A program made the translations under genes and the position numbers. From Acidobacteriaceae bacterium (GTDB lineage: Bacteria; Acidobacteriota; Terriglobia; Terriglobales; Acidobacteriaceae), in assembly GCA_003165795.1 (NCBI GenBank), contig PMWW01000051.1:1-52827 (forward strand): a DNA stretch of 52,827 bases, given 5' to 3'. The notes below the pieces were generated by a model that worked only from the letters and a program-made list of their open reading frames with translations, did no database searches and was not told where the DNA came from. Shown piece after piece: positions 1 through 52,827 of the stretch (position 1 is the stretch's first letter; every line of letters begins with the position of its first letter).

Positions 1-1
1 G

Positions 2-163
2 ACTCTCCCCCCTATGCCGATCAGCGCTCCAGCGAAGTCGCTGGCAGTCTGGATTGCGCCTTACAATACCGATGTGCGGCGAGAGCATCCCTATGTAGCA
101 ACGGCTCTTGCGGCCACAGGTGCCGATTCCGGCAGTGCGACCGTATCGGGAAGTAGCACGTAA
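2..163 (+). CDS. possible 3' end of an upstream gene (partial)
   Basis: An open frame runs from the window edge to a TAA at 161-163, giving about 53 residues (starting TLPPMPISAPAKSL, ending SGSST). It has no start inside the window, and the residue mix is compatible with a protein C-terminus. No domain is recognisable. It could equally be non-coding; the base composition gives no clear answer. Confidence 0.25.
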   Translation, partial: TLPPMPISAPAKSLAVWIAPYNTDVRREHPYVATALAATGADSGSATVSGSST

Positions 164-254
164 CGTGGCGGGTACTTGGTACTTTTGGTGGGTTCACGGC
201 CCAGCCACTCCGAGTTATGATTGAACAACAAGAGCGCCTTGGTTTTCCTTCAAT

Positions 255-2354
255 ATGGATATGCATAAGATCACTTTGTCTTCAGTAAAGCTGGTTGTCT
301 GTTCTCTTCTACTGCTCGCCCTCCCGGCATTAGCTTCCGACTGGCGGCTGATCGGGCCAGAGGGTGGAGACGTTCGCAGCCTGGCGTACGATCCGGCAAA
401 CACCAGCCGCATTCTGCTGGGAACCAGTGCGGGGCAGCTGTTCCTTTCGCAGGATGGCGGCAACTCGTGGAACGTGTTCGCCCACCTGGGACCGGGCGAC
501 GATTACGTTCTGGACCACATCATCTTCGATCCCGCGCATTCTGCGACCATCTACGTGGCGGGCTGGAGCCTCTACAATGCCGACGAGGGCGACGTATTTC
601 GCTCCGACGACGGCGGTAGCACCTGGCGGACGCTGAAGGCGGTACACGGCAAATCGATTCGCGCCTTGTCCATGGCTCCCAGCGATCCCAATACGCTGGT
701 AATTGGAGCTTTGGATGGGGTCTTCCGGACGCACAATGGCGGCGAAACCTGGGAGCGCATGTCGCCCGATGCCCAGCAGGAAATCAAGAACATCGAATCG
801 ATAGCCATCGATCCGTTGAATCCCGATATTGTCTATGCCGGAACCTGGCATCTGCCGTGGAAGACCGACGACGGCGGCGCTAGCTGGCACAGCATTAGCA
901 AGGGCATTGCTTTTGACTCCGACATGTTCAGCATTATCGTGGACCCCAAGAATCCGTCCACGGTCTACGCCAGCGCCTGCTCGGGAATGTACCGCAGCGA
1001 CAACCGCGCCGAGCTTTTCCATCGCATGCTGGGGCTGCCCCATTCGGCGATGCGTACTCGGGTGCTGAAGCAGGACCCGCAGCGTCCATCGATCGTCTAC
1101 GCCGGAACCACCGGCGGCTTGTGGAAGACCGTCGATGGCGGCGCCAAGTGGCAGCTGGTGTCAGATGACGCGGTGATCGTCAACGACGTGATGATTGATC
1201 CGCGAAACCCGCAGCGGGTGCTGGTGGCTACCGATCGCGGTGGCGTGCTGGCTAGCGACGATGGCTTTGCCCACTACGACACCTCCAACCGGGGCTTCGC
1301 GCACCGCGTGGTGGGCGGCGTGGTGGTCGATAACAAAGACCCCAACCGCCTTTATGTGGGTGTGGTCAACGATAAGAGCCTGGGCGGTTTCTTTGTCTCC
1401 AACGATGGCGGCGGGACGTGGAGCCAGTCGAATCGCGGCCTGGACGAGCGCGACATCCTCAGCCTGCAACAGGCCGACGACGGCGTGATCTTCGGCGGCA
1501 CCAATCATGGAATTTTCTATCTGACTGCTTTGAACGGAACCTGGCAGCCGGCAACTCTGATTAGCGGGCCGCCGCCGCAATGGCAGCCAGAGACGCCGGC
1601 CAGTAATCCTAGGCCCTCCACCAAGGCGGCCAAGGGCAAGGCTGGCACTTCCAAACGTCCGGTGATCGCCCATAAAGCTGCCCCGCCGGAGCACGGCATC
1701 CCGTTGGACAAGACTCCGCGGGTGCGCGCCATTCAGATTACTGATAAGGCGTGGTACGCGGCCACCAATGAAGGACTGTTCGTCAGCGTCGATCACGGTC
1801 GCAAGTGGTACGGAGCGCCGGTCGAGGGCGAGAGCGACCTCATCGCGGTCAGTAGTTTTGCCGACGGGACCCTTAGCCTGGTCAGCCCCAAGCATGCGTT
1901 TCTCTCCCGCGACGCGGGCCAGTCCTGGAGCGAGATCACCTACCCGCAGTATGTCACCGGAATTTACAATCTGACGGCGGTACCGGATGGCTCGCTGTGG
2001 CTGGCAACGCGCGAGGGCGCGGTCCATTCCACCGATGGCGGCAAGACCTGGGAGCACGTCCTGAGCGGACTGCCGTCGCGCAATGTATTCGCCGTACGCT
2101 ATGACGCTGCCTCGCAGCGGCTCTTGGCCACGGCGCTTTATGCCCATGGCGTGTTCGAGAGCAAGGACGGCGGCCAAACCTGGCAGCGTACACCGGATAC
2201 CGGAGTTTCGATTCGAGCCGCTTTGAGTTACCAGGGACATCTGCTGGCGGCCTCTTCCTATAACGGTTTATTGCTGCAGCAAGGCGGCGACGGGGCTGCC
2301 TCGCCGGAGACGGCGCACGTTGCGGGAGCAAACTCCACTGCCAACCGCCAATAG
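255..2354 (+). CDS. secreted BNR/sortilin-type beta-propeller protein
   Basis: A 699-residue protein with an N-terminal signal peptide (hydrophobic core about residues 12-27, cleavage probably after PALAS). The rest is a series of Asp-box (BNR) repeats of the form S-x-D-G-G-x-T-W: SQDGGNSW, SDDGGSTW, THNGGETW, TDDGGASW, TVDGGAKW, SNDGGGTW, STDGGKTW, SKDGGQTW. Such repeats build the VPS10/sortilin-like and YCF48-like propeller folds, which usually bind ligands rather than hydrolyse glycans. A Pro/Ala/Lys-rich linker near residues 435-475 splits the repeats into two propellers. The protein is expected to be exported. ATG 255 and ATG 261 are both possible starts and no strong ribosome site separates them. 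It is transcribed alone and ends at a strong terminator before the nuo genes. Substrate or partner is unknown. Confidence 0.8.
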   Translation: MDMHKITLSSVKLVVCSLLLLALPALASDWRLIGPEGGDVRSLAYDPANTSRILLGTSAGQLFLSQDGGNSWNVFAHLGPGDDYVLDHIIFDPAHSATIYVAGWSLYNADEGDVFRSDDGGSTWRTLKAVHGKSIRALSMAPSDPNTLVIGALDGVFRTHNGGETWERMSPDAQQEIKNIESIAIDPLNPDIVYAGTWHLPWKTDDGGASWHSISKGIAFDSDMFSIIVDPKNPSTVYASACSGMYRSDNRAELFHRMLGLPHSAMRTRVLKQDPQRPSIVYAGTTGGLWKTVDGGAKWQLVSDDAVIVNDVMIDPRNPQRVLVATDRGGVLASDDGFAHYDTSNRGFAHRVVGGVVVDNKDPNRLYVGVVNDKSLGGFFVSNDGGGTWSQSNRGLDERDILSLQQADDGVIFGGTNHGIFYLTALNGTWQPATLISGPPPQWQPETPASNPRPSTKAAKGKAGTSKRPVIAHKAAPPEHGIPLDKTPRVRAIQITDKAWYAATNEGLFVSVDHGRKWYGAPVEGESDLIAVSSFADGTLSLVSPKHAFLSRDAGQSWSEITYPQYVTGIYNLTAVPDGSLWLATREGAVHSTDGGKTWEHVLSGLPSRNVFAVRYDAASQRLLATALYAHGVFESKDGGQTWQRTPDTGVSIRAALSYQGHLLAASSYNGLLLQQGGDGAASPETAHVAGANSTANRQ

Positions 2355-2372
2355 TCGTTACCACGTTGCAAG

Positions 2373-2399
2373 AAAGGGGGAGCCCGGCTCCCCTTTTTT
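2373..2399 (+). terminator. rho-independent terminator after the BNR protein
   Basis: A GC-rich hairpin (arms AAAGGGG(G)AGCC and GGCTCCCCTTT with a one-base bulge) is followed by six T residues. It lies 19 bases after the stop codon at 2354 and separates this gene from the nuo cluster. Confidence 0.85.
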
Positions 2400-2554
2400 C
2401 TTTGGTGCCGTGCCGGTTCGACAGTGGTCAGGTGGAAAGTCGCCTATCCAACCGGATGGAGGGGAAGAATTAGCGAATCCCAAGGGCGCCGCCAGGCTGG
2501 GACCAAAAGGAAGCGTGATCGCACTACCCGCAAGGGCGCGCTCTTACGCCGCAG

Positions 2555-2570
2555 TGTGATCGTCATCACA
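2555..2570. promoter_or_regulatory. CRP/FNR-family type palindrome upstream of nuoC
   Basis: TGTGATCGTCATCACA is a perfect TGTGA-N6-TCACA inverted repeat, the classical spacing of CRP-family sites. It ends 99 bases before the preferred nuoC start, inside the only long non-coding stretch (2400-2669) ahead of the operon. The site is seen directly; regulation of nuo by a CRP-like protein is inferred. Nothing else is recognisable in 2400-2669. Confidence 0.5.
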
Positions 2571-2669
2571 ACGCGACGTGACTATTACACCAGAACATGA
2601 CTGCCTCAAGCTGCTACAAATAAAGGGTTCCAGCACGAGCAAGAAGCGGTACAGAAGAGAGGCATGGCA

Positions 2670-3470
2670 ATGCCCGACGAAACCAAGAACCCGAACCCGG
2701 TCTTGCCTGAATCGGAGGCCCCAACCACCCCACAGTCGGGGCAGGCTGGGGAGGCTGACGCATCCGCTTCTTCAAGCGTGACGCCGGCGGCAGGAAACCC
2801 CGATACCTCGGCAGAGCAATCGGTTTCTCTGCCTGCAAAACCTGAAGCCGCAGCGAAACTTGATGGGCCGGCCAAGCCAGTCGCCGCCCCAGCGACCGGC
2901 GAAAAGCCTGCAGCTCCGGTCGCCGCCAAGCCGGCCGCGAAACCCGCTCCCAAGCCCGAAGGGCCCAAGCCGGAGCCGTGGGATTCCGATCTGGTGGGCC
3001 GGCTGCGCAGCCAGTACGGTTCAGGAATTCGGGAAGCCAGCACCTACCTGGGTCAAAAATATCTGGTGCTCGACAGCACCATCCTCTACGAAATTCTGCT
3101 GCGCATGAGGAACGACGAACTCTTCGACTACTGCGTGGACATCACCGCAGTCCATTATCCGAAGCGGGAAGCGCAGTTCGACATCATCTACGTCTTGTAC
3201 TCCTTCCATCACAATGAGCGGGTGCGGATCAAGAGCTACATCAAGGAAGACGAACATCTTCCCACGGCAGTCGGTATTTGGGAGACGGCCAACTGGCTGG
3301 AGCGCGAGGTCTACGACATGTTCGGCATCGTCTTCGACGGACATCCGGACCTGAAGCGCATTCTGATGCCCGATGGCTGGAAAGGCCATCCGCTGCGCAA
3401 GGATTATCCGATTCTTCAGCAGGACCAGGAATGGGTGAAAATCAACCTGGGTATCGAGAGTGGACAATGA
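2670..3470 (+). CDS. nuoC: NADH-quinone oxidoreductase subunit C
   Basis: Subunit of the peripheral arm of respiratory complex I, at the Fe-S to quinone connection. The family signature is clear: the [20 protein letters not shown] segment followed by [18 protein letters not shown] near the C-terminus. The first 100 or so residues are unusual, a low-complexity Pro/Ala/Lys/Glu-rich extension not present in ordinary NuoC proteins; homology begins around [14 protein letters not shown] 2670 is preferred because AGAGAGG ends seven bases before it. ATG 2664 (two residues longer) is nearly touching that site. The gene overlaps nuoD by four bases (ATGA), implying translational coupling. nuoA and nuoB, the usual upstream neighbours, are missing. 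Confidence 0.93.
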
Positions 3471-4618
3471 GCGATTCGACGCGGACCGACTATCTCGACC
3501 TCGATACCAAGGACGAAACTTTTCTTGATGCGACCGAGCTTGTGCTCAACATGGGGCCGCAGCATCCCTCGACCCATGGCGTATTGCGCGTCATCCTCAA
3601 GCTGGACGGCGAGAAGGTGCTGGGCACCGAGTGCGTCATCGGCTACCTGCACCGCGGGGTCGAGAAGATCGGCGAGAACCGCACCTATGCGATGTTCAAT
3701 CCCTATGTCGATCGCATGGATTACGTGGCCTCGGTTTCCAACGGGCTAGGTTATTGTGAGGCGGTCGAGAAGCTGCTTAACGTAGAAGCTCCGCCGCGGG
3801 CGCAGTACATTCGCGTGATCCTCACCGAGCTGTGCCGCATCGCCAGCCACCAGGTTTGGCTGGGCACGCACGCCCTTGATATCGGCGCGCTGACGCCGCT
3901 GTTCTACTGCTTCCGCGATCGCGAAGAGATCCTGAAGATTTTCGAGAAATATTGCGGCGCTCGTTTGACCACCCACGCGTTCCGCATCGGCGGCTGCATT
4001 TACGAGGCCTATGACGGCTTCGAGCAGGACTGCCAGAAATTCTGCGACGCGTTTCTCCCCAAGCTCGACGAGTACGAAGAACTGCTGACCACCAATCGCA
4101 TCTGGGTGCGGCGCACCAAGGGCGTCGGTATTCTGAATCCGGAAGACTGCATTGCGCTGGGCGTGACTGGGCCGGTGCTGCGTGCCGCGGGCGTGAAGTG
4201 GGACTTGCGCCGGGCGCAGCCGTATGAAGCCTACAAGGATTTTGACTTCGAGATTCCCACCGGGCTGAATGGTGATACTTACGACCGGTACCTGGTGCGC
4301 ATCGAGGAGATGCGGCAGTCGGTCCGCATCATTCGCCAGGCGGTGGAAGGCCTGCCGCAAGGGCCGATCATGGCCAAGGTGCCGAAGGTGATCAAGCCGC
4401 CGGTGGGCGAGATTTATCACTCCATCGAAGCGCCTAAAGGCGAGCTGGGATATTTCATCGTGAGCGACGGTTCCACGCAGCCCTATCGCGTGCGCGTACG
4501 TCCGCCGTCGTTCGTCAATCTGCAAGCCCTGGACAAGATGGTGCGCGGCTTGCTGGTGGCGGACGTGGTCGCGGTCATTGGCACCCTCGACATCGTGCTC
4601 GGGGAGGTGGACCGATGA
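3467..4618 (+). CDS. nuoD: NADH-quinone oxidoreductase subunit D
   Basis: The 49-kDa-type subunit, forming the quinone-reduction site with NuoB. The 383-residue product shows [12 protein letters not shown] near the N-terminus, [13 protein letters not shown] and the C-terminal DIVLGEVDR ending typical of NuoD. The start is the ATG overlapping the nuoC stop (ATGA); the frame stays open upstream, but that extension is out-of-frame nuoC sequence. Normally nuoE, F and G follow, but here the next gene is nuoH after a 159-base gap filled with palindromic repeats. Length and motifs are intact. Confidence 0.96.
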
Positions 4619-4626
4619 GGCGAAAT

Positions 4627-4762
4627 GGTAGCGCGAGCCTTTTAGGCTCGCGTCAACGGCGAGAGAAATTGAGGGGCTTTAGCCCCGACGTGTGCCGCCG
4701 GCTAAAGCCGGCTGAGGATACAACAATTGCGCGGGGACGCGGGCCTGAAGGCCCGCTCTACC
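4627..4762. repeat. paired REP-like palindromes between nuoD and nuoH
   Basis: The gap holds several hairpins. A left REP begins GGTAGCGCG and has arms GCGAGCCT/AGGCTCGC (4633-4651). Next come GGGGCTTTAGCCCC (4673-4686) and CCGGCTAAAGCCGG (about 4698-4711). A right REP, GCGGGCCTGAAGGCCCGC followed by TCTACC, lies at 4739-4762. The outer REPs face each other as an inverted pair, like a BIME. Similar pairs occur at 7747-7870, 27736-27830 and 39520-39658 and around the RAYT gene. Confidence 0.85.
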
Positions 4763-4777
4763 GCCCGGACACAAACA

Positions 4778-6058
4778 ATGTTTGACGCCATCACAAAATA
4801 TCTGAGTTCGGCTACCACCCCCGGCGAGGCCGGCAGCATTTTCTGGGCGACCATTTACATCCTGATCATTACCGCCGGAATTTCGCTTTCCGTGATCGCG
4901 ATGAACTGGCTGGAACGCAAGATCCTGGCCCACATGCAGATTCGCCTCGGTCCCATGCGCGTGGGCCCCCACGGATTGCTGCAGCCTTTTGCCGACGCCC
5001 TCAAGCTGCTGATCAAGGAAGACATCATTCCCGCCGAGGCCGACAAACTGGTGTTCTGGAGCGCCCCAGTCGTGGTAACCATGACCGCGTTCACCACGTT
5101 CCTGGTGGTGCCTTTCGGGCGCACCCACGCCGTGACCGACATGAACATCGGCATCCTCTTCATGCTGGGAGTTTCGTCGCTGGGCGTGCTGGGCATCATC
5201 ATGGCGGGCTGGTCGTCCAACTCGCACTATCCGCTGATGGGCTCGCTGCGCTCCAGCGCGCAAATGGTCTCCTACGAAATTGCCATGGGGCTGGCCATCA
5301 TTTGCGCCGTGCTGATGACCAGCCTACAGACCGGCACTGGCACACTGAGCATGATTGGCATTGTCGAGGCGCAAGCGTCGCAGCATACCTGGTTTATCTT
5401 CAAATTCTTCCCGCTGGGATTTCTGGCGTTTGGCGTGTTCGCTATTGCCATGGTTGCGGAAACCAATCGAGCTCCCTTCGATTTGCCCGAGGCTGAGTCG
5501 GAACTGGTCGCCGGCTTCCATACTGAGTACAGCGGCTTTCGCTGGTCGCTCTTCTTCCTGGCCGAATACGCGGCCATGCTCGCTGTCTCATCGATTGCGG
5601 TCACGTTGTGGCTGGGGGGATGGATGCGGCCCTTCCCCAACTGGCTGAGCGGCTCAATTTGGAACTTGGCGTTTTCGTTGTTTCCGGCATTGACGTTGTT
5701 CGTGCTCGCGGGCCTCTGCCTGCTGGGAACGGCACGGATGCCCAAGATTCCGCAGATGAAGATCCAGACCGTAGGTCTCGGGATCTTTGGATTGCTGCTG
5801 GGATTTATCGGACTGGTGCTCATCATCCCTGGCGTGCGCGAGCGCGTGCAAGACATCTACTGGTTCGTGGTGAAGGTCGCATTCTTCATGTACATGTACA
5901 TCTGGTATCGGGGAACGTTTCCGCGCTACCGCTTTGACCAGCTCATGAAAGTGGGTTGGAAGGTACTACTGCCGACCGGCTTGGCCGTCCTGATCGCCAC
6001 CGCGCTCTGGGGACTGCTGCCACAAATATCGTCGGCGATTGTGGGGGTACTACCGTGA
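4778..6058 (+). CDS. nuoH: NADH-quinone oxidoreductase subunit H
   Basis: A 426-residue polytopic membrane protein of complex I that helps form the quinone channel between peripheral and membrane arms. Conserved segments seen are MNWLERKILAHMQIRLGP(M)R, ADALKLLIKED and the ETNRAPFDLPEAESELVAG loop, with many hydrophobic helices. The start is ATG 4778; the upstream open frame from 4727 is REP sequence and not homologous. The stop overlaps the nuoI start (GTGA), so the two are probably translationally coupled. Confidence 0.95.
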   Translation: MFDAITKYLSSATTPGEAGSIFWATIYILIITAGISLSVIAMNWLERKILAHMQIRLGPMRVGPHGLLQPFADALKLLIKEDIIPAEADKLVFWSAPVVVTMTAFTTFLVVPFGRTHAVTDMNIGILFMLGVSSLGVLGIIMAGWSSNSHYPLMGSLRSSAQMVSYEIAMGLAIICAVLMTSLQTGTGTLSMIGIVEAQASQHTWFIFKFFPLGFLAFGVFAIAMVAETNRAPFDLPEAESELVAGFHTEYSGFRWSLFFLAEYAAMLAVSSIAVTLWLGGWMRPFPNWLSGSIWNLAFSLFPALTLFVLAGLCLLGTARMPKIPQMKIQTVGLGIFGLLLGFIGLVLIIPGVRERVQDIYWFVVKVAFFMYMYIWYRGTFPRYRFDQLMKVGWKVLLPTGLAVLIATALWGLLPQISSAIVGVLP

Positions 6059-6516
6059 GTCTGAAACCGCTGCTGCGCAAACTCTTTCTGGTGGACCTGA
6101 TTAAAGGTCTCAAAGTGACTTTCAACTATCAGGCGCCGAGCGAAGCCATCACAGAGCAGTATCCGCTGGAACGTCCGGTGATCTTCGAGCGCTTCCGGGG
6201 CCAGCCGCGGCTGAACTCGAATCCCGACACGGGTGAGTCGCTGTGCATTGTTTGCAACCTGTGCGCGCTGGCCTGTCCGGAGCAGTTGATCGTGGTGAAG
6301 GGCGAACGCAATCCGACGACCAAGCGCAAAGAGGTTGTCTCCTGGACTTACGACCTGAGCCGCTGCATGTTCTGCGGCCTGTGCGCCGAGGCCTGCTCAA
6401 CCGACGCGCTGGAGCTGACCCAAGATTATGAGATGGCGCTGTATACCCGCGAGGGCATGGTGCTGGACCAGGCTGCGCTGGAACGCGGGCAGGAACCGAA
6501 GAGGTACGAAAAATAA
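6055..6516 (+). CDS. nuoI: NADH-quinone oxidoreductase subunit I (2x 4Fe-4S)
   Basis: A 153-residue ferredoxin-type subunit that passes electrons from the NADH-side clusters towards NuoB. Two 4Fe-4S motifs are visible: CIVCNLCALACPE and CMFCGLCAEACSTDAL, each C-x2-C-x2-C-x3-C. The start is taken as GTG 6055 (VSLKPLLRKLFLVDL), whose last two bases and the next A form the nuoH stop. Longer in-frame extension upstream is shadow sequence inside nuoH. All cluster ligands are intact. Confidence 0.94.
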   Translation: MSLKPLLRKLFLVDLIKGLKVTFNYQAPSEAITEQYPLERPVIFERFRGQPRLNSNPDTGESLCIVCNLCALACPEQLIVVKGERNPTTKRKEVVSWTYDLSRCMFCGLCAEACSTDALELTQDYEMALYTREGMVLDQAALERGQEPKRYEK

Positions 6517-6534
6517 GGGGCTAGGGGTTAGGGG
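6517..6534 (+). repeat. G-run (telomere-like) repeat
   Basis: Directly after the nuoI stop there are three GGGG runs separated by CTA and TTA. The same word pattern recurs with four runs at 33290-33313 and as its complement at 33365-33389. The rest of the gap to nuoJ includes TAATTGCTAACGGCTAATTGCTA, written here as repeated GCTAA/TTGCTA words at about 6610-6633, with no other recognisable feature. Confidence 0.6.
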
Positions 6535-6645
6535 CTAGTGGTCAGTTACCACTTCCCGGATCCACCGGAGAATGAGATGGAAACATTCTTTAATGACGAA
6601 GGGTTTTCGCTAATTGCTAACGGCTAATTGCTAGGTGCTGCATCT

Positions 6646-7164
6646 ATGATTCCGGTCGCAACAACGTTCTTCTTCTACTTCCTGGCGGTGCTGGCGATTG
6701 GGTCGGCGATCGCGGTGATCACCCAGCGCAACCCGGTGCACGCGGCGCTGGCGCTGATCGTTACTCTGCTGGCGCTGGCGGGCTTTTACCTGATGCTGTA
6801 CGCGCCGTTTGTGGCTGGCGTGCAGATCGTGCTTTACGCCGGCGGAATCATGGTGCTGTTCCTGTTCGTCATCATGCTGGTGAACCTGGAGCAGAACATC
6901 CGCGAGTATCAGTTCAACAAGCAGTGGCTGGTGGGAACCATTGTTGCGCTGGCGCTGGGCGGGCTGTTGCTCTTCGTGTATCGCACCGGCCGAGGCACAT
7001 TTCCAACGGTGTTTTACCAGGGCTATCGCGGACTCGAGGGCGATAACACGCAGCAGATTGGGCTTGCGCTGTACGGACAATACATGCTGCCGTTCGAAAT
7101 TGCTTCGCTGCTGCTGCTGGTGGCCATCGTAGGCGCGGTGGTCATGGCGAAGAAGAGGATTTGA
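6646..7164 (+). CDS. nuoJ: NADH-quinone oxidoreductase subunit J
   Basis: A 172-residue membrane subunit of complex I with five predicted hydrophobic helices. The family segment VQIVLYAGGIMVLFLFVIML, containing the pi-bulge helix region, is clear, as is the AIVGAVVMAKKRI C-terminus. Start ATG 6646 (MIPVATTFFFYF) is chosen over the in-frame TTG at 6628, which would add repeat-derived residues. It is followed by a 193-base palindrome-rich gap before nuoK, wider than usual for this gene pair, which normally nearly overlaps. Confidence 0.92.
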   Translation: MIPVATTFFFYFLAVLAIGSAIAVITQRNPVHAALALIVTLLALAGFYLMLYAPFVAGVQIVLYAGGIMVLFLFVIMLVNLEQNIREYQFNKQWLVGTIVALALGGLLLFVYRTGRGTFPTVFYQGYRGLEGDNTQQIGLALYGQYMLPFEIASLLLLVAIVGAVVMAKKRI

Positions 7165-7203
7165 GGAATTGCGAATCGTGAATAGAGCGCGGTTCAACTT
7201 CGG

Positions 7204-7338
7204 TTTGTGTCAGGGCACGGCTTCAGCCGTGCCGCAAGACGCCCGCCTGCATACGGGCTTTAGCCCCTGCGCCTCAGCGGCTAAAGCCGATCTCTTAACC
7301 GCCCTTTCGGCACGACTAAAGTCGTGCCCTGACACAAA
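7204..7338. mobile_element. 135-bp MITE-like composite palindromic element, copy 1
   Basis: It is bounded by a perfect 16-bp terminal inverted repeat (TTTGTGTCAGGGCACG at 7204-7219 and its complement at 7323-7338). Inside, in order, are a GGCACGGCTTCAGCCGTGCC hairpin, GGGCTTTAGCCC, GGCTAAAGCC and CGGCACGACTAAAGTCGTGCC. A second copy with the same internal order lies at 30024-30163. It encodes no protein and separates nuoJ from nuoK. Confidence 0.7.
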
Positions 7339-7357
7339 GCTGACAGGGAACTGATTT

Positions 7358-7663
7358 ATGACTGAGATCGGCACACTGCATTACCTGGTTGTGGCGGCGG
7401 CGCTGTTCATCATCGGCACCATCGGCGTGCTGACCCGCCGGAACGTGGTCATCATCCTGATGTCGATTGAGCTGATCCTGAATGCGGTGAACCTGAACCT
7501 GGTGGCGTTCTCGCGGCTCTACGGATTGCACGGACAGGTGTTTGCCATCTTCGTCATCACCGACGCCGCCGCAGAGGCGGCGGTGGGGCTGGGCATCATT
7601 ATCGCCTTCTTCCGCAATAAGGAAACAGTGAATGTTGACGAAGTGGACCTTCTGAAATGGTAA
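7358..7663 (+). CDS. nuoK: NADH-quinone oxidoreductase subunit K
   Basis: A 101-residue, three-helix antiporter-like subunit of the complex I membrane arm. The conserved [18 protein letters not shown] segment carries the membrane glutamate of helix 2, and [16 protein letters not shown] carries that of helix 3. Length matches the family exactly. ATG 7358 follows AGGGAA(C) as a weak ribosome site. It is flanked on both sides by repeat islands, yet the gene itself is intact. Confidence 0.95.
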
Positions 7664-7746
7664 GAGGCAGTTGTCGGTTGTCAGCGGCCGCTTGTCAGTT
7701 TGGATGTTTGTTCGATGTGACGGCGACGTGCAGTTTGACGATGAAC

Positions 7747-7870
7747 GGTAGAGCGAACCTTTAGGTTCGCGTCTGCGTTGCCCTTTTTTGTTTCCGGGGC
7801 TTTAGCCCCGGCCTAAAGGCCGGCTCTACCGAGGGATTGCTTTGACGCGGGCCTGAAGGCCCGCTCTACC
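7747..7870. repeat. paired REP-like palindromes between nuoK and nuoL
   Basis: The left REP starts GGTAGAGCG with arms GAACC/GGTTC (7747-7773). GGGGCTTTAGCCCC is fused to GGCCTAAAGGCC and CTCTACC around 7797-7829. The right REP, GCGGGCCTGAAGGCCCGC followed by TCTACC, ends at 7870, eleven bases before nuoL. It has the same outward GGTAGAGCG...CGCTCTACC arrangement as the other islands. Confidence 0.85.
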
Positions 7871-7880
7871 GAGCTAAAAC

Positions 7881-10040
7881 ATGTTCTTTCTAGACCACAT
7901 CTGGTTGATTCCGCTGTTTCCCGCCTTCGGCGCGGCTTGCATGTTCTTCTTTGGACGCAAGCTGTCGAAGCAGGCGGTGAACGGCGTCTGCGTCGGTGTC
8001 ATTGTGCTGGCGTTCGCCTGGGCCTGCCTTGCGGTCTGGCAATACACCGGCTATTCCGCCGACCATCCCGGCAAGCCGTTCGAGAAAGTGCTGTACACCT
8101 GGCTCGGCACCGGCGCCACCACCCCGGCCGACGCCGCAGGCAACACTTCGATTGGCTTCGTGATGCACGGCGGCCGCATCGCGCAGTTCCGCGCCGATGC
8201 CGGCTTCCTGCTCGATCCGCTGTCCTGCATCTGGCTGTTGTTCGTTACCGGCGTGGGCATGCTCATCCACATTTATTCGATGGGCTACATGGCGCACGAA
8301 GGCGGCTATTACCGTTTCTTCGGTTACCTCAATCTCTTCATGTTTTCCATGTTGACGCTGATCCTGGCCAACAACTATGCGGTGATGTTCGTGGGCTGGG
8401 AGGGCGTGGGCCTGTGCTCCTATCTGCTGATCGGCTTTTATTTCCAGCGACACTCAGCGTCGACCGCCGCGAACAAGGCATTCATCGTCAACCGCGTGGG
8501 TGATGCCGGATTCCTGCTGGGCATGTTCACCATTGCCTGGTACTTCGGCTCGGTGCAGTACACCACGGTCAATCATCTGGCGCGCAGCGGCAAATTCCTG
8601 ATCGGTGATCCCGTAATCACCGCCGCGTGCCTGCTGCTGTTCGTTGGCGCTTGCGGCAAGTCGGCGCAATTTCCGCTGTATGTCTGGTTGCCGGATGCGA
8701 TGGAGGGCCCGACGCCGGTCTCGGCCCTGATCCACGCGGCAACCATGGTCACTGCCGGCGTGTACATGGTGGCGCGCTCCAACGCGCTGTTTGTGCTGGC
8801 GCCCAACGCAATGAAGACGGTCGCCATCATCGGGGCGCTGACCGCGATTTTTGCCGCCACCATCGGACTGGTGCAGAACGACATCAAGCGCGTGCTGGCT
8901 TACTCGACGGTGTCGCAGTTGGGATACATGTTCCTGGCGCTCGGCGTGGGCGCGTTCGCCGCCGGTGTTTTCCACGTCTTCACCCACGCGTTCTTCAAAG
9001 CGCTGCTGTTCCTCGGGGCGGGCTCGGTAATTCACGCCATGAGCGGCGAGCAGGAGATGCAGCACATGGGCGGGCTGCATAAGAAGATCAAGACCACGTT
9101 CGGCACCATGCTGATCGCGACGCTGGCTATCTCCGGCATTCCCGGGTTTGCCGGCTTCTTCTCCAAGGACGCGATTCTTTGGGAGACGTGGTCGCGCGAG
9201 GGCGGGGCTTATCGCTATTTGTGGTACATCGCATTTCTCACCGCGCTGATGACGTCGTTTTACATGTTCCGGCTGATCTACCTGACATTCTTCGGCAAGC
9301 CGCGCATGAATCACGAAGTCGAACACCACATTCACGAATCGCCCAAGACGATGACGGTGCCGCTGGTGATTCTTGCGATCTGCTCGGTCGGCGCAGGCTT
9401 CCTGGGATTGCCGCACAGCCTGGGCGGATCGAACCGCTTCGAGAAGTTTCTGGAACCAGTGTTTGCGAAAGAAGCTGTTGTACTCGAAGTGGGTGGCAAA
9501 GGAGTGCAGGTTGCCGCCGGCGAGCAGCAGGTCGAGCACACCGATCCTTTGGAGTATGCGCTGATGTTTGCCTCCGTCGGTGCGGCGGTAGTGGGGTGGT
9601 GGCTGGCGCAGCGGGCCTACAAGAATGCCGACAAGGGCTATAAGGAACCGATCGAGGTCTACGCTCCGCGCTGGTATAAGACGCTCTTCCGCAAGTATTA
9701 CGTCGACGAAATTTACGACTGGGTCTTTACCGGACGCAGGAAGGTGGGACCAGTGCGTCTAGGGGCCATGGGCTTGGGCGAAGGGTTGTGGAAGTTTGAT
9801 GCCGAGGTGATTGACGGCGCAGTTAACGGCGCGGGCTGGACGACGCGCATGGGCGGCACGCTGTCGAACCTGTGGGACAAATGGATTATCGACGGCCTGT
9901 TCGTGAACGGAATCGGCATAGTGACGCGGCTGGCGTCGTATCCGGTGCGCCTGGTGCAGTGGGGCCTGGTGCAGTGGTACGCGCTGGTGATGGTCGCGGG
10001 ACTGGTGGGATTTGTTTGTTATTACGTGGTCAAGTGGTAG
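7881..10040 (+). CDS. nuoL: NADH-quinone oxidoreductase subunit L
   Basis: A 719-residue Mrp-antiporter-like subunit at the distal end of the complex I membrane arm, taking part in proton pumping. Conserved features include HIYSMGYMAHEGGYYRFF, the helix with GWEGVGLCSYLLIGF, PDAMEGPTPVSALIHAATMV (broken helix with the proton-path residues) and HAFFKALLFLGAGSVIHA with its lysine. The C-terminal third contains the long amphipathic lateral helix region. ATG 7881 follows repeat sequence and no good ribosome site is visible. Length is in the usual range. Next comes a REP/RAYT insertion instead of the expected nuoM. Confidence 0.96.
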   Translation: MFFLDHIWLIPLFPAFGAACMFFFGRKLSKQAVNGVCVGVIVLAFAWACLAVWQYTGYSADHPGKPFEKVLYTWLGTGATTPADAAGNTSIGFVMHGGRIAQFRADAGFLLDPLSCIWLLFVTGVGMLIHIYSMGYMAHEGGYYRFFGYLNLFMFSMLTLILANNYAVMFVGWEGVGLCSYLLIGFYFQRHSASTAANKAFIVNRVGDAGFLLGMFTIAWYFGSVQYTTVNHLARSGKFLIGDPVITAACLLLFVGACGKSAQFPLYVWLPDAMEGPTPVSALIHAATMVTAGVYMVARSNALFVLAPNAMKTVAIIGALTAIFAATIGLVQNDIKRVLAYSTVSQLGYMFLALGVGAFAAGVFHVFTHAFFKALLFLGAGSVIHAMSGEQEMQHMGGLHKKIKTTFGTMLIATLAISGIPGFAGFFSKDAILWETWSREGGAYRYLWYIAFLTALMTSFYMFRLIYLTFFGKPRMNHEVEHHIHESPKTMTVPLVILAICSVGAGFLGLPHSLGGSNRFEKFLEPVFAKEAVVLEVGGKGVQVAAGEQQVEHTDPLEYALMFASVGAAVVGWWLAQRAYKNADKGYKEPIEVYAPRWYKTLFRKYYVDEIYDWVFTGRRKVGPVRLGAMGLGEGLWKFDAEVIDGAVNGAGWTTRMGGTLSNLWDKWIIDGLFVNGIGIVTRLASYPVRLVQWGLVQWYALVMVAGLVGFVCYYVVKW

Positions 10041-10049
10041 GGAACAAAC

Positions 10050-10076
10050 GGTAGAGCGAACCTTCAGGTTCGCGTC
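10050..10076 (+). repeat. left REP flanking the RAYT gene
   Basis: GGTAGAGCG followed by a GAACCTTCAGGTTCGC hairpin and GTC, ten bases after nuoL. Its inverted partner is at 10745-10765. Together they bracket the transposase gene. Confidence 0.75.
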
Positions 10077-10119
10077 AAGAGCGGTTAAGCAATACTGAGG
10101 GCTTTGGCCCCGAACTTAC

Positions 10120-10740
10120 ATGGCGACCTACTTCATCACGATTTGCGCGTACACGCACTGCAACCTCTTCCAGAGGTCGGAAGTCGCTCAACTCATGGCG
10201 GCCACGCTCTTCAACTATCGTGATGCTGGAGAGTTCGAACTACACGAATACGTGATCATGCCCGACCACATTCACGTATTGCTTTCTCTGCATGACGAAC
10301 AGAAGTTGAGCCGCGCGATTCAACTGATCAAGGGTGGTTTTTCGCACACACTTGGTGAGAACGGAATCATGTTCCGCGAGGTTTGGCAGCAACGCTATCA
10401 TGATCGCCGCATCCGCGATGACAACGAATTTGCGGAGATCGCAGAATACATTCGGCAGAACCCGGTGCGGTGCGGGCTCGTGGAGCGCGCAGAAGAGTAT
10501 CCGTATTCGTCCGCTAAAGTGCCGGGGCTGAAGCCCCTTCTTAATAAAAAAGAAACGGTTAACGCGAGCCTGAAGGCTCGCTCTACCGATCCTGCCGGTG
10601 CCGCGATTACCAGCGGGGAGGTTCGCTCTCGGGATTTCTCTGGTAGCGCGCACGCCAGCCTGAAGACTGACTGCGCCGATGTTGCCAGAACGCAGGACAT
10701 GGGCCTGAAGGCCCACGATGAAATTTTTGTAACACGGTGA
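10120..10740 (+). CDS. REP-associated tyrosine transposase (RAYT, Y1/HUH family)
   Basis: A single-strand DNA transposase-like enzyme of the TnpA_REP group, thought to bind and cut REP hairpins. The HUH metal motif is H50-I-H52 in EYVIMPDHIHVLL, and the candidate nucleophile is Tyr110 in EYIRQNPVRCGLV. WQQRYHDRRIRD is also typical. Homology stops near residue 132 (YPYSSAK). The remaining 70 or so residues are translated REP palindromes (for example NASLKARST from GCGAGCCTGAAGGCTCGCTC), so the original stop has probably been lost or overrun. It lies between nuoL and nuoM, same strand, bracketed by inverted REPs. Key residues are intact, so activity is possible. Confidence 0.85.
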   Translation: MATYFITICAYTHCNLFQRSEVAQLMAATLFNYRDAGEFELHEYVIMPDHIHVLLSLHDEQKLSRAIQLIKGGFSHTLGENGIMFREVWQQRYHDRRIRDDNEFAEIAEYIRQNPVRCGLVERAEEYPYSSAKVPGLKPLLNKKETVNASLKARSTDPAGAAITSGEVRSRDFSGSAHASLKTDCADVARTQDMGLKAHDEIFVTR

Positions 10741-10765
10741 CGCTGACCTGAAGGTCCGCTCTACC
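10562..10765. repeat. REP palindromes inside and after the RAYT frame
   Basis: GCGAGCCTGAAGGCTCGC followed by TCTACC lies at about 10563-10586. A degraded GCCTGAAGACTG copy is near 10650, GGGCCTGAAGGCCC is at about 10703-10716, and the right-end REP GACCTGAAGGTC followed by CGCTCTACC ends at 10765. The density near the RAYT is the highest in the window. The remaining bases up to nuoM are GCTGATAGCTGACAGCTGAG-type word repeats (10770-10795). Confidence 0.8.
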
Positions 10766-10801
10766 GAAAGCTGATAGCTGACAGCTGAGAGCTAATAAAT
10801 A

Positions 10802-12517
10802 ATGTACAACCACATACTTTCGATCATTCTATTTACGCCGCTGGTGGGAGCTGCGCTCCTGCTGCTGGTGCCGAAGGAAAACAAAGACGCGATCCGCTGG
10901 CTCGCCAACATCTTTGCCTTCCTCGGCTTTGCGGTTTCGCTGCCGCTGGTTCCCTGGTTCTGGGCATTGAAGGAGCGAGCCGGCTTCCAATTTGTCGAAG
11001 GCGCGCCCAACAACTGGATCCCCTCGATCGGCGCGGGCTACGTCATCGGCATCGACGGCATTTCGTTCCTGCTCATCATGCTGACTACGCTGCTGGGCGC
11101 GATCTCGATCCTGTCGTCGTGGAACGCCATCCAGGACCGCGTCAAAGAGTATTACATCTGGTTTCTGGTGCTGCAGGCGGGCATGCTTGGCGTGTTCATG
11201 GCCAACGACATGTTCCTCTTTTTCGTTTTCTGGGAGGCCATGCTGGTGCCGATGTATCTGTTGATCGGCATCTGGGGCGGCCCGCGCAAGCTTTACGCGG
11301 CGATCAAGTTTTTCCTGTACACATTGTTCGGCTCGGTGTTGATGCTGCTGGGCATTCTGTTCCTCTACTTCCATCACCACACCCTGACCGGCGTGTACAC
11401 CTTCTACCTGCCCGATCTTTACGCCACCGCGCCGAAGATCGGCGGACACGCGGCCATCTGGTTGTTCTTCGCGTTCTTCCTCGGCTTCGCCATCAAGGTG
11501 CCGATGTTCCCGTTCCACACCTGGCTGCCGGACGCGCACGTAGAGGCGCCAACCGCCGGCTCGGTAATCCTGGCAGGCGTTTTGCTGAAGATGGGAACGT
11601 ACGGGCTGATCCGCTTCTCGCTGCCATTCTTCCCGGCGGTGGCGATGACGCCCTGGGTGCGCGAGTTCATGATTGTGCTCTCGCTGATCGGCATCATCTA
11701 CGGCGCGCTGGTCTCGCTGATGCAGAAGGACATGAAGAAGCTGGTGGCGTACTCCTCGGTCAGCCATCTCGGCTTCTGCACTCTTGGAATCTTCGCGCTG
11801 AATCCGGCGGGCCTGAGCGGCTCGGTGCTGCAGCAGATCAATCACGGCATCTCCACCGGCGCGCTGTTCTTGATCGTCGGCATTCTGTACGAGCGACGGC
11901 ACACGCGCGAGATCTCAGAGTACGGTGGGATTTCCAATGTAATGCCGGTGTACGCGACGATCACACTCATCATGTTTATGTCGTCGATGGGACTACCGCT
12001 GCTCAACGGTTTCGTCGGCGAGTTCACTATCCTGCAGGGCACGTTCATGGAGAACAAAGCTTGGGCCGCATGGGCGGTGCCGGGAGTGATTCTGGCTGCA
12101 GCGTATCTGCTGTGGCTCTATCAGCGAGTTTTCTTCGGACCGGTGAACAATCACAAGAATGAAGGGCTGCTCGATCTCTCGGGCCGCGAGCTGGCCACTT
12201 TTATACCGCTGGTGATCATTGCTTTCTGGATTGGTCTGTACCCTAAGCCATTCTTCCAGATTCTTTCCACGCCGGTGAACAACCTGGTTGCAACCGTCCG
12301 GCCGGATTATCCGGGACTAAACAAGCCGGTGCTGGCGGCGCAACCCGTGCCGACTACGCCGGCGGACATGCCGGGACCGGCGAAGACACCGGAGACGCCG
12401 AAGCCTTCGACGAACACCGATGGACAAAAACCTGGCGTGGCTACGACCCAGAAACCGCTTCCGGTGAATACGGCGAAAGCCGACTTAACCGCGGCAGCGG
12501 CCGCCACCGGCAAGTGA
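10802..12517 (+). CDS. nuoM: NADH-quinone oxidoreductase subunit M
   Basis: A 571-residue antiporter-like membrane subunit of complex I. Conserved stretches include FWEAMLVPMYLLIGIWGG (glutamate of helix 5), FPFHTWLPDAHVEAPTAGSV with LAGVLLKMGTYG, and HLGFCTLGIFALN. The last 75 or so residues (after LNKPVLAAQPVPTTP) form a Pro/Thr/Ala/Lys-rich soluble tail that ordinary NuoM lacks, echoing the low-complexity head of NuoC. ATG 10802 lacks an obvious ribosome site because the preceding bases are word-like repeats. nuoN follows after ten bases. Confidence 0.95.
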   Translation: MYNHILSIILFTPLVGAALLLLVPKENKDAIRWLANIFAFLGFAVSLPLVPWFWALKERAGFQFVEGAPNNWIPSIGAGYVIGIDGISFLLIMLTTLLGAISILSSWNAIQDRVKEYYIWFLVLQAGMLGVFMANDMFLFFVFWEAMLVPMYLLIGIWGGPRKLYAAIKFFLYTLFGSVLMLLGILFLYFHHHTLTGVYTFYLPDLYATAPKIGGHAAIWLFFAFFLGFAIKVPMFPFHTWLPDAHVEAPTAGSVILAGVLLKMGTYGLIRFSLPFFPAVAMTPWVREFMIVLSLIGIIYGALVSLMQKDMKKLVAYSSVSHLGFCTLGIFALNPAGLSGSVLQQINHGISTGALFLIVGILYERRHTREISEYGGISNVMPVYATITLIMFMSSMGLPLLNGFVGEFTILQGTFMENKAWAAWAVPGVILAAAYLLWLYQRVFFGPVNNHKNEGLLDLSGRELATFIPLVIIAFWIGLYPKPFFQILSTPVNNLVATVRPDYPGLNKPVLAAQPVPTTPADMPGPAKTPETPKPSTNTDGQKPGVATTQKPLPVNTAKADLTAAAAATGK

Positions 12518-12527
12518 GGACCAACTT

Positions 12528-14084
12528 GTGACCACCTCGCTGACGCAATCCTTGTCGTTTTACTTTTCCAGCACCGACTATCTGTTGGCGTTGCCCATGT
12601 TGCTGCTGACGCTGTTCGCGCTCGGCATCCTCATGATCGATCTGCTGCTGCCCAAGCAGTGGAAACAGGTCAACGCTCTTACCGCTCTGGCCGGCCTGGC
12701 GTTTTCGGCGGCGGCAGTAGGGAAGCTGCATTGGGCCTATCACGTCGCGCAGCGCCAAGGCCTGCCTTTCGTCGATACCGGCTTCATGGGATCGTTGCTC
12801 GTCGATCCGTTCGCGCTCTACTTTTTCTACTTGTTCCTCGCCGGAGGGGCGATCGCCGTCCTGATGTCGATTCGCTACCTCGAGATCGAACGCGAGAACC
12901 ACGGCGAATTCTACGCCCTCCTGCTGTTCTCCATCGTCGGCATGATGTGCATGGCCGCCGGCTATGACATTGTCCTGATTTTCATTGGCCTGGAACTGAT
13001 GGCCATCTCGACCTACGTGCTGGTCGGTTTCCTGCGCCGCGACAAGCGCTCCAACGAAGCCGCGCTGAAGTATCTGCTGCTGGGCGCATTCTCCTCGGGC
13101 ATCTTCGCCTACGGCCTGTCATTGTTCTACGGTCTCACCGGAAGCACCAATCTGGCAGGGATTGCCCAAGGTCTGCAACAGATCATCGCCACCCGTCCTA
13201 ACGATCCCATCGTCATCTTTGCGCTGCTGGCTACCACGACGGGACTGCTGTTCAAGATTGCCGCGGTGCCGTTTCATCAGTGGGCGCCTGATGCCTATGA
13301 AGGCGCGCCCACCAGTGTCACCGGATTCATGTCGGTGGCGGTCAAGTCCGCGGGCTGGGCAATGCTGCTGCGTATCTTCCTCTTCGGACTGTATCCGCTG
13401 CGCTCGATCTACGTGCCGATGTTGATCTTCGTGGCCATCGCTACCATGACCGGAGGCAATCTGGCCGCGATGACCCAGACCAACCTGAAGCGGCTGCTGG
13501 CCTACTCGTCGATCGCGCACGTGGGTTACATGTTGCTGGGTCTGATCGCCAGCGATGGCCGCAACAACTCCACCGGCATCATGGCCATCCTGATCTACCT
13601 TCTGGTGTACACCTTCATGAACCTGGGCGCCTTCGCGGTGATCACCTCGCTGCGTCGCCGCAACATTATCGGCGATGAGATTGACGACATCGCGGGGCTC
13701 TATTTCAAAGCGCCAACAGAAGCTATCCTGATGCTGGTGTTTCTGCTGTCACTGGCTGGAATCCCGCCGCTGGCGGGCTTCTGGGGCAAGTACTTCATCT
13801 TCCTCAGCCTGATTCAGACGGGACACTATGTGCTGGCCTCGGTCGCCGTGCTGTATGCGGTCATCAGCATGTACTACTACATGCGCATTGCCAATGCCAT
13901 GCTGATGCGCCAGCCAATCGAAGCAGAACCGGTACGCCTCGGTCCATCCATGCGGCTGGCGCTGACCATCACCGCGCTGGGAACGGTCGGCATCGGATTG
14001 TTCCCCAACTTCTTCATCAACGCGGTTAACTGGTCGCTGGGGCTGACCCAGGGCTCGCAACACATGGCTGCGCTTCTGCGATGA
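12528..14084 (+). CDS. nuoN: NADH-quinone oxidoreductase subunit N
   Basis: A 518-residue antiporter-like membrane subunit, the last gene of the cluster. Visible family features include LELMAISTYVLVGFLRRD, VPFHQWAPDAYEGAPTSV with TGFMSVAVKSAGW, and LAYSSIAHVGYMLLGL. It starts at GTG 12528, with GAGGA eight bases upstream. No terminator is seen directly after it; the downstream sequence is a transposase scar and contains no further nuo gene. Confidence 0.95.
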   Translation: MTTSLTQSLSFYFSSTDYLLALPMLLLTLFALGILMIDLLLPKQWKQVNALTALAGLAFSAAAVGKLHWAYHVAQRQGLPFVDTGFMGSLLVDPFALYFFYLFLAGGAIAVLMSIRYLEIERENHGEFYALLLFSIVGMMCMAAGYDIVLIFIGLELMAISTYVLVGFLRRDKRSNEAALKYLLLGAFSSGIFAYGLSLFYGLTGSTNLAGIAQGLQQIIATRPNDPIVIFALLATTTGLLFKIAAVPFHQWAPDAYEGAPTSVTGFMSVAVKSAGWAMLLRIFLFGLYPLRSIYVPMLIFVAIATMTGGNLAAMTQTNLKRLLAYSSIAHVGYMLLGLIASDGRNNSTGIMAILIYLLVYTFMNLGAFAVITSLRRRNIIGDEIDDIAGLYFKAPTEAILMLVFLLSLAGIPPLAGFWGKYFIFLSLIQTGHYVLASVAVLYAVISMYYYMRIANAMLMRQPIEAEPVRLGPSMRLALTITALGTVGIGLFPNFFINAVNWSLGLTQGSQHMAALLR

Positions 14085-14337
14085 GCGGGCGCGCAACCGC
14101 ATCGAAGTAGAAGATCGAGTAAGCGTCGGGCTGCGCTGCTGCCGCGGTGGCCTTTCTGCCAATGCCCCAGCTGGCAAACTTGAAGGGCCGGGTTGTCGCA
14201 GGGTTGAGGCCGATGTCGCCGACCGCCGTGCACTTCTGCCGACAGTAAGCAATACTGAACAGACAGGGCCGGTGATTTCTCGTATTTCTCCGAATCATAA
14301 CGGCAGAATCCCGGCAGTCGGCCACGACAGAGCACAG

Positions 14338-14665
14338 GGACTCTGACTCAGTCTCCACCACACCTTCCACTCCGCTGGCATAGTTGCAAAAGCTGCTCCA
14401 CTCCCAGTTTTCCGGCTTCTCCACCAGCCTTCGCTTCACCGGGTTGCGATGGAGATAGCGCAACTTCTCAATCCGCTTCTTCGCCGTCCGTACATTAAAG
14501 TCGTAATAGCGCGCCTGCCAGAAATGCTTTCTCTCGCCAATCAACTGGCGCGACACCGCTTGCTTCAACGCCTGCACCGCCGTCGCCAGAGTATTGCGCT
14601 GGGGCTCGCTCACCAGCAGATGCACATGCTCCGGCATGACGACATAGCCGGTTACAAAGAAGTCG
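14338..14665 (-). pseudogene. truncated second RAYT (TnpA_REP) gene
   Basis: On the minus strand, FFVTGYVVMPEHVHLLVSEP carries the HUH motif (H-V-H), and YLHRNPVKRRLVEKPENWEW with SSFCNYASG carries the catalytic tyrosine region of a RAYT different from the one at 10120. The N-terminal part before the HUH strand is missing: the frame meets an unrelated transposase fragment at about 14665. After about residue 100 the normal C-terminus (...VVETES) runs into unrelated sequence towards nuoN (14085-14337 shows no other feature). It is a remnant and unlikely to be active. Confidence 0.75.
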
Positions 14666-15331
14666 TGGTTTGTCGATCTGTTGCATCAGTTAGGCCATGA
14701 AGTGTGGATCGGAGATGCCGCCGAGATCCGCGCCAGTTATGTGCGCCGGCAGAAGACGGATCGTCGCGACGCGGGGCACATTCTGAAGCTGCTGCGGGAA
14801 GGCCGCTTTCCGCGGTTGTGGACGCCGAGCCGGGAGCAGCGCGATCTGCGGCAGTTGCTGATTCATCGGCATAAGCTGGTGCAGATCCGCAGCCGAGTGA
14901 AGAACGGACTGCAACATCTGGCGATGAATCAGGGAATGCAGAAGCAGTCGCGGCTGTGGAGCGTGGCCGGACAGCAAGCTTTCCGTCAGTTACCGCTGGT
15001 GGGATGGACCGAGTGCCGGCGTCACGATTTGCTCGAACTGCTGGTGTATCTGGACGCGCAGATTGCGCCTTTGGATCGGGCCGCGCAACAAGCGGCCGAG
15101 CAGGATCCACAGGCGCGGTTGTTGCTGACCCAGCCGGGAGTCGGGCCGATCACGGCCCTGGCGTTCGTAGTGACCATCGGTGCGGTGACGCGTTTTCCAC
15201 TTTCGCACCGGCGACGGCGGCTGGAGGTTCGCATAGAAGAATCATGGTCGAAGTTGTGGCCGAATCGATGGTTGGTGGAACGAGGTAGGTTCCACCGGGA
15301 CGTGATTAATCGCGAGATTCTCCGGTGTTAG
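14666..15331 (+). pseudogene. IS110-family transposase remnant
   Basis: The frame reads WFVDLLHQLGHEVWIGDAAE then RRQKTDRRDAGHILKLLREG, typical of the N-terminal DEDD (RuvC-like) domain of IS110/IS116/IS902 transposases. LTQPGVGPITALAFVVTIGA marks the C-terminal transposase-20 domain. The first 60 or so residues are absent, replaced by the RAYT remnant. After VTRFP the sequence leaves the family, lacking the catalytic serine region. About 180 family-like residues remain of the usual 340-400. No terminal repeats are recognisable. Confidence 0.75.
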
Positions 15332-15626
15332 TCCTCAGCTGTGATGAACCCAGCGACGAAGCCAGCAGTGCTCGCGCACCGCTCAGGAGAAGTTTCGCTT
15401 GACAACGCCTGCTCTCTTATCGAGGGGCACCCAGTTTCTTCTTCAAGGCTGACTGTCGCAGCATCGCCAATACGACCAAAGAATAACGCCGAGGCAGCGG
15501 GCCCCGGCATTCTTCCGGTCGGTGTTAGGTTCACGCGGCTTCTGTTTCCCTTCACGCACGCCGGTTTGCGCACGTCGAGGCTGAATTCCACCGCGCCGGG
15601 TCGATCCCATCGAGAACTAAGCCGCG
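15332..15626. other. non-coding debris with a dispersed repeat
   Basis: No gene is supported. The segment 15398-15433 (TTGACAACGCCT...CTTATCGA(G)GGGCACC) is closely similar to 48429-48464, so it is a dispersed intergenic repeat. The remainder shows no recognisable structure. Confidence 0.5.
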
Positions 15627-16163
15627 TTACGCGCCGCGGCGCGGATGCATCACCATATCCCGCACCTGCGTCAGCACGCTGGAAAGCTGCATGGCGTTCA
15701 GCTGCGAGGTGAACTCCACCAGTTCGGCGATGAAAGGATCGGCCAGCAATTCGTTGATCTCCTCGTCGCGCGATGGACCGCAGGCCCGCAGCAGATCGGG
15801 CACACTCACCTCCAGCGCTTTCGCCAGACGGGCCAGCGAGGACAACGTCGGTGTCGCTTTCTGGTTCTCAATCTTGGAGACGTAGGTGCGAGGCACGCCC
15901 ATGCGCAGCGCCAACTGACGCTGGCTCAAGCCGCCGCGCAGACGCAGGCTGCGAATCGCCGTCGCCACCTGCACCTCGGAGCGACTGGAGGGCTCCGGTT
16001 CGACCAACTGCAACTGCTGAGTGAGGATGGGCTCCGGCTCGTCCTCATCCAGGGACGTGCGGCAGCGACGGCAAAGATTGTTAAAGGTTCTGAACTGGAC
16101 GAGATGGCATTGGTCGCATCTCACCACGTCCCGGGAATCCACCGGTGCGAGAGTCGTAGCCAT
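15627..16163 (-). CDS. XRE-family regulator with N-terminal zinc ribbon
   Basis: A 178-residue DNA-binding protein. Residues 16-34 contain CDQC and CRRC, a short zinc-ribbon or knuckle. A helix-turn-helix of the XRE/Cro type follows (about residues 70-130): LRGGLSQRQLALRMGVPRTY, with SKIENQKATPTLSSLARLAK. The C-terminal 40 residues are probably a dimerisation segment. ATG 16163 is the start. It is divergent from the HD-domain gene at 16339, so the 175 bases between them hold both promoters. The target is unknown; control of its own promoter or of the neighbour is plausible but only inferred. Confidence 0.82.
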   Translation of the reverse strand: MATTLAPVDSRDVVRCDQCHLVQFRTFNNLCRRCRTSLDEDEPEPILTQQLQLVEPEPSSRSEVQVATAIRSLRLRGGLSQRQLALRMGVPRTYVSKIENQKATPTLSSLARLAKALEVSVPDLLRACGPSRDEEINELLADPFIAELVEFTSQLNAMQLSSVLTQVRDMVMHPRRGA

Positions 16164-16338
16164 TCAGGTTGCGGGAGTGCCAGAGCAGGCACTTACGAAC
16201 AACGTATGCGTACTTTGCGGCATTACCTCTGCTAGAGTCAAGTACATTGTCGGGCGAAAACCGAAAAGGCTGTGCAAAATCCGCAACTGCGACCCAACAG
16301 ACCGGAAGAAAACCGGAAGAATTCAGGAGAAACACGGA

Positions 16339-16902
16339 ATGAATCGCAGCGACGCGTGGTGTTTACTAACTGAGTTCACCCAGTCAGAAAGTTTGCGGAA
16401 ACATGCTCTGGCGGTGGAGGCGTGCCTGCGCGCCTACGCTCGCAAGCTAGGCGGCGACGAGGAGTTGTGGGGCGTCGTGGGCCTGCTCCACGATTTCGAT
16501 TACGAGAAATATCCCAGCGCGGAAGAGCATCCCTTCAAGGGAAGCGAGATACTGCAGGAGAGAGGTTACTCCGACGAGATCCGCCGGGCGATCCTATCGC
16601 ACGCAAGTTATTCAGGCGTGCCGCGCGAGTCGAATCTGGAGAAGACGCTGTTCGCCTGCGACGAACTGGCGGGATTCATCACGGCGACGGCGCTGATCAA
16701 ACCCAACAAGTCGCTCGCCGAGGTGGATGCGAAGTCGATACGAAAGCGGATGAAGGACAAGGCCTTTGCCCGCTCGGTCAGCCGCGAGGACATTGTTAAC
16801 GGCGCTGCCGACCTCGGGGTGGATCTGGACCAGCACATCGCGCTCTGCATCGAGGCGATGAAAAGTGTAGCGGGGGAACTGGGGCTGGGAGGCACGCAAT
16901 AA
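16339..16902 (+). CDS. HD-domain (HDIG-type) protein
   Basis: A 187-residue protein with the metal-binding HD-superfamily signature: HALAVEACLRAYARKL, then GLLHDFDYEKYP (the HD pair) and AILSHASYSG. A later Asp (CDELAGF) completes a likely H-HD-D set. Such stand-alone HD proteins act as phosphohydrolases, but the substrate cannot be told from sequence. ATG 16339 with AGGAG eight bases upstream is clearly the start; the open frame continues back to 16021, but this is the antisense of the XRE gene. Confidence 0.82.
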   Translation: MNRSDAWCLLTEFTQSESLRKHALAVEACLRAYARKLGGDEELWGVVGLLHDFDYEKYPSAEEHPFKGSEILQERGYSDEIRRAILSHASYSGVPRESNLEKTLFACDELAGFITATALIKPNKSLAEVDAKSIRKRMKDKAFARSVSREDIVNGAADLGVDLDQHIALCIEAMKSVAGELGLGGTQ

Positions 16903-17119
16903 TTCCTCGTGGTTGAGCGCCGGGCTAACTTCATAGCCGCCGCTGCGCGGCTAGTTTATTCGGTGTTGCTAACGTTTTGTTCCACCACAAACTTTCTTTT
17001 TCAGTTGTGACACAGTCTCTTCAGGCCCGCGTCAGTGAGGAGCTGCAGATGGAAGGTTCGTTGTGAAGCGCCCCCTTTACACTGGCCTGAAGGCCAGCTT
17101 TACCGGGTATACCGCAGCG
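16903..17119. other. intergenic region with one REP-like palindrome
   Basis: It contains CTGGCCTGAAGGCCAG followed by CTTTACC at about 17083-17104, a single member of the REP family. No gene and no other clear element is seen. Confidence 0.6.
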
Positions 17120-17146
17120 AAAAAGCGGTCCGTTGTGGCGGACCGC
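17120..17146 (-). terminator. rho-independent terminator of the Spy-like gene
   Basis: Perfect 8-bp stem GCGGTCCG/CGGACCGC (17125-17146) with a six-base loop. Read on the minus strand it is followed by five T residues. It lies downstream of the gene ending at 17204. Confidence 0.8.
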
Positions 17147-17203
17147 CGAGGTCGAAGGTCCCCGACCCTTTGAAGGGGCCTTCGAGATTGATTGTTGTCT
17201 TAG

Positions 17204-17707
17204 TTATTGGGCCGCCGGTTCCGCGCCTGCCTGCGAGAGCTTTTGCACATGCTCGTTGATGCGAGTGATCTGGTCTTGCCGCAGCTGGTCGGCCTTGGTC
17301 TTCTGGTCCGCCGTCAGCACCGTGTTGTAGATCTGGCTGCGCAAGGAAGCCTTTTGCACCATCAACTGCGCCATGATCTGTGACTGCTGATTGGCCAGCG
17401 ACTGCACCTTGGCCTGATCGAAGGCGCCGCTCGCGGTCGCCGCCAGCATGGCCGCGCGATTCTGCGCTATCTGCAGCATCAGCGGACGGTCGGTAGCGCG
17501 CTGGGTCTGCATGATGGTCTTGATCTGCGCCTTCTGCGCATCCGTCAGGTTCAGTTCTTTGGCCATGAAGCCCATGTGTCCATGCCGGTGGCCGCTCCAC
17601 GCGGAAGCGCCGCTATCGTCACTCTGCTGTGCATATGCCAGCATCGCGGTGCCGCAAAGCACTATGGCCAGCAACGCAACGGCAACGCTCCAAAACTTCG
17701 TTTTCAT
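17204..17707 (-). CDS. Spy/CpxP-like periplasmic protein
   Basis: A 167-residue exported protein. The signal peptide spans about residues 1-26 (VALLAIVLCGTAMLAYA). The mature part is Gln/Ala-rich and helical, with two LTxxQ-type motifs: ELNLTDAQKAQIKTIM and TVLTADQKTKADQLRQ, the hallmark of the Spy/CpxP/LTXXQ family of periplasmic chaperones and stress sensors. A His-rich patch (GHRHGHMG) precedes the first motif and might bind metal. ATG 17707 is preceded by AAGGAGA. It is a single-gene unit with its own terminator. The role is inferred from the family. Confidence 0.82.
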   Translation of the reverse strand: MKTKFWSVAVALLAIVLCGTAMLAYAQQSDDSGASAWSGHRHGHMGFMAKELNLTDAQKAQIKTIMQTQRATDRPLMLQIAQNRAAMLAATASGAFDQAKVQSLANQQSQIMAQLMVQKASLRSQIYNTVLTADQKTKADQLRQDQITRINEHVQKLSQAGAEPAAQ

Positions 17708-17935
17708 CTGCTTCTCCTTGTCGACAGTTCGTCTGTCAAATGTTGAAACCCCGCGAGCGGGAATTCGACGGTAAAGTCTGGTAACGCCAGCGTAAAGAAT
17801 TGTGACGTCTCCGCGAACCCTCACCGAACGGCTCTTACCTCAGCCCGGTCTATACGCTATTTCCATTCGAGGGGGAAAAGGTTCCGCAAAGTGAGTTTCG
17901 CCCTTTTGACTTTGCTTTCTGGGTAGACCGCGAAG

Positions 17936-17965
17936 AAAAACGCCACGTTTCGAACCGTGGCGTTT
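17936..17965 (-). terminator. rho-independent terminator of the MFS transporter
   Basis: Stem ACGCCACG/CGTGGCGT around 17940-17962. On the minus strand it is followed by TTTTTC, 45 or so bases after the stop of the transporter gene. The rest of 17708-18010 shows no gene. Confidence 0.82.
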
Positions 17966-18010
17966 CGAGAATAAAAGCAATCCCGATTATCTCTTTCCTG
18001 CTGTCTGTTT

Positions 18011-19402
18011 CTACCGGGCAAGTACGGCATCGGCAGCAGCCACTTTGGCTGCATCCGACGCGCGTTCCTTCTCTCCCACTTCATCCAGCTGAAGATGCTT
18101 GGTCTCTGGAGAGTACAGCAGGCTAACGAAGGTCATAATCGCGCCGATCGTCAGGATCACGGCTGGGGAAAGCCAGGTGTCCTGGCCTTCGATGGCATGA
18201 ACAAATGGGATCTTATGTGCCCAGAGTACGTAGATTGGGAACCAGGCTCCGAGAATGGCACCCGCCGAGTAGCCGAAACCTACTCCCGCTGCGCGACGCT
18301 TGGTGGGGAACCGCTCACATAGATACGCCGGGACTACGCCCCAGGCCAGCTTTAGCATTCCAGCCATACACGTCCCCAGAATAGCCATCCGAATATTGCG
18401 GGCCAGCGCTGCATGATACAGCACGTAAAACACCGGGACGCCGAAAACCACCAGGAAGACGCAGTACCACTGGGTCAGAATCTTGCGGCCCGTCTTATCT
18501 GAGATCCAGCCGTAGAAGTTGTATCCCAGGAAGGAGAGGAACAGCGCAAATCCATAAATCAGGCTGTAGGTTGTGGTATCAAAACCTCGCCCGTCCAGAG
18601 TAAGAATTTTCGGTAGAAATCCGTAAACCGAGTAGTCCGTCAGGAACAGGCCGGTCATGAAGACAAAGACTTGCAGGAAGTCCCACAACTGGGGACGCCG
18701 GAACAGGGAGAAGAAAGGAGCCTTCTCGATATTCCCTTTGGCCTTGGTTTTCTCGAATTCGGGCGACTCATGCAGATTGCCTCGAATCCAGAGAGCCAGA
18801 AATACCGGAATGACCCCGGTCATGAATGCGATCCGCCAACCATACTGGTAAAGGATAGCTTTGCCGGCGAAGTAGGAAATCGCTGCGAAGACCAGGGACG
18901 CAAGCACATAGCCCAGCGGGAAGCCTGATTGAATAAACCCGCTGATGGCTCCGCGACGAGCTTGGGGAGCATATTCGATGGCGAAAGTGTGGCCTACCGC
19001 ATACTCGCCCCCGAAGAAACAGCCCATAAAGAAGCGCAGGACGCAATACAGGACATAGGCCAGCACGCCTACCTGTTGGTAGGTGGGAAGGAAGCCGGAA
19101 AGAAGCGACATGACTCCGACGCCGCCTATAGTAAAAAGCAACAGGAAACGGCGGCCGATCTTATCGGCGTACGCTCCAAAGAATGCGGATCCGACAGGCC
19201 GGGCGGCCATGGTAATCGAATATCCAAGTACAACCGCGATGTATTGCCAAAGCAGGCTGCCCTTTGGTGAGATGAAAATCTTGCCCAAGATAGGAGCCAT
19301 GACAATGACCATTGCCATGTCGTAGGCGTCCAGCATGAATCCCAAAAATTGGGACGACATGGCCATCTTGGTATCTTTGGATAGGTGTTGCTGTTCCGGC
19401 AT
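18011..19402 (-). CDS. MFS carboxylate/sugar-acid type permease
   Basis: A 463-residue, 12-helix major facilitator. The loop 2-3 signature is GAYADKIGRRFLLLFTIGGV, and the second-half counterpart is YGWISDKTGRKILTQ. GGEYAVGHTFAIEYAPQARR is typical of the metabolite:H+ symporter/sialate-lactate branch. Substrate cannot be fixed from sequence, but the divergent DcaP-like porin and the nearby D-lactate dehydrogenase favour a hydroxy- or dicarboxylate. ATG 19402 is preceded by AGGAGCACTT on the coding strand. A TCAC-N8-GTGA palindrome lies 80 bases upstream. It ends with its own terminator. Confidence 0.8.
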   Translation of the reverse strand: MPEQQHLSKDTKMAMSSQFLGFMLDAYDMAMVIVMAPILGKIFISPKGSLLWQYIAVVLGYSITMAARPVGSAFFGAYADKIGRRFLLLFTIGGVGVMSLLSGFLPTYQQVGVLAYVLYCVLRFFMGCFFGGEYAVGHTFAIEYAPQARRGAISGFIQSGFPLGYVLASLVFAAISYFAGKAILYQYGWRIAFMTGVIPVFLALWIRGNLHESPEFEKTKAKGNIEKAPFFSLFRRPQLWDFLQVFVFMTGLFLTDYSVYGFLPKILTLDGRGFDTTTYSLIYGFALFLSFLGYNFYGWISDKTGRKILTQWYCVFLVVFGVPVFYVLYHAALARNIRMAILGTCMAGMLKLAWGVVPAYLCERFPTKRRAAGVGFGYSAGAILGAWFPIYVLWAHKIPFVHAIEGQDTWLSPAVILTIGAIMTFVSLLYSPETKHLQLDEVGEKERASDAAKVAAADAVLAR

Positions 19403-19481
19403 AAGTGCTCCTGGAAGAGAAATAGGCCCGCGATTAGGCCAAGATGTAACACGTCATACCAAGAAAGATTAGCGGCAGGCA

Positions 19482-19497
19482 TCACGGCTGTTTGTGA
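19482..19497. promoter_or_regulatory. TCAC-N8-GTGA palindrome upstream of the MFS gene
   Basis: TCACGGCTGTTTGTGA lies 80 bases upstream of the permease start. It has the same half-sites and spacing as parts of the elements in front of the porin and the D-lactate dehydrogenase, though only two half-sites are present here. Confidence 0.35.
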
Positions 19498-19709
19498 CGG
19501 ATAACCATTGGAAACGCTTTTTTCGCGAGGCTCGGCGAGGGCGTTCAATCACTGGACATTGCTTGCCCTGAGCGTCTAAGTCCGGGAGCCATTACCACAA
19601 AAGTTGCATTGGTTTGGTCGCGGGTTGTAACCCGGGTCTAAAGTTGAGCTAAGCCCGCTATTGACGGTACTGCGGAAGGTTTCAGCGTCCGGCTTTATCA
19701 CAAATGAAA

Positions 19710-19736
19710 TGTGCGGTTTATCACAATGTAATGTGA
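19710..19736. promoter_or_regulatory. three-half-site operator-like element before the porin
   Basis: The pattern TGTGC-N6-TCACA-N6-TGTGA has half-sites at 19710, 19721 and 19732, exactly 11 bp apart. An additional TCACA lies at 19698. The first pair has CRP-site spacing; the second pair is everted. The element ends 137 bases before the porin start. The same pattern is found at 24678-24704. The rest of the 19403-19873 gap shows no gene. Confidence 0.5.
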
Positions 19737-19873
19737 GGGATGTCCGCCTTGCGCACTGGCCTCCTCCCTTACAGTTCCGCGCAGGCCAATCCACAGGTGG
19801 AGCCCCAGGACGTAGGCCCGACGGCATTAGACATTCCATCTGAGATGACTGGCGCTAACTCCTGGAGGCGAAG

Positions 19874-21853
19874 ATGCGTGAGTATTTCCGGTCACCGGCA
19901 ATAACCCTAATCACTATTGCATGTCTCTTGATGCCAGCGATTCTATCGGCGGCAGATTCAAGCGCCCCCGCCGCGGACCCAACTAGCGCGGCGGCGGCAG
20001 CCGCTCCCAACACTAGTGGCGCCAGCGTGGGCACGGTTATTAATCCAACCCTAGTCGATCTACTGGTGAAGAAAGGCGTCCTGACCACGTCGGAAGCCAA
20101 CAGTCTGAAAAACGTTTCCGGCTCCGCAGGAATGGACCAGTTACTCCTATTACTGAAGGCGAAGGGCGTGGTAACTGCCACGGAAGCGGCTGATCTGAAA
20201 AGCGCCAACGCCGATGCCGATACGATGCATTCGCTCGTCGACATAGAGTCGGGCGGAGGGCAGAGTGCAAACCTGACCAACAGTCAGGTGCAGAACAAAC
20301 CTCCCGAGCCGACTGGACCGACGGTCATTCCGGCCATCGCACCGGTACGGGTGCTCCCGCTTGATCCGCCGACCAAGGATGGCATGGCTGGCATTAAGCT
20401 AGGTTCGGGCGCAAAGATCTCGCCCTACGGCTTCATCAAGGCCACCGAGGCGTATGACTCACTTGATCCTACCGGGGATGATTTTCCCCGGCCGGGCTTC
20501 ACGGCTGCCGATACCGGCCCGACTAAGAATCCCGAATGGCATATGAAAGCGCGTTCCACCCGCATCGGGTCCAAGTTCGAATGGCCTGACATCTCTAAGA
20601 ACGTCACCATCACCGGACAAATCGAGGGCGACTTTGAGGGCAACTTTAGCGCCGTTGACAACCGCAACGTCTCCAGCATCAGGAGCAATGCGTTTCAGCT
20701 GCGTCTGGCCTTCGGGCGAATCGACTGGACCACGGCGCCTAACACGGACATCTTCTTTGAAGCCGGACAAGACTGGACCATCTTCGGCTCCAGCGCGCTG
20801 ATGAACCTATTCGAGACGACGTTCTATGGTGCTTACTGGGGCAATCTTTACGAGCGCTCTCCGCAGATGCGCCTAGGGGTGGTGCAGAAATTAGGCGGCT
20901 CGCGTGACTGGAAGTTCTCCCCCGAATTTGCGATCATGATGCCGTCCGAGGGCGATCTCCCAGTAAGTAGCGTTACTTGCACCGTCAAAGCACTGGATAC
21001 AGCCACAACCTGCACCCTGGTCAACGGGCTGGCAAGCCAGATCGGATATGGCGAGCGTGAGGGCGCAGACTCGTCTCGTCCAGAGGTGGAGTCCAGAGCT
21101 GTCTTGCAATTCCAACTGGACAAAGCTCCCGGCGTTGTTCCAGCCCAGATCCTGTGGAGCGGGTTCTACGCCTCCCGCCAGGATACAGTGCTAGCTTCAG
21201 CCGTGCCGGCGGATTACAAAGCTGCCTTCCCGACCGGGGTTGACACCCACAGCAACGGTTACGGCAATCAGATAGCAATCTCACTCCCCACCCGCTGGGC
21301 GACGGTGGTGGCTAGCGGCTACATGGGAGCCGACCTGAGATTCTTTTTTGGCGGCCAGACCTTGTCTTACTACAACCACACGGCGGGGCTGACCAATACA
21401 GCCGATGGCGCGGCGGTGGACAATTCCGCCGTGGTTTTTGGCACTAACGCGGCTGGGCAGTCAGTCTATGCACCCCAACTGCCGGTGCGAGGCTACGGCG
21501 GATTCGTTCAGGTCGGATTCCCCATCTCGCGCTGGTTCAACGCCGAGCCAAAAGGCAGAAATGCCGGCTGGCAGGCCTTCTTCGAGTACGGCTTGGATGC
21601 GGCCAATGCCAATGACTTCAGGCTTGATAAAGACGTTGGCGTGGACGGCGCCGGGCCTATCAAGGGCTCAATCAAGGCCGCAACCATCTTCTATAAGATG
21701 AACCCTTGGGTCCAGTTTGGCTTTGAAGAGAGCAATTACTCCAGCTACGCGGTTCCGGCCAATAGCGGTCTTTGCACCACGAAGGTCGCCGGTGTGCCAA
21801 CGTGCACTTCGGTCGATTGGCGTTCGGAGTTCGGACCGGTGTTCACCTTCTAG
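19874..21853 (+). CDS. DcaP-like outer-membrane porin
   Basis: A 659-residue outer-membrane beta-barrel. The signal peptide covers about residues 1-27 (ending LSAADS). A periplasmic segment contains two similar helical units, LLVKKGVLTTSEA and LLKAKGVVTATEA. From about residue 175 (AKISPYGFIKATEAYD) strands alternate as in DcaP/OprP-type porins, with FFEAGQDWTIFGSSALMNLF and a C-terminal aromatic ending (FGPVFTF). DcaP-type porins admit dicarboxylates and other organic anions. ATG 19874 follows TGGAGG. The context of a divergent MFS permease and shared operator-like element supports organic-acid uptake. The exact solute is not determined. Confidence 0.75.
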   Translation: MREYFRSPAITLITIACLLMPAILSAADSSAPAADPTSAAAAAAPNTSGASVGTVINPTLVDLLVKKGVLTTSEANSLKNVSGSAGMDQLLLLLKAKGVVTATEAADLKSANADADTMHSLVDIESGGGQSANLTNSQVQNKPPEPTGPTVIPAIAPVRVLPLDPPTKDGMAGIKLGSGAKISPYGFIKATEAYDSLDPTGDDFPRPGFTAADTGPTKNPEWHMKARSTRIGSKFEWPDISKNVTITGQIEGDFEGNFSAVDNRNVSSIRSNAFQLRLAFGRIDWTTAPNTDIFFEAGQDWTIFGSSALMNLFETTFYGAYWGNLYERSPQMRLGVVQKLGGSRDWKFSPEFAIMMPSEGDLPVSSVTCTVKALDTATTCTLVNGLASQIGYGEREGADSSRPEVESRAVLQFQLDKAPGVVPAQILWSGFYASRQDTVLASAVPADYKAAFPTGVDTHSNGYGNQIAISLPTRWATVVASGYMGADLRFFFGGQTLSYYNHTAGLTNTADGAAVDNSAVVFGTNAAGQSVYAPQLPVRGYGGFVQVGFPISRWFNAEPKGRNAGWQAFFEYGLDAANANDFRLDKDVGVDGAGPIKGSIKAATIFYKMNPWVQFGFEESNYSSYAVPANSGLCTTKVAGVPTCTSVDWRSEFGPVFTF

Positions 21854-21875
21854 CAACCCACAACCTCTGGACTGG

Positions 21876-21912
21876 AACGGGCGGCCGCGCGAGTGAGTCG
21901 CCCGTTTTCTTT
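21876..21912 (+). terminator. rho-independent terminator after the porin
   Basis: Stem AACGGGCG (21876-21883) pairs with CGCCCGTT (21899-21906), followed by TTCTTT, 22 bases after the porin stop. Confidence 0.8.
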
Positions 21913-22025
21913 GCCAGATTCAAGCTCAGTAAACTCGCCCGATTCGGAATATCGGTAAGTGCGTTGACCGCCGGATAGCGCGTCTTTAAGATGAGCGCAG
22001 CGGAGACGCCGCCAGGAGGCTCTTT

Positions 22026-22391
22026 ATGCGCAAGGCAATGATACTGACTTTCGTGCTGCCGATTTTGACCATTTGCTTACAAGGGCAATCAGCTGGTCCG
22101 TCGTCCGGTGCTGAACCGCCTTCCGGCAAAGCGTCCGACTTGACCACGCTTGCAGGGTGTCTGCGCATCGACAGCAATCATTATCTACTCACCGAGACCA
22201 ATGGGCCCACCCATCAACTTTCGGGGGCTGCTAATAAGCTTGGGCACCAGGTTGGCCGTCAAATCGAAGTTACCGGCAAACCCGGGATCAAGACTGTAGA
22301 CAGTACGCTGGCAGGTGCTGGATCAAGTGCGGTCGAGCAGCCGGTGTTCGAAGTAAGAACCGTGAAGCGCATAGCGGACGCGTGCCAATAG
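22026..22391 (+). CDS. small secreted protein, DUF5818-like, copy 1
   Basis: A 121-residue protein with a signal peptide (residues 1-about 21, ending CLQGQSA) and a small domain carrying TTLAGCLRIDSNHYLLTETN and LGHQVGRQIEVTG. The pattern GCL...Y.LT...G..Y.L...L..HVG..V.VTG resembles the DUF5818 domain frequent in Acidobacteriota; function unknown. It is the first of two tandem paralogues (the second at 22653). ATG 22026 has AGGAGG with a six-base spacer. One conserved cysteine lies in the GCL motif and another near the C-terminus (ADACQ). Confidence 0.72.
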   Translation: MRKAMILTFVLPILTICLQGQSAGPSSGAEPPSGKASDLTTLAGCLRIDSNHYLLTETNGPTHQLSGAANKLGHQVGRQIEVTGKPGIKTVDSTLAGAGSSAVEQPVFEVRTVKRIADACQ

Positions 22392-22652
22392 GGTGCCCGG
22401 TAAGCGGCCGACGATCTTCGGACCCGGATGGCGCGTACTGACACGGCCCTGGCTCCGCGGACCGGGTTACACAGGCGATGCGGCCAGCCCTGGTGCGGAC
22501 TGGAGAACAGGGGCAGACCAGCGCCGTGCCGTCCAGGACCTCACTGGAGAGAAGAAATAGGTTGTCTTCCAGTGGTAAGAGATACATAATCGCTCACGGG
22601 CTGGGAATAAATCGAAACCCGGCAACGGCGCAAGCCGAAAGGGAGGATGTTT

Positions 22653-23012
22653 GTGCGCAAGACAACGATGGTTACTGTAGCGCTCCTAATCACGGCAGTT
22701 TGGCTGCAAGTGCAAGCTGCAGGCCAGACTGCGGGCAAGACGTCCAGTCTTACTACCATTGAAGGCTGCCTGCAGTTCTCTGACAGCCATTACAGACTCA
22801 CCGACAGCAATGGCACCTCGTACCAACTCTCAAATGAAGCCAACAAGCTAACCCACTATGTCGGCCAACAAGTCAAGGTAACCGGTATGCCGGGCGTGAG
22901 GACAGTCGACACCACCACCCAAGGCGCTGAGTCGACCGCGAAGGAGCAGCCGGTTTTTAAGGTAAAGAGCGTGACAGGTATGGCCGGCACTTGCAAACCC
23001 GCTGGTCAGTGA
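22653..23012 (+). CDS. small secreted protein, DUF5818-like, copy 2
   Basis: A 119-residue paralogue of the preceding gene: TTIEGCLQFSDSHYRLTDSN and LTHYVGQQVKVTGMPGVRTV align along the whole length, and both end with a cysteine a few residues from the C-terminus. The start is taken as GTG 22653 (VRKTTMV...). GGGAGG stands six bases before it, exactly as in copy 1, while the in-frame ATG 22647 touches the ribosome site. The signal peptide ends near VQAAGQ. The 261-base gap between copies holds no recognisable element, so each may have its own promoter. Confidence 0.72.
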   Translation: MRKTTMVTVALLITAVWLQVQAAGQTAGKTSSLTTIEGCLQFSDSHYRLTDSNGTSYQLSNEANKLTHYVGQQVKVTGMPGVRTVDTTTQGAESTAKEQPVFKVKSVTGMAGTCKPAGQ

Positions 23013-23579
23013 TCTGCTGGCCGAAGGGGGAATTTCCGAAGCTGCCAAGGTGTTTGGCCACGTCGATCAAGTTCACCCTGGCGATGGTGTTTCCCCGGCG
23101 TGGATTGCCCTCCAGTTTGACCACATTGTATTTCACGAACGGGAAATGCCGTTCACGGCCAATCTGCGGGCGCTGGCGAGCATGATGGCGGTGCAGGACG
23201 CACAAGTGCCGTTGTTCGAGCCGGCCGCCACGCCGCCCAGCGCGGTGATGCTGGCCCCGCTGGGCGGCGATGCGGCCTTCCGTCCTGATAACCCGGAAAA
23301 GTCTTGGGGACGGGCAGTGCACTTCAGCGGTGCCCCGAATCCAGGCTGCGGCGGCCGGGTCGACCAGCCGGGCACCACAGGCGCACTCTGGATATTTCGC
23401 CTTACGCGTGCGGCGCTTACGGCTTTGGAAAAGGCCTAGTGATTGTGTACGACGGATTAAAAGACCCGGTGGGGAATATCGTCCTGGGATCGAAGAAGAA
23501 TGTCGTGGTGCACGCCGGCAGCGGTTTGTTGCTGCGGGCCGAGGCGGAGAAGCCTTCGGAAGATGCAGCCGTGCGGTAG
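22990..23579 (+). pseudogene. frameshifted remnant of a conserved acidobacterial protein
   Basis: A frame without a start reads KVFGHVDQVHPGDGVSPAWI, then ALQFDHIVFHEREMPFTANL and RALASMMAVQDAQVPLFEP, ending at 23439. It resembles the second half of exported proteins with a GSKxxGHVxQ...LxLxFDxIxxK..xxPL.A.L pattern. Around 23380 the plausible continuation switches frame to LDISPYACGAYGFGKGLVIV and GSKKNVVVHAGSGLLLRAEA, ending at 23579. The N-terminal half and start codon are missing because the frame emerges directly from the end of the preceding gene. Both the 5' loss and the frameshift argue for a decaying gene. Function unknown. Confidence 0.55.
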
Positions 23580-23620
23580 CTAGAATCTTGGTCTCCGGCT
23601 AACTTGAGCGCGTACGTGAC

Positions 23621-23652
23621 CCCCTCCCGTCGACGTTCGGAGGGGATTCTTT
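23621..23652 (+). terminator. probable terminator after the pseudogene
   Basis: Stem CCCCTCC/GGAGGGG (about 23621-23645) is followed by ATTCTTT. It may originally have served the decayed gene, and lies between it and the convergent gene ending at 23680. Confidence 0.6.
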
Positions 23653-23679
23653 GTCTAGCGGGTAAGAGCACTCCAATGG

Positions 23680-24483
23680 CTACTGCACATCGGTGACCTT
23701 GCCGCCAATGAACGTCACCTTCATATCGGGATAGTAGTCGATTTCCTTGGTTTTGAGGTTGACCACCTTCTGCGGCTGTCCGAAGATCGCCACGACCTGG
23801 TCCCTCGTCTGGCCGACGGAAATCGTCTTGGGTTGGGGTGGCGGCGCGTCCGGCGGCGGCGGAGGTGGCGGGATCGGCTTCATCGCTTGAGTATCGGGGG
23901 GCGGCGGCGAATTTTGAGCTGCGTTATCGTCGGGCTGTGCCGTTATCACCTCAGCGATGGTCTTCATCACGTCATCGGCCGGAGGCACCGTGTGTTTCTG
24001 GAACGGAATCTTTAATTGCCCATAGTAGCGAACGTCCTGGTAGGGATCGCTGTAGAAAACAAAGATGACGCCGTCATCCTTAACCGCAGACGCGACCATC
24101 CAGAATTTTTCTCCCGCCACAAATTTACGCTGCGGAACACTGCTAACAGTGGCACCTGGTTGAGCTTGACCTAAGGCCATATCCGTGGCGAGCGTAGCTC
24201 CGAAGCCCATTCCCAGCTTCCCGTCTTTGTAAGTGCTAGTTGGCGGAATCTTAGTATCAATGCTGAACATCAGGAGTCCGTCTTTGTGCAGCACCAGAAC
24301 GGAGCCTGCGGTGACGACGTCCGTCTTGTCATCCGTGGTTTTGGTTAACTTAAATTGTGAATTGAGCTTTTCCTGCAGCAGAGCTTTTTGGTCCCCGCTC
24401 TGAGGGTTAGCCGCCGGAGACTGGGAAAACGCCGAAGTCAAGAGAAAGCATAAGCCAATTGCGAAGGAACCGTATTTGAACAT
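23680..24483 (-). CDS. secreted protein with OmlA/SmpA-like C-terminal motif
   Basis: A 267-residue exported protein, signal peptide residues 1-about 20 (ending SAFSQS). An unknown alpha/beta domain follows (about residues 30-165: SVLVLHKDGLLMFSIDTK, GEKFWMVASAVKDDGVIFVF), then a proline-rich linker (PPPPPPPDAPPP). A short C-terminal module (ISVGQTRDQVVAIFGQPQKV) has the G-x-T-x-x-x-V-x-x-x-x-G-x-P pattern of SmpA/OmlA/BamE-type repeats. Function unknown. It is divergent from the D-lactate dehydrogenase gene; the operator-like element at 24678 lies in the shared 350-base gap. Confidence 0.65.
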   Translation of the reverse strand: MFKYGSFAIGLCFLLTSAFSQSPAANPQSGDQKALLQEKLNSQFKLTKTTDDKTDVVTAGSVLVLHKDGLLMFSIDTKIPPTSTYKDGKLGMGFGATLATDMALGQAQPGATVSSVPQRKFVAGEKFWMVASAVKDDGVIFVFYSDPYQDVRYYGQLKIPFQKHTVPPADDVMKTIAEVITAQPDDNAAQNSPPPPDTQAMKPIPPPPPPPDAPPPQPKTISVGQTRDQVVAIFGQPQKVVNLKTKEIDYYPDMKVTFIGGKVTDVQ

Positions 24484-24677
24484 GATTTCGCCTCACGCAG
24501 AACTAGGAAATGCTACAGAGAAAGTGCGGATTAATGGAACAGTGCATAATACTCTCGACCAAAGTCGCCAGCAAGATTTGGACAACAATTTCCCTACGCG
24601 TCGAGCGGCGGCGGATGGCTGCTGGGGGTCGAATCCGCTGCCGATCCCGTATCCCTGCAATAGCCTGCAACCCGTCC

Positions 24678-24704
24678 TGTGCCTTCCATCACAACCCATT
24701 GTGA
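24678..24704. promoter_or_regulatory. three-half-site operator-like element before the D-lactate dehydrogenase
   Basis: TGTGC-N6-TCACA-N6-TGTGA with half-sites at 24678, 24689 and 24700, identical in layout to 19710-19736. The inner part is a perfect TCACAA-N4-TTGTGA palindrome. It ends 129 bases before the dehydrogenase start. Nothing else is recognisable in 24484-24833. Confidence 0.5.
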
Positions 24705-24833
24705 CCAGCTTCCGCGCCTCGCCATGACCTGCTGCCTTAGATTCAGACTAGGCGCAGCACCGCGGGCAAAGGTCTTCCATCATCCGCCGTGTGCGTAGCT
24801 TGCCGGCACCGGCCGACAGGCGAAGGAACAACA

Positions 24834-27698
24834 ATGGCTGCAACCCTCGTCGCTCCGGCGGAAATTTCGTCCCAAGAAATTCAGTTGGCCCTGAACGGTT
24901 TCATCCCCCAAGAACGCATTCTGGTTCGCCCCATTGAGTTGATCGCCTGCGCTTCCGACGCCAGCTTCTACCGGCTGATCCCCAAGGCGGTGGTGCAGAC
25001 GCAGAATCTGGAGGAGATCCGTGCGCTGTTCAGCTTCAGCCAGCAGACACGAATTCCCATGACCTTCCGCGCCGCCGGCACCAGCCTGTCCGGACAATCG
25101 ATTTCCGACGGCCTGCTAGTGGAGGTGGCGCGCCATTGGCGCGACGTAACGGTGGAAGAGAGCGGAAAGCGGATCCGGGTGCAGCCAGGGGTGATCGGCG
25201 CAAGCGCCAACCGGGCGCTAGTCCCTTATCGCGCCAAGATTGGACCCGATCCGGCGTCCATCGCCACCTGTACGTTGGGCGGAATCCTGTCCAACAACTC
25301 CAGCGGAATGTGTTGCGGCGTCCAGCAGAACGCCTATCACACTCTGCATTCCATGAAGTTCATGTTGCCGTCAGGGACGGTGATCGATACCTCTCAACCG
25401 GATGCCGATGACGAATTTCACGCCCGCGAACCCGCGTTGGCGCGCGGCGTTCTGGAGTTGAAGGCCAAGTTAGAAGGGGACCCGGCCTTGCGAGAGCGCG
25501 TTCGCAACAAGTACCGGATGAAAAACACCACCGGCTACTCGCTGAACGCGTTTCTTGACTTCGATCGCGCGGTAGATATTTTTCAGCATGTAATGATCGG
25601 CTCCGAAGGGACGCTGGCCTTCATTGCCGAGGCGGTGCTGAACACAGTTCCCGATCTGCCGGTGAAGTACACCGGGCTGCTGCTGTTTCCCGATCTGTAT
25701 GCGGCGGCGGATTCGATTGTGCCGTTGCGGCAGGCCGGGGCGAAGGCGCTGGAGATCATGGACCGCGCGTCGCTTCGGTCGGTAGAAGGCAAGACGGGCG
25801 TTCCCTCCTCGATTCGCTCGCTGCCAGATGCCGCGGCCGGGTTGCTAGTGGAGTTTCAGTCGGCTGATGAGGGCGAGCGTTCAGAGCTGGAGAAGCTGGC
25901 TGCTGAATCTGTCGGCGGTCTCAAGTTGTGCGAGCCGGCACGGTTTACCCACGTCGCGTCGGAACAAGCCTTGCTATGGAACATTCGGGCCGGCATGTTT
26001 CCGTCGGTAGGTTCGGTGCGCAAGACCGGAACCACCGTGATCATCGAAGACGTTGCCTTCCCCATCGAATCCTTGGCCGATGCTGCCCACGGGCTGACCG
26101 ATCTTTTCCGCCGTCACTCCTACGAGAACGCCATCATCTTCGGTCACGCCAAGGACGGAAACCTCCACTTTGTCATTACCCAGAGCTTTAACAATCAGAC
26201 GGTAATCGATCAGTACAAGCATTTTATCGACGATGTCGTCGAGTTGGTGGTGGGGCGCTATGACGGCGCGTTGAAGGCCGAACACGGCACCGGTCGCAAC
26301 ATGGCGCCGTTCGTCCAAACCGAGTGGGGGCCTGAAGGATACCAGATCATGCGGCGGCTGAAGGAGCTGGCCGATCCCGACAATCTACTGAACCCGGGCG
26401 TCATCATCAACCCGGATCGAAACGCGCATCTGGCCAACCTGAAGCAGTTGCCGTCAGTGGAACCGGAAATCGACAAGTGCATCGAGTGCGGCTATTGCGA
26501 GCCTAAGTGTCCCAGCCGCGAGCTGACGCTGACCCCGCGCCAGCGCATCGTGGTGCGGCGCGAGATGGCGCGGCTGCACGAAGCCGGCAACCATTCCGCA
26601 CTATATGACGATCTCGATCGCGAGTTCCCGTACATGGCGCTCGACACCTGCGCCACCGATGGCCTTTGCGCCATCGCTTGCCCGGTCAGCATTGACACCG
26701 GACAGCTGGTGAAGCGCTTCCGCAATATTCGCGCTTCCAGCCGCGCCCATGAATGGGCGGTGCGCATCGCTAGGAACTTCAGTCTTACCGAACGCCTGTT
26801 GCGCACCGCGCTGCGGTTGGGGCACGCCACGCAGAACGTGATCGGGATGGAACGCATGCAGTCGCTGACCCGCGCCATGAAGCGTTTTGCCGGCGATAAC
26901 CTGAGTGAATGGATGCCCGATACGCCCTATGCGGCGGGGCCGGTGCCGAAAACCCAAAAGGTGCGCGCCGAGGCGGTTTACTTCCCAGCCTGCATCTCTC
27001 GCGTCATGGGACGGCTGCCCGGTGAGCCGGAAGATCGCTCGCTGATGGAGGTAACCGTTGATCTGGCGAGCCGCGCCGGCATCCCGGTTTACATACCGCA
27101 CGACGTGGCCGGAACCTGTTGCGGCACACCATTTTCTTCGAAGGGCTTGACCCGCGCCCATGCCATCGCCATCAACGCGGCGATGGAGCGCTTCTGGCGC
27201 TGGTCGGAGCAAGGAAAACTGCCCATAGTGATCGATACCAGCCCCTGCACTTACGGGTTTAGGACCGCCCGGTCTTACCTGACGGACGAGAACCAGGTGC
27301 GCTTCGACCGGCTGCGGTTTGTCGACGCCATCGAGTTCGTTCACGACACCCTGCTGCCGAAGCTGCAAATCAAGACCAAGTCGCGTTCCGTAGCGCTGCA
27401 TCCGGTATGCTCGGTGACCAAGATGGGCATCACGGCGAAGCTGGAAGGGATTGCCCGCGCCTGCAGCGACGAGGTCACGATTCCCGCCGACGCCGGTTGC
27501 TGTGGGTTCGCGGGCGATCGCGGATTCCTGGTTCCGGAGCTGACCCAGGCGGCCACCAAGCACGAAGCGGCAGAGGTGAAGGCGAAGCATCCCGAGGAAT
27601 GCTATTCCAGCAGCCGCACCTGCGAGATCGGCATGAGCCGAGCTACCGGGCAGATCTATCGCTCGTATATGTATTTGTTGGAAAAAGCGACGCGATAA
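24834..27698 (+). CDS. FAD/Fe-S D-lactate dehydrogenase (Dld-II-like, GlcD-GlcF fusion)
   Basis: A 954-residue membrane-associated flavoenzyme oxidising a D-2-hydroxyacid, most likely D-lactate, with electrons going to quinone or cytochrome. The N-terminal FAD-binding (PCMH) domain shows FRAAGTSLSGQSISDGLLVE and IGPDPASIATCTLGGILSNN. A GlcD-type C-terminal FAD-oxidase domain runs to about residue 530 (GHAKDGNLHF, EHGTGRNMAPF). Then come 4Fe-4S motifs CIECGYCEPKCPS and CATDGLCAIACPV. The CCG-type cysteine domains are GTCCGTPFSSKG and AGCCGFAGDRGF. Length fits Dld-II or YdiJ-like fusions; the latter act on D-2-hydroxyglutarate, so the substrate remains open. ATG 24834 follows GAAGGAACAACA; in-frame GTG 24789 is less likely. 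Confidence 0.85.
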   Translation: MAATLVAPAEISSQEIQLALNGFIPQERILVRPIELIACASDASFYRLIPKAVVQTQNLEEIRALFSFSQQTRIPMTFRAAGTSLSGQSISDGLLVEVARHWRDVTVEESGKRIRVQPGVIGASANRALVPYRAKIGPDPASIATCTLGGILSNNSSGMCCGVQQNAYHTLHSMKFMLPSGTVIDTSQPDADDEFHAREPALARGVLELKAKLEGDPALRERVRNKYRMKNTTGYSLNAFLDFDRAVDIFQHVMIGSEGTLAFIAEAVLNTVPDLPVKYTGLLLFPDLYAAADSIVPLRQAGAKALEIMDRASLRSVEGKTGVPSSIRSLPDAAAGLLVEFQSADEGERSELEKLAAESVGGLKLCEPARFTHVASEQALLWNIRAGMFPSVGSVRKTGTTVIIEDVAFPIESLADAAHGLTDLFRRHSYENAIIFGHAKDGNLHFVITQSFNNQTVIDQYKHFIDDVVELVVGRYDGALKAEHGTGRNMAPFVQTEWGPEGYQIMRRLKELADPDNLLNPGVIINPDRNAHLANLKQLPSVEPEIDKCIECGYCEPKCPSRELTLTPRQRIVVRREMARLHEAGNHSALYDDLDREFPYMALDTCATDGLCAIACPVSIDTGQLVKRFRNIRASSRAHEWAVRIARNFSLTERLLRTALRLGHATQNVIGMERMQSLTRAMKRFAGDNLSEWMPDTPYAAGPVPKTQKVRAEAVYFPACISRVMGRLPGEPEDRSLMEVTVDLASRAGIPVYIPHDVAGTCCGTPFSSKGLTRAHAIAINAAMERFWRWSEQGKLPIVIDTSPCTYGFRTARSYLTDENQVRFDRLRFVDAIEFVHDTLLPKLQIKTKSRSVALHPVCSVTKMGITAKLEGIARACSDEVTIPADAGCCGFAGDRGFLVPELTQAATKHEAAEVKAKHPEECYSSSRTCEIGMSRATGQIYRSYMYLLEKATR

Positions 27699-27735
27699 GC
27701 TTTGCGACTAGCGCGATTTCCGAGTAGCTGTATCC

Positions 27736-27830
27736 AGTAGAGCGGACCTGAAGGTCCGCGTCTAGGCTGCCCCAAATTCAGCCGTACCTAAGAGAACCGC
27801 GGTGACGCGGACCTGAAGCGCCGCTCTACC
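27736..27830. repeat. paired REP-like palindromes
   Basis: The left copy is GTAGAGCGGACCTGAAGGTC followed by CGCG; the right copy, GCGGACCTGAAGCGCCGC followed by TCTACC, is slightly degraded. The inverted outward arrangement matches the islands in the nuo cluster. No gene lies in 27699-27966. Confidence 0.75.
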
Positions 27831-27966
27831 CGAACTTCGCGGACACAGCAATTTTGAATCGGGCTGGCACCGAACACGCGCATCAGCGTACTCGGAAGCC
27901 GTCGGCGGCAAACGATCTGAGTCCGGAAAGGAACAGCGCTGCGAGACGCGCGGCGCAGGGTCCCAA

Positions 27967-28290
27967 CTAAGACCCCAGTAACTGGCTCAACTTGGTAGTG
28001 TGCAGCAGTTCCTTGACGAGTGGCGAGAAGTTGATGAACTGCAGGCTACAATATGCCGCCGCGCCGGCGGACACTTTCAGCCCAACCAGCGTACCCAGAC
28101 CGGAACTGTCCACAAAGTTGACATCGGTGAGGTCCAGCACGATGCGACGGCATTTGGGTATCATCGGTTTGATCAGCTGCTTTAAATCGCCCGCAGTCTC
28201 GCTGACCAGCCTGCCATGACACTTCACCAGCGTGATGTCACCTGACAGTTCCACCTCATACCCGAAGGGGAGCGATGATGGGGTTGCCAC
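27967..28290 (-). CDS. STAS-domain protein (anti-sigma factor antagonist-like)
   Basis: A 107-residue single STAS domain. The phosphorylation-site region reads VNFVDSSGLGTLVGLKVSA, with the DSSGLG serine of SpoIIAA/RsbV-type proteins, preceded by CRRIVLDLTD. Such proteins switch partner kinases or sigma regulators by serine phosphorylation; no kinase or sigma gene lies beside it. It starts at GTG 28290, with GGAGG five bases upstream on the coding strand. It is divergent from the racemase-like gene. Confidence 0.82.
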   Translation of the reverse strand: MATPSSLPFGYEVELSGDITLVKCHGRLVSETAGDLKQLIKPMIPKCRRIVLDLTDVNFVDSSGLGTLVGLKVSAGAAAYCSLQFINFSPLVKELLHTTKLSQLLGS

Positions 28291-28490
28291 AGTTGCCTCC
28301 TCGCGCCGCGAATGCGCGCTATCGTATCATAATTTCGTTGTGTGAATAGCTGGGCCGGCCGCTGCCCGGCGGCCATTGAAGGGCTTGCCGCCGCGGGCGT
28401 GATTTAGTCATCGTTGCTGCCAACATCCCGCATATCGTTTCGCGACCTGGCATTGCCCGTAGAATGGAAACTCGCAACGGAACGCAGCAG

Positions 28491-29186
28491 ATGAAAACAA
28501 TCGGAATCATCGGCGGCATAGGGCCTGAGTCGACGATTGCATATTATCGATTGTTGATTGCCGGCTACCGCCGGCAACGGCCGGATGGCGGCTCGCCTTC
28601 TATTCTTCTCAACAGCGTTGATGTGGAAAAACTCCTGGCTCTGATGGAGAATCACGACTTGCCCGGGGTGATCGACTATTTGGTTCCCGAGGTCAAGAGG
28701 CTTGCCGCAGCCGGTGCTGATTTTGGTTTGATAGCTGCCAACACCCCGCACATCGTGTTCGATGAGTTGCAACAGCGATCGCCGATTCCACTGCTTAGCA
28801 TCGTGGAAGCTACTTGCGCAGAGGCAAAGGCCCGCGGAATTGAGAAAGCTGCATTGTTGGGGACGCGCTTCACCATGCAGGCCGATTTCTATCCTGCCGT
28901 CTTCTCGCGGGAGGGAATTGCCTGGGTTATGCCGGTTGCAGACGAGCAATTTTACATTCACGACAAGTACGTGAACGAGTTATTGCAAGACATCTTCTTG
29001 CCCTCGACTCGAGCGCGACTACTGGAAGTCATCCACAGAATGCGAGAGCAAGAGCAAATTGAGTGCGTTGTCCTGGCCGGGACGGAGTTACCGCTCGTTC
29101 TGAGCCAGGACAACGCGGCTGGAATTCCGCTTCTCGACACCACGAAGATCCACGTAGAAGCAGCCGTGGCCCGCTTATTGTCCTGA
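28491..29186 (+). CDS. aspartate/glutamate racemase-family protein lacking catalytic cysteines
   Basis: A 231-residue protein with the fold signature MKTIGIIGGIGPESTIAYYR of the Asp/Glu/hydantoin racemase family. In characterised members two cysteines act as acid/base: one in a C-N-T motif, one in G-C-T-E. Here these positions read AANTPH and LAGTELPL, so both cysteines appear replaced. It may use other residues, act on another substrate or be non-catalytic. ATG 28491 is preferred because homology begins there; ATG 28464 would add nine residues. It is a single gene, divergent from the STAS gene. Confidence 0.78.
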   Translation: MKTIGIIGGIGPESTIAYYRLLIAGYRRQRPDGGSPSILLNSVDVEKLLALMENHDLPGVIDYLVPEVKRLAAAGADFGLIAANTPHIVFDELQQRSPIPLLSIVEATCAEAKARGIEKAALLGTRFTMQADFYPAVFSREGIAWVMPVADEQFYIHDKYVNELLQDIFLPSTRARLLEVIHRMREQEQIECVVLAGTELPLVLSQDNAAGIPLLDTTKIHVEAAVARLLS

Positions 29187-29400
29187 CTGGATAGCGAATT
29201 TCATTCCCGGAACTGACCATTCCACGAGCACGTTCCTACGCTGTCCAACATTCACTAAACAATAAACAGCCAGCAGCGTAGCTCTACTTATTCCCAATAA
29301 AGTCCTGAATTGAACCAACCATCTGGATTGCGGGCGGATTCTTGTTCCATCCATCTGACGAAGAGAGAAAATAGAAGGTTTGGCAAGGAGACGTTGATTC

Positions 29401-29991
29401 ATGCATGGGAATGAGTTGAAAGTCGTGGCGCTCAACGGCAGCGCCCGCAAAGGCGGAAACACCGCCATCTTACTGCGGTATGTTCTGGGGGAACTGGAAA
29501 AGGAAGGCATCAAGACCGAACTGGTAGAGCTGAGCGGGGCCAAAATCCACGGCTGCCTGGCCTGCCGGCAATGCTCGAAGAAAAAGGATGGCCGGTGCGC
29601 GCAAACCGACGATATGGGCAACGTCTACATCGAGAAGATGGAGCAGGCAGACGGCATCCTGCTGGGTTCGCCCACCTACGTCGCCGACATTTCTCCGGAG
29701 ATCAAGGCCTTGATTGACCGGGCCTGTCTGGTTTCGAAGGCGAACGACGGCATGTTTCGGCGGAAGGTTGGAGCAGCTGTCGTCGCGGTGCGCCGGGCGG
29801 GAGCGATTCACGCGTTCGATGCCTTGAACCACTTCTTTCTGATCAACGAAATGATCGTGCCGGGATCGTCATATTGGAACATCGGTATAGGACTCGAGCC
29901 GGGCGATGTGGAAAAAGACGAAGAGGCAGTTCGGACGATGAAGGTCCTGGGAAAAAACATGGCGTGGGTGTTGAAGAAACTGAGCAACTAG
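29401..29991 (+). CDS. iron-sulfur flavoprotein / NADPH-dependent FMN reductase-like
   Basis: A 196-residue flavodoxin-fold protein. LNGSARKGGNTAILL is the FMN phosphate-binding loop and GSPTYVADISPEIKALIDR is the second flavin contact. Between them CLACRQCSKKKDGRC gives C-x2-C-x2-C-x7-C, the compact 4Fe-4S motif of ISF-type flavoproteins. It is expected to be a soluble electron carrier or reductase, partner unknown. ATG 29401 has AGGAG nine bases upstream. Bases 29187-29400 show no element. A repeat island follows. Confidence 0.83.
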   Translation: MHGNELKVVALNGSARKGGNTAILLRYVLGELEKEGIKTELVELSGAKIHGCLACRQCSKKKDGRCAQTDDMGNVYIEKMEQADGILLGSPTYVADISPEIKALIDRACLVSKANDGMFRRKVGAAVVAVRRAGAIHAFDALNHFFLINEMIVPGSSYWNIGIGLEPGDVEKDEEAVRTMKVLGKNMAWVLKKLSN

Positions 29992-30023
29992 AAGGTGTCT
30001 CATAAATTGCGTCAGGTTGCGAC

Positions 30024-30163
30024 TTGTATCAGGGCCCGGCTTCAGCCGGGCCGTAAAAGCAGCAACCAAATCGGGCTTTAGCCCTGAGGACATTTTGCAG
30101 GGGCTAAAGCCCTGACCTTTGAAGCGCATCTTTCGGCACGACTAAAGTCGTGCCCTGATACAA
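30024..30163. mobile_element. 140-bp MITE-like composite palindromic element, copy 2
   Basis: It is bounded by TTGTATCAGGGC (30024-30035) and its exact complement (30152-30163). Internal hairpins are in the same order as at 7204-7338: GGCCCGGCTTCAGCCGGGCC, GGGCTTTAGCCC, GGGGCTAAAGCCC and CGGCACGACTAAAGTCGTGCC. It sits between the flavoprotein and rpsO. The remaining 30164-30342 presumably holds the rpsO promoter. Confidence 0.7.
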
Positions 30164-30342
30164 ACCGAAGTCATTTACGATTTGGGAAATGCGGTTGCAT
30201 CCAGATTTGGAGGGCGAACAGACCAACAAGAATCCAAATTAAGACACTACCTAACCAGAGCCGCTTTGCTGTCTGTTGCGCTGCGTGTTATTCTTGACGA
30301 CGTAACAACATACGATAAAAGAGTAGGAGCGCAGCTGATTCA

Positions 30343-30609
30343 GTGTTAGCCCGAGAGAAAAAAGCCGCCTTGATTGAACAGAACCGGAGAGACGATCACG
30401 ATACCGGCTCCCCGGAAGTTCAGATTGCCATCCTGAGTACCCGGATTGGCGAATTGACCGAGCATTTCAAGACGCATAAGAAGGACCATGCCTCCCGGCG
30501 CGGTCTACTTATGATGGTGAGCCGGCGTCGCGGCTTGCTCGATTACCTGAGAAAGTGCGATACCGAACGCTACAAAGCCGTCATTCAGAAACATGGCATC
30601 CGCAAATAG
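30343..30609 (+). CDS. rpsO: 30S ribosomal protein S15
   Basis: An 88-residue primary 16S-binding protein of the small-subunit platform. The family pattern is complete: [53 protein letters not shown] and the basic C-terminus. It starts at GTG 30343, with GTAGGAGC about 14 bases upstream. It precedes pnp, the conserved arrangement in many bacteria. Confidence 0.96.
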
Positions 30610-30700
30610 TCTTTTTGCCAGCCACTGAACAACCACGCTGCGGCGTATTTGTGCATCGACCTTTTCCCGACCGGCTTGCATGCGGCGCCTATGGGGAGAA

Positions 30701-30750
30701 CCGGAACTGTGATTCCGGGAATGTAAGACATCCGGGCGCGGGGTGCGCCC
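30701..30750 (+). promoter_or_regulatory. two hairpins in the rpsO-pnp leader
   Basis: CCGGAA/TTCCGG (30701-30718) and GGGCGC/GCGCCC (30734-30750) are perfect 6-bp stems in the 294-base rpsO-pnp gap. In enterobacteria an RNase III-processed leader hairpin mediates PNPase autoregulation; a similar role here is only inferred. The rest of the gap shows no gene. Confidence 0.35.
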
Positions 30751-30903
30751 ACAAAATTCGTCCAGCTTCTCTCGGCTGACGTTACTTCACTCCATCTCCC
30801 ATATCGTCGCTGGGGCGCGGTGGTTGAGACTCGCGCGCGAAAGCCAGCTTGCGGCGATGGCAGGGCTTTATCGGTTGCGTTCGGAACGGAAGGAACTTAA
30901 GAA

Positions 30904-33282
30904 ATGACTGACGAAATGAGCGCCTCATTACACGGCGTCAACAAACATGAAGTTACGGTCGAACTGGCCGGCGGCAAGTCCATTCACTTTGAAACCGGAA
31001 AATTAGCCAAGCAGGCGCACGGCTCCTGCATTGTGCGCATTGGCGACAATGTTGTGCTGGCCACGGCTTGCGCCAATCCCGATCCGCGCGAGGGCATCGA
31101 TTTTTTCCCGCTGACCGTTGACTATCGCGAATATACCTATGCTGCGGGACGGATCCCCGGCGGGTTCATTAAGCGCGAAGGGCGGCCTAGCGAGCGCGAA
31201 ATCCTTACCAGCCGCCAGATCGATCGGCCCATCCGACCGCTGTTTCCCGAAGGCTTTCGCTGCGAGACGCAAGTGATCGCCATGGTGTTGTCTGCGGACA
31301 CGACCAACGATCCCGATGTGGCCGGCATTAACGGCGCGTCGGTGGCGCTCAGCGTCTCCGACATTCCGTTCCACGGCCCGATTGGCGCGGTCCGGGTCGG
31401 GCAGGTGGACGGCAACTTCGTTATCAATCCCACCTATGACGAGCAGCGCGCCGGCAAGTTGAACTTGATGGTCGTAGGTACTGCCGACGGCATTGTGATG
31501 ATCGAGTCGGGGGCGAAGGAAGTTTCGGAAGAAACCGTGGTCCAGGGCATCGAGTTTGGCCACCAGGAGATCAAGAAGATTTGCGCCGCCATCAGCGATC
31601 TGGCGCAGAAGGTTGGCAAGCCCAAGCGCGTGGTCGAGCCGGTGGTCACTGACGAAGCCTATCTGGGCGAGCTGCGCTCGAAGTTTGGCGAACGCTTACT
31701 GGATGCGGTGAACACCGAGAAGTATCCCAAGCACGAAAGCTATGCGCTGATCAAACAGCTCAAGGACGAAATCAAGGCAGCGGTCCCGGAAGAAGACGTA
31801 GCCGGACGCAAGAAGGCGAGCAAGTATTTCGACCTGCTGCGCGAACAGATTTTCCGCGAGCAAGTAATCAAAGAGAAGCGTCGTCCCGACGGCCGCAAGT
31901 TCGACCAGATTCGCGATATCTGGATCGAAGTTGGCGTGTTGCCGCGTACTCACGGATCGGCGATTTTCACCCGGGGCGAGACGCAGGCGCTGGTCACGAC
32001 GACCTTGGGAACCGGCGAAGATATGCAGCGGCTGGAGGCCTTCGAAGGCGAAGCCAAGAAGCGCTTCATGCTGCACTACAACTTCCCGCCGTTCTCGGTG
32101 GGTGAGGTTGCGTTCCTACGCGGAGCGGGCCGCCGCGAGATTGGCCACGGGGCGCTCGCCGAACGCGCCATCTCCGCAGTCCTTCCCAGCGACACCGATT
32201 GGCCGTATGCCATGCGCGTGGTGTCGGACATTCTGGAGTCGAATGGATCGTCGTCGATGGCAACGGTTTGCGGAGCTTCGCTGAGCTTGATGGACGCGGG
32301 CGTTCCCTTGAAGGCTTCGGTTGCAGGTGTGGCCATGGGGCTGGTGAAGGAAGGCGACGACTACGCGGTCCTCACCGACATTGCGGGCGCGGAAGATCAT
32401 TACGGCGACATGGACTTCAAGGTTGCCGGCACCCGCGATGGCATTACCGCGCTGCAAATGGACATCAAGGTGATGGGCATCACGGCGCAGATCATGCGCG
32501 AGGCGCTGGAGCAGGCACGTGCGGGCAGGCTGTACATCCTTGACAAGATGATCCAAGTGATTGGCGAGTCGCGCACCACGTTGAGCGAGTTCGCACCGCG
32601 CTTCTACACGCTGCAGATTCCCACCGACAAGATCCGCGACCTGATCGGACCGGGCGGAAAGGTGATTCGCGGGATCATCGAAGCCACCGGCGTCAAGATC
32701 GACGTGGAAGACAGCGGCAAGGTCAACGTGTCGTCCAGCGATCAGGCGGCGGCGGCCAAAGCGCTGCAGATGATTGGCGACATCACCGCGACCGCCGAAG
32801 TCGGCAAGACTTATCTCGGCAAGGTGACGCGGTTGGCGGACTTCGGAGCATTTGTCGAAATCATTCCGGGTACCGATGGATTGCTGCACATCAGCGAAGT
32901 CGCCGAGCATCGCATCAACGATGTTCGCGACGAACTGAAAGAGGGCGATCAGGTGCTGGTGAAGGTACTGGCCGTCGAGGGCAATCGCATTAAGCTGTCG
33001 CGCAAAGCTATCTTGAAGGAGCAGCGCGCGAAGATGGGTGGCGGCGAAGCTCCTCCCGAAGGCGCCGATGGCGGCGAAGGGCCTGCCGTGACCTTCGAAG
33101 GCGGACACGAACGCGCCGACGAGCCCAGCTCGGAGCAGAATTTCAATCGCGATGGCGAGCGGCGTGAGCCCACCGGAAGTCATCAAGGTGGCCGTGGCGG
33201 ACGGCCGAGTGGTGGTCGCAGTGGTCCCGGCGGTGGTCGAGGTGGCCGTCCGAGTGGCGGTCGCGGCGGCCCACGGCGGTAA
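30904..33282 (+). CDS. pnp: polynucleotide phosphorylase
   Basis: A 792-residue 3'-5' phosphorolytic exoribonuclease of the RNA degradosome type. Two RNase PH-like cores are present (the second with RTHGSAIFTRGETQALV and SMATVCGASLSLMDAGVPLK). A KH domain follows (IRDLIGPGGKVIRGI), then an S1 domain (GKTYLGKVTRLADFGAFVEI). The tail after about residue 720 is unusual: acidic/Gly-rich then a run of GGRxGG and RPSGGR motifs, about 25 residues of RGG-like sequence ending GGPRR. ATG 30904 follows AAGGAACTTAAGA. It sits behind rpsO as usual. Confidence 0.96.
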   Translation: MTDEMSASLHGVNKHEVTVELAGGKSIHFETGKLAKQAHGSCIVRIGDNVVLATACANPDPREGIDFFPLTVDYREYTYAAGRIPGGFIKREGRPSEREILTSRQIDRPIRPLFPEGFRCETQVIAMVLSADTTNDPDVAGINGASVALSVSDIPFHGPIGAVRVGQVDGNFVINPTYDEQRAGKLNLMVVGTADGIVMIESGAKEVSEETVVQGIEFGHQEIKKICAAISDLAQKVGKPKRVVEPVVTDEAYLGELRSKFGERLLDAVNTEKYPKHESYALIKQLKDEIKAAVPEEDVAGRKKASKYFDLLREQIFREQVIKEKRRPDGRKFDQIRDIWIEVGVLPRTHGSAIFTRGETQALVTTTLGTGEDMQRLEAFEGEAKKRFMLHYNFPPFSVGEVAFLRGAGRREIGHGALAERAISAVLPSDTDWPYAMRVVSDILESNGSSSMATVCGASLSLMDAGVPLKASVAGVAMGLVKEGDDYAVLTDIAGAEDHYGDMDFKVAGTRDGITALQMDIKVMGITAQIMREALEQARAGRLYILDKMIQVIGESRTTLSEFAPRFYTLQIPTDKIRDLIGPGGKVIRGIIEATGVKIDVEDSGKVNVSSSDQAAAAKALQMIGDITATAEVGKTYLGKVTRLADFGAFVEIIPGTDGLLHISEVAEHRINDVRDELKEGDQVLVKVLAVEGNRIKLSRKAILKEQRAKMGGGEAPPEGADGGEGPAVTFEGGHERADEPSSEQNFNRDGERREPTGSHQGGRGGRPSGGRSGPGGGRGGRPSGGRGGPRR

Positions 33283-33289
33283 GAAATCA

Positions 33290-33389
33290 GGGGTCAGGGG
33301 CTAGGGGTTAGGGACTAGAGATCAGCATCAGGAAGTAACGGTCAACGCGATGCCGGCATTTCGTCCCCTAACCCCTGGCCCTCAGCCCC
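33290..33389. repeat. inverted pair of G-quadruplex-like repeats
   Basis: At 33290-33313 four G-runs are separated by TCA, CTA and TTA. At 33365-33389 four C-runs separated by TAA, TGG and TCAG form the approximate complement. They face each other across about 50 bases immediately after pnp, so each strand carries one potential quadruplex, and the two could also pair as a hairpin. Confidence 0.6.
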
Positions 33390-33517
33390 TAATATGTTGG
33401 GTTGAACGTGGTGCTCCCCTCCGTGGAGACGGCGCTGCGCAACGTGAAGGACGCGCCCCACCCATCACGCCGGCGTTCGTGCCGAGTATCATTCGTCCCG
33501 AGTATCATGAGTTGTTG

Positions 33518-34186
33518 ATGCCCTGCCTGCTCTACTGCGTTACCCAGCAAAATCCAGCGGTCAACGTCGCGGAAGGAGTTTGCGATGCTGCAGTGCGGTC
33601 GCGCGAGATGCTGGGCGTGCGGCTCTACTGGAGCAGTATCGACGGTCCCGAAGTTGTGATGGGAGACCCCGAGTCGCTAAAGAAAGCGGCGCTGCAATTT
33701 CATCAGGTGTTGCGCGAGATTTTGGCGGCGACGACGCCCATTCCATTTCGCTTTCCGACCCTGTTGGAAAGCGAGGACGTGCTGGAGCAGCATCTGGCGG
33801 GCGAGCAAGAACTGTATCGCATCGCGTTGCAGAGGACGGCTGACGCGGTGCAGTACGAGGTGGTGGGAACGTGGACAGCGGAAGAGCAGGCTGACCTGGC
33901 GACTCCGGTGAGCGGCCGGGAATATCGGAAGCGGCGACAGGAGGCCACCGTTAGGATTGCCGCAGTGGAAAGCAAGCTTAAGAGCGTGACTGCCGATTCG
34001 GTTCGGGAGTGGCGCGGGCGGCAGGAGCGCAAGACGCATCGCTGGTTTGCGCTGGTGCCGCGGGCGAACCGCGAACGCTTTATCGCTGCGCTGCGCAGTG
34101 CCGGTTCGTCAGAAGGGATTCGCCTGCGTCTGAGCGGGCCATGGCCTCCCAGCGAATTCGTCGCTCCGCCAGGCGAGAATGGATAG
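33518..34186 (+). CDS. GvpL/GvpF-family protein
   Basis: A 222-residue protein of the GvpL/F family, accessory proteins of gas vesicle assembly. It matches that family in the N-terminal strand (MPCLLYCVTQQNP), the TPIPFRFPTLLESEDVLEQH segment (equivalent to LPVRFGTVF...), a coiled-coil middle (EYRKRRQEATVRIAAVESKL) and a C-terminal repeat of the fold (WFALVPRANRERFIAALR). No GvpA shell gene lies in the window, so an actual gas vesicle role is doubtful. ATG 33518 is chosen because homology begins there; the upstream open frame is repeat sequence. Confidence 0.68.
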   Translation: MPCLLYCVTQQNPAVNVAEGVCDAAVRSREMLGVRLYWSSIDGPEVVMGDPESLKKAALQFHQVLREILAATTPIPFRFPTLLESEDVLEQHLAGEQELYRIALQRTADAVQYEVVGTWTAEEQADLATPVSGREYRKRRQEATVRIAAVESKLKSVTADSVREWRGRQERKTHRWFALVPRANRERFIAALRSAGSSEGIRLRLSGPWPPSEFVAPPGENG

Positions 34187-34442
34187 CCCCAAGCCCATAA
34201 CACCCCAGGGAAGGTGAAGCTGCAGTCTCAGAGTGGCGACGGCGGTTGGAAGGGATGACGCGGTAGGCGGTCGAGCGGATCGATCGCTCGCAGGAGACCA
34301 TCGAGCAGGGCTTGGCGAAACTGGTGCTAGGGATGATCTGATCAAGTCCATTGCAGTGCTTTCGGGGCTAAAGCCCCTCTTTCACACGTTTGGCTTCTAT
34401 AGCCTGCTCGCGTACCATGGATAAGCCCTGCCAATCACAACC

Positions 34443-37400
34443 ATGAGACCAGCTTTCGCCGGATTTTTCTTCCTTATTCTTACGCTCACCGCGGTTGCCG
34501 CGCAGCAAACGCCCGCTGCCGCACCGACACCACAGGCCAAGGACACCGCACCAGCCGTACCCGGCCAGAACGCTAGCCAACTGCCTTCGGGGAAAGACAC
34601 GGGCCAGGCTGGTCCGGCCCAGGCTCCCACTCCTCCCGACTATTCGCAGGAAGCCTATGTCGTCCAGCGTTTCCGGCAGTCCATGCGTTTTGAGAACGAC
34701 GGCACCGGACGCGATGAGAGCGAGGCGGAAATCAAAATCGTGAGCGAGAGCGGGGTGCAGGCGCTGGGGCAGTTCAAGGTAGGTTACAGCGCACTGAGCG
34801 ACAAACTGGAGATCGCTTACGTTCGCGTACGCAAGCCCGATGGGACGGTGATTAACGCGCAGGAGTCGGCAATACAGGACCTCACCTTTTCCGACGCGCC
34901 GGTTTATACCGACTTCCACGAGAAGCACATCAGCGTGCCCTCGTTGCGTCCCGGCGATGTGCTGGAGTATCGCTTCGTTCGGACCGTCGTGAGTCCGCTG
35001 ACCCCGGGCCAGTTCTGGACTAGTTACAACTTCGCGGAAAAGGGAATCGTGCTCGATGAGGAGCTGGAGATCAATGTTCCTAAAGACCGGCAGATCAAGC
35101 TAAAGACCAAGCCGGGATACGACCCGAAAATCACGGAAGAAGGCGATCGGCGCATCTACCACTGGACGCATTCGCGCCTGGCGAATGACGACGAGGGAAA
35201 GAAAAAGAAGAAGGCGCCCAAGCCTGAAGATCAGGTCTCCTCGGTGGAACTGACCACGTACAAAAGCTGGGAGGAGTTGGGGGCGTGGTATGCCTCGCTG
35301 GAGCGGGACCGGCGCGTGCCCGATGCCGCGGTGAAAGCCGAGGCGGCTGCGCTGGTCAAAGGCAAAGCCGATGACATGGCGAAGGTGAAGGCGCTCTATG
35401 ATTACGTGTCGCGCAACATTCGCTATGTCAGCTTGTCCTTCGGGCTGGGACGCATGCAACCGCACGCGGCCAGCGAAGTGCTGGCCAACGGCTACGGCGA
35501 TTGCAAGGACAAGAACACGCTGCTGGCCGCGTTACTCGATGCCGAAGGGTTCCACTCGACTTCCGTACTCATCGGCTCGAAGCTTAAGCTCGATCCCGAC
35601 ATTCCCTCGCCGTCGCAGTTTGATCACGTGATCACGCGCGTTCCCGTGGATGGCAAGGAAATCTGGCTGGACAGCACGCCCGGCATTGCCCCGTTTCGCA
35701 TGTTGAGCCTGGGACTGCGCGACAAGCAGGCGTTGGCCATTCCTCCCACGGGCAATGCGGTGCTGGTGTGGACCCCCTCCGAGCTGCCTTTCCCGGCTGC
35801 CGATCGCACCAGCGTAGTGGGGAGCGTTAGTGAGACCGGCAAGTTCACCGCGCACGTCAGCACTACGGCCCGCGGCGATACCGAGATGATTCTGCGCTAC
35901 ATGATGCGCCAGGTGCCGACCAGTCATTGGAAGGACATCTTCGACCACATGCTGCAACGCGCCAACCTGAAAGGCATAGAGATCACCAACCTGAAAGCCG
36001 GCGATCCCAGTGCGACCGACGGTCCGTTGACCGTCGACTTTGACATTACGGCCAACAACTACTTCGACTGGTCGGCCGCGGAGTCCAAGTTCCCGCTGCC
36101 GCTGGCCTCCATCCGGTTACCTCGAGATGACGAGGACGAGGATGACGATAGCGCCTCCGCCGAGGCCATCAAGCTGGGAGCGTTACAAGACGACCAGGCA
36201 GATTTGAAGATCACATTTCCCGCAAAGTACAAGGTACGTTCGCCGCTGGGCGTGGAGGTTAAGCGCGATTACGCGGAATACCGCGCGGTCTACAGCTTCG
36301 ATGCGGGACAGTTCACCAGTAAGCGAACGTTGAAGCTACTGGCCCGGGAAGTTCCTCACGACCGCAGCGAAGACTACGCCGCGTTCCGGCGGGTGATCAA
36401 AGCGGACGAGGCGCAAGAGATCTCGCTAGACAATCAGTCGCCCGGAGCGGGCGGCGTCGGCGCTGCCGACAGTCGGTCGGCAGATGAGTTGTTCGACGCG
36501 GCGGTGCAGGCACTGCAGAATCAGCACTACGAATCGGCCGTCGAGTTGCTGCAGCGGGTGGTAAAGCTGGAGCCCAAGCATAAGGATGCCTGGAACGATC
36601 TAGGCAACGCTTACATGGCGTTGGGCAAGACCGATGAAGCCATCGCCGCCTTCAAGACGCAGATTGCAAACAACGCTTACGATGGCTTTGCCTATAACAA
36701 CCTGGGCCGGGCTTATCAGCGGCAACAGCGCTATGACGAGGCGATCAAAGAGTTCCAAAAGCAGATCGAAATCAATCCCCTCGATCAGTATGCGCACGCC
36801 AACCTGGGCGCGCTGTATGTGAACCAGAAGAAGTTTGCGGAAGCCGTTCCGGAGTTGGAAAAGGCGGTCGACATCACGCCCAAGAATCCGCTGCTGGAAG
36901 TGTCGTTGGGCCAATCCTACATCGCGACCAAGCAGACGGAAAAGGGAATGGCGGCCTATGAGAAGGCCATCAGCCTGGCGCCCAATCCGCTGATCTGGAA
37001 CAACATCGCGTACTCGCTGGCAGAGCAGAAAGTCCAGCTTGATCGGGCCACGCAGTACGCGGACACCGCCATCAATGCGCTGGAGACGCAATTGCGCGAC
37101 GTGAGTCTGGACAGTTTGCGCATGCCGGACCTGGGCGCGACCCAGTTGCTGTTCGCGGTATGGGACACCAAAGGCTGGGTGGAGTTCACCCGCGGCAACC
37201 TGGATCTCGCCGAGCAGTACATCCAGCCCGCATGGCAAGCCGGCGGTACCGGTGATGAGGCGGAGCACTTGGGAGAAATCTACGAGAAGCGGGGAAAGCG
37301 CGATCAGGCTATTCACTACTATGTTCTCGCGCTGGCTGCCGAAGGTCCCAGTGCGGATGCGCGCGGCCGGCTGACGGCGCTGGGCGTAACCGACATCGAT

Positions 37401-37712
37401 CGCCGGATTGCCGAAGTCCGGCCCGAGCTGCAGAAGCTGGGCACAATTTCGCTCAATAAGCAGGACAAAGGCACGGCCGAGTTTTACTTGCTGGTATCGC
37501 CCGGTAAGGTCGAACAGGCGAAATTCATCAAGGGCGATGACAACCTGAAGAGTTTCGCGGAAATTCTGCAGAAGACTGACGTGGGTATGAAGTTCCCCAC
37601 CGGATCGCAGGCCCATGTGGTGCGGCGGGTGGTGGTCCGCTGCGGCACCGGAAGCGCAGGGCCGTGTACGCTGGAGTTGTTGCCGTCTTCGCTGGTGCGC
37701 ACGCTGGAGTAA
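34443..37712 (+). CDS. exported DUF3857-transglutaminase-TPR protein
   Basis: A 1089-residue protein. The signal peptide spans residues 1-about 21 (ending AVAAQQ), then a Pro/Ala linker. A DUF3857 domain follows (about 60-250; PSLRPGDVLEYRFVRTV). A transglutaminase-like domain (about 290-430) has a visible Cys-His-Asp triad: YGDCKDKNTLL, QFDHVITRV, WLDSTPGIAP. A beta-rich segment runs to about 660, then at least six TPR units (AWNDLGNAYMALGKTDEAIA, YNNLGRAYQRQQRYDEAIKE, YAHANLGALYVNQKKFAEAV). The DUF3857 plus transglutaminase pairing is common in Bacteroidetes and Acidobacteria; the substrate is unknown. ATG 34443. A GGGGCTAAAGCCCC palindrome lies 60 or so bases upstream. Confidence 0.82.
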   Translation: MRPAFAGFFFLILTLTAVAAQQTPAAAPTPQAKDTAPAVPGQNASQLPSGKDTGQAGPAQAPTPPDYSQEAYVVQRFRQSMRFENDGTGRDESEAEIKIVSESGVQALGQFKVGYSALSDKLEIAYVRVRKPDGTVINAQESAIQDLTFSDAPVYTDFHEKHISVPSLRPGDVLEYRFVRTVVSPLTPGQFWTSYNFAEKGIVLDEELEINVPKDRQIKLKTKPGYDPKITEEGDRRIYHWTHSRLANDDEGKKKKKAPKPEDQVSSVELTTYKSWEELGAWYASLERDRRVPDAAVKAEAAALVKGKADDMAKVKALYDYVSRNIRYVSLSFGLGRMQPHAASEVLANGYGDCKDKNTLLAALLDAEGFHSTSVLIGSKLKLDPDIPSPSQFDHVITRVPVDGKEIWLDSTPGIAPFRMLSLGLRDKQALAIPPTGNAVLVWTPSELPFPAADRTSVVGSVSETGKFTAHVSTTARGDTEMILRYMMRQVPTSHWKDIFDHMLQRANLKGIEITNLKAGDPSATDGPLTVDFDITANNYFDWSAAESKFPLPLASIRLPRDDEDEDDDSASAEAIKLGALQDDQADLKITFPAKYKVRSPLGVEVKRDYAEYRAVYSFDAGQFTSKRTLKLLAREVPHDRSEDYAAFRRVIKADEAQEISLDNQSPGAGGVGAADSRSADELFDAAVQALQNQHYESAVELLQRVVKLEPKHKDAWNDLGNAYMALGKTDEAIAAFKTQIANNAYDGFAYNNLGRAYQRQQRYDEAIKEFQKQIEINPLDQYAHANLGALYVNQKKFAEAVPELEKAVDITPKNPLLEVSLGQSYIATKQTEKGMAAYEKAISLAPNPLIWNNIAYSLAEQKVQLDRATQYADTAINALETQLRDVSLDSLRMPDLGATQLLFAVWDTKGWVEFTRGNLDLAEQYIQPAWQAGGTGDEAEHLGEIYEKRGKRDQAIHYYVLALAAEGPSADARGRLTALGVTDIDRRIAEVRPELQKLGTISLNKQDKGTAEFYLLVSPGKVEQAKFIKGDDNLKSFAEILQKTDVGMKFPTGSQAHVVRRVVVRCGTGSAGPCTLELLPSSLVRTLE

Positions 37713-37908
37713 GAAGCGAACCCGCCCACTTCGTATCGGTCCTTGCAGCAGACGTACGTCTCTGGTATTTCCACCTGGGTTGAGATTCGATTGCTGATGG
37801 CTGAAAGCTGATGGCTTCTCGTCTGTTGCCAACTTGGGTTCCTCGCCACTTGAGCCTACAATTCGCAGTAGTACCCGTTCTACACTTCTATTTAGCTGGA
37901 GGCACCAC

Positions 37909-38709
37909 GTGCCCAGTATTGCTGTCCTTGTTGTCATTGTTATTATCGCTCTCTACGTCGTCAACTCGATCAAGATATTGGCCGAGTACGAGCGCGGTGT
38001 TGTTTTCCGCCTTGGCCGGCTGTTGACTACCGCCAAGGGGCCGGGCGTGATTCTGGTTTTCGCGCCCATCGATCGCATGGTGCGGGTTTCGTTGCGGCAG
38101 GAAGCGCTCGAGGTCCCACCGCAAGACATCATCACCCGCGACAACGTCACGCTGAAGGTGAACGCTGTCATCTTCCTGCGCGTCGTCGACTCCAACAAGG
38201 CCGTGGTCGCGGTGTCGAATTACATGTACCAGACATCGCAATTTGCGCAGACCACGCTGCGTTCGGTGTTGGGTGAAGTGGATCTGGATGAACTGCTGGC
38301 GCATCGCGAGAAGATCAACCTGCGCCTGCAATCGATCCTTGACCAGCACACCGATCCCTGGGGCGTGAAGGTGACCAACGTCGAAGTGAAGCAGGTTGAC
38401 CTGCCGGAGACGATGACCCGCGCCATGGCCAAGCAGGCCGAGGCGGAACGCGAAAAACGTTCGAAGATCATCCACGCAGAAGGTGAATTTGCCGCAGCGC
38501 AACGCCTGGTTGACGCAGCTCACCTGCTGGCAGGCGAGCCCACCAGCATTCAGTTGCGCTACTTGCAGACTTTGACCGAGATCGGCGTGGAGAAAAACAC
38601 CACCATCATCTTCCCGGTGCCGGTGGATCTGCTGGCCGGCCTGCATGAATTGGTGCGGGTGGATAAGGCGAAAATTAGTGGCTTGCAGCCGCCTCCCGAT
38701 AAGGGATGA
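37909..38709 (+). CDS. slipin (SPFH/band 7 protein)
   Basis: A 266-residue stomatin-like membrane protein. One N-terminal membrane helix ([18 protein letters not shown]) is followed by the SPFH domain: [49 protein letters not shown], then a coiled-coil start ([20 protein letters not shown]) and an Ala-rich end. Such proteins scaffold membrane microdomains and often pair with an NfeD protease partner, which is not adjacent here. GTG 37909 is chosen: TGGAGG with a suitable spacer precedes it, and the upstream frame is unrelated. SPOR gene follows 26 bases later. Confidence 0.88.
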
Positions 38710-38735
38710 CAAGCGCCCAATGAGCGAGGTTACTT

Positions 38736-39476
38736 GTGCACACAATGGCATCTGACGATACCGAAATAACCCTGGGCATGGGCAAACTGCTGGGACTGTT
38801 TTTCCTGCTGGCGGCGATTTGCGGAGTGTTCTTCTCCATCGGCTATTCGCTGGGCAAGAGCTCAGGCCGCGAGCAGGCACTGAACGACCAACCTGGGCAA
38901 GTAAGTGTTTCGTCTGAGGCGGCGCCAGCCAGCTCCAGCGTCGGCGAGGACAAGCCGTCAGCTGCAGTCGCCTTGAAGTCCGACGCGCCGGCGCCATCCA
39001 CCGATGAAGCCAACGCCGCCAATCAGCAGAGCAGCATGACCTTCTACAAGGCCGTGCAGCAGAGCGGTCCTAGTACGGCTGCAGCCGCTGAAGCATCGCA
39101 ACCGACGGCCGCTTCCACTCCCGCTCCGGGACCGAAGGTGGTGGCGGCGAACGCAGCCGCGCCGGTCAGCACCGCAGCAGCCCCATCCGGAGTTGCGGCC
39201 AGCCATGCGGCCGCGGATGTTATCTCGCATACTTCACCTGTGACTGGACCGGGAACGATCGTGGTGCAGATCGCGGCGGTTTCCCGGGAAGATGACGCCG
39301 TCGCCCTGGCCGGTGCCCTACGCAAGAAAAATTACAACGTCTTCGTGGTGAACAATCCGGTCACCAATGACAAGCTTTACCATGTGCAGGTGGGTCCCTT
39401 TGCGACTCTGCCGGAAGCCGAAGCCATGAAGGCCAAGCTGGTTGGCGAAGGGTATAACCCGATATTGAAACGATAG
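38736..39476 (+). CDS. SPOR-domain membrane protein
   Basis: A 246-residue single-pass inner-membrane protein: short cytoplasmic N-terminus, one membrane helix (LLGLFFLLAAICGVFFSIGY), a long Ala/Ser/Pro-rich periplasmic linker (about 50-160), and a C-terminal SPOR domain (IVVQIAAVSREDDAVALAGA to AMKAKLVGEGYNPILKR). SPOR domains bind denuded peptidoglycan at division sites. GTG 38736 with GAGG upstream is used; ATG 38745 is an alternative. It is probably cotranscribed with the slipin. Confidence 0.85.
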   Translation: MHTMASDDTEITLGMGKLLGLFFLLAAICGVFFSIGYSLGKSSGREQALNDQPGQVSVSSEAAPASSSVGEDKPSAAVALKSDAPAPSTDEANAANQQSSMTFYKAVQQSGPSTAAAAEASQPTAASTPAPGPKVVAANAAAPVSTAAAPSGVAASHAAADVISHTSPVTGPGTIVVQIAAVSREDDAVALAGALRKKNYNVFVVNNPVTNDKLYHVQVGPFATLPEAEAMKAKLVGEGYNPILKR

Positions 39477-39519
39477 CTGTAGCTGTCAGCCATCAGCTTT
39501 TCGTGTTCTCGCGAGGATG

Positions 39520-39658
39520 GGTAGAGCGGCGCTTTAGCGCAGCGTTTGCCGCTAGCCGTAAGAAAGATTTTCAGGCGGTGCGATCATGCAAGGATCGCAC
39601 CGCCTGAAGAGTCCCAGTAGTTTAGGATCGTGACGCTGGCCTGAAGGCCAGCTCTACC
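39520..39658. repeat. paired REP-like palindromes enclosing a 15-bp hairpin
   Basis: Left GGTAGAGCG with GGCGCTTTAGCGC, right CTGGCCTGAAGGCCAG with CTCTACC. Between them, 39571-39585 and 39593-39607 form a perfect 15-bp inverted repeat with a seven-base loop. It is not followed by a T-run on either strand, so it does not look like a standard terminator, although it lies between convergent genes. Confidence 0.75.
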
Positions 39659-39662
39659 CAAC

Positions 39663-41027
39663 TTACCGCTTCCCAACCGTCGGTGCATCCCGCTCCAGCG
39701 CGCCGCAGATCATCTCGCAGCTGGCTTTTCGTGCCTGCTCGGCGTACTCCATCGAAGGCACCGAAATGACACGCGACTCGCCGGTTATGAGCCGCGCTGC
39801 CCGCTCGTACGTCAAGTAGCTCCAGGCCCACTGGAACATGACGACGATGCGATTGCGAAATCCGATAAGAAACAGAACGTGGATGAACAGCCACGCCAGC
39901 CAGGCGATGAAGCCGGAGATATGGATATTGCCAAATTGAGCGATAGCGGCAGCCCGGCCTATCGTCGCCAGCGAACCCTTGTCGACATAGTGGAAGGTCT
40001 CGCGTGGATGGCCGGCGAGATCGGCGGCAATCTGCCGCGCCACGAATTTGCCCTGTTGCATGGCGACGGGCGCAACTCCGGGCACCGGCTTGCCGTTAGC
40101 GTCTTTCAGACTGGCGAGGTCGCCGATGACGAAGACCTCGCGATGTGAGGGGATGCTGAGGCCGGGCTCGACAAGAACGCGACCCGCGCGATCCATGGGT
40201 ACGCCTAGCTCACGGCCGAGTGGAGAAGCCGAGACTCCCGCGGCCCACAACACCACTTCCGCAGGCAACAGGTCGTCGCCGATGCGGACTTCTCCGGAAC
40301 GCACTTCGGTTACTGGCGAGCTGGTACGGACTTCGACGCCGAGATGCTGTAGTTGTTCAAGCGCGCTGCGACGAAGGTCCTCGGGATACGCGGTCAGGAT
40401 TGAAGGGCCGGCTTCGACCAGCAAAACGCGGGTCTTGGCGGGATCGATGTTGCGAAAGTTTTCGGCCAAAGATTTGCGCGCAATCTCGGCCAAGGTTCCG
40501 GCTAACTCGACTCCCGTGGGACCGGCGCCCACCACGATGAAGTTCAGCGGCCGATGTTTTCCAGTGAGAGCCGCCTCGCGCTCGGCAAGCTCGTAAGCCA
40601 GCAAGATGCGGCGGCGAATCTCCAGCGCGTCTTCAATCGTCTTAAGGCCGGGGGCAAGCGGCTCCCATTCATCATGGCCAAAATAGGCGTGGGTCGCGCC
40701 CGCGGCGACAATGAGGTAGTCGTAGGGAAGCTCGAATCCGTGCGCCCTGACGGTACGGTGCTCAAGGTCGAAGCCCAGCACCTCGCCCAGCAGGACCTCG
40801 ATATTCTCGTGCTTGGCGAGAATGTCACGGATGGGAGCTGCGATCTCCGCCGGCGAGATGCCCGCCGTCGCCACCTGATACAGAAGAGGCTGGAAGGTGT
40901 GATGGTTCTTGCGATCCAGGAGGGTGATCTGTACGGGCAGACGGGCCAGCGACTCGGCAGCCTTCAGGCCGCCAAATCCGCCGCCGATAATGACGATCTT
41001 CGGACGAGCCGTCTCATTCATAGCCAC
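39663..41027 (-). CDS. ndh: type II NADH dehydrogenase (NDH-2)
   Basis: A 454-residue single-subunit, non-pumping NADH:quinone oxidoreductase. The FAD-binding dinucleotide fold is KIVIIGGGFGGLKAAESLAR near residue 10; the NADH-binding one is FIVVGAGPTGVELAGTLAEI near 165. VFVIGDLASLKDANGKPVPG is the second FAD contact with GDL/A. The C-terminal hydrophobic amphipathic part (FIAWLAWLFIHVLFLIGFRN) anchors it to the membrane. ATG 41027; an in-frame ATG two residues later is possible. It is transcribed alone, convergent with the slipin-SPOR pair. Confidence 0.88.
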   Translation of the reverse strand: MAMNETARPKIVIIGGGFGGLKAAESLARLPVQITLLDRKNHHTFQPLLYQVATAGISPAEIAAPIRDILAKHENIEVLLGEVLGFDLEHRTVRAHGFELPYDYLIVAAGATHAYFGHDEWEPLAPGLKTIEDALEIRRRILLAYELAEREAALTGKHRPLNFIVVGAGPTGVELAGTLAEIARKSLAENFRNIDPAKTRVLLVEAGPSILTAYPEDLRRSALEQLQHLGVEVRTSSPVTEVRSGEVRIGDDLLPAEVVLWAAGVSASPLGRELGVPMDRAGRVLVEPGLSIPSHREVFVIGDLASLKDANGKPVPGVAPVAMQQGKFVARQIAADLAGHPRETFHYVDKGSLATIGRAAAIAQFGNIHISGFIAWLAWLFIHVLFLIGFRNRIVVMFQWAWSYLTYERAARLITGESRVISVPSMEYAEQARKASCEMICGALERDAPTVGKR

Positions 41028-41124
41028 ACCCTCATGAGATGCCGCAAGGTGGGATTTAGTGACAAGTCGGCGGGAGCCCCAACAGAGGGCACGGACATTT
41101 TCCTGTGTTAGATTAACTGTACGT

Positions 41125-41197
41125 GGGCCCGTAGCTCAGTTGGTAGAGCAACGCACTTTTAATGCGTGGGTCGCAGGTTCGATTCCTGCCGGGCTCA
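41125..41197 (+). tRNA. tRNA-Lys (anticodon UUU)
   Basis: A 73-base cloverleaf: acceptor stem GGGCCCG/CGGGCTC, D-arm GCTCAGTTGGTAGAGC, anticodon stem ACGCA/TGCGT with loop CTTTTAA (anticodon TTT), T-arm GCAGGTTCGATTCCTGC, discriminator A. The genomic 3' sequence after A is TCA, so CCA must be added post-transcriptionally. Confidence 0.97.
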
Positions 41198-41248
41198 TCA
41201 TGTAAGCCTCAAAGCAGCTTTGCACCAGCCTGCTGGATGTAGGGCGCT

Positions 41249-41572
41249 TTATCGCGCCTCCTTTTCCACATAAACGGCCGTGCCGTAGGCCAGAACTTCG
41301 GTTACTCCGTGCATGACTTCGGTTGCGTCGTAACGCATGCCGATCACCGCGTTGGCGCCCCGGTCGGCCGCGTATTGCAGCATCAGGTCGAAAGCGTGCT
41401 CACGCGTCTGCTCGCACAAATTGGTCAGCAGCGTGATGTTTCCGCCGATCAGCGTTTGCAGGCCCGCGCCGATGGTGCCGACGACGGAGCGGGAGCGCAC
41501 GATGATGCCGCGCACCAGTCCGAGATTGCGGACGATGCGGTGGCCATCGAGAGTGAAAGCCGTGGTGACCAT
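41249..41572 (-). CDS. YbjQ/UPF0145-family protein
   Basis: A 107-residue protein of the YbjQ (UPF0145) family, proposed to assemble as a pentamer and to bind metals, function uncertain. Family features: [20 protein letters not shown], then [20 protein letters not shown] and [18 protein letters not shown] 41572 (MVTTAFTL) gives the normal family length; the frame is open to 41707, but that adds 45 non-homologous residues. Confidence 0.82.
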
Positions 41573-41731
41573 GCTGTGGGAAATTGCCGCGGCGAAGGGG
41601 CCGTCGGGTGGCGAAGTGCCGCTCTTGAGGAACTCTCCTGGGAAAAATTTAGGGCGGCATAGCACGGAGGCATCGGCCCGGTCTGCGCGGTTGGCAGCGA
41701 CGGGCACTACACTGGTTTAGGGAGATAGCAA

Positions 41732-42070
41732 TTGGGGAGTTTAGTTCAGCCGTCAGGACCAAAGGACAAGCACCTGAAGAGCGTACTCTTTGGCAGCTTT
41801 GGATTGGGCGTAGCGATCGCCTTGGGAGTCTACTTCGCGTGGAGGCTGCACGCGGTCCCGCCTGAGTTTTACGGACTGTTTACCGCTGTCGCGTTGTTTG
41901 TGTGTCCTCCATTCATTCTTTCGTTCGCAGTCGGTCCGACCCCCGACTCGGACTTGGCCTTGGTGTTGGTAGTAGGGACAATCGTTTTCGCCAATGCGTT
42001 TTTGTATGCGGGAGTGGCGGCAGGCATCTATGCAGTGACGGTGCTGTTGCGAAGGGGAAAACAACGATAG
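41732..42070 (+). CDS. small membrane protein of unknown function
   Basis: A 112-residue protein with three probable membrane helices (LFGSFGLGVAIALGVYFAW, FYGLFTAVALFVCPPFIL, LVLVVGTIVFANAFLYAGVA) and a basic C-terminus (LLRRGKQR). It starts at TTG 41732, with GGGAGA eight or so bases upstream. No family is recognised. It is followed 53 bases later by the HEPN gene on the same strand. Confidence 0.55.
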   Translation: MGSLVQPSGPKDKHLKSVLFGSFGLGVAIALGVYFAWRLHAVPPEFYGLFTAVALFVCPPFILSFAVGPTPDSDLALVLVVGTIVFANAFLYAGVAAGIYAVTVLLRRGKQR

Positions 42071-42123
42071 GGAGGAAAGATAGAACGATGGTGGATAGCC
42101 CTCCCACCGCTGTAGAATGATCG

Positions 42124-42555
42124 GTGCCCATCGCGCGACTGAACCGAGATACGCTCCGAAAGCTTGCTGCCAGCAGGCTCGAAGAGGCCCGCGTGCTATT
42201 GGAAAACAAGCTTTGGACTGGCGCCTACTACATGACTGGCCTTGCAATCGAGTGTGCTCTGAAGGCTTACTTGGCTAGTGCAGTGAAGGAACACGATTTT
42301 CCCGACAAGGATTTCGTAATAGACATGTATGTGCACAAGCTGGAAAAACTCTTCAAACTGGATGCCGCCCTGTGGGCCGCGTTGCAGGCTGATATAAGAA
42401 CTGACGCAAAGCTTGGCGTTAATTGGAGTACGGTCAAAGACTGGGATGACCGCAAGCGGTACGATGTTGTCGAAGAGTTAGTGGCCAAGGGGCTGTACGA
42501 GGCGACCATAGATGCTAGCTCCGGCGTGATGGAGTGGATTCGGAGAAGATGGTGA
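42124..42555 (+). CDS. HEPN-domain protein
   Basis: A 143-residue all-helical protein. RLEEARVLLENKLWTGAYYM followed by TGLAIECALKAYLA is the first half of a HEPN domain (PF05168-like). The usual second-half element, here YVHKLEKLFKLD, follows. The R-x(4-6)-H RNase motif of toxic HEPN proteins is not apparent, so it may be a non-catalytic or nucleic-acid-binding member. It starts at GTG 42124. Its 3' end overlaps the next gene, suggesting a two-gene cassette comparable with HEPN/MNT pairs, but the partner is not a nucleotidyltransferase. Confidence 0.7.
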   Translation: MPIARLNRDTLRKLAASRLEEARVLLENKLWTGAYYMTGLAIECALKAYLASAVKEHDFPDKDFVIDMYVHKLEKLFKLDAALWAALQADIRTDAKLGVNWSTVKDWDDRKRYDVVEELVAKGLYEATIDASSGVMEWIRRRW

Positions 42556-42944
42556 TGGCGTACGTTTACTCATTAATGGGAGCCGACATAGAGTTCGGAA
42601 AAACACTCTGGAGGCAGTTGCGCGTGAACAAGAAGTTTCCGGTCAACGGAGCACTCTGGCTGTCCCAGTCTGAATCTGATGAATGGCATTTGTTGATTGC
42701 GACTCCACGAGTCGACGCGGTAGGGCCGAGAAAAGCCTACGAGGAACTCTCAGACATCACTCGGAGCATTCATGCGGATTCTGCGCAGTTGCTGAGGATC
42801 GAGCTTATCAGCCCCAAGCAGCCGTTTTATCAGGCCCTGCGCTCTGTGTTTGGGAAGGCTGCATCGGTGGAAGGGGCGCGACTCGGCAACACGCAGATCG
42901 GCGGAATGTACATCAATGACGCTTATCTGTATGAAATTCGTTGA
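42549..42944 (+). CDS. unknown protein, overlapping partner of the HEPN gene
   Basis: A 131-residue protein beginning MVMAYVYSLMGADIEF; GTG 42534 and ATG 42555 are alternative starts. It shows WHLLIATPRVDAVGPRKAYE and GMYINDAYLYEIR at the C-terminus, an alpha/beta composition, no signal peptide or membrane helix, and no metal or nucleotide motif. It overlaps the HEPN gene by a few bases and is thus translationally coupled. No family is recognised; a cognate antitoxin or regulatory subunit is one guess. Confidence 0.6.
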   Translation: MVMAYVYSLMGADIEFGKTLWRQLRVNKKFPVNGALWLSQSESDEWHLLIATPRVDAVGPRKAYEELSDITRSIHADSAQLLRIELISPKQPFYQALRSVFGKAASVEGARLGNTQIGGMYINDAYLYEIR

Positions 42945-42981
42945 CGAGGAATAGCTCTTCCTCACTGGTCGCGACGCTTGA

Positions 42982-44118
42982 TCATTCCGCCGCCGGCTGT
43001 TGCTGGGTCATGCAATGCAGGGCGCCCAGTCCCCAGATGAAATCGCGGCAATAGATACCGACGATCTCGCGCTCCGGAAACACTTCAGCCAAAGTGTTTA
43101 GCGCGACCCGATCGTAGGCATCGCCGAACACCGGCACCAGCACCAGTTTGTTGGCGATATAGAAATTGGCGTAGCTGGCGGGAAGTCGCTGGCCCGCGAA
43201 GTACACCGGAGCGGGCATAGGCAGCTTGACGACCTTCAGCGATCTGCCGGACTGATCGGTGCTCTTCTTGAGCCAGCGAAAGTTGTCGCCCAAAGGCTCA
43301 TGGTTGGGATCGTCGGCATCAGGCTCATAGGCGGTGACTACGGTGCGCGGGCCGACAAAGCGGGTAATGTCGTCCACGTGTCCGTGGGTGTCGTCGCCGG
43401 CGATCCCACGTTCCAGCCAGATGACCTTCTCGATGCCGAGGTAGTCGGCCAAAACCTCCTCCAGATGCTCCCGCGAAACTCCGGGATTGCGCTGCTGCAC
43501 CTCGCTCAGCAAGCACTCCTCGGTGGTGATGAGCGTGCCGCGGCCATTGACGTCGATGCTGCCGCCTTCCAGCACAATGTGATGCAATTCGCCGTCGATC
43601 CGTACTTCCGGCAGCCACGCCGGAAGACGCAGGCGTTTGGCGATCTCGGCCGCGACCGGCGCGTCCAGTTTCCAATCATCATACTTGGCCCAGGCATTGA
43701 ATCGCCACGCGGTGGCCGCAACGGCAGGGAAGTCGCCTTTGCGCGAATCGCGGCGCACGAAAATCGGCCCGTAGTCGCGCGTCCACACCCGATCAGTTGG
43801 GATCCGTAAGAAACGAAGATTGCCCGCCGGCTTGCCTGGAGCCGACGCCTTTTCCGGAAGCACGTGGGCGCGAACCAGCACCGCGCGAGCTTTCGCCTCG
43901 CTAGGCTCGTCGTCAACCAGGATGTTCACCCGCTCGAGACGCGCCAGGTGGCGAATGATCTCCGCGTAGATCCAGGGAACGCCATCGAATTTTCCCGGCC
44001 AGTCGGAGCGGTTGTGTGGCCAGGCGAGCCAGGTGGCGTCGTGCGGTTCCCATTCCGCCGGCATGCGGTAGCCGAGCGCGGCGGGCGGTTGCGACAGTGG
44101 GCTGGGCTTCTTGGGCAT
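42982..44118 (-). CDS. aguA: agmatine deiminase
   Basis: A 378-residue guanidino-modifying enzyme converting agmatine to N-carbamoylputrescine and ammonia. Family features in order: MPAEWEPHDATWLAWPHNRS at the N-terminus, VWTRDYGPIFVRR (substrate Asp), HIVLEGGSIDVNGRGT (EGG), GDDTHGHVDDITRFV (catalytic His) and GLGALHCMTQQQP (nucleophile Cys). All catalytic residues are present. ATG 44118. It lies downstream of the amidase gene on the same strand, separated by 240 bases containing two 31-bp direct repeats. Confidence 0.93.
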   Translation of the reverse strand: MPKKPSPLSQPPAALGYRMPAEWEPHDATWLAWPHNRSDWPGKFDGVPWIYAEIIRHLARLERVNILVDDEPSEAKARAVLVRAHVLPEKASAPGKPAGNLRFLRIPTDRVWTRDYGPIFVRRDSRKGDFPAVAATAWRFNAWAKYDDWKLDAPVAAEIAKRLRLPAWLPEVRIDGELHHIVLEGGSIDVNGRGTLITTEECLLSEVQQRNPGVSREHLEEVLADYLGIEKVIWLERGIAGDDTHGHVDDITRFVGPRTVVTAYEPDADDPNHEPLGDNFRWLKKSTDQSGRSLKVVKLPMPAPVYFAGQRLPASYANFYIANKLVLVPVFGDAYDRVALNTLAEVFPEREIVGIYCRDFIWGLGALHCMTQQQPAAE

Positions 44119-44209
44119 TCGTCGATTATGAGTACCGTGTTATTCGGGCGACAGCGCTTGCGGCGCGAGGCTCGTTAACCGGATGAGTGTCCTTCTGCTG
44201 CCGGCAAAC

Positions 44210-44283
44210 CGCAGATCCCTCGGCTGCGCTCGGGATGACAAATCATATGGGACGCAGGTCCCTCGGCTGCGCTCGGGACGACA
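44210..44283. repeat. 31-bp direct repeat, two copies
   Basis: Copies at 44210-44240 and 44253-44283 differ at two positions (core CCCTCGGCTGCGCTCGGGA), 43 bp apart start to start. A partial relative, GGTCCCTCCGCTCGGG, occurs at 50941-50956. They fill most of the aguB-aguA gap. Confidence 0.75.
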
Positions 44284-44358
44284 ACTTAGTAAGGTTGCGC
44301 GTTTCGTCGCGAATTCTTGCTCGGCGCAACTTGTCATGTCGGCAATGATATCAACTCG

Positions 44359-45258
44359 CTATGTCAGGAACCGCTGCGTGATTGCGGCGTAGGCATCGAC
44401 GCGCCGGTCGCGCCAGAACGGCCAGTTGCGCCGCACGTCTTCCATGTGGTGAAGATCGACTTCGGCAATCAAAATTTCTTGCTTGTCGTGCGAGGCCTCT
44501 GCGATCACTTGTCCGAACGGATCGGCGATGAACGAACCGCCCCAGAATTCCAGGCCCTTGCCCGGCGCTTCCTCGCCGCGAATATTTCCTGTCTCGAAGC
44601 CCACGCGATTGGGCACCGCAACGTAAACTCCGTTGGCGATGGCGTGGGCGCGTTGAATGGTGCGCCACGCGTCATATTGGGATTCGCCGTACTGCGCTTT
44701 CTCGTCGGGATGCCAGCCGATGGCTGTGGGATAGAAAAGCACGCTCGCGCCCTGCAGCGCCGTCAACCGTGCGCCTTCGGGATACCACTGGTCCCAACAA
44801 ACCAGCGTGCCGAACCTGCCGAAATCAGTTGCGAAACTCTTAAACCCCAGATCGCCCGGCGTGAAGTAGAACTTCTCGTAATAGAGCGGATCGTCGGGGA
44901 TGTGCATCTTGCGATAAATGCCGGCCAGTTTGCCTCCCGTATCAAGAATAGCCACAGTGTTGTGATACAGACCGGGCGCACGCCGCTCGAACAGCGAAAC
45001 AATGAGGGTGACGCTCAACTCGCGAGCTACCTCGCCAAGGCGCTTGGTAGCTGGTCCGGGAATAGGCTCAGCCAAATCGAATAGCGCTATGTCTTCGCGC
45101 TGGCAGAAGTACTGCGTCTGAAAAAGTTCAGGCAGGCAGATGATCTCCGCGCCTCTTCCGGCAGCGTCGCGAATGTGCGCGAGGGCGCGCTCCAGATTTT
45201 GCTCAGGCTCGGGCGTGCATGACATTTGCACTACAGCGATTTGAAAATTACGTTCCAA
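44359..45258 (-). CDS. aguB: N-carbamoylputrescine amidase
   Basis: A 299-residue nitrilase-superfamily hydrolase producing putrescine from N-carbamoylputrescine. The Glu-Lys-Cys triad is visible: CLPELFQTQYFCQ (Glu), YRKMHIPDDPLYYEKFYFTP (Lys) and TLVCWDQWYPEGARL (Cys). Length and the YEKFYFTPGDLGF segment match AguB. The start is TTG 45258 (read as MERNFQIAVVQMSC), preceded by GGAGAG on the coding strand; no ATG candidate exists closer to the conserved start. It is divergent from the DHS-like gene across 238 bases that show no clear element. Confidence 0.92.
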   Translation of the reverse strand: MERNFQIAVVQMSCTPEPEQNLERALAHIRDAAGRGAEIICLPELFQTQYFCQREDIALFDLAEPIPGPATKRLGEVARELSVTLIVSLFERRAPGLYHNTVAILDTGGKLAGIYRKMHIPDDPLYYEKFYFTPGDLGFKSFATDFGRFGTLVCWDQWYPEGARLTALQGASVLFYPTAIGWHPDEKAQYGESQYDAWRTIQRAHAIANGVYVAVPNRVGFETGNIRGEEAPGKGLEFWGGSFIADPFGQVIAEASHDKQEILIAEVDLHHMEDVRRNWPFWRDRRVDAYAAITQRFLT

Positions 45259-45496
45259 CTAGCGTCTCTCCGATTGCGCTATGGCGCTGGTAAAGTGAGG
45301 ATAGCATTGGAGGCGGTGCCGTGTGGAGCGATACAAGTGTTAATACACGATGACAGTCTTCCTCTCGCATTGACCGAAGCCGCAGGCAGCCTGTAGCTTC
45401 GATTATTCGAGCATTCCAGCAATCCCTATTTCCGCATCGCGCGATGGCGTCTCCGCGCGCTTCCCGGCGCGTTTCAAAGATATGACGAGGTGAGTT

Positions 45497-46561
45497 GTGA
45501 ACGACGAGCACAAGAGTCACGGCGAAGGCATTGACCGTGTACTGCACGATCCTATTTCCGACAAGCTGGAGCCGCTGGAGCCGCTTGATCTGTCGCAAAT
45601 CCACAGCGTCGACGACCTGGTGCGCGCCATGGGCCGCACGGCCTTCACCGGACGACAAGTGGGCGAGGGCGCCGAGGTGTTGGAAGCCATGGCGCGCGAC
45701 CCACAGTGTTTCGTCGTGATGACCCTGGCAGGCGCAATGACCGTTGCCAAGCAGGGACTAATCATCACCGATCTCATCGATAACGGCATCGTGAAGGCAG
45801 TCGTTTCCACCGGCGCACTGATGGCGCATGGATTGGTCGAGGCGGCGGGCCGCTCGCATTTTCGCTATGACCCGAAGATGGACGACATGGAGCTTTACCA
45901 GGCCGGCTATAACCGCGTGTACGACACGCTGGAGCCGGAGACCAACCTGGACTTCGTGGAGACGATCGTGGCCCGCATCCTGAAGGCATGGGAGCACAAC
46001 GAAGTGCTGTGCTCCTACAAATTAAATCGCGCGATCGGCCGCTACCTCAGCGAACACGTCGCAGAGCGCGGCATTCTGAAATCGGCGTACGAAAAGAATG
46101 TTCCGGTGTTTGTGCCCGCCTTCAGCGATTCGGAGATCGGACTCGACGTGGCGCTGCATAATCGTATGCGACGCAAGAACAATCTTCCCCCGCTGCGCTA
46201 CGATCCGTTCGAAGACCTGGAGTACTACGCCGACACGCTACTGCAGCAGGAGCGCTTGGGCATCTTTACAATTGGCGGCGGCGTGCCGAGGAACTGGGCG
46301 CAACAGTTCGGACCATTTATCGAGCTGCGCCATCGCCGTGGTGGCGAGGACTTGCCGCTCAAGCGATTTCACTACGGGGTACGCATCTGTCCGGAGCCGG
46401 TGAACTGGGGCGGACTGTCAGGTTGTACCTATAGCGAAGCCGTGTCGTGGGGCAAGTTCGTTCCTCCCGAGGAGGGTGGGCGCTTTGCCGAAGTGCTGCT
46501 GGACGCGACTGTAGGACTACCTCTGATCGCGGGCGCGGTGCTGGAGCGTACCAAGAAGTAA
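45497..46561 (+). CDS. deoxyhypusine synthase-like protein
   Basis: A 354-residue member of the deoxyhypusine synthase family, which transfers an aminobutyl group with NAD. Conserved areas are TLAGAMTVAKQGLIITDLID, FSDSEIGLDVALHN, GIFTIGGGVPRNWAQQ and the segment SGCTYSEAVSWGKF, whose SWGK lysine aligns with the catalytic lysine of DHS. Bacteria lack eIF5A, so bacterial homologues probably act on free polyamines, for example forming homospermidine from putrescine. Clustering with pdaD, aguA and aguB supports this. It starts at GTG 45497 after GAGGTGAGTT. It is convergent with pdaD. Confidence 0.85.
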   Translation: MNDEHKSHGEGIDRVLHDPISDKLEPLEPLDLSQIHSVDDLVRAMGRTAFTGRQVGEGAEVLEAMARDPQCFVVMTLAGAMTVAKQGLIITDLIDNGIVKAVVSTGALMAHGLVEAAGRSHFRYDPKMDDMELYQAGYNRVYDTLEPETNLDFVETIVARILKAWEHNEVLCSYKLNRAIGRYLSEHVAERGILKSAYEKNVPVFVPAFSDSEIGLDVALHNRMRRKNNLPPLRYDPFEDLEYYADTLLQQERLGIFTIGGGVPRNWAQQFGPFIELRHRRGGEDLPLKRFHYGVRICPEPVNWGGLSGCTYSEAVSWGKFVPPEEGGRFAEVLLDATVGLPLIAGAVLERTKK

Positions 46562-46632
46562 GAGCCACGCGACGGTATCCCACAAACAGGTAGTCCCACG
46601 CAGTAGGATACCGGCAAACAGCCCCGAAAAGG

Positions 46633-47190
46633 CTACTCGAAAATGAGGATCGCGGCGGCGATCACCGTGGTCCATAAGCCGCGCTTGTCGCCGACCGCGC
46701 TCTGAGTGATGTTGGTGGTGCGCACGATCTTGTTGGACAGCCGGTAGACTTCCTTCTTTTCGTCCCATGACTTGTCCGCATCGAACTCCACGTCGAGCGT
46801 GGTGGCCAACATCTCGGCGGCCAACTCCTCGGCGTAGTCGCCGGCCAGATCGTCGGTCTCGCCGAAAGAATGGTGCTCGCTCAGATAGCCATAGGTACTG
46901 CGATCGGCCGGGATGGCCAGGCCGATGCTGCAAGCCGTCAGGCGGTGGGGCTCGCGGGTGGAGTTCTCGGCCACCACCGCGAACACGACCTCGCCGGGCG
47001 AGAGGTACTTAAGCCCGTCTTTGCGACCGATGAGCTTGCAGTTAGGCGGGAAAATAGAAGACACGCGGACGAGGTTCTGCGCTGCGATCCCCGCATCACG
47101 CAAAGCCAATTCAAATGAGGTGAGCCGTTCTTTGTGTTTCCCCACGCCTTTGGTGAGGAAGATGCGCTTGGGGACCATGTCCTTGGCCAA
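46633..47190 (-). CDS. pdaD: pyruvoyl-dependent arginine decarboxylase
   Basis: A 185-residue proenzyme converting arginine to agmatine. It has the PdaD pattern: [40 protein letters not shown] (self-cleavage at the serine of SSIFPP yields the pyruvoyl group) and [20 protein letters not shown]. The C-terminal region is complete. TTG 47190 has GGAGG ten bases upstream; ATG 47178 (MVPKRIF) lies close behind an AAGGA and is a real alternative. It supplies the substrate for the agmatine deiminase nearby. Confidence 0.88.
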
Positions 47191-47304
47191 TTTGTGAGCG
47201 CCTCCAGTAAGCAGATAATTACGACCGAATTTTTAAAAGTAACACATCGCGCAGCCCGGCTAATGTGAAAACTGCGTTACTGAAAAAACAGTTTCCAGAA
47301 AGGG

Positions 47305-48213
47305 TCAGCGCGCGGCGCTCTCCGCCGCCTGCGCCGCCTTCAGTTTGACGGCAATTTCGATGAACGCCAGCGCTGCCCGGCTGAGCGCTTTGTCTTTGCG
47401 GAAGACCAGCGCCAGCTCGCGCTGGATGCGGGCGTCGGCGAGGGTCATCGCAACCAGCGCCTTGGCCTTTAGATCTTCGACCACGTTGGAGCGGGGAATG
47501 AAGCCAACGCCCACGGCGACGGCCACGAAACGCTTCAATAGTTCGCTGGAGTCCAGCTCCATCGAAACGATGGGCTTGAGCCGGCGCTCGTGGAAGAGTT
47601 GCTCCAATGCATCGCGGGTGCGGCCGACTTTGGGCAACAACAATGGATACTCCACAACTTCCGCCACCGTGACGCTGGCTTGGCCGGCCAGGGGATGATC
47701 GGGAGGTGCAATCACGACCAACTCATCGCGGTGGATGGGAACGACGGTGAGCCGCTTGTCGTTCACCGGTAACGAAACGACCCCGAAGTCGCAGGAGTTG
47801 TCGATAATGGCTTCGAGATTCTTGTTGTGTTCCAGGCGCTTCACGCTGACCGCGACGCTGGGATATTGCCGCTTGAAGTCGGCGAAAACCTCGGGCAGGA
47901 TGTGCAGGCAGGTGCCCTCATTGGCCGAGACTACGATTTCGCCGCGCGGCACGCGATGCATCTCAGCCAAGGCGATCAACACCACGCGCCGTTGCTCCAG
48001 GGTTTCTTCGGCATACTTCTGGAAGACCTTGCCGGGGGCGGTGACGGCGACTTTGCCGCCGCTGCGATCGAGCAACTTGGCTCCCACTTCCTCTTCCAGC
48101 GCGCGGATTTGCGACGAGATCGCCGGCTGAGTGCGGAAGCGCCGCTCCGCCGCCCGCGAGAAGCTGCTGAGGCGAGCGACTTCCAGAAATGTTTCCAGCT
48201 GATCGAAGTCCAT
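47305..48213 (-). CDS. LysR-family transcriptional regulator
   Basis: A 302-residue LTTR. An N-terminal winged HTH (residues 1-62: FLEVARLSSFSRAAERRFRT, ISSQIRALEEEVGAKLLDRS) is followed by a linker helix and a periplasmic-binding-like effector domain (about 90-300). The Cys/Asn-rich effector pocket (ANEGTCLHILPEVF) is of the CysB/CynR-like type. ATG 48213. It lies upstream of pdaD on the same strand with 115 bases between, so it might regulate the polyamine genes; no LysR box (T-N11-A) was convincingly located. Confidence 0.87.
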   Translation of the reverse strand: MDFDQLETFLEVARLSSFSRAAERRFRTQPAISSQIRALEEEVGAKLLDRSGGKVAVTAPGKVFQKYAEETLEQRRVVLIALAEMHRVPRGEIVVSANEGTCLHILPEVFADFKRQYPSVAVSVKRLEHNKNLEAIIDNSCDFGVVSLPVNDKRLTVVPIHRDELVVIAPPDHPLAGQASVTVAEVVEYPLLLPKVGRTRDALEQLFHERRLKPIVSMELDSSELLKRFVAVAVGVGFIPRSNVVEDLKAKALVAMTLADARIQRELALVFRKDKALSRAALAFIEIAVKLKAAQAAESAAR

Positions 48214-48428
48214 GATGAGTAACGATGGCTGACGGTAATTCGTCGTTCCCAGCCGCCAGCGGCAGTTTATCTGGAATTGTTACTTTCTCCCAATTTGAGG
48301 CGTAGGTGCTGGCAGGATTGGCGGCCGGAACTGCAGCTCCCAGACGCTAGTTCCATGGGTGTGGAATGAGTGGGAGCTGATTGTTTGGACGCGGTGATAC
48401 CCGAGGTTAGCCCGAAAGAAGGGTGAAC

Positions 48429-48519
48429 CTGACAACGCCTTCGTTCTTATCGATGGGGCACCAGGCTTGGGTGGGGAACTCTCCTCTATTCCACACATTC
48501 GAAAGTCGCGAATGTGTGG
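48429..48519. repeat. dispersed repeat plus 11-bp hairpin
   Basis: 48429-48464 resembles 15398-15433. It is followed by CCACACATTCG/CGAATGTGTGG (48491-48519, seven-base loop) and GGGCACC. A related GAAAGTCGCGAATG...GGCACC block occurs at 50028-50053. This fills the 48214-48536 gap, which has no gene. Confidence 0.6.
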
Positions 48520-48536
48520 GGCACCGGGCCCGAAGT

Positions 48537-49874
48537 TTATTGACGCAGTTTGAGTAGGAAATACAGGTTGCTATTGCGGACTGCTAGCGGATTCTTTTGA
48601 ACCGAAGCGACTGTCTCCGCTACTTCGGCCAAAACCTTCAAGCCGCCGATGGCCTTGACGATCTGTTCAAGCTGGTTGGGTAAAAGACCGCTGTGGACCC
48701 CAATAGCAACCACGGCAGTAGTTATTCCCACGGTTAGCGCTGATTTCTTGATCTGCTGTTTTTGCTCATTTCGCGCTTGTTGTTGAAGCTGCATCAGTTG
48801 AGGCTCAAGAGTGTCCATGTACAATTCCCGAGCTTCAAGCTCTGTAAACTCCTTCTCAGGTGTTACGTGCTCACTAAGAATTTTACCCAGAGCAGCGCGA
48901 TAGCTGTCGAACGCTTCAGATTCTTCCTTCCTAATCCTCAGAATTCTGGCGAGTGGAAGGTCCATAAAGAGTGGTATCGAATGGGTCATCTGAGCACACA
49001 AACCCGCAGTGCGACTCGCCAATCGGTCTTCCGGACGTGCCAGTTTGAGGAATTGTGCTTCGCCAACGCGGTCCGTCAAATAGCTTACATTCAATTTGTC
49101 GCCGTAATAAGATTGCGAAAACACATCAGCAGCCATCTGCCCCATTAGAGATTGCACGAACCCGACCTGCATCATTTCTCGTTCAGTGAGACGGGGAGAG
49201 CGGCGATGGCTCCCGTGGGCTTGACGCAGCCACTGGGGTACCGAATCGTACAGGCGAATTAACTTTCCGTGTTCAATGAATTCTTCGGGGCCCTGGATGA
49301 TGATAGATCCCTTGCCCTTAGGTCGAGGCACATACTCCATACTGAACTGTTGGAACATGCTGTCCGTGAGTTCCCGAGCGACTTCTTTGATTCTTTCCAC
49401 CTGGGGCGCCACTTCCTGGAAGCAGTGAGGGCACAGCATCGGTGTGGCACGTACCGGGATGACTATGCCAGCGTCAATTACAGGTCGTAGCTCGGCGATT
49501 GCTCGTAGGCCTCTGGACAAATGATCGCGACAGACAGACTGACTTGCGTGCTTACTATGAGAGGTGACCCTGATCGGAACGACGAGTCTATCGCAGAATG
49601 CCGCTGCATATCGGGCGAGTGATTCGGACTTGCGAACCAGGCACTCCTCACATGAGCAACCGGTAGCACCACGGAACGATGCGCTTGCAAGGAAATTGAA
49701 TCTGGCCAAGGAATTGTGGTCATCGGGCTCTGGTTCGGGAAGCTTTATGGCCTCTTCGACCTCTTCAATGATGCTGGACACTTGCCGGAACGGCAGCGAA
49801 AAGACTTGGCGGTCAATCTCTTCGGGCGACACGAGACCGTGACGCTCAATAATCTCGATCAGTCTCGTGGCCAT
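48537..49874 (-). CDS. unknown protein with cysteine clusters
   Basis: A 445-residue protein of no recognised family. Residues 70-80 carry CSCEECLVRKSES and residues 145-155 carry LCPHCFQEV, so two C-x2-C type pairs plus single Cys residues could bind zinc. The middle is helical (QFSMEYVPRPKGKG, LTEREMMQVGFVQSLMGQMA). A Gln-rich coiled stretch (MQLQQQARNEQKQQIKKS) precedes a hydrophobic segment (ALTVGITTAVVAIGVHSGLL) that could be a membrane helix near residues 380-400. ATG 49874. Its codon and base use is less GC-biased than that of its neighbours, suggesting acquisition. It stands alone. Confidence 0.7.
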   Translation of the reverse strand: MATRLIEIIERHGLVSPEEIDRQVFSLPFRQVSSIIEEVEEAIKLPEPEPDDHNSLARFNFLASASFRGATGCSCEECLVRKSESLARYAAAFCDRLVVPIRVTSHSKHASQSVCRDHLSRGLRAIAELRPVIDAGIVIPVRATPMLCPHCFQEVAPQVERIKEVARELTDSMFQQFSMEYVPRPKGKGSIIIQGPEEFIEHGKLIRLYDSVPQWLRQAHGSHRRSPRLTEREMMQVGFVQSLMGQMAADVFSQSYYGDKLNVSYLTDRVGEAQFLKLARPEDRLASRTAGLCAQMTHSIPLFMDLPLARILRIRKEESEAFDSYRAALGKILSEHVTPEKEFTELEARELYMDTLEPQLMQLQQQARNEQKQQIKKSALTVGITTAVVAIGVHSGLLPNQLEQIVKAIGGLKVLAEVAETVASVQKNPLAVRNSNLYFLLKLRQ

Positions 49875-50363
49875 GTTGGAGACAAGGTTAATAGAGTTTT
49901 ACCGTGTGAACAATACGAGTCCGTCAGCGACTCGGCTCTGCCCGCGAGTGGAAGTTTGACCGACAGTGGAGTCCGTCGCAGACGCTACTACACTTGGCAG
50001 AGGGGCAAACGCCGACCCACTCAGGCGAAAGTCGCGAATGAGCGTGGCACCCCGCGATCTCCGATCCCGCCGAGATCTTATTCCCATCTCGGGAAGGGAA
50101 CTGCAGAAAAGCACCTTCGTAATCTTGACGACTTAGAAATCTACTCTGAATACTGGAATGGTTAGGATAGAATCCGCCTGGCCTTGGCGCTCCTGCCCTT
50201 TTGTGTTTCTGGGAGGGACGGAACCAGTTGTCAGAAGCCAGTTGTCAGAAGCCAGGGGTTAGTTGCCAGTTGTCGGTTGTCAGTTGTCGGTTGTCGGTGC
50301 CGAGGCCCCGTCTGACGGTTCCCGCCGGCTTTACCTACTTTCTGTCCCGGGTAAGTTCCTATC
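49875..50363. other. long non-coding region with word-like repeats
   Basis: No convincing gene. 50222-50297 is a string of CAGTTGTC/GTTGTCGG/GCCAG(GGG)TTAG words (TTGTCAGAAGCCAG repeated twice, then GTTGTCAGTTGTCGG). 50028-50053 resembles the block at 48500. No promoter can be assigned with confidence. Confidence 0.5.
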
Positions 50364-50495
50364 TATCAATACTTTGGAGGCAAGTCCCGGCGGCTCAATA
50401 CTTTACGGGGAATGATGCAAAGTATTCAAAACAAAGTGGTTGCATCGTTGTACAAGTCAAGCATTATCAATACTTTGGAGGCAAAGTATTCAAAA
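50364..50495. repeat. AATACTTT/AAAGTATT repeat array upstream of the small Cys/His gene
   Basis: A 20-base direct repeat TATCAATACTTTGGAGGCAA occurs exactly at 50364-50383 and 50465-50484. CAAAGTATTCAAAA occurs at 50418-50431 and 50482-50495. CAATACTTT occurs again at 50396. The last copy is a palindrome, AATACTTTG-GAGG-CAAAGTATT (50469-50490), with a ribosome-site-like GGAGG in its loop. It ends 33 bases before the ATG at 50528, so it may be an operator or leader hairpin. Confidence 0.7.
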
Positions 50496-50527
50496 TAAAC
50501 ACTTTAATTTATAGGGGAGGGGTACTT

Positions 50528-50911
50528 ATGACTCTTCAAATATGTCAACACGTCAAGCCGGGCGGAACGCGTTGCGGATCACCCGCGCTGCGCGCCGATA
50601 AGTTCTGCTTTTATCACTCCAACATGCGCCAGTCGATGCCGATGACGACCATGTTTGTGGAGGAGAAGTCCGACCTGAAGCCGGGCGAGTTTCCGGTGGC
50701 CAACTTCGATATGCCGTTCCTGGAAGATGCGGCTTCGATTCAAATCGGGTTCATGCAGCTGATATACGGAGTGGCGCACCATCGGCTCGATCCGCGACGG
50801 GCGCAGATCATTCTGTCAGCGCTGCATGGAGCGGCCAGCAATCTGCGGGCGCTGAACGCGAGTCTGCCGGAATGTGTGGGGAAAGAAGCGGTGGAGGACA
50901 AAGCGGCGTGA
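50528..50911 (+). CDS. small CxH...C...CxxxH protein
   Basis: A 127-residue protein. The N-terminus, ICQHVKPGGTRCGSPALRAD followed by KFCFYHSNMR, gives C-x-H...C...C-x3-H, a likely zinc-binding knuckle. The rest is helical (IQIGFMQLIYGVAHHRLDPR, AQIILSALHGAASNLRALN). Proteins with this CQHxxPxGTxCGSPAL head are widespread and multicopy in Acidobacteriota; their function is not known. ATG 50528 follows GGGGAGGGGTACTT; the frame is open back to 50201, but that is repeat sequence. Its leader has an unusual repeat array. Confidence 0.8.
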   Translation: MTLQICQHVKPGGTRCGSPALRADKFCFYHSNMRQSMPMTTMFVEEKSDLKPGEFPVANFDMPFLEDAASIQIGFMQLIYGVAHHRLDPRRAQIILSALHGAASNLRALNASLPECVGKEAVEDKAA

Positions 50912-51037
50912 GAATGCGGTCCCAGCGCCGGCGAACCGTAGGTCCCTCCGCTCGGGCTGAACCACCCCAACGAGCGCAAAAGCGGCGCTTGTCGGGGGCC
51001 CCGATCAGCCCTCGGTTGGGATGACACATTCGATGAG

Positions 51038-51114
51038 GATCGGGGAATGACGAGCTAAAGATTGGGGAATGACGAGCTAAAGATTGGGGAATGACGAGCT
51101 AAAGATTGGGGAAT
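51038..51114 (+). repeat. 22-bp tandem repeat, 3.5 copies
   Basis: Units start at 51038, 51060 and 51082, with a half unit at 51104. The second and third are identical and the first differs by one base (GATCGGGG versus GATTGGGG). The unit contains GGGGAATGACGAGCTAAA. It lies in the 504-base gap before glnA, which otherwise shows only a partial GGTCCCTCCGCTCGGG repeat (50941). Confidence 0.9.
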
Positions 51115-51415
51115 CAGGGCTTTCGGGGTGCATAAATGGGAATTATCGCGATGATAAAAACATTGTATTTCCCAGCCGGGGCGCGCATCCGTATGCTGGA
51201 ATGTGGGCCAAGGACCAGAGTTCCGCGCCACACGTACTCCCCAATTGATGCAGGCAGTAAATCCGACTTTCTTACCCGGAATGTCCAATCGCTCGTACAT
51301 GCAGATGGCGGAAGCCCGGGCAGACGTTCCGCAAAGGTTTCACGGCAAGACATAACATCGTTCTCAGTCGTGCGCGCTTGCGCCGACGGCGGGGAACATA
51401 CAAGGAGAAATTTGA

Positions 51416-52827
51416 ATGGCTGATACCAAGCCCGATCCCAAGAAGGTCCTGGACTTCGTGAAAGAGAACAACGTGCTGATCCTGGACTTGCGTTTCACCG
51501 ACCTTCCGGGACTGTGGCACCACGTTTCTTATCCCATAGGGCAGCTCAGTGAAGCGTCGTTCGAAGAAGGCTTCGGCATGGATGGCTCGTCCATCCGCGG
51601 CTGGGCAGCCATTCACGAGAGTGACATGCTGCTCATTCCCGACGCCACTAAGTACATGCTCGATCCCTTCACCGAAGTCCCGACCATGGTCATGGTGTGC
51701 GACGTCATTGATCCGGTCACCAAGCAGCGCTATGATCGCGATCCTCGCTACATCGCCAAGAAGGCGGAGATGTATCTGGCCTCCACCGGACTTGCCGACA
51801 CCGCCTACTTCGGCGCTGAAGCCGAGTTCTTCATCTTCGACAACGTGCGTTTCGATCAGAACGAGCATGAAGGCTTCTACTTTATCGATGCCGAAGAAGG
51901 CCGCTGGAATTCCGGACGGGTGGAGAACAACCTCGGCTACCGTCCCCGCTATAAGGAAGGTTATTTCCCGGTTCCGCCCACCGACCACTACCAGGACCTG
52001 CGCACCGAGATGGTGCTGACCATGCAGAGTTGCGGGCTGGTGGTCGAGTGCCATCATCACGAGGTTGCCACCGGTGGTCAGACGGAGATCGATCTGAAGT
52101 TCGATTCGCTGATCAAGTCGGCTGACGGCATGATGTTGTACAAGTACATCGCCAAGAATGTCGCCAACCAGTATGGCAAGACGGTGACCTTCATGCCGAA
52201 GCCGCTGTTCCAGGACAACGGCAGCGGTATGCACTGCCACCAGTCGTTGTGGCAGGATGGCAAGCCGCTGTTTGCCGGCGACGGCTATGCGGGCCTGTCG
52301 CAGATGGCGCTGTGGTATATCGGCGGACTGATCAAACATGGTCCGGCGCTGTCGGCGATCATTGCTCCAACGACGAATTCGTATAAGCGGCTGGTGCCGG
52401 GATTTGAGGCTCCGGTGAACCTGGCGTACTCGCGGCGCAATCGCTCGGCGGCCTGTCGTATTCCGATGTATTCGGCGTCGCCGAAAGCCAAGCGCGTAGA
52501 GTTCCGTCCGCCCGATCCGAGCTGCAATCCGTATCTCGCCTTCTCGGCGATGCTGATGGCTGGGCTCGACGGTATCGAGAACAAGATCGATCCCGGTCAA
52601 CCGCTGGACAAGGACATTTACGATCTCGGTCCCGAGGAACTGGCGAAAGTTCCTTCCATGCCTGGGTCGCTGGAGAACGCCCTCGACGCGCTGGAGCGCG
52701 ACTATCAGTTCCTGCTGAAGGGCGACGTTTTCACGGAGGAGATGCTGAACACCTACATCGACTACAAGCGGGAAAAGGAAGTCAACGCCATGCGTTTGCG
52801 TCCTCATCCCTACGAGTTCCAGATGTA
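51416..52827 (+). CDS. glnA: glutamine synthetase, type I (3' end cut by window)
   Basis: Catalyses glutamate + ammonia + ATP to glutamine; central nitrogen assimilation enzyme, dodecameric. Features: [31 protein letters not shown] (metal Glu), [12 protein letters not shown] (ATP/glutamate His), [20 protein letters not shown] and [30 protein letters not shown] near the C-terminus contains the tyrosine that corresponds to the adenylylation site of GSI-beta enzymes. ATG 51416 has AAGGAGA nine bases upstream. The frame is open to the last base (ends PYEFQMY), so only a few residues are missing. The long leader may hold nitrogen control, but no sigma-54 element was certain. Confidence 0.96.

Follow-up and report, generated by a model that had tools for sequence, protein, structure and literature searches.

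Class II promoters of Escherichia coli CRP carry the palindrome TGTGA-N6-TCACA near -41.5, read by a helix of the form R-E-x-x-x-R, and the cAMP phosphate-binding cassette of the protein contains Arg-Ser. FNR is a 4Fe-4S oxygen sensor with the half-site TTGAT; its cysteine set in E. coli comprises three N-terminal residues and C122. Promoters with CRP in tandem are the subject of Joung 1993 and Tebbutt 2002, both listed as references in PMC4417206. RedB, a further CRP/FNR-family regulator of energy metabolism, is described as a subgroup of its own, and "Acidobacter" is absent from the accessible part of that article (PMC9603854). Our literature search turned up no published description of a CRP/FNR regulon in Acidobacteria of soils and peatlands.

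The elements analysed here, in a window of 52,827 nucleotides from an Acidobacteriaceae bacterium and across its genome, probably serve as operators in a global regulon of energy metabolism, whose paralogous CRP/FNR regulators would read them as abutting dimers. As in the E. coli class II promoters, the palindrome TGTGA-N6-TCACA (B site) and an R-E-x-x-x-R reading helix are present, and B may sit near -42; unlike them, the candidate regulators have no recognisable cAMP pocket signature and carry four cysteines, and an everted pair, TCACA-N6-TGTGA (A site), would form a tandem seam. The tandem CRP promoters, to judge from the titles of the two studies, share with this system two CRP-type dimers per promoter, whereas here the dimers would abut at 22 bp, their seam being the conserved everted palindrome. 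FNR is alike in its CRP fold, its N-terminal CxxC with further cysteines and its respiratory regulon, and differs in that the paralogues have CX2CX8C plus a cysteine in an LCKG strand and that the half-site is TGTGA, not TTGAT.

The repeated element shared by the porin and dehydrogenase leaders is genuine and conserved. TGTGC-N6-TCACA-N6-TGTGA is found exactly where the initial annotation had placed it, at 19710-19736 and 24678-24704, 137 bp from the porin ATG (19874) and 129 bp from the dehydrogenase ATG (24834). The related TCACG-N6-TGTGA reported before the divergent MFS permease gene was likewise found, and the claimed rarity of TCAC-N8-GTGA holds: the window contains four occurrences where 0.68 would be expected, and none of 100 shuffles gave as many. 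A pattern scan of the window added a fourth element, upstream of nuoC, and the porin array has an extra half-site at N7 spacing; both are absent from the initial annotation. For the genes that follow NuoC in its run, the nuo-like names are our assumption.

Table 1. Positions of sites, promoter-like hexamers and genes in the window, and of candidate regulator genes in this genome
Feature	Position	Strand	Remarks
B palindrome TGTGATCGTCATCACA with third half-site CGTGA, before nuoC	2555..2581		
NuoC	2664..3470	+	PF00329; heads the window's run of nuo-like genes
MFS metabolite/H+ symporter-like permease	18011..19402	-	NCBIfam matches below cut-offs
Near-A site (9/10) before divergent MFS gene	19482..19497		79 bp from MFS start
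Half-site TCACA, outermost	19698..19702		N7 to next; kept in 4/4 aligned porin leaders
Half-site TGTGC, distal outer half of porin array	19710..19714		TGTGA in three relatives
A site, everted core before porin	19721..19736		TGTGA becomes CGTGA or GGTGA in relatives
TCCGC, next half-site position, weak (2/5)	19743..19747		Invariant across 4 aligned leaders
-10-like TACAGT	19770..19775	+	End 46.5 bp from A centre; inside conserved block of leader alignment
Porin-like outer-membrane protein, 659 aa	19874..21853	+	Label from initial annotation
Half-site TGTGC, distal outer half of dehydrogenase array	24678..24682		Exact element match
A site, everted core before dehydrogenase	24689..24704		Exact in L200, L203, L218 at -144 to -147
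TCCGC, next half-site position	24711..24715		Kept in L200, L203, L218
-10-like TAGATT	24738..24743	+	End 46.5 bp from A centre
FAD / 4Fe-4S 2-hydroxyacid dehydrogenase, 954 aa	24834..27698	+	Substrate not settled
HTH-bearing CRP/FNR paralogues	C53:12896-13729; C176:56905-57618; C10:4213-5070		

The porin-like protein had no match in Pfam, NCBIfam or PHROGs. The name D-lactate dehydrogenase, given earlier to the product of the second gene, is not established, since its NCBIfam scores are 183.5 bits for GlcD (cut-off 567.9) and 165.3 for YdiJ (cut-off 1350); among solved sequences its sole match at E<=1e-20 was LctD of a lactate dehydrogenase.

Genome-wide, 27 A and 20 B sites were detected, against 1 and 0, respectively, in the backwards control, and N6 accounts for 27 of the 61 matches to the everted pair with spacers of 0-20. 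Among these 47 sites, 46 lie outside called genes and all have a called gene start at most 600 bp downstream on at least one side, gene starts being those of a home-made gene call. A short palindromic motif such as this could in principle arise by chance or as a structural inverted repeat (a terminator); with only 0-1 occurrences in the backwards control, this placement between genes and near their starts, conservation of the motif and a fixed distance to -10-like hexamers, the probability of such an origin is close to nil.

The neighbours of A and B sites include citrate synthase, aconitase, NuoC, CydA, COX3, PFOR and CRP-family genes. In our judgement, roughly half of the 47 exact sites adjoin genes of respiration, the TCA cycle, fermentation, cytochromes or related functions; the rest adjoin a mixture of genes without an obvious tie to energy metabolism, and no Pfam family matches 12 of 60 neighbours. 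Rather than defining a small lactate system, the motif accompanies many genes of energy metabolism throughout the genome. The initial annotation had proposed a local regulon for hydroxycarboxylate uptake and oxidation, controlled by a CRP-like or unknown dimeric factor on a helically phased array. A CRP-like dimeric factor and the phasing are supported; the substrate-specific regulon is not and is highly improbable. The porin and dehydrogenase genes do have the array in common, and in three relatives they lie close together, with 251, 326 and 1211 bp between them, but many other genes, energy and CRP-family genes among them, have these sites, and the triple pattern, which was to be rare in unrelated leaders, occurs 23 times genome-wide (at most one mismatch) versus 0 in the control. 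No homologue of the MFS gene was found in the named loci of relatives.

Of 70 genomes sampled from the family, 22 show enrichment of A sites. Some B-rich genomes have none (G135, 17 B and 0 A; G007, 9 B and 0 A). The closest named relatives in the dehydrogenase search are mostly palsa and bog MAGs. The expected conservation of the leaders in relatives was borne out for the porin and dehydrogenase, whose half-sites are kept in three named close relatives, and only partially for other orthologues. An exact A site occurs in 3 of the 28 scannable leaders from 34 dehydrogenase relatives; the 25 leaders without one belong mostly to distant relatives or other phyla, but also to the fairly close L201, L207, L209 and L224. 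In the same-genus genome G199 (L313), an A site precedes a dehydrogenase homologue of 83% identity over 471 aa. A homologue of a target from this genome was present at 12 of 20 A loci in G199 (20 of its 23 A places were covered), 5 of 18 in G169 and 16 of 55 in G067/G111; every homologue of the 59 targets within the stretch was counted, and some of these are weak or lie on the wrong side of the site.

A and B sites share one half-site sequence, TGTGAY, with Y outside in A and inside in B; this flanking Y is present at A sites with or without a third half-site. The next half-site lies at exactly 11 bp from A (z=6.6 for the 27 own sites; z=5.4 in G067/G111, 16 of 56 sites) and from B (z=7.9; best other offset, z 3.2). 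Half-sites alternating in direction every 11 bp would therefore all lie on one helix face. Three half-sites do not form the fixed unit once described: among 120 A sites, further strong half-sites number 0 in 62 (no outer half-site of at least 4/6), 1 in 46 and 2 in 12. As, in addition, the weak sides barely exceed background (1.74 vs 1.58, z 2.2), every second tandem pair would have to make do with two half-sites. Overlapping palindromes with a common middle half-site might instead offer one dimer two mutually exclusive positions, and the frequency of the triple pattern would agree with this, as would the 4 of 27 A sites that have a half-site in common with a perfect B site; most A sites, however, lack a complete B partner, so that there is usually no second register for switching, and we regard this explanation as very unlikely.

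Scored with an E. coli-like matrix, -10 hexamers peak at 45.5 and 46.5 bp from the centre of the own A sites (z 4.3 and 3.7). In the held-out G067/G111 A sites (56 sites) the top was at 46.5 bp (z 5.5, reached by none of 500 permutations), as it was in G169 (18 sites; z 4.1, p=0.007); in G199 this distance ranks second (z 2.56; prespecified p 0.0125; p(max) 0.40). All 121 A sites pooled give z=8.0. In the MFS leader, no clear -10 was seen by eye at 46.5 bp from the near-A site. For B, the top lies at 35.5 bp in both sets, a shift of 10-11 bp from A; this B peak is not significant after max-over-positions correction (z 3.4, global p=0.054; z 3.2, p=0.10). At that strength, and if the hexamer ends at -7, B would be centred at about -42.5, close to the -41.5 of a class II dimer. 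These peaks put the TGTGA on the promoter side of A at 39-43 bp from the -10 end, the place of the upstream half of a B dimer.

Judged on sequence, A most plausibly represents the seam at which two neighbouring dimers, near -42 and -64, would meet. Each reading head would take one TGTGAY half-site. One dimer, placed as in class II promoters at roughly -42 relative to the transcription start and presumably activating from there, would cover TGTGAY and a weaker half-site by the -35 region, a second dimer would lie directly upstream at about -64, and both would touch at the everted TCACA-N6-TGTGA; contact between neighbours may then make one good half-site per dimer enough. Against the seam counts the tight fit that CRP bending and footprints imply for two CRP dimers 22 bp apart. 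A and B might also have different binders, a separate dimeric regulator taking the everted pair alone (about -53) and competing with the CRP/FNR paralogues at overlaps. The half of A sites without a third half-site and the B-rich genomes without A speak for such a regulator, which we nevertheless consider unlikely: the half-site is identical including its flanking Y, third half-site or not, further half-sites are phased at exactly 11 bp, the promoter-side TGTGA of A sits where the upstream half of the B dimer sits, and several CRP-family genes are preceded by A sites.

The motif is most likely a landing site for CRP/FNR relatives, with half-sites every 11 bases; Rex, FNR and DnaA boxes, as we take them to be, fit neither the half-site nor its flanking Y. 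As binders we favour CRP/FNR paralogues whose reading helix resembles that of CRP and whose four cysteines are either all present or all absent. The C53 protein matches PF00027, PF13545 and PF00325 (cNMP-binding-like beta-roll and Crp-type HTH), with all NCBIfam matches under equivalog cut-offs. The reading helix of the paralogues is SRETVTR, compared with what we take to be SRETVGR in E. coli CRP, and HTH-bearing rows of the alignment read RETVTR, RETVSR or RETVWR. The solved proteins that rank highest against them are regulators of the CRP/FNR family, one of them E. coli CRP; the best by sequence, 3h3u, 3d0s and 3i54, listed only as a probable CRP/FNR-family regulator and presumably mycobacterial CRP, differ in the sensor region. 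The regulator-family tree has an open base and long branches, which makes clade statements rough.

All four cysteines (CX2CX8C and that of the LCKG strand) occur in 24 of 33 aligned rows and none in the other 9. The column taken for C122 (PCQ) holds Cys in 13 of the 24 four-cysteine rows and 2 of the 9 cysteine-free rows, and a further, fifth column of cysteines, which lies in the helix that follows the roll and is distinct from C122, in 17 and 4, respectively; the cysteine set of these rows differs from that of E. coli FNR. The Arg-Ser cassette for the cAMP phosphate was not recognised by eye in the one paralogue inspected (C176, GTPYEITAE vs GPRTSSA in the best solved match). The signal would probably be redox or oxygen, sensed via a four-cysteine cluster, rather than cAMP.

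Sites of at least 9/10 lie in or before CRP-family genes in 6 of the 7 genomes in which the family was found, the exception being G135, and in G199 exact A sites precede three CRP-family genes. Paralogues of the TRSRVSFFMN type were rejected as the sole binder of A because no RSRVSFF frame occurs in the loci of G067 and G111 (28 A sites each), in a search that left out one kinase-like PF00027 match in each; the frame is present in this genome, G076 and G135.

Headless paralogues, which have no DNA-binding domain, accompany the HTH-bearing ones. Loss of their HTH by frameshift was rejected, as no HTH remnant was found in 8 regions (best E 0.47). A sites before headless genes recur, at C54 in this genome and three times in G199. 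The everted pair might accordingly be a functional unit in itself, each half-site being held by one head of a heterodimer between a full-length and a headless CRP/FNR protein; the balance of the two forms would shift the regulon between classical palindromes, bound by two heads, and everted seams, at which two dimers with one head each would lie next to one another, with a feedback loop through those headless genes that lie behind such operators. We think this quite unlikely, and give it some credence because 62 of the 120 A sites show no half-site beyond the two inner ones and headless genes with A recur.

The preferred reading, of paralogous regulators on abutting sites, would provide soil and peatland Acidobacteria with a predicted global regulon, together with its likely regulators and promoter geometry. 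If the seam is real, CRP-family dimers may act as an abutting, cooperative array.

The two 27-bp elements, which precede the porin and the FAD/4Fe-4S 2-hydroxyacid dehydrogenase genes, lie exactly where the initial annotation had placed them, and TCAC-N8-GTGA, described there as rare by chance, has four matches in the window versus 0.68 expected. A genome-wide pattern search, the check proposed at that time, gave 23 matches to TGTGN-N6-TCACA-N6-TGTGA, with up to one mismatch, in the genome that the window comes from (G000; 4.95 Mb in 208 contigs), versus none for the same pattern reversed, which served as control. The everted pair TCACA-N6-TGTGA (A sites) occurred at 27 places versus one in the control, and the classical CRP palindrome TGTGA-N6-TCACA (B sites) at 20 versus none. 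The sites adjoin many genes across the genome, and the local regulon for hydroxycarboxylate uptake and oxidation, as originally suggested, is wrong. Everted pairs with spacers of 0-20 numbered 61 (15 in the control), of which 27 had N6, leaving 34 for the other 20 spacers. TCACA-N16-TGTGA, with a spacer about one helical turn above N6, appeared at least six times among the matches listed for G000; these pairs possibly represent a looser tandem arrangement. According to a home-made gene call, 46 of the 47 exact A and B sites are located outside called genes (the exception being an A site on contig C104), and on at least one side of each of the 47 a gene is called as starting no more than 600 bp downstream.

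Features of the window, promoters and headless CRP-fold paralogues
Feature	Position	Strand	Context	Remark
27-bp element	19710-19736		before porin	
27-bp element	24678-24704		before dehydrogenase	
Further element, beyond those claimed	2555-2581		before nuoC	pattern search of window
Extra upstream half-site TCACA	19698-19702		porin array	leader alignment
-10-like TACAGT			porin leader	hexamer end 46.5 bp from A centre
-10-like TAGATT			dehydrogenase leader	hexamer end 46.5 bp from A centre
Headless paralogue	C53:12207-12782	-	G000	no DNA-binding domain
Headless paralogue	C54:45243-45752	-	G000	no DNA-binding domain
Headless paralogues	L315, L319, L321		G199	no DNA-binding domain
Two ORFs and a fragment, transposase-like	10120-10740, 14026-14637, 14681-15331		inside nuo run or just past its end	presumably resembling REP-associated transposases (ORFs) and IS110-like (fragment)
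Two similar 121-aa ORFs	22026-22391, 22647-23012		between porin and dehydrogenase	signal-like N-termini by eye

All 60 neighbouring genes, four of which adjoin near-miss triple sites, were scanned against Pfam, using corrected starts for the porin and NuoC; divergent pairs were counted twice, and a gene beside a site is a candidate target, not a proven one. The families included citrate synthase, aconitase, malic enzyme and an Sdh-type membrane subunit; 2-oxoacid and pyruvate:ferredoxin oxidoreductases, a NuoB-type protein and NuoC; cytochrome bd subunit I, COX3, CcmC, CcmE and multihaem cytochromes; and an AdhE-type protein, CoA ligase, CstA, FeoA, HypF and an Fe-S CCG protein. A universal stress protein gene adjoins a near-miss site. 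By our reading of these families, an energy-type gene adjoins roughly half of the sites. Other neighbours were non-energy genes, among them MurB, PanB, methyltransferase, ketoacyl synthase and HipA-like; for 12 of the 60, Pfam gave no family. Two CRP-family genes lie beside sites, one full-length (contig C53) and one headless (C54), and B sites matching at nine of ten positions also precede the C176 gene and a second C53 gene.

In terms of geometry, alternating half-sites recur at exactly 11 bp. The next half-site beyond A stands out in G000 (z=6.6) and in genomes G067 and G111 (z=5.4; 16 of 56 sites), as does that beyond B (z=7.9), the strongest other offset across the three sets reaching z 3.2. 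Among 120 A sites from five genomes, 29% of sides carried a further half-site scoring 4/6 or better, versus 5.1% in the background; 62 sites had none, 46 one and 12 two, approximately as expected for two independent sides. The half-site TGTGAY is common to A and B, with Y outside in A and inside in B, and in the 120 A sites Y is equally strong with or without a further half-site. The proposed CRP-like factor acting on an array is supported as far as sequence can show, while from the geometry we infer two abutting dimers at A. Alternatively, A may be read by a separate everted-site protein. No description of abutting everted CRP operators was found in the literature searched, including passages of PMC4417206 and PMC9603854, or of a CRP/FNR regulon of this kind in Acidobacteria, which is weak evidence because subscription journals were mostly outside coverage.

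Leaders were scanned with an E. coli-like -10 matrix. A sites of G000 gave peaks at 45.5 and 46.5 bp (z 4.3 and 3.7; maximum reached in 0 of 500 permutations), and a fresh G067/G111 set (56 sites, 59 directions) peaked at 46.5 (z 5.49; 0 of 500). The distance recurred in G169, from a further genus (18 sites; z 4.1, p 0.007), and ranked second in G199, from the same genus (20 of 23 places; z 2.56, prespecified p 0.0125, p of maximum 0.40); all 121 A sites pooled gave z 7.98 at 46.5. In the 4-bp window where a -10-like hexamer was predicted, 35 of 52 single-direction A sites in G000, G067 and G111 had one; for seven other windows the counts lay between 9 and 18. B sites of G000 peaked at 35.5 bp (z 3.4; p of maximum 0.054), as did 27 held-out B sites (z 3.18, p 0.10), drawn from 16 of 46 places and from further stretches fetched from several genomes; in this held-out set the peak ranked third was at 56.5 (z 2.58). 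With the hexamer end set at -7, B centres come to lie at about -42.5 and those of A at about -53.5, midway between dimer positions -42.5 and -64.5, which would make the promoter-side TGTGA in A the upstream half of the class II dimer.

Among the 14 PF00027 matches in G000, three have an HTH bearing SRETVTR (C53, C176 and C10). Relatives of these occur in G067, G111, G076, G022, G007 and G135, while none was found in the loci examined of G143 and G045, both poor in A and B. Sites matching A or B at nine or more of ten positions lie in or before genes of this family in six of these seven genomes (G000 included), G135 excepted. A cAMP cassette was not recognisable by eye in the C176 paralogue. 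Three cysteines forming CX2CX8C and a fourth in the LCKG strand were all-or-none in a 33-row alignment (24 rows with four, nine with none), which suggests metal or Fe-S cluster ligands, a set that we take to differ from that of E. coli FNR. In G000, G067, G111 and G022 a headless paralogue adjoins the C53-type gene, and the sequence downstream showed no remnant of an HTH; three of these paralogues retain the four cysteines, and that of G022 lacks them. An A site stands in front of the C54-type headless gene in G000, and likewise for its three G199 relatives. A headed/headless heterodimer may also be the reader of A. Contigs C58, C157, C173 and C38 of G000 encode another CRP subfamily, whose reading helix is TRSRVSFFMN (the helix was not seen in the C38 fragment); this subfamily was not found in the G067 and G111 loci.

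Exact A sites were present in three of 28 scannable dehydrogenase leaders (34 relatives), at -144 to -147 in L200 (palsa_340), L203 (palsa_254) and L218 (bog_382), which have partly diverged outside the site; the G199 leader (L313) also carries one. A porin homologue lies upstream of the dehydrogenase in L200, L203 and L218, and its leader keeps four half-sites (spacings N7-N6-N6), together with a well-kept promoter and 5' leader, having diverged upstream of the array. The porin-dehydrogenase gap, which in the window holds the 121-aa ORFs and other sequence, is shorter in these relatives. In a phylum sample of 149 genomes, A was high in G000 (27), G067 (28) and G111 (28), moderate in G076 (9), and ranged from 5 to 8 in a few more genomes; B was broader, with G135 (17 B) and G007 (9 B) lacking A. 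In a family sample of 70 genomes, A totalled 455 versus 50 in the control, and 22 genomes had seven or more A sites together with a count three or more times that of the control. As an operator design, the putative CRP-like array is common to part of the family.
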